11,302 bases of DNA, from the NCBI GenBank assembly GCA_947175305.1, contig CAMWMO010000006.1:1-11302 (forward strand), given 5' to 3'. How positions within the stretch are numbered: position 1 is the first letter of the stretch; every line of letters starts with the position of its first letter. The DNA comes from an uncultured Lachnospiraceae bacterium (GTDB taxonomy: Bacteria > Bacillota > Clostridia > Lachnospirales > Lachnospiraceae). The notes under the pieces were generated by a model. The model was not told the DNA's origin and did no database searches. It saw only the letters and a program-made list of their open reading frames with translations. Both the position numbers and the translations under genes were made by a program. Below are positions 1 through 11,302 of this stretch, piece after piece.

Positions 1-470
1 AAGGTGGTCTCCTGGGCGATCCGGAATTTTTCTTCCACGTCCGCCTTCAGAACATCCCGCTGCTTCCGCTCCAATCCGAACACTTCCTCATAGACACGGG
101 AAAGATCATAATCCTCTCCGCCTCCGAAAAAGTGCTCCGTGATCGGCTTTAAAAGCTCCTGAATGTCACTGATGGACAGAATACCTTTATAGTAGTAGAT
201 AAAGATCAAAAGCAACACATGATCCTTGGAATATTTTTTCTTGACCGGCGGCGGAAGAAGATCATTCTTGGCGTAGTTATTGATCATCGTCTTCGTCAGG
301 ATCTTATCTCCGTCAGGATCTCTGGTGGTTTTTTTCAGATGCGTCTCCATAAATGTAGTCACCTGATCCACATAGAGGTCAATATCCGGAATATCCTCCG
401 TTCGGATATACTCTATCCGATCCAGACTTCCCTTGATGCTGTTTAGCAGATCCTCTAAATCAATCGTCAT
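1..470 (-). CDS. DUF1836 domain protein, 3' end truncated by window edge
   Basis: About 156 codons are visible, reading MTIDLEDLLNSIKGSLDRIE at the N-terminus and still open at the window edge. The central segment DLLPPPVKKKYSKDH followed by the hydrophobic stretch VLLLIFIYYYKG resembles what I recall of the DUF1836 family, which is common in Lachnospiraceae and other Firmicutes and has no established biochemical role. The LPPP segment followed by a helix recalls a winged-helix or MerR-like fold, but that is inference. The start is fixed by a GGAAGG ribosome binding site 8 nt upstream of the ATG, and a consensus promoter lies just beyond it. The gene is divergent from yerC with about 175 nt between the starts. 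No signal peptide or clear membrane segment is seen. Confidence 0.8.
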   Translation of the reverse strand, partial: MTIDLEDLLNSIKGSLDRIEYIRTEDIPDIDLYVDQVTTFMETHLKKTTRDPDGDKILTKTMINNYAKNDLLPPPVKKKYSKDHVLLLIFIYYYKGILSISDIQELLKPITEHFFGGGEDYDLSRVYEEVFGLERKQRDVLKADVEEKFRIAQETT

Positions 471-501
471 TTGCTGTACCTTCCGTCAATGATTCTTCTC
501 T

Positions 502-530
502 ATTATAAGATTTTCAGTCTTGCATGACAA
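502..530 (-). promoter_or_regulatory. Sigma-A promoter of the DUF1836 gene
   Basis: On the minus strand the -35 box TTGTCA (530-525) and a perfect -10 box TATAAT (507-502) are separated by 17 nt. The predicted start of transcription is about 25 nt before the ATG. The -35 box lies 8 bp from the -35 box of the divergent yerC promoter, so polymerases or regulators bound here could affect both genes. Confidence 0.8.
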
Positions 531-538
531 GTATTTCG

Positions 539-567
539 TTTACAAAAAACAGAAACTGTGATATATT
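539..567 (+). promoter_or_regulatory. Sigma-A promoter of yerC
   Basis: The -35 box TTTACA (539-544) and the -10 box TATATT (562-567) are separated by 17 nt. Transcription would start near 574, leaving a leader of about 70 nt before the yerC ATG at 647. A perfect inverted repeat lies just downstream of the -10 box. Confidence 0.7.
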
Positions 568-579
568 CATACATGACGT

Positions 580-595
580 CGTTAAAGTTTTAACG
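580..595. promoter_or_regulatory. Inverted repeat, candidate operator at the yerC start site
   Basis: The sequence CGTTAAAGTTTTAACG has two perfect 7-bp arms around a GT centre. It begins 12 bp after the -10 box and so covers the first transcribed bases of yerC, a usual place for a repressor site. YerC is a TrpR-family DNA-binding protein, and TrpR-type repressors bind short palindromes, often in their own promoters. Autoregulation by YerC is therefore the simplest reading, but it is inference. An RNA hairpin is less likely because the loop would be only 2 nt. Confidence 0.5.
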
Positions 596-646
596 TGTGA
601 AAGTAATAAAAATTTACCTGAAATCCCGTTTCAGAATGGAGGAGCT

Positions 647-934
647 ATGAATAAAAAATTAAAGACCGACGCTGTTGACCATCTGTTTCAGGCAATCCTT
701 TGTCTGAAAACGCCGGAAGAATGTTATAATTTTTTTGAAGATCTCTGCACCGTCAATGAGCTTCTCTCCCTGTCTCAGCGCTTCGAGGTAGCCTCTATGC
801 TGAAGGATCATAAGACCTACCTTGAGATTGCCGAAAAGACAGGTGCCTCCACCGCCACGATCAGCCGCGTCAATCGCTCCCTGAATTATGGCAGCGACGG
901 CTACGATCTTGTCTTTGACCGCCTCGACTCATAA
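647..934 (+). CDS. yerC: YerC/YecD-type TrpR-like transcriptional regulator
   Basis: This 95-residue cytoplasmic protein starts MNKKLKTDAVDHLFQAILCL. The segment EECYNFFEDLCTVNELLSLSQR, with the following helix-turn-helix containing YLEIAEKTGASTATISRVNR, matches the TrpR-like YerC/YecD family in length (usually about 95-105 residues) and in sequence. An open frame extends upstream to 524, but the ATG at 647 has a clear GGAGGAG site and begins the family homology, so it was chosen. From memory, comparative-genomics work has linked TrpR-family proteins of this type in Firmicutes to control of histidine biosynthesis; I could not check this here. A hisA-type gene lies about 4 kb downstream. The gene has its own promoter with a palindromic candidate operator. 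No terminator is visible before the kinase promoter. Confidence 0.9.
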   Translation: MNKKLKTDAVDHLFQAILCLKTPEECYNFFEDLCTVNELLSLSQRFEVASMLKDHKTYLEIAEKTGASTATISRVNRSLNYGSDGYDLVFDRLDS

Positions 935-955
935 AACAGCCAATCCCTTCCCATA

Positions 956-984
956 TTGACACAAATTTGCAGGCTTGATAGAAT
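956..984 (+). promoter_or_regulatory. Sigma-A promoter of the hybrid kinase gene
   Basis: The -35 box TTGACA (956-961) is perfect and the -10 box TAGAAT (979-984) differs at one base, with a 17-nt spacer. The predicted start near 991 leaves a leader of about 37 nt before the ATG at 1028. The promoter begins 22 bp after the yerC stop, so the kinase can be expressed independently of yerC. Confidence 0.8.
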
Positions 985-1027
985 AAAAAACAACAAACAT
1001 TATTATCATGGGCAGAGGGAATCCGAT

Positions 1028-4000
1028 ATGTATACTTGTCGTCTTCATATATATTTTGCAGGGCATCCCAGTCACGCTTTGGACGTGATAAAAAGGATGC
1101 CCGCTCTTGAAAATTTTACCCATATTTTTTCCGAAAGTGACGAGGCAGAAGCATCCTTGTCCCAAAAAGCGGACGTGATCATTGCCGATCTGTCCAATAC
1201 GGATATGCAGCCAGCACTGCAGACCTTTGTGCAAAACTGCAGCGCTGGGACGCGGATTATTTTGCTTGCAAGCAGGGAGCAGATGCGGCATCTTTGCTCG
1301 GATCCGGCATTAAAGGATATCACGGACATCTGGATAATGCCTATGTCCGACGAGGAGCTTCGCTTCCGTTTCCTGAGATGGCAGCAAACCTTTAAGATGA
1401 ACAAGGATTTCTGGGAAACCTCTCACTTCCTTGAGGCTACGATCAACAACGTTCCCAATCTGATCTGGTATAAAGATAAAGACGGCGTCCATGAAAAAGT
1501 AAACAACAGCTTCTGCCAGGCCGTCAACAAGACCAAACAGCAGGTTGAAGGGCGCAGACACGCCTATATCTGGGACGTTGAGGAAGATGACCCTTCCTGC
1601 ATCGAGTCTGAACATCAGGTTATGAGCAAAGAGCAGACTCTTGTTTCCGAGGAGACCATTAAGGCCGGGGAGGAGACAAGGACCCTAATGTGTTACAAGT
1701 CTCCCCTCTATAACTGTGACGGCACCGTCATGGGAACCGTCGGCGTGGGTGTCGATGTGACGCAGGAACGCGCCTATGAGCAGCAGATCATCAATAAAAA
1801 CCGGACTCTGGAGACGATCCTTGCCACCATTGACTGCGGCTTAATGAATCACCGTCTGAATGATTCGCATATTCTGAACATAAACAGGGCGGCGCTCAAG
1901 CTTCTGGGATATGAGACGCTGGAGGAATTGACGGCGGACGGCTTTGACCTCATTGCCGCCTCCGTAGTGGATGAGGACAGGGAGCTTTTGCGAAACAGCA
2001 TCCGTACCCTGAAAAAAGCCGGGGATACCGTCAATGTGGCGTACCGCGTACAGCATAAAAACGGGGAAATTCTCCACATCATGGGAAATATCAAGCTCTA
2101 TGAGGAGAACGGAGAGCTGTTATGCCAGCGTTTTCTTGTGGACGTTACGGAACAGAAACTTCAGGAGCGGAAAGACAAAAAACGGCAGATGGAACTGCTT
2201 CAGGCATTGAGCCTGGATTTTACGCAGGTCTGTTTTCTGGAACCCGACACCGGTATGCTCGTTCCGGTTCGTACCGACAAGGGCAAACTGGATAATATAT
2301 TTGAAAATAAAATTTCTCTGGAAAAAAGCATGGAGCACTACATCGAGGAGTGGGTATATGAAGAAGACCGTGAAATGCTGCGGCATGCCACTTCTCTCGA
2401 TACCATCCAGAGTGAACTGCGCAACAGACAGATATACTCCGTCAATTACCGCAAGCGGCAGGATGGGGAGCTTATCTATTTCCAGATAAAGGCCGTGAGC
2501 GTCGGAACGGAAGATGGCGGTCTGGGCATCGTACTCGGCTTTCGCAGCGTGGATGCGGACATCCGTAAGGAGATGGAGCAGAACACACTGCTTGAGGCCG
2601 CGCTCGCTCAGGCCAACCGGGCAAGCAAGGCAAAGAGCGTATTTTTGTCAAATATGTCCCATGATATCCGCACCCCGATGAATGCCATTGTGGGATTTAC
2701 GAATCTGGCCATTACCCATATCGACCGGAAGGAACAGGTTGTGGAATACCTGAAAAAGATCCAGACCTCCGGCAACCATCTGCTGAGTCTCATCAACGAT
2801 ATACTGGATATGAGCCACATCGAAAGCGGGAAGCTCCAGCTGGATGAAAAGCTCTGCAGCCTTCCCGAAATTTTACATGGCTTGCGCAATATTCTGCAGG
2901 CGGATATCCACGCCAAACAGCTTGATCTGCAGATCGATACGGTGGATGTTGTGGACGAAGCCATTTACTGTGACAAGCTTAGACTGAATCAAGTTCTTTT
3001 GAATCTGCTCAGCAACGCCGTAAAATATACGGGAGCCGGCGGCCACGTCAGTATGCGGATCACAGAAAAACCGGGCGCTCCCGCCGGCTATGCCAACTAT
3101 GAATTTTCTATCAAGGACAGCGGCATCGGCATGAGCCAGGAGTTCGTGGAGCATATTTTCGAGCCCTTTGAGCGGGAACGCAACAGCACCATCAGCAAGA
3201 TTCAGGGAACCGGCCTTGGCATGGCCATCACAAAAAATATCGTGGATATGATGAACGGTTCCATTTCCGTAACGAGTGAGCAGGGCGTGGGAAGCGAATT
3301 TAAGGTCTCCTTCACCTTCCGTCTGCACGCCGAGAGAAAAGAGGATCTTATCCTGCCGGAGTTGAAAGGCTGCAAGGCTCTGGTGGTGGACGACGATTTC
3401 AATACCTGCGACAGCGTTTCCTATATGCTGGGACAGCTTGGTATGCATGCCGAATGGACGCTGTCCGGTAAGGAAGCGGTCCTGCGCAGCCATCAGGCGC
3501 TCACGCGGGACGCAGGCTATTCCGTATATATTGTGGACTGGCTGCTGCCTGACATGAACGGCATCGAGGTAACCCGGAGGATCCGGAAGGAAATCGGCGA
3601 AAGCGTGCCCATCATCGTTCTGACCGCCTACGACTGGTCGGATATCGAGGAGGAGGCACAGGAAGCCGGAGTCACGGCATTCTGCAATAAGCCTTTGTTT
3701 TTATCGGAATTACGCTCCTGCCTCCATTCCGTGCTGCAGCCCAAACCGCAAGAGGACGAAGCCGCTGAAAAAGAAATCCCGCCCCGTCATACCGGTCGGA
3801 TTCTGTTGGCGGAGGATGTGGAGATGAATCAGGAGCTCGCTGTCGTGCTTCTGGAAAATGCAGGCTTCAGCGTAGATGTCGCGGACAATGGCCAGATCGC
3901 CTTCGAAATGGTGGCAAAATCGGATCCCGGCTACTATCAGGCGGTGCTGATGGATGTGCAGATGCCTGTGATGGACGGTTATGAGGCAACAAAGCATATC

Positions 4001-4165
4001 AGAAAACTGGAAAACCATGAGCTGGCTTCCATTCCGATCATCGCGATGACCGCCAACGCTTTTACAGAAGACCGAGAGGAAGCTCTCAAAAGCGGCATGA
4101 ACGCTCATATCGCCAAGCCCATCGACGTAGAGGTATTGTTTGAAACGCTTAATAAAGTACTCTAG
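1028..4165 (+). CDS. Soluble PAS-domain hybrid sensor histidine kinase with two receiver domains
   Basis: This 1045-residue protein has no membrane segment, so it should sense a cytoplasmic signal. In order: a degenerate receiver-like domain (about 3-115), three PAS-like domains (about 132-246, 258-374 and 385-512), a HisKA dimerisation helix pair with the H-box SHDIRTPMN and phospho-acceptor His545, and a HATPase domain with N-box Asn663, G1 box DSGIGM from Asp697, F-box FEPFER and G2 box GTGLGM from Gly727. Two intact receivers follow: 783-900 with acidic DDD at 788-790 and acceptor Asp837, and 924-1045 with ED at 929-930 and acceptor Asp976. Both keep the conserved KP lysine. No Hpt domain or DNA-binding output is present, so its partner must be encoded elsewhere. 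The start at 1028 is set by an AGAGGG site; the open frame reaching back to 956 begins inside the promoter. The signal is not predictable from sequence. Confidence 0.93.
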   Translation: MYTCRLHIYFAGHPSHALDVIKRMPALENFTHIFSESDEAEASLSQKADVIIADLSNTDMQPALQTFVQNCSAGTRIILLASREQMRHLCSDPALKDITDIWIMPMSDEELRFRFLRWQQTFKMNKDFWETSHFLEATINNVPNLIWYKDKDGVHEKVNNSFCQAVNKTKQQVEGRRHAYIWDVEEDDPSCIESEHQVMSKEQTLVSEETIKAGEETRTLMCYKSPLYNCDGTVMGTVGVGVDVTQERAYEQQIINKNRTLETILATIDCGLMNHRLNDSHILNINRAALKLLGYETLEELTADGFDLIAASVVDEDRELLRNSIRTLKKAGDTVNVAYRVQHKNGEILHIMGNIKLYEENGELLCQRFLVDVTEQKLQERKDKKRQMELLQALSLDFTQVCFLEPDTGMLVPVRTDKGKLDNIFENKISLEKSMEHYIEEWVYEEDREMLRHATSLDTIQSELRNRQIYSVNYRKRQDGELIYFQIKAVSVGTEDGGLGIVLGFRSVDADIRKEMEQNTLLEAALAQANRASKAKSVFLSNMSHDIRTPMNAIVGFTNLAITHIDRKEQVVEYLKKIQTSGNHLLSLINDILDMSHIESGKLQLDEKLCSLPEILHGLRNILQADIHAKQLDLQIDTVDVVDEAIYCDKLRLNQVLLNLLSNAVKYTGAGGHVSMRITEKPGAPAGYANYEFSIKDSGIGMSQEFVEHIFEPFERERNSTISKIQGTGLGMAITKNIVDMMNGSISVTSEQGVGSEFKVSFTFRLHAERKEDLILPELKGCKALVVDDDFNTCDSVSYMLGQLGMHAEWTLSGKEAVLRSHQALTRDAGYSVYIVDWLLPDMNGIEVTRRIRKEIGESVPIIVLTAYDWSDIEEEAQEAGVTAFCNKPLFLSELRSCLHSVLQPKPQEDEAAEKEIPPRHTGRILLAEDVEMNQELAVVLLENAGFSVDVADNGQIAFEMVAKSDPGYYQAVLMDVQMPVMDGYEATKHIRKLENHELASIPIIAMTANAFTEDREEALKSGMNAHIAKPIDVEVLFETLNKVL

Positions 4166-4199
4166 GCAGTAAATAAACTAAAATATCGAAAAACAATGC

Positions 4200-4228
4200 T
4201 TTACATTTTATAAGTTATATGCTATTCT
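4200..4228 (+). promoter_or_regulatory. Sigma-A promoter (extended -10) of the cold-shock gene
   Basis: The -35 box TTTACA (4200-4205) is followed after 17 nt by TATTCT (4223-4228), preceded by TGC, which gives an extended -10 element. The predicted start near 4235 leaves a leader of about 44 nt that is rich in A and T and ends at the GGAGG site. This is shorter than the long cold-sensing leaders of enterobacterial csp genes. Confidence 0.7.
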
Positions 4229-4278
4229 ATGGATGTTGTAATTTAATAACTTTTTCAATTTTTTTGGAGGTATCTACA

Positions 4279-4479
4279 ATGAACAAAGGTACAGTAAAGT
4301 GGTTTAACAACCAAAAGGGCTACGGCTTCATCTCTGATGAGCAGGGTAACGACGTGTTCGTTCACTACTCCGGACTCAACATGGAAGGCTTCAAGTCTCT
4401 CGAAGAGGGCGCTGAGGTTGAGTATGAGGTAGTAAACGGCGAAAAGGGACCTCAGGCCGTAAACGTAACAAAGTTATAA
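4279..4479 (+). CDS. csp: Cold-shock protein (CspA/CspB family)
   Basis: A 66-residue single cold-shock domain that binds single-stranded RNA or DNA and acts as an RNA chaperone. The sequence starts [20 protein letters not shown] and contains the RNP1-type motif KGYGFI and the RNP2-type motif DVFVHY, both part of the nucleic-acid-binding surface. The length matches the family (about 65-70 residues). The open frame extends upstream, but the ATG at 4279 follows a perfect GGAGG site with an 8-nt spacer. The gene has its own extended -10 promoter and is followed by a structured AT-rich stretch and a terminator. Its codon choice (AAG, GGC, TAC, TTC) looks like that of a highly expressed gene. It is not certain whether it responds to cold, since many csp genes are constitutive. 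Confidence 0.97.
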
Positions 4480-4498
4480 GAAACACGGATTTCTTATA
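4475..4498 (+). other. Stem-loop overlapping the csp stop codon
   Basis: TATAAGAAA (4475-4483) and TTTCTTATA (4490-4498) form a perfect 9-bp stem with a 6-nt loop. It can be extended by a U-G and a G-C pair (4473-4474 with 4499-4500). The csp stop codon lies inside the 5' arm. No U-run follows, so it is not a typical terminator; an mRNA-stabilising 3' hairpin is one possible role. Confidence 0.55.
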
Positions 4499-4527
4499 GC
4501 ATCGATAATCAGTATCACGATGTGCCT

Positions 4528-4585
4528 GTTCTTAAATATAATGTTCTGAAGTATTATAAGGATCACGTTCCTAAGTATTGTAAGG
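4528..4585 (+). repeat. Imperfect short repeats in the csp 3' region
   Basis: Units beginning GTTC occur at 4528, 4543 and 4567. The second and third, GTTCTGAAGTATTATAAGG and GTTCCTAAGTATTGTAAGG, agree at 16 of 19 positions. The first matches the second at 12 of 15. They lie in the untranslated stretch between the csp stop and the terminator. No gene with a ribosome binding site is visible here. Their function is unknown. Confidence 0.4.
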
Positions 4586-4628
4586 CTTTTTATTTAGAAT
4601 CAGCTATTGTTGTATCGGATTAGAGAAG

Positions 4629-4655
4629 AAAAACCTGTCATTTCGACAGGTTTTT
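4629..4655. terminator. Bidirectional intrinsic terminator between csp and hisA
   Basis: AAAAACCTGTC (4629-4639) and GACAGGTTTTT (4645-4655) form an 11-bp stem with a 5-nt loop, flanked by an A-run and a T-run. It can therefore end the plus-strand csp transcript and the minus-strand hisA transcript, whose stop codon is only 2 nt away. Confidence 0.9.
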
Positions 4656-4657
4656 TC

Positions 4658-5437
4658 TTATGCTTCTTTCATATATGCCAATACCTTTTCAAGGTCCATA
4701 TCTCCGCCAAAAAGACTCAGCGCGCTCCCGATGGTGACATCTACTCTTTCCTGTCCCAGCTTTTTCAGAATATCCAGATCTTCAAAGCTGTGCACTCCGC
4801 CCGCATAGGTGACCGGCATCTTTCCCCAGCTTCCCAAAAGCTCTGCTACCGGCTCTTCTATGCCGCCCGCTTTTCCTTCCACATCCACCGCATGAACTAA
4901 AAATTCATCGCAATAACCAGAAAGTTCATCCAGCGTCTGTTCCGTCAGCTCCACCTGGGTATATTTCTGCCATCTGTCGGTCACAATATAATAACGTCCA
5001 TCTTTCATCCGCACACTTACATCCAGTACAAGATGTTCTTTTCCCACTTTTTTCTGAAGCTCTGAAAGTCGGTCGTGCCGAATCTGCCCATCCGAAAAAA
5101 CATAGGATGTGACGATCACATGACTGGCTCCCGCTTCCAGAAAAGCCCCCGCGTTTTCAGGCGTGATACCGCCGCCTGCCTGCAGTCCTCCCGGATAAGT
5201 TGAAAGCGCCAGCAAAGCCTGTCTCTTAGTCTCCTCATAATAGGGTGAAGAAACGGGATTTAACAGGATGATATGACCGCCCTTTATCTGTTTTTTCCGG
5301 TAAAGTCCGGCATAAAAGGAAGCGTCCTGCACGGACACAAAGTTTTCCCGCGCCACGTCGCCTTCATCCCTCAGGCTGCCGCCTACGATCTGCTTCACAC
5401 TGCCGTTATGGATATCAATACAGGGTCGAAATCTCAT
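4658..5437 (-). CDS. hisA: Phosphoribosylformimino-5-aminoimidazole carboxamide ribotide isomerase, eukaryote-type HisA
   Basis: The 259-residue TIM-barrel protein should catalyse the Amadori isomerisation of ProFAR to PRFAR in histidine biosynthesis. It starts MRFRPCIDIHNGSVKQIVGG, with the predicted catalytic Asp8 in PCIDI and a second at about Asp139 in LVLDV. Phosphate-binding segments are GGLQAGGGI and VTYAGGVH near 83-91 and the C-terminal part, and the sequence ends with TIGSALSLFGG. The motifs HAVDVEGK and YIVTDRWQK point to the eukaryotic HIS6-like subfamily rather than the usual bacterial HisA. The start has an AAGGAG site 7 nt upstream. A longer frame reaching 6085 runs antisense through the lipoprotein gene and is rejected. 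No other his gene is adjacent, so the gene is isolated from any his operon. Confidence 0.9.
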   Translation of the reverse strand: MRFRPCIDIHNGSVKQIVGGSLRDEGDVARENFVSVQDASFYAGLYRKKQIKGGHIILLNPVSSPYYEETKRQALLALSTYPGGLQAGGGITPENAGAFLEAGASHVIVTSYVFSDGQIRHDRLSELQKKVGKEHLVLDVSVRMKDGRYYIVTDRWQKYTQVELTEQTLDELSGYCDEFLVHAVDVEGKAGGIEEPVAELLGSWGKMPVTYAGGVHSFEDLDILKKLGQERVDVTIGSALSLFGGDMDLEKVLAYMKEA

Positions 5438-5609
5438 ATCTGCACTCCTTTTTTCAAAAATCGATTCAAATTCCATTCGCAAAATAGTGTCAAAAAAAGC
5501 CACACATACTTTCCTATCTAACTGACATAATAACATAAGAACAGGAAGTTTACCAAAACATTCTGTTTGAATAGTTACTGACTTAATATTCAGGTAAAGG
5601 AGTGAAAAC
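5438..5609. promoter_or_regulatory. Divergent hisA/lipoprotein intergenic region
   Basis: These 172 bp separate two divergent genes. For hisA, the best minus-strand promoter is TTGGTA (5556-5551) with an 18-nt spacer to TATTAT (5532-5527), preceded by TG as an extended -10. This would give a leader of about 85 nt. A perfect TTGACA at about 5490 on the minus strand has no good -10 partner. For the lipoprotein I see only weak candidates on the plus strand. The yerC-type palindrome is not present here. Confidence 0.4.
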
Positions 5610-6068
5610 ATGAAAAGAATAAAAGCATTACTTTTTGTCTCTCTCTTGGTAGTGAGCATGACCGCTCTGACCGCCTGCGGCAACAGAGCTGCCACTAACA
5701 ACGGCAATAACGGCACAGGAAATGCCACCACCGGCACAGGCACTACCGATTCCGGTGTCACTGGCACTGACAATGGCGTCACAGGCACTGACAACGGCAT
5801 CACAGGTACTGACAACACAGACATGAACGGTGCGGATACTGACAATACCGGTATGACAAACGGAAACGATACGCTCAACGATGCCACTGCCGGCACAAAC
5901 GGCACGAACAACAACGGTTCCATCGCTGACGATGCGGGCGACGCCATCGGCGATGCCGTAGGCGATGCAGGCAACGCTGCCTCCGATATCATAGACGATG
6001 CCGCGACAGGCGTGGAAAACATGGTGGACGATGTAACAGACGCGGGCACATCCAACAAGGCGCGATAG
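5610..6068 (+). CDS. Small Thr/Gly/Asn/Asp-rich lipoprotein of unknown function
   Basis: This 152-residue protein begins MKRIKALLFVSLLVVSMTAL and continues with the lipobox LTAC-G. It should be cleaved before Cys23 and lipid-anchored on the outer face of the membrane. Residues 25-110 are low complexity, rich in Thr, Gly, Asn and Asp, and include three tandem 7-residue units of the form G(V/I)TGTDN (49-69). The C-terminal part (about 103-147) is Asp/Ala-rich with a helical, roughly heptad look (DDAGDAIGDAVGDAGNAASD). I recognise no catalytic motif. An AAAGGAG site precedes the ATG. The mature protein should be strongly acidic, so a cell-wall spacer or cation-binding role is possible, but this is inference. 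Its reverse strand carries long open frames, which are compositional shadows. Confidence 0.85.
   Translation: MKRIKALLFVSLLVVSMTALTACGNRAATNNGNNGTGNATTGTGTTDSGVTGTDNGVTGTDNGITGTDNTDMNGADTDNTGMTNGNDTLNDATAGTNGTNNNGSIADDAGDAIGDAVGDAGNAASDIIDDAATGVENMVDDVTDAGTSNKAR
5754..5816 (+). repeat. 21-bp tandem repeat, three copies, in the lipoprotein gene
   Basis: Three consecutive 21-bp units encode GVTGTDN, GVTGTDN and GITGTDN. The copies differ mainly at third positions, for example GGTGTCACTGG, GGCGTCACAGG and GGCATCACAGG at the unit starts. This pattern fits an older duplication kept under protein-level constraint. The unit is in frame, so copy-number change would alter the length of the extended region without breaking the gene. 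Confidence 0.85.
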
Positions 6069-6076
6069 CAAATCGA

Positions 6077-6090
6077 GCGCCGCAAGGCGC
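6077..6090 (+). other. GNRA-loop hairpin after the lipoprotein stop codon
   Basis: GCGCC (6077-6081) and GGCGC (6086-6090) form a 5-bp GC stem closed by the stable tetraloop GCAA. It lies 8 nt after the stop codon and 4 nt before the terminator stem, so it may stabilise the mRNA 3' end or aid termination. Confidence 0.5.
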
Positions 6091-6094
6091 ACTG

Positions 6095-6135
6095 AAAAAA
6101 GAGTTCCCGAGGCGTATCCCCGAGAACTCTTTTTT
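6095..6135. terminator. Bidirectional terminator between the lipoprotein gene and fbp
   Basis: AAAAAAGAGTTC (6095-6106) and GAACTCTTTTTT (6124-6135) are perfect 12-nt arms around a 17-nt loop. The A-run and T-run on the two sides allow termination of both the plus-strand lipoprotein transcript and the minus-strand fbp operon. The 3' arm overlaps the fbp stop codon by 2 nt. Confidence 0.85.
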
Positions 6136-8089
6136 ATTTTTCTATTAATATACCGTCTCTGTAGGCCTGCAGTAATTCCTCCAGCTGGTGAATGCTCTCC
6201 CGCAGCTCCGTACCGATCTCTGTGTCCGCGATCTTCTGTCGTCTGGCAGTAGTTTCCAGAATAAAGGAATCTGAAAAAATATCCGATTCATGAAGGATCG
6301 CCGCCTCCGTGGACTCGAAGGGCTCATGCGCCACCAGACGCATCCCGTAGGAATTGACCACCAGGGTATAACCGGCGATTCCCGTCTTGTCCTGATATGC
6401 TTTGGAAAAGCCTCCGTCGATGACAAGCAGCTTGCCGCCGCATTTCACAGGCGTCTCTCCCTTCTTCCGCTCCACCGGCACATGTCCGTTCACGATGTGG
6501 GAATGAGCCTCGTCCAGCCCGAACTCCTGCAGAATACGATTGACTACCATCTCACTGTCGAGATGTCTGTAGTAGGCATTCTTCGTCTCCTTGTGCAGTT
6601 CCTTATCTTCCAGCAGATACCGCTCAAAGGTAGCCATCTTATCCTTGCCGAATACGGGGGAATTAGGGCCCGCCCAGATATACCAGATGATATCCTGTCC
6701 TTTCAGCTTATCCTGCAGATTATGGGAATAGTAACCCTTTCTCGCATAGTGCTCCAGGACATCATAAAGCGCCTTGCCGCTGTATTCCTCTCCATAGACA
6801 TTCACCTTGTTAAAATTCCCCTCTTCGTCCATAGGCACACAGCCGTGGTAGAGCAGATTGGAATTATAGACTTTATAAAGCCCGCCCTTGGAGAAAAGAA
6901 AGCGCACATGCTTCTGCAGCTTCTCACATTTGACAAAAGCCTGCCGCAGACGCTCCATCACCTGCTCCTCCTCCTGGGTCAGCTCATAAGGCCTGTTTCT
7001 GTTTATGGTAGGGAAGTCCACATCCTTCATAGGATAGGATATGCCGTCCAGCACGAGAACCTTATTTTCATAGTCAATATGCTCTAAAAGCAGCCTGTCC
7101 TGCATGGCAAATTCGGGCCGCCGCATGATCAGCTGTCCCTCCAGCTTGAACTGTAAAATGGAGATAGCCTTGTGCATCTTCATATCCAGGCTCAGATCCT
7201 TCGTGTCGTAGTCCGTATTATATTTGATGGCGAATGCTTCGCAGTCCGTGTCCTTATAGGCATCCAGGGCAAAAGTCGCAAGGGGAATCAGGTTAATGCC
7301 ATAGCCCTCCTCCAGCGTATCCAGATTGCCATAGCGAGCCGCCATGCGGATCACATTCGCGATACAGGCCAGATGCCCGCTGGCCGCTCCCATCCACACG
7401 ATATCATGGTTGCCCCACTGCACGTCCACGGAATGATAATCGCAGAGGGTATCCAGAATGATATGGGGACCGGGTCCTCTGTCATAAATATCACCCACGA
7501 TATGAAGATGGTCGATGACCAGCCGCTGAATCAGATTGCTCAGCGCCACGATGAACTCCGGCGCCCTGCCGATCCTAATGATGGTGTGGATGATCTCGTT
7601 ATAATAGGCTTCCTTGTCCTGAATTTCCGCCTTCTCCGTGATCAGCTCCTCAATGATATAGGAAAAATCCTTCGGCAGCGCTTTCCTCACCTTAGAGCGG
7701 GTGTACTTGGAAGAGACCCGCTTCGTGATCTGCACCAGCCTGTGCAACGTGATCTTATACCAGTCCTCGATGGAATTTTCATCCTCCTCGCGCATGACGA
7801 TATCCAGTTTCTCATTGGGATAGTAGATCAGCGTCGCCAGGCTCTTTTTATCCTTGATACTCAAAGTATTGCCGAACTCCTCATCGATCTTGCGCCGCAC
7901 GGAACCGGAACCGTTTTTCAGAATATGATTAAACTGCTCATACTCCCCATGGATGTCCGTCATAAAATGTTCTGTACCCTTGGGCAGATTCAAAATCGCC
8001 TGGAGATTTATGATCTCCGTGGATGCCGCCGCAATGGTGGGATACTGTTTCGATAAACTTTTAAGGTACTTTAATTCTAATTCGTCCAT
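6134..8089 (-). CDS. fbp: Fructose-1,6-bisphosphatase, class III
   Basis: The 651-residue enzyme hydrolyses fructose 1,6-bisphosphate to fructose 6-phosphate in gluconeogenesis. It belongs to the Firmicutes class III family of metallophosphatases, about 640-670 residues long and unrelated to FBPase I. Metal-binding and catalytic motifs are visible in order: MTDIHGEY (Asp45, His47), VGDIYDRG (Asp200, Asp203) and WGNHD (Asn227, His228), with later His residues in IVNGHVPV and VAHEPFES. The start at 8089 has an AGGAG site a few nt upstream. The gene lies 24 nt downstream of dapB with no visible promoter or terminator between them, so it is probably the last gene of the dapA-dapB-fbp operon. It ends at a terminator shared with the converging lipoprotein gene. 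Confidence 0.96.
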   Translation of the reverse strand: MDELELKYLKSLSKQYPTIAAASTEIINLQAILNLPKGTEHFMTDIHGEYEQFNHILKNGSGSVRRKIDEEFGNTLSIKDKKSLATLIYYPNEKLDIVMREEDENSIEDWYKITLHRLVQITKRVSSKYTRSKVRKALPKDFSYIIEELITEKAEIQDKEAYYNEIIHTIIRIGRAPEFIVALSNLIQRLVIDHLHIVGDIYDRGPGPHIILDTLCDYHSVDVQWGNHDIVWMGAASGHLACIANVIRMAARYGNLDTLEEGYGINLIPLATFALDAYKDTDCEAFAIKYNTDYDTKDLSLDMKMHKAISILQFKLEGQLIMRRPEFAMQDRLLLEHIDYENKVLVLDGISYPMKDVDFPTINRNRPYELTQEEEQVMERLRQAFVKCEKLQKHVRFLFSKGGLYKVYNSNLLYHGCVPMDEEGNFNKVNVYGEEYSGKALYDVLEHYARKGYYSHNLQDKLKGQDIIWYIWAGPNSPVFGKDKMATFERYLLEDKELHKETKNAYYRHLDSEMVVNRILQEFGLDEAHSHIVNGHVPVERKKGETPVKCGGKLLVIDGGFSKAYQDKTGIAGYTLVVNSYGMRLVAHEPFESTEAAILHESDIFSDSFILETTARRQKIADTEIGTELRESIHQLEELLQAYRDGILIEK

Positions 8090-8113
8090 TAAACTCTCCT
8101 ATTATGGCATGGT

Positions 8114-8869
8114 TTATCCTATCACATCCGCCATATCATACATACCTGCCGTCTTGCCCTTCAGATACTTGGCCGCCTGAATGGCTCCCTTGCCAAACAC
8201 CGCCTTGGAATAAGCTCTGTGCGAGAAGGTGACCACCTCATCCGCTCCCGCAAAAATCACATCGTGCTCTCCCACGATGGTGCCGCCTCTGACGGCGCTG
8301 ATCCCCAGTTCCTTCTTACCTCTCTTCTGTCTGACCTGGCTTCTGTCATAGACATAAGTGTAAGTGTTGTCCATCTGCTCATTAATAGAATCCGCCAGAG
8401 CAAGCGCCGTGCCGCTGGGTGCATCCAGCTTCTGGTTGTGATGCTTCTCTATAATCTCAATATCAAAGCCCGCAGTCGCCAGAGTCTGCGCCGCTTCCTT
8501 CAACAGCTTTAACAGCAGGTTGATACCGAGAGACATATTGGCGGATTTTAAAACCGCGATCTGCTTTGACGCCTCCTGCACCTTCGCAAGTTGCGCCTCC
8601 GACAATCCCGTGGTACACAAAACACAGGGCAGCTTCTTTTCCACACAATAATCCAACAGGGCGTCCACCGCCGCCGCCACGGAAAAATCAATGAGGGCAT
8701 CCGCCTCCACTGTACATGCCTTGATATCCGTAAAGACAGGATACGTATTTCTGCCATCGTCTACGGCATCGATTCCCGCTACGATCTCAATCTCTTCATC
8801 CGCCGCGATCAGGGAGGTTATGGTCTGTCCCATCTTCCCGTTGCAGCCGTGCATGATCACTCTTACCAT
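8114..8869 (-). CDS. dapB: 4-hydroxy-tetrahydrodipicolinate reductase (DapB)
   Basis: This 251-residue enzyme uses NAD(P)H to reduce hydroxytetrahydrodipicolinate to tetrahydrodipicolinate on the diaminopimelate/lysine route. The N-terminal Rossmann motif is GCNGKMG (8-14). The catalytic segment EKHHNQKLDAPSGTA contains His143, His144 and Lys147, with substrate-binding Ser-Gly-Thr at 152-154, and the C-terminal RGGTIVGEHDV signature is present. The frame extends upstream to 8953 and contains an earlier ATG, but the ATG at 8869 follows a GAAGGAG site and begins the homology. The gene lies 102 nt after dapA, separated by a large palindrome, and 24 nt before fbp. Confidence 0.97.
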   Translation of the reverse strand: MVRVIMHGCNGKMGQTITSLIAADEEIEIVAGIDAVDDGRNTYPVFTDIKACTVEADALIDFSVAAAVDALLDYCVEKKLPCVLCTTGLSEAQLAKVQEASKQIAVLKSANMSLGINLLLKLLKEAAQTLATAGFDIEIIEKHHNQKLDAPSGTALALADSINEQMDNTYTYVYDRSQVRQKRGKKELGISAVRGGTIVGEHDVIFAGADEVVTFSHRAYSKAVFGKGAIQAAKYLKGKTAGMYDMADVIG

Positions 8870-8904
8870 ACTATGATCTCCTTCTCTCTTATTCATCAAA
8901 ATAA

Positions 8905-8958
8905 ACAGATTGACATTTCTGCGAGCGAAAGCGTGCCCGCGATAGAATGTCAATCTGT
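8905..8958. repeat. 54-nt palindrome between dapA and dapB
   Basis: Perfect 13-bp arms, ACAGATTGACATT (8905-8917) and AATGTCAATCTGT (8946-8958), enclose a core. On the transcribed minus strand the core can fold further as GCGGGC paired with GCTCGC (one G-U pair) after a small internal loop. On the transcript it is followed by TTTATTTTG, an interrupted U-run, and then by the dapB ribosome binding site about 34 nt after the stem. It may be a leaky intercistronic terminator or attenuator, an mRNA processing or stabilising site, or a copy of a dispersed palindromic element. Sequence alone does not decide. Confidence 0.7.
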
Positions 8959-8971
8959 ATTATATTGCATA

Positions 8972-9856
8972 TTACAGAATTCCGTAATCCGTCATTGCCT
9001 TTTTCAGCCGCTCCACGTTCTGCGGTTCCATCTCCGACAAGGGCATATGTAAGCCGCCCACCGCTTTTCCCATCAGGTTCAGGCCAGCCTTCACCGGAAT
9101 CGGGTTCACCTCGCAGAAAAGAGCGTCGCACAAATCGATCGCACGAAGCTGTTCCTTCGCGCTGCCCGCCACATCTCCGTCAAAGAATTTCTGGCATATC
9201 TCATGGGTCTGTCTCGGCGCCACATTGGACAGGACAGAGATCACACCCTTGCCGCCGAGAGACAGGATCGGCACGATCTGGTCGTCATTTCCGGAGTACA
9301 GATCCACTTTGTCTCCTGCAAGAGCCATCAGCTTCGCAATCTGTGAGATATTACCGCTGGCCTCCTTGATGCCCACGATATTCTCCACCTCCGTACAGAG
9401 TCTCGCCGCCGTCTGGGGCTGGATATTGCACCCCGTGCGGCTGGGCACATTGTAGAGGATGATAGGCAGCTTGACAGAGTCCGCCACCTTTTTAAAATGG
9501 GCATAGAGCCCGTTCTGCGTTGCTTTGTTATAGTAAGGCGTCACCAGCAGCAAGCCGTCCACGCCGTACTTTTCCGCCTCTGTGGAGAGATATACCGCCG
9601 TATCGGTGCAGTTCGATCCAGTCCCCGCCACCACAGGCACCCTGCCCTTCACGGTCTCTGCGCAGAAACGAATCAGATCCAGATGCTCCTCATGGGTCAA
9701 TGTGGAAGATTCTCCTGTAGTGCCACAGACAATGATCGCATCTGTGCCGCCCGCAATCTGGAATTCCACCAACTCCGCAAATTTTTCGTAATTGATACTG
9801 CCGTCCTCATGAAATGGGGTGACGATCGCAACACCCGCTCCTGTAAAAATCGCCAT
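8972..9856 (-). CDS. dapA: 4-hydroxy-tetrahydrodipicolinate synthase (DapA)
   Basis: This 294-residue TIM-barrel enzyme condenses pyruvate with aspartate semialdehyde, the first committed step to diaminopimelate and lysine. Lys164 in GIKEASG is the Schiff-base residue, Tyr135 in YNVPSRTG and Thr47 in GTTGESSTL are the expected catalytic partners, and Arg140 the substrate carboxylate binder. The length is typical for the family. An in-frame extension runs to 9910, but the ATG at 9856 has an AAGGAGG site 5 nt away and starts the homology (MAIFTGAGVAIVTPF). It is the first gene after the lysine riboswitch, which fits end-product control of the pathway. Confidence 0.97.
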   Translation of the reverse strand: MAIFTGAGVAIVTPFHEDGSINYEKFAELVEFQIAGGTDAIIVCGTTGESSTLTHEEHLDLIRFCAETVKGRVPVVAGTGSNCTDTAVYLSTEAEKYGVDGLLLVTPYYNKATQNGLYAHFKKVADSVKLPIILYNVPSRTGCNIQPQTAARLCTEVENIVGIKEASGNISQIAKLMALAGDKVDLYSGNDDQIVPILSLGGKGVISVLSNVAPRQTHEICQKFFDGDVAGSAKEQLRAIDLCDALFCEVNPIPVKAGLNLMGKAVGGLHMPLSEMEPQNVERLKKAMTDYGIL

Positions 9857-9861
9857 AAAAT

Positions 9862-9932
9862 CCTCCTTTTCCAACATGATAAAGAGCCGACCACACAGGG
9901 TCAGCTCCATAATTCTGCTGTTTCCGGTGTGG
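9862..9932 (-). promoter_or_regulatory. Probable expression platform of the lysine riboswitch
   Basis: Just after the aptamer, CCACAC (9932-9927) can pair with GTGTGG (9896-9891); the first base of this stem is also the last base of aptamer helix P1. Only a short, interrupted U-stretch follows (CTCTTTATC), so a strong intrinsic terminator is not evident. Alternatively CUCUUU (9886-9881) can pair with AAGGAG (9868-9863) of the dapA ribosome binding site, leaving a 12-nt loop, which would allow translational control. The mechanism is inferred. Confidence 0.4.
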
Positions 9933-10092
9933 ATAGCGCCCCATCGATTCGATGACAGTCATACAGTTCTTAACTGTATGCCCAAGAAAAAACGTACAGA
10001 CCGTCTCCTCTTTCGGCGTCTTCTCCTTTCCGGACACTTCTTCTGTGCCTGCCACATCCATGTCCCTACTGATAGAAAACGCAACCTCTATC
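9932..10092 (-). promoter_or_regulatory. Lysine riboswitch (L-box) upstream of dapA
   Basis: The leader carries L-box consensus blocks in the right order on the minus strand. These are GATAGAGGTTGC (P1 5' strand, 10092-10081), CAGTAGG in the P2 region, GGAAAGGAG, and GACGCCGAAAGAGG (10020-10007). Next come the hairpin CATACAGTT-AAG-AACTGTATG (9980-9960), GACTGTCA, the small hairpin CATCG-ATT-CGATG on the plus strand (9942-9954), and GGGGCGCTATC, which closes P1. GATAG pairs with CTATC. In the known family, lysine binding shuts off downstream lysine genes; here these are dapA, dapB and probably fbp. The position, between a consensus promoter and dapA, supports the call. Confidence 0.92.
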
Positions 10093-10117
10093 AACTCCAT
10101 TATTACTTATTAAATTT

Positions 10118-10146
10118 ATCATAGCATTCACATATCGTTCTGTCAA
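10118..10146 (-). promoter_or_regulatory. Sigma-A promoter of the dapA-dapB-fbp operon
   Basis: A perfect -35 box TTGACA (10146-10141) and a -10 box TATGAT (10123-10118) lie 17 nt apart. Transcription should begin near 10111, about 19 nt before the riboswitch P1 helix, so the whole aptamer is transcribed. The -35 box lies only 26 bp beyond the flagellin stop codon. Confidence 0.88.
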
Positions 10147-10172
10147 CTTGCTTTTTCGCCGGCCTAAAATCA

Positions 10173-11302
10173 TTATTGCAAGAGCTGCAACACGGTCTGA
10201 TTTGCCATATTTGCCTGAGACATAACAGAAAAATTTACCTGCTCAAGAATTCGATAGCACGAAAAATCCACCATCTCATCTGCTATGTCGGCATCGGCAA
10301 GCCTGCTTTCAGATGCCGATACGTTCTCACCTGTATTGGCATTGGCATTATACAGATGCTCAAGCGCATTTTGATAGCTGCCGTAGCGGTTTCTTTGCAT
10401 AGAAACATATTCAATCGCCTGTTTACACAATGAGATTGCCTTTTCCGCGGTGTCCTGACTCATCACATTCAAAGTCGTTCCTTTGCCAAAGAGTGCGGAA
10501 GTGCGCATATCGGCATAGTCGATTTGGAAGCGGTTCCCGCAGAATGGACCCACCCGCAGATAGATAGAGGTTTCGTTGACTGATGATAGTCCGCCTGCAC
10601 CGCCTCCCGAAGAATTTACGTTTTCGCCTGTCTGCCCATCCAGCTTGAGAAACCAAGCATCCGTTCCTCCTTTGTTTTTGTCTACGAGATCCTCATCGTT
10701 GGAGCTGCTGTTGCCGCCGAGCAGGATATCGCCGTCTTCGCATTCAAACATGAAGTTAAAAGAATCGCTCCCGGTTCCGCCATGCACTTCCTCCCAAATA
10801 ATATCACCGGAGTCCTTGTCAACCATAAATACCCATGCGCTGCTCCCGGAATACCCAGGCTTCGCGGTTACATCTCCGTCAATTGTGCCCACTCTTCCGG
10901 CAATGACAAAGCCGTTTTCTGTTTCAACAACACAACTGCCGCTATCGTCTGCACTGCTTCCATATGATCTGCTCCAAATGGGGGTCAGGTTTTTATCCAG
11001 CTTCATGACCCAGACATTCTTACCGCGGCTCTCATCTTTGGAAGGCGAGGCTGAACCCACAGTATCCGTAATCGCGGCTGATCCGACTACAATATACTCT
11101 CCGGCAGAGGTTTCTATAATTTGAGAGATGTTTTCTCCGTCGTCGCCTACGCCATTATCCCCAAACAGCAATACCCTTTCAGCATCCCCGTTCTTATCAA
11201 ACTTTACAATATAGGCATGGTGATGACCGGTTCCGATGGTTTGTGTCGGCAGATTGGTGACGCTGCCATCGTTGTTGCTCTGCTTGATATTCGACGCTAT
11301 CA
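10173..11302 (-). CDS. Flagellin with beta-propeller-type repeat insert, 5' end outside window
   Basis: About 376 C-terminal codons are visible and the frame stays open to the window edge; the internal TTG at 11171 is not a start. The last 137 residues are a flagellin C-terminal region: LRVGPFCGNRFQIDYADM resembles the D1 entry, YVSMQRNRYGSYQNALEHL the long D1 helix, and SESRLADADIADEM with QANMANQTVLQLLQ the D0 end needed for filament packing. Before this, a Gly-rich linker (about 10591-10608) joins about 60-residue repeats of the form AW-(hydrophobic)-K-LD-x-x-G...GG-x-x-D...ETxxGxxIxxG, typical of bacterial beta-propellers. The repeats should replace the surface-exposed D2/D3 region. Five cysteines are present, unusual for flagellin. 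The N-terminal D0/D1 is expected upstream but not seen. No terminator is evident before the dapA promoter. Confidence 0.88.
   Translation of the reverse strand, partial: IASNIKQSNNDGSVTNLPTQTIGTGHHHAYIVKFDKNGDAERVLLFGDNGVGDDGENISQIIETSAGEYIVVGSAAITDTVGSASPSKDESRGKNVWVMKLDKNLTPIWSRSYGSSADDSGSCVVETENGFVIAGRVGTIDGDVTAKPGYSGSSAWVFMVDKDSGDIIWEEVHGGTGSDSFNFMFECEDGDILLGGNSSSNDEDLVDKNKGGTDAWFLKLDGQTGENVNSSGGGAGGLSSVNETSIYLRVGPFCGNRFQIDYADMRTSALFGKGTTLNVMSQDTAEKAISLCKQAIEYVSMQRNRYGSYQNALEHLYNANANTGENVSASESRLADADIADEMVDFSCYRILEQVNFSVMSQANMANQTVLQLLQ
10600..11216 (-). repeat. Protein-level beta-propeller repeats in the flagellin centre
   Basis: Repeat units start at AYIVKFDKNG (11216), VWVMKLDKNL (11015), AWVFMVDKDS (10838) and AWFLKLDGQT (10658). 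The full units are 67, 59 and 60 residues long. Each combines an aromatic-hydrophobic-KLD strand, a G/S-rich turn with Asp (FGDNGVGDD, YGSSADDS, HGGTGSDS) and an I-ETxxGxxI-x-G strand pair. The fourth unit is cut short and runs into the Gly-rich linker. More units may lie upstream of the window. DNA identity between units looks low, so they are not recent duplications. Confidence 0.75.

Follow-up and report, generated by a model that had tools for sequence, protein, structure and literature searches.

The outer domains of flagellins are usually seen as variable antigens, and the propeller fold class, to which the six-bladed sialidases belong, widely serves ligand binding and catalysis. That flagellin variable regions accept inserts, as the preliminary description of this locus pointed out with the metallopeptidase of flagellinolysin as its example, agrees with the survey of Eckhard et al. 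(2017; PMC5595980), which in the sections cited here counts 61 domain types inside flagellins, including gluzincin metallopeptidase (86), vWFA (21), Peptidase_M26 (17) and Sialidase (10). According to the same sections, flagellinolysin resembles the protein described below in that a foreign domain occupies the outer flagellin region while D0/D1 is kept, and in its patchy spread. It differs in the insert itself, a gluzincin metallopeptidase, as Pfam finds no peptidase domain in the window protein or the three relatives scanned; the flagellinolysin model NF033876 scores 24–42 bits here, as opposed to its cut-off of 205, with the best stretch over the C-terminal part. The "Sialidase" flagellins (10 sequences, Table 1 of Eckhard et al., 2017) likewise pair a flagellin with a domain of propeller fold. 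Compared by description, they differ from the present family, which has seven repeats, no Pfam sialidase match and no Asp-box in any of 59 rows.

Three further groups of proteins invite comparison. The propeller of CylK (PDB 7ron, 7fh6) is, in the portion of its structural description cited here (PMC8916777), seven-bladed with calcium at every blade junction, and it shares with our protein the number of repeats or blades and an acid in the blade-junction motif. Unlike CylK, the propeller flagellin lacks the calcium-binding N-terminal domain and the catalytic tyrosine, and its repeats 3–5 are longer. Secreted repeat propellers of Bacteroidota, often with a T9SS sorting domain (PF18962), share their repeat motifs with the propeller flagellin (GGS-x-x-D, DGGY and W-x-x-K-x-D) and give E-values down to 5.5e-55 among the matches listed, values that repeat composition inflates. 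On the other hand, among those same matches they have no flagellin ends and only 24–35% identity, and in the ones examined the repeats are spaced mostly 58–65 aa apart, as opposed to 46–79 aa in the propeller flagellin. Finally, other species of the genus have giant flagellin-type frames of 1006–1881 aa (L055–L064), which similarly place flagellin ends around a large centre; in the nine of these ten that were scanned, however, that centre has no Pfam match above cut-off, and only the ends pass. The arrangement at our locus had been put forward as a candidate for something undescribed, and this stands for the propeller flagellin itself, as no protein of this type was found in the open-licence literature, judged by titles and abstract openings. 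It does not stand for inserted domains in general, given the 61 types, "Sialidase" included, in the cited sections of PMC5595980. Domain-inserted flagellins are known, and the seven-repeat propeller insert is what appears to be new.

The window, by which we mean the whole stretch of DNA analysed, is an entire contig (C6 of genome G000; 11,302 bases) of a draft genome with 467 contigs and 66% completeness. A minus-strand frame of 375 aa without internal stops runs to the contig end, where its 5' end is open. Flagellin_C (PF00700) matches residues 291–374 of its translation (E 4.4e-16, Pfam) and the flagellin 9hpz_A matches residues 240–375 (E 6.4e-24), while no Pfam propeller family is found in the window protein at E ≤ 1. 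Over all its 375 residues the window protein shows 92% identity to P0050 (749 aa), the closest of its full-length relatives. A flagellin C-terminal D1/D0 module joined by a Gly-rich linker to at least three full repeats of about 60 residues had been read from the letters of this frame, and that layout is borne out (see the table below); the observation is confirmed as real.

Table. Features of the propeller-flagellin gene in the window, and positions of the shared leader in related loci
Feature	Position	Strand	Basis
Propeller-flagellin gene, 3' part, 375 codons + stop; 5' part past contig end	10173..11300	-	ORF; 92% identity to P0050
Propeller repeat 4, second half, 43 aa	11172..11300	-	Alignment to L030 repeat 4
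Propeller repeat 5, 66 aa	10974..11171	-	Sub-range translation, repeat HMM work on relatives
Propeller repeat 6, 60 aa	10794..10973	-	Sub-range translation, repeat HMM work on relatives
Propeller repeat 7, 58 aa	10620..10793	-	Sub-range translation, repeat HMM work on relatives
Gly-rich linker, 18 aa	10566..10619	-	Mean identity in family 0.45
Flagellin C-terminal D1/D0, 130 aa	10176..10565	-	Pfam PF00700; 9hpz_A
Leader AAAGGTWYRCCTRTRRCRAA	L028 4808; L030 4820; L031 4820; L032 4823; L067 (G000:C123)

The missing 5' part can be judged from relatives. Sixteen loci were obtained when 84,980 species genomes were scanned, and five of these (L027, L028, L030, L031 and L032) hold unbroken frames of 761–778 codons from stop to stop; L030 belongs to the isolate Petralouisia muris NM01_1-7b, and L029 is truncated by its contig end. 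Full-length relatives are proteins of about 750–770 aa in which flagellin D0/D1 flanks a run of seven repeats on either side, and in L027, L030 and L032 Pfam scores Flagellin_N (PF00669) at 117.8–137.5 bits and Flagellin_C at 56.8–65.9 bits. A stand-alone gene comprising flagellin arms and a propeller is, to our minds, practically certain. Six of the loci L035–L042 are flagellins without a propeller and two are repeat proteins without flagellin ends; one of the latter, a 2568-aa frame from an uncultured Clostridium (L042, 1255–8961), has propeller-type repeats of the same kind with no flagellin end seen, and is another Gram-positive user of this repeat type. A protein search, in which the best 8000 candidates were scored and the best 120 of 572 matches listed, speaks for the same architecture. 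Among the matches listed, the first 72 flagellin-type clusters comprise 63 with both flagellin ends, eight that have just the C end and one that has just the N end; beginning with P0073, identity is 24–35% and no flagellin domain is listed. Since identity among these matches falls from 56% to 24–35%, the propeller flagellins form a discrete family.

The start of the window's own gene probably lies elsewhere in the same draft genome. At the extreme end of contig C123, residues 1–37 match the N-terminal half of L027 (73% identity, E 1.7e-10), and the leader sequence AAAGGTWYRCCTRTRRCRAA starts 44 nt before the ATG, the same distance as in L028, L030, L031 and L032. When five genomes were searched with at most one mismatch allowed, the leader pattern had a single occurrence in G000 (on C123), in G384, in G473 (P. 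muris) and in G475; it was not found in G002, a genome of the window's genus apparently with the L027 locus; the reversed pattern, as a control, gave one chance match in the five, in G384. We infer that C123 carries the start of the window's flagellin gene, the contigs C123 and C6 not being physically joined. An upstream flagellin D0/D1, which the preliminary description had proposed to look for, is found in the relatives, with a matching 37-residue start in the window's genome; the contrary signs that it had named, a stop, a frameshift or the N-terminus of a secreted enzyme, were not seen, the relatives' upstream part being flagellin D0/D1. A frameshifted gene or pseudogene is likewise rejected, with no stops in the window frame or the five full-length loci and dN/dS below 1.

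In P. muris numbering, the seven repeats span residues 168–610, with lengths of 60, 46, 75, 74, 70, 60 and 58, and the corresponding alignment columns are likewise filled in other full-length members, which supplies the repeat total that the truncated frame had left to be counted. Recognition of the repeats was tested on relatives and not on the window fragment, which is 68–71% identical to them: single-repeat HMMs built from 48 full-length relatives were each applied to the six remaining repeats in P. muris. Scores reached 27.7 bits, as against 6.6–10.2 bits, depending on the HMM, for the best of 1200 shuffles. Six of the seven HMMs placed at least one other repeat above the shuffle maximum, and five placed at least two. 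In this P. muris test repeat 3 was recognised by none of the HMMs and its own HMM recognised no other repeat, so that it is assigned as a putative repeat by position only. None of the propeller families in Pfam reaches its cut-off in L027, L030 or L032, PQQ_2 coming near in two of the three (24.7 and 27.3 bits vs 27.6). A profile of the propeller together with distant relatives (A3) matches CylK with E 3.1e-47; this value comes from a profile made mostly of distant secreted repeats, and a single-sequence query gives E 0.002 only. Because there are seven repeats, and because the profile matches CylK, which is itself seven-bladed, a closed seven-bladed fold is very probable on sequence grounds. 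The acid of the blade-junction motif is near-invariant in six of the seven repeats (at least 50 of 53 rows), repeat 2 being variable, and may bind calcium. The propeller-like repeat array that had been read into this flagellin is in this way supported both by the seven repeats and by the CylK match, and the flagellin-plus-propeller combination, which was to be sought in protein databases, is the one displayed by the 63 listed clusters with both ends.

Whether such a domain has a function can be judged above all from its conservation. Among the 48 members of full length, pairwise identity averages 0.78 for the N arm, 0.74 for the propeller and 0.68 for the C arm, compared with 0.45 for each linker, both linkers being Gly-rich and variable in length. 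Ten ordinary flagellins of the window's genus, taken as its best C-terminal matches after G000 and G002, with L049 read from an internal Met, show instead 0.81, 0.43 and 0.79 for N arm, centre and C arm. The propeller is under purifying selection, with dN/dS of 0.15–0.41 over 15 pairs. The case for a specific job of the domain is made most strongly by its being conserved near the level of the arms, when the centres of ordinary flagellins stand at 0.43; in conservation the outer domain here comes close to the filament core, unlike the usual picture of a variable antigen. Columns invariant and specific to the family number 17 of 75 in repeat 3 and 1–9 in each other repeat. Two such residues, R327 and H406 (P. 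muris numbering), never vary within the family and are lacking in 33 distant propellers, a comparison made by low-identity alignment with uncertain registers.

The explanation that we favour, at a probability of roughly 0.5, is that these proteins are accessory flagellins whose outer D2/D3 region would be a seven-repeat β-propeller of the secreted type, displaying a conserved ligand-binding site. The protein would pass through the flagellar export gate in unfolded form and co-polymerise, by way of its D0/D1 ends, with the ordinary flagellins of the cell, and the propeller would fold outside and project from the filament. There it might bind a fixed ligand, which could be a glycan or a protein belonging to mucus, food particles, the host or neighbouring cells, most likely through the face on which the extended, family-specific loops of repeats 3–5 lie, with the invariant R327 and H406; many copies per filament would make even a weak site multivalent. 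Display on the filament is argued for by FlhA in the hosts, by their further flagellin-type genes and by the D1 motif [QH]R-x-x-EL, kept in 48 of 48 full-length members, a region that we take to be the one recognised by TLR5 in other flagellins. Ligand binding as the main function of the propeller, which draws on its conservation, its dN/dS and the invariant R327/H406, appears about evenly balanced; against it, repeat 3, a part of the proposed site, is the one that the HMM test did not recognise. These considerations suggest that some flagella of Lachnospiraceae may carry a dedicated binding surface. The P. muris type strain NM01_1-7b (DSM 110156 = JCM 37187, as given in the cited portion of PMC12700296) is in culture, which makes this question directly testable for the flagella of commensals. 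A bolder version, and a doubtful one, holds that the propeller folds only outside the cell at high calcium, a hint taken from the calcium at the blade junctions of CylK, and yields a lectin-like or catalytic flagellum with a conserved binding or active site on the R327/H406 face, and that the gene, which has its own leader and lacks a sigma-28 motif, is switched apart from swimming; if that were true, the flagella would serve these gut commensals as organs for specific attachment or chemistry.

Foremost among the rivals to a binding surface is that the propeller is an enzyme and the filament catalytic, as in flagellinolysin. The nearest solved relative by profile, CylK, is indeed an enzyme (PMC8916777, in the portion cited); CylK-type propellers can bear an active site on their top face, and R327 and H406, in repeats 3 and 4, stand three residues before the c-strand aromatic, as does the catalytic Tyr473 of CylK in a motif-based alignment. 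The specific chemistries fare poorly, however. At the place equivalent to Tyr473 a tyrosine is absent from all seven repeats (0 of 47–59 rows each, motif-placed and not structure-placed), and the calcium-binding N-terminal domain that brings Arg105 in CylK is missing, the N-terminal part here being flagellin; with both lacking, a CylK-type alkylating enzyme is rejected. A sialidase is rejected as well, as two Asp-box patterns match none of the 59 rows. Nor does any curated enzyme family pass its Pfam cut-off in the three relatives. By these sequence comparisons both CylK chemistry and sialidase activity are unlikely, and we regard an enzymatic propeller of any kind as improbable, while still ranking it above a structural domain, and that above a plain antigen.

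A structural role, in which the propeller stiffens, bundles or shields filaments through contacts between subunits and has no outside ligand, is a little less probable again. The conservation and the dN/dS would be expected of such a domain too, and the outer domains of flagellins commonly pack against one another. The Gly-rich, length-variable and poorly conserved linkers (0.45) suggest a loose tether instead, and one flagellin among several need not adjoin its own kind. More improbable is a plain, variable antigen domain of the ordinary type, or an insert that is neutral and has no fixed function: the family is rare and patchy, and degraded pieces occur in two relatives, yet the centre is nearly as conserved as the arms, unlike that of the ordinary flagellins of the genus, and dN/dS is 0.15–0.41. 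An assembly chimera or misread frame, which the fragmented state of the draft and a gene cut by a contig end might invite, has a negligible chance, as the join, flagged beforehand as a possible artefact, is unbroken in five full-length loci of other assemblies, one of them from an isolate, and both flagellin ends are present in 63 protein clusters among the matches listed.

If the accessory-flagellin reading is followed further, one may ask where the propeller came from. In a midpoint-rooted tree covering few genera, the arms of the 48 propeller flagellins group into a single clade, set against 21 other flagellins, with support 100/100; three of 24 ordinary flagellins (L049, L061, L004) were left out of this tree, as the motif used for trimming was not found in them. 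A single clade of arms fits a single insertion, and the propeller would most simply have entered once, in an ancestor. With a propeller-only query, matches were found in two of 77 genomes of the genus, the other 75 giving none, and in two of 397 genomes sampled from the family. When nine loci were compared, no conserved neighbours were shared apart from two exceptions, namely a PriA-like and a Mur-ligase gene, both apparently housekeeping genes, that lie near L028 and also near L033, and a weak match (26%) of the window's kinase to a gene at L031. Because the loci are not syntenic, whole-gene transfer or repeated loss is likely. In L033 (about 6001–6642) and L034 (5995–6327) only pieces of the propeller flagellin are seen, in short frames, and these genes look degraded; together with the lack of conserved neighbours, this argues that the gene is dispensable in places. 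A phage origin was considered and rejected, as none of 50,697 phage records matched. Nine of 72,556 plasmid records match, all at below 60% identity, and none of the eight of these that were listed carries a flagellin annotation.

Host genomes have 3–10 Flagellin_N matches each, hook-associated proteins probably counted in, so that the propeller flagellin is one flagellin-type protein among several. FlhA was found in nine of ten genomes searched, or eight of nine if G384 and G471, apparently one genome, are counted once; it was not found in G472, and G000 has only a 220-codon piece. None of five upstream regions contains a sigma-28 promoter motif. The pair TTGATTTC..TATAAT is present upstream in L028, L030, L031 and L032, and in L043, which is the same gene as L028; it was not found upstream in L027 or L067, and L042 has one unrelated match. 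That the gene has neither a sigma-28 motif nor conserved flagellar neighbours makes tight co-expression with motility genes less likely, and is to that extent evidence against simple co-assembly.

Elsewhere in the window, a hybrid histidine kinase with PAS and receiver domains (956–4165, plus strand) adjoins a Trp-repressor-like gene (524–934). Beyond the flagellin stop lies dapA-dapB (8114–9910, minus strand), and between the two is a lysine riboswitch (Rfam RF00168, 109.1 bits; 9926–10098, minus strand), which places these lysine genes under a control of their own.
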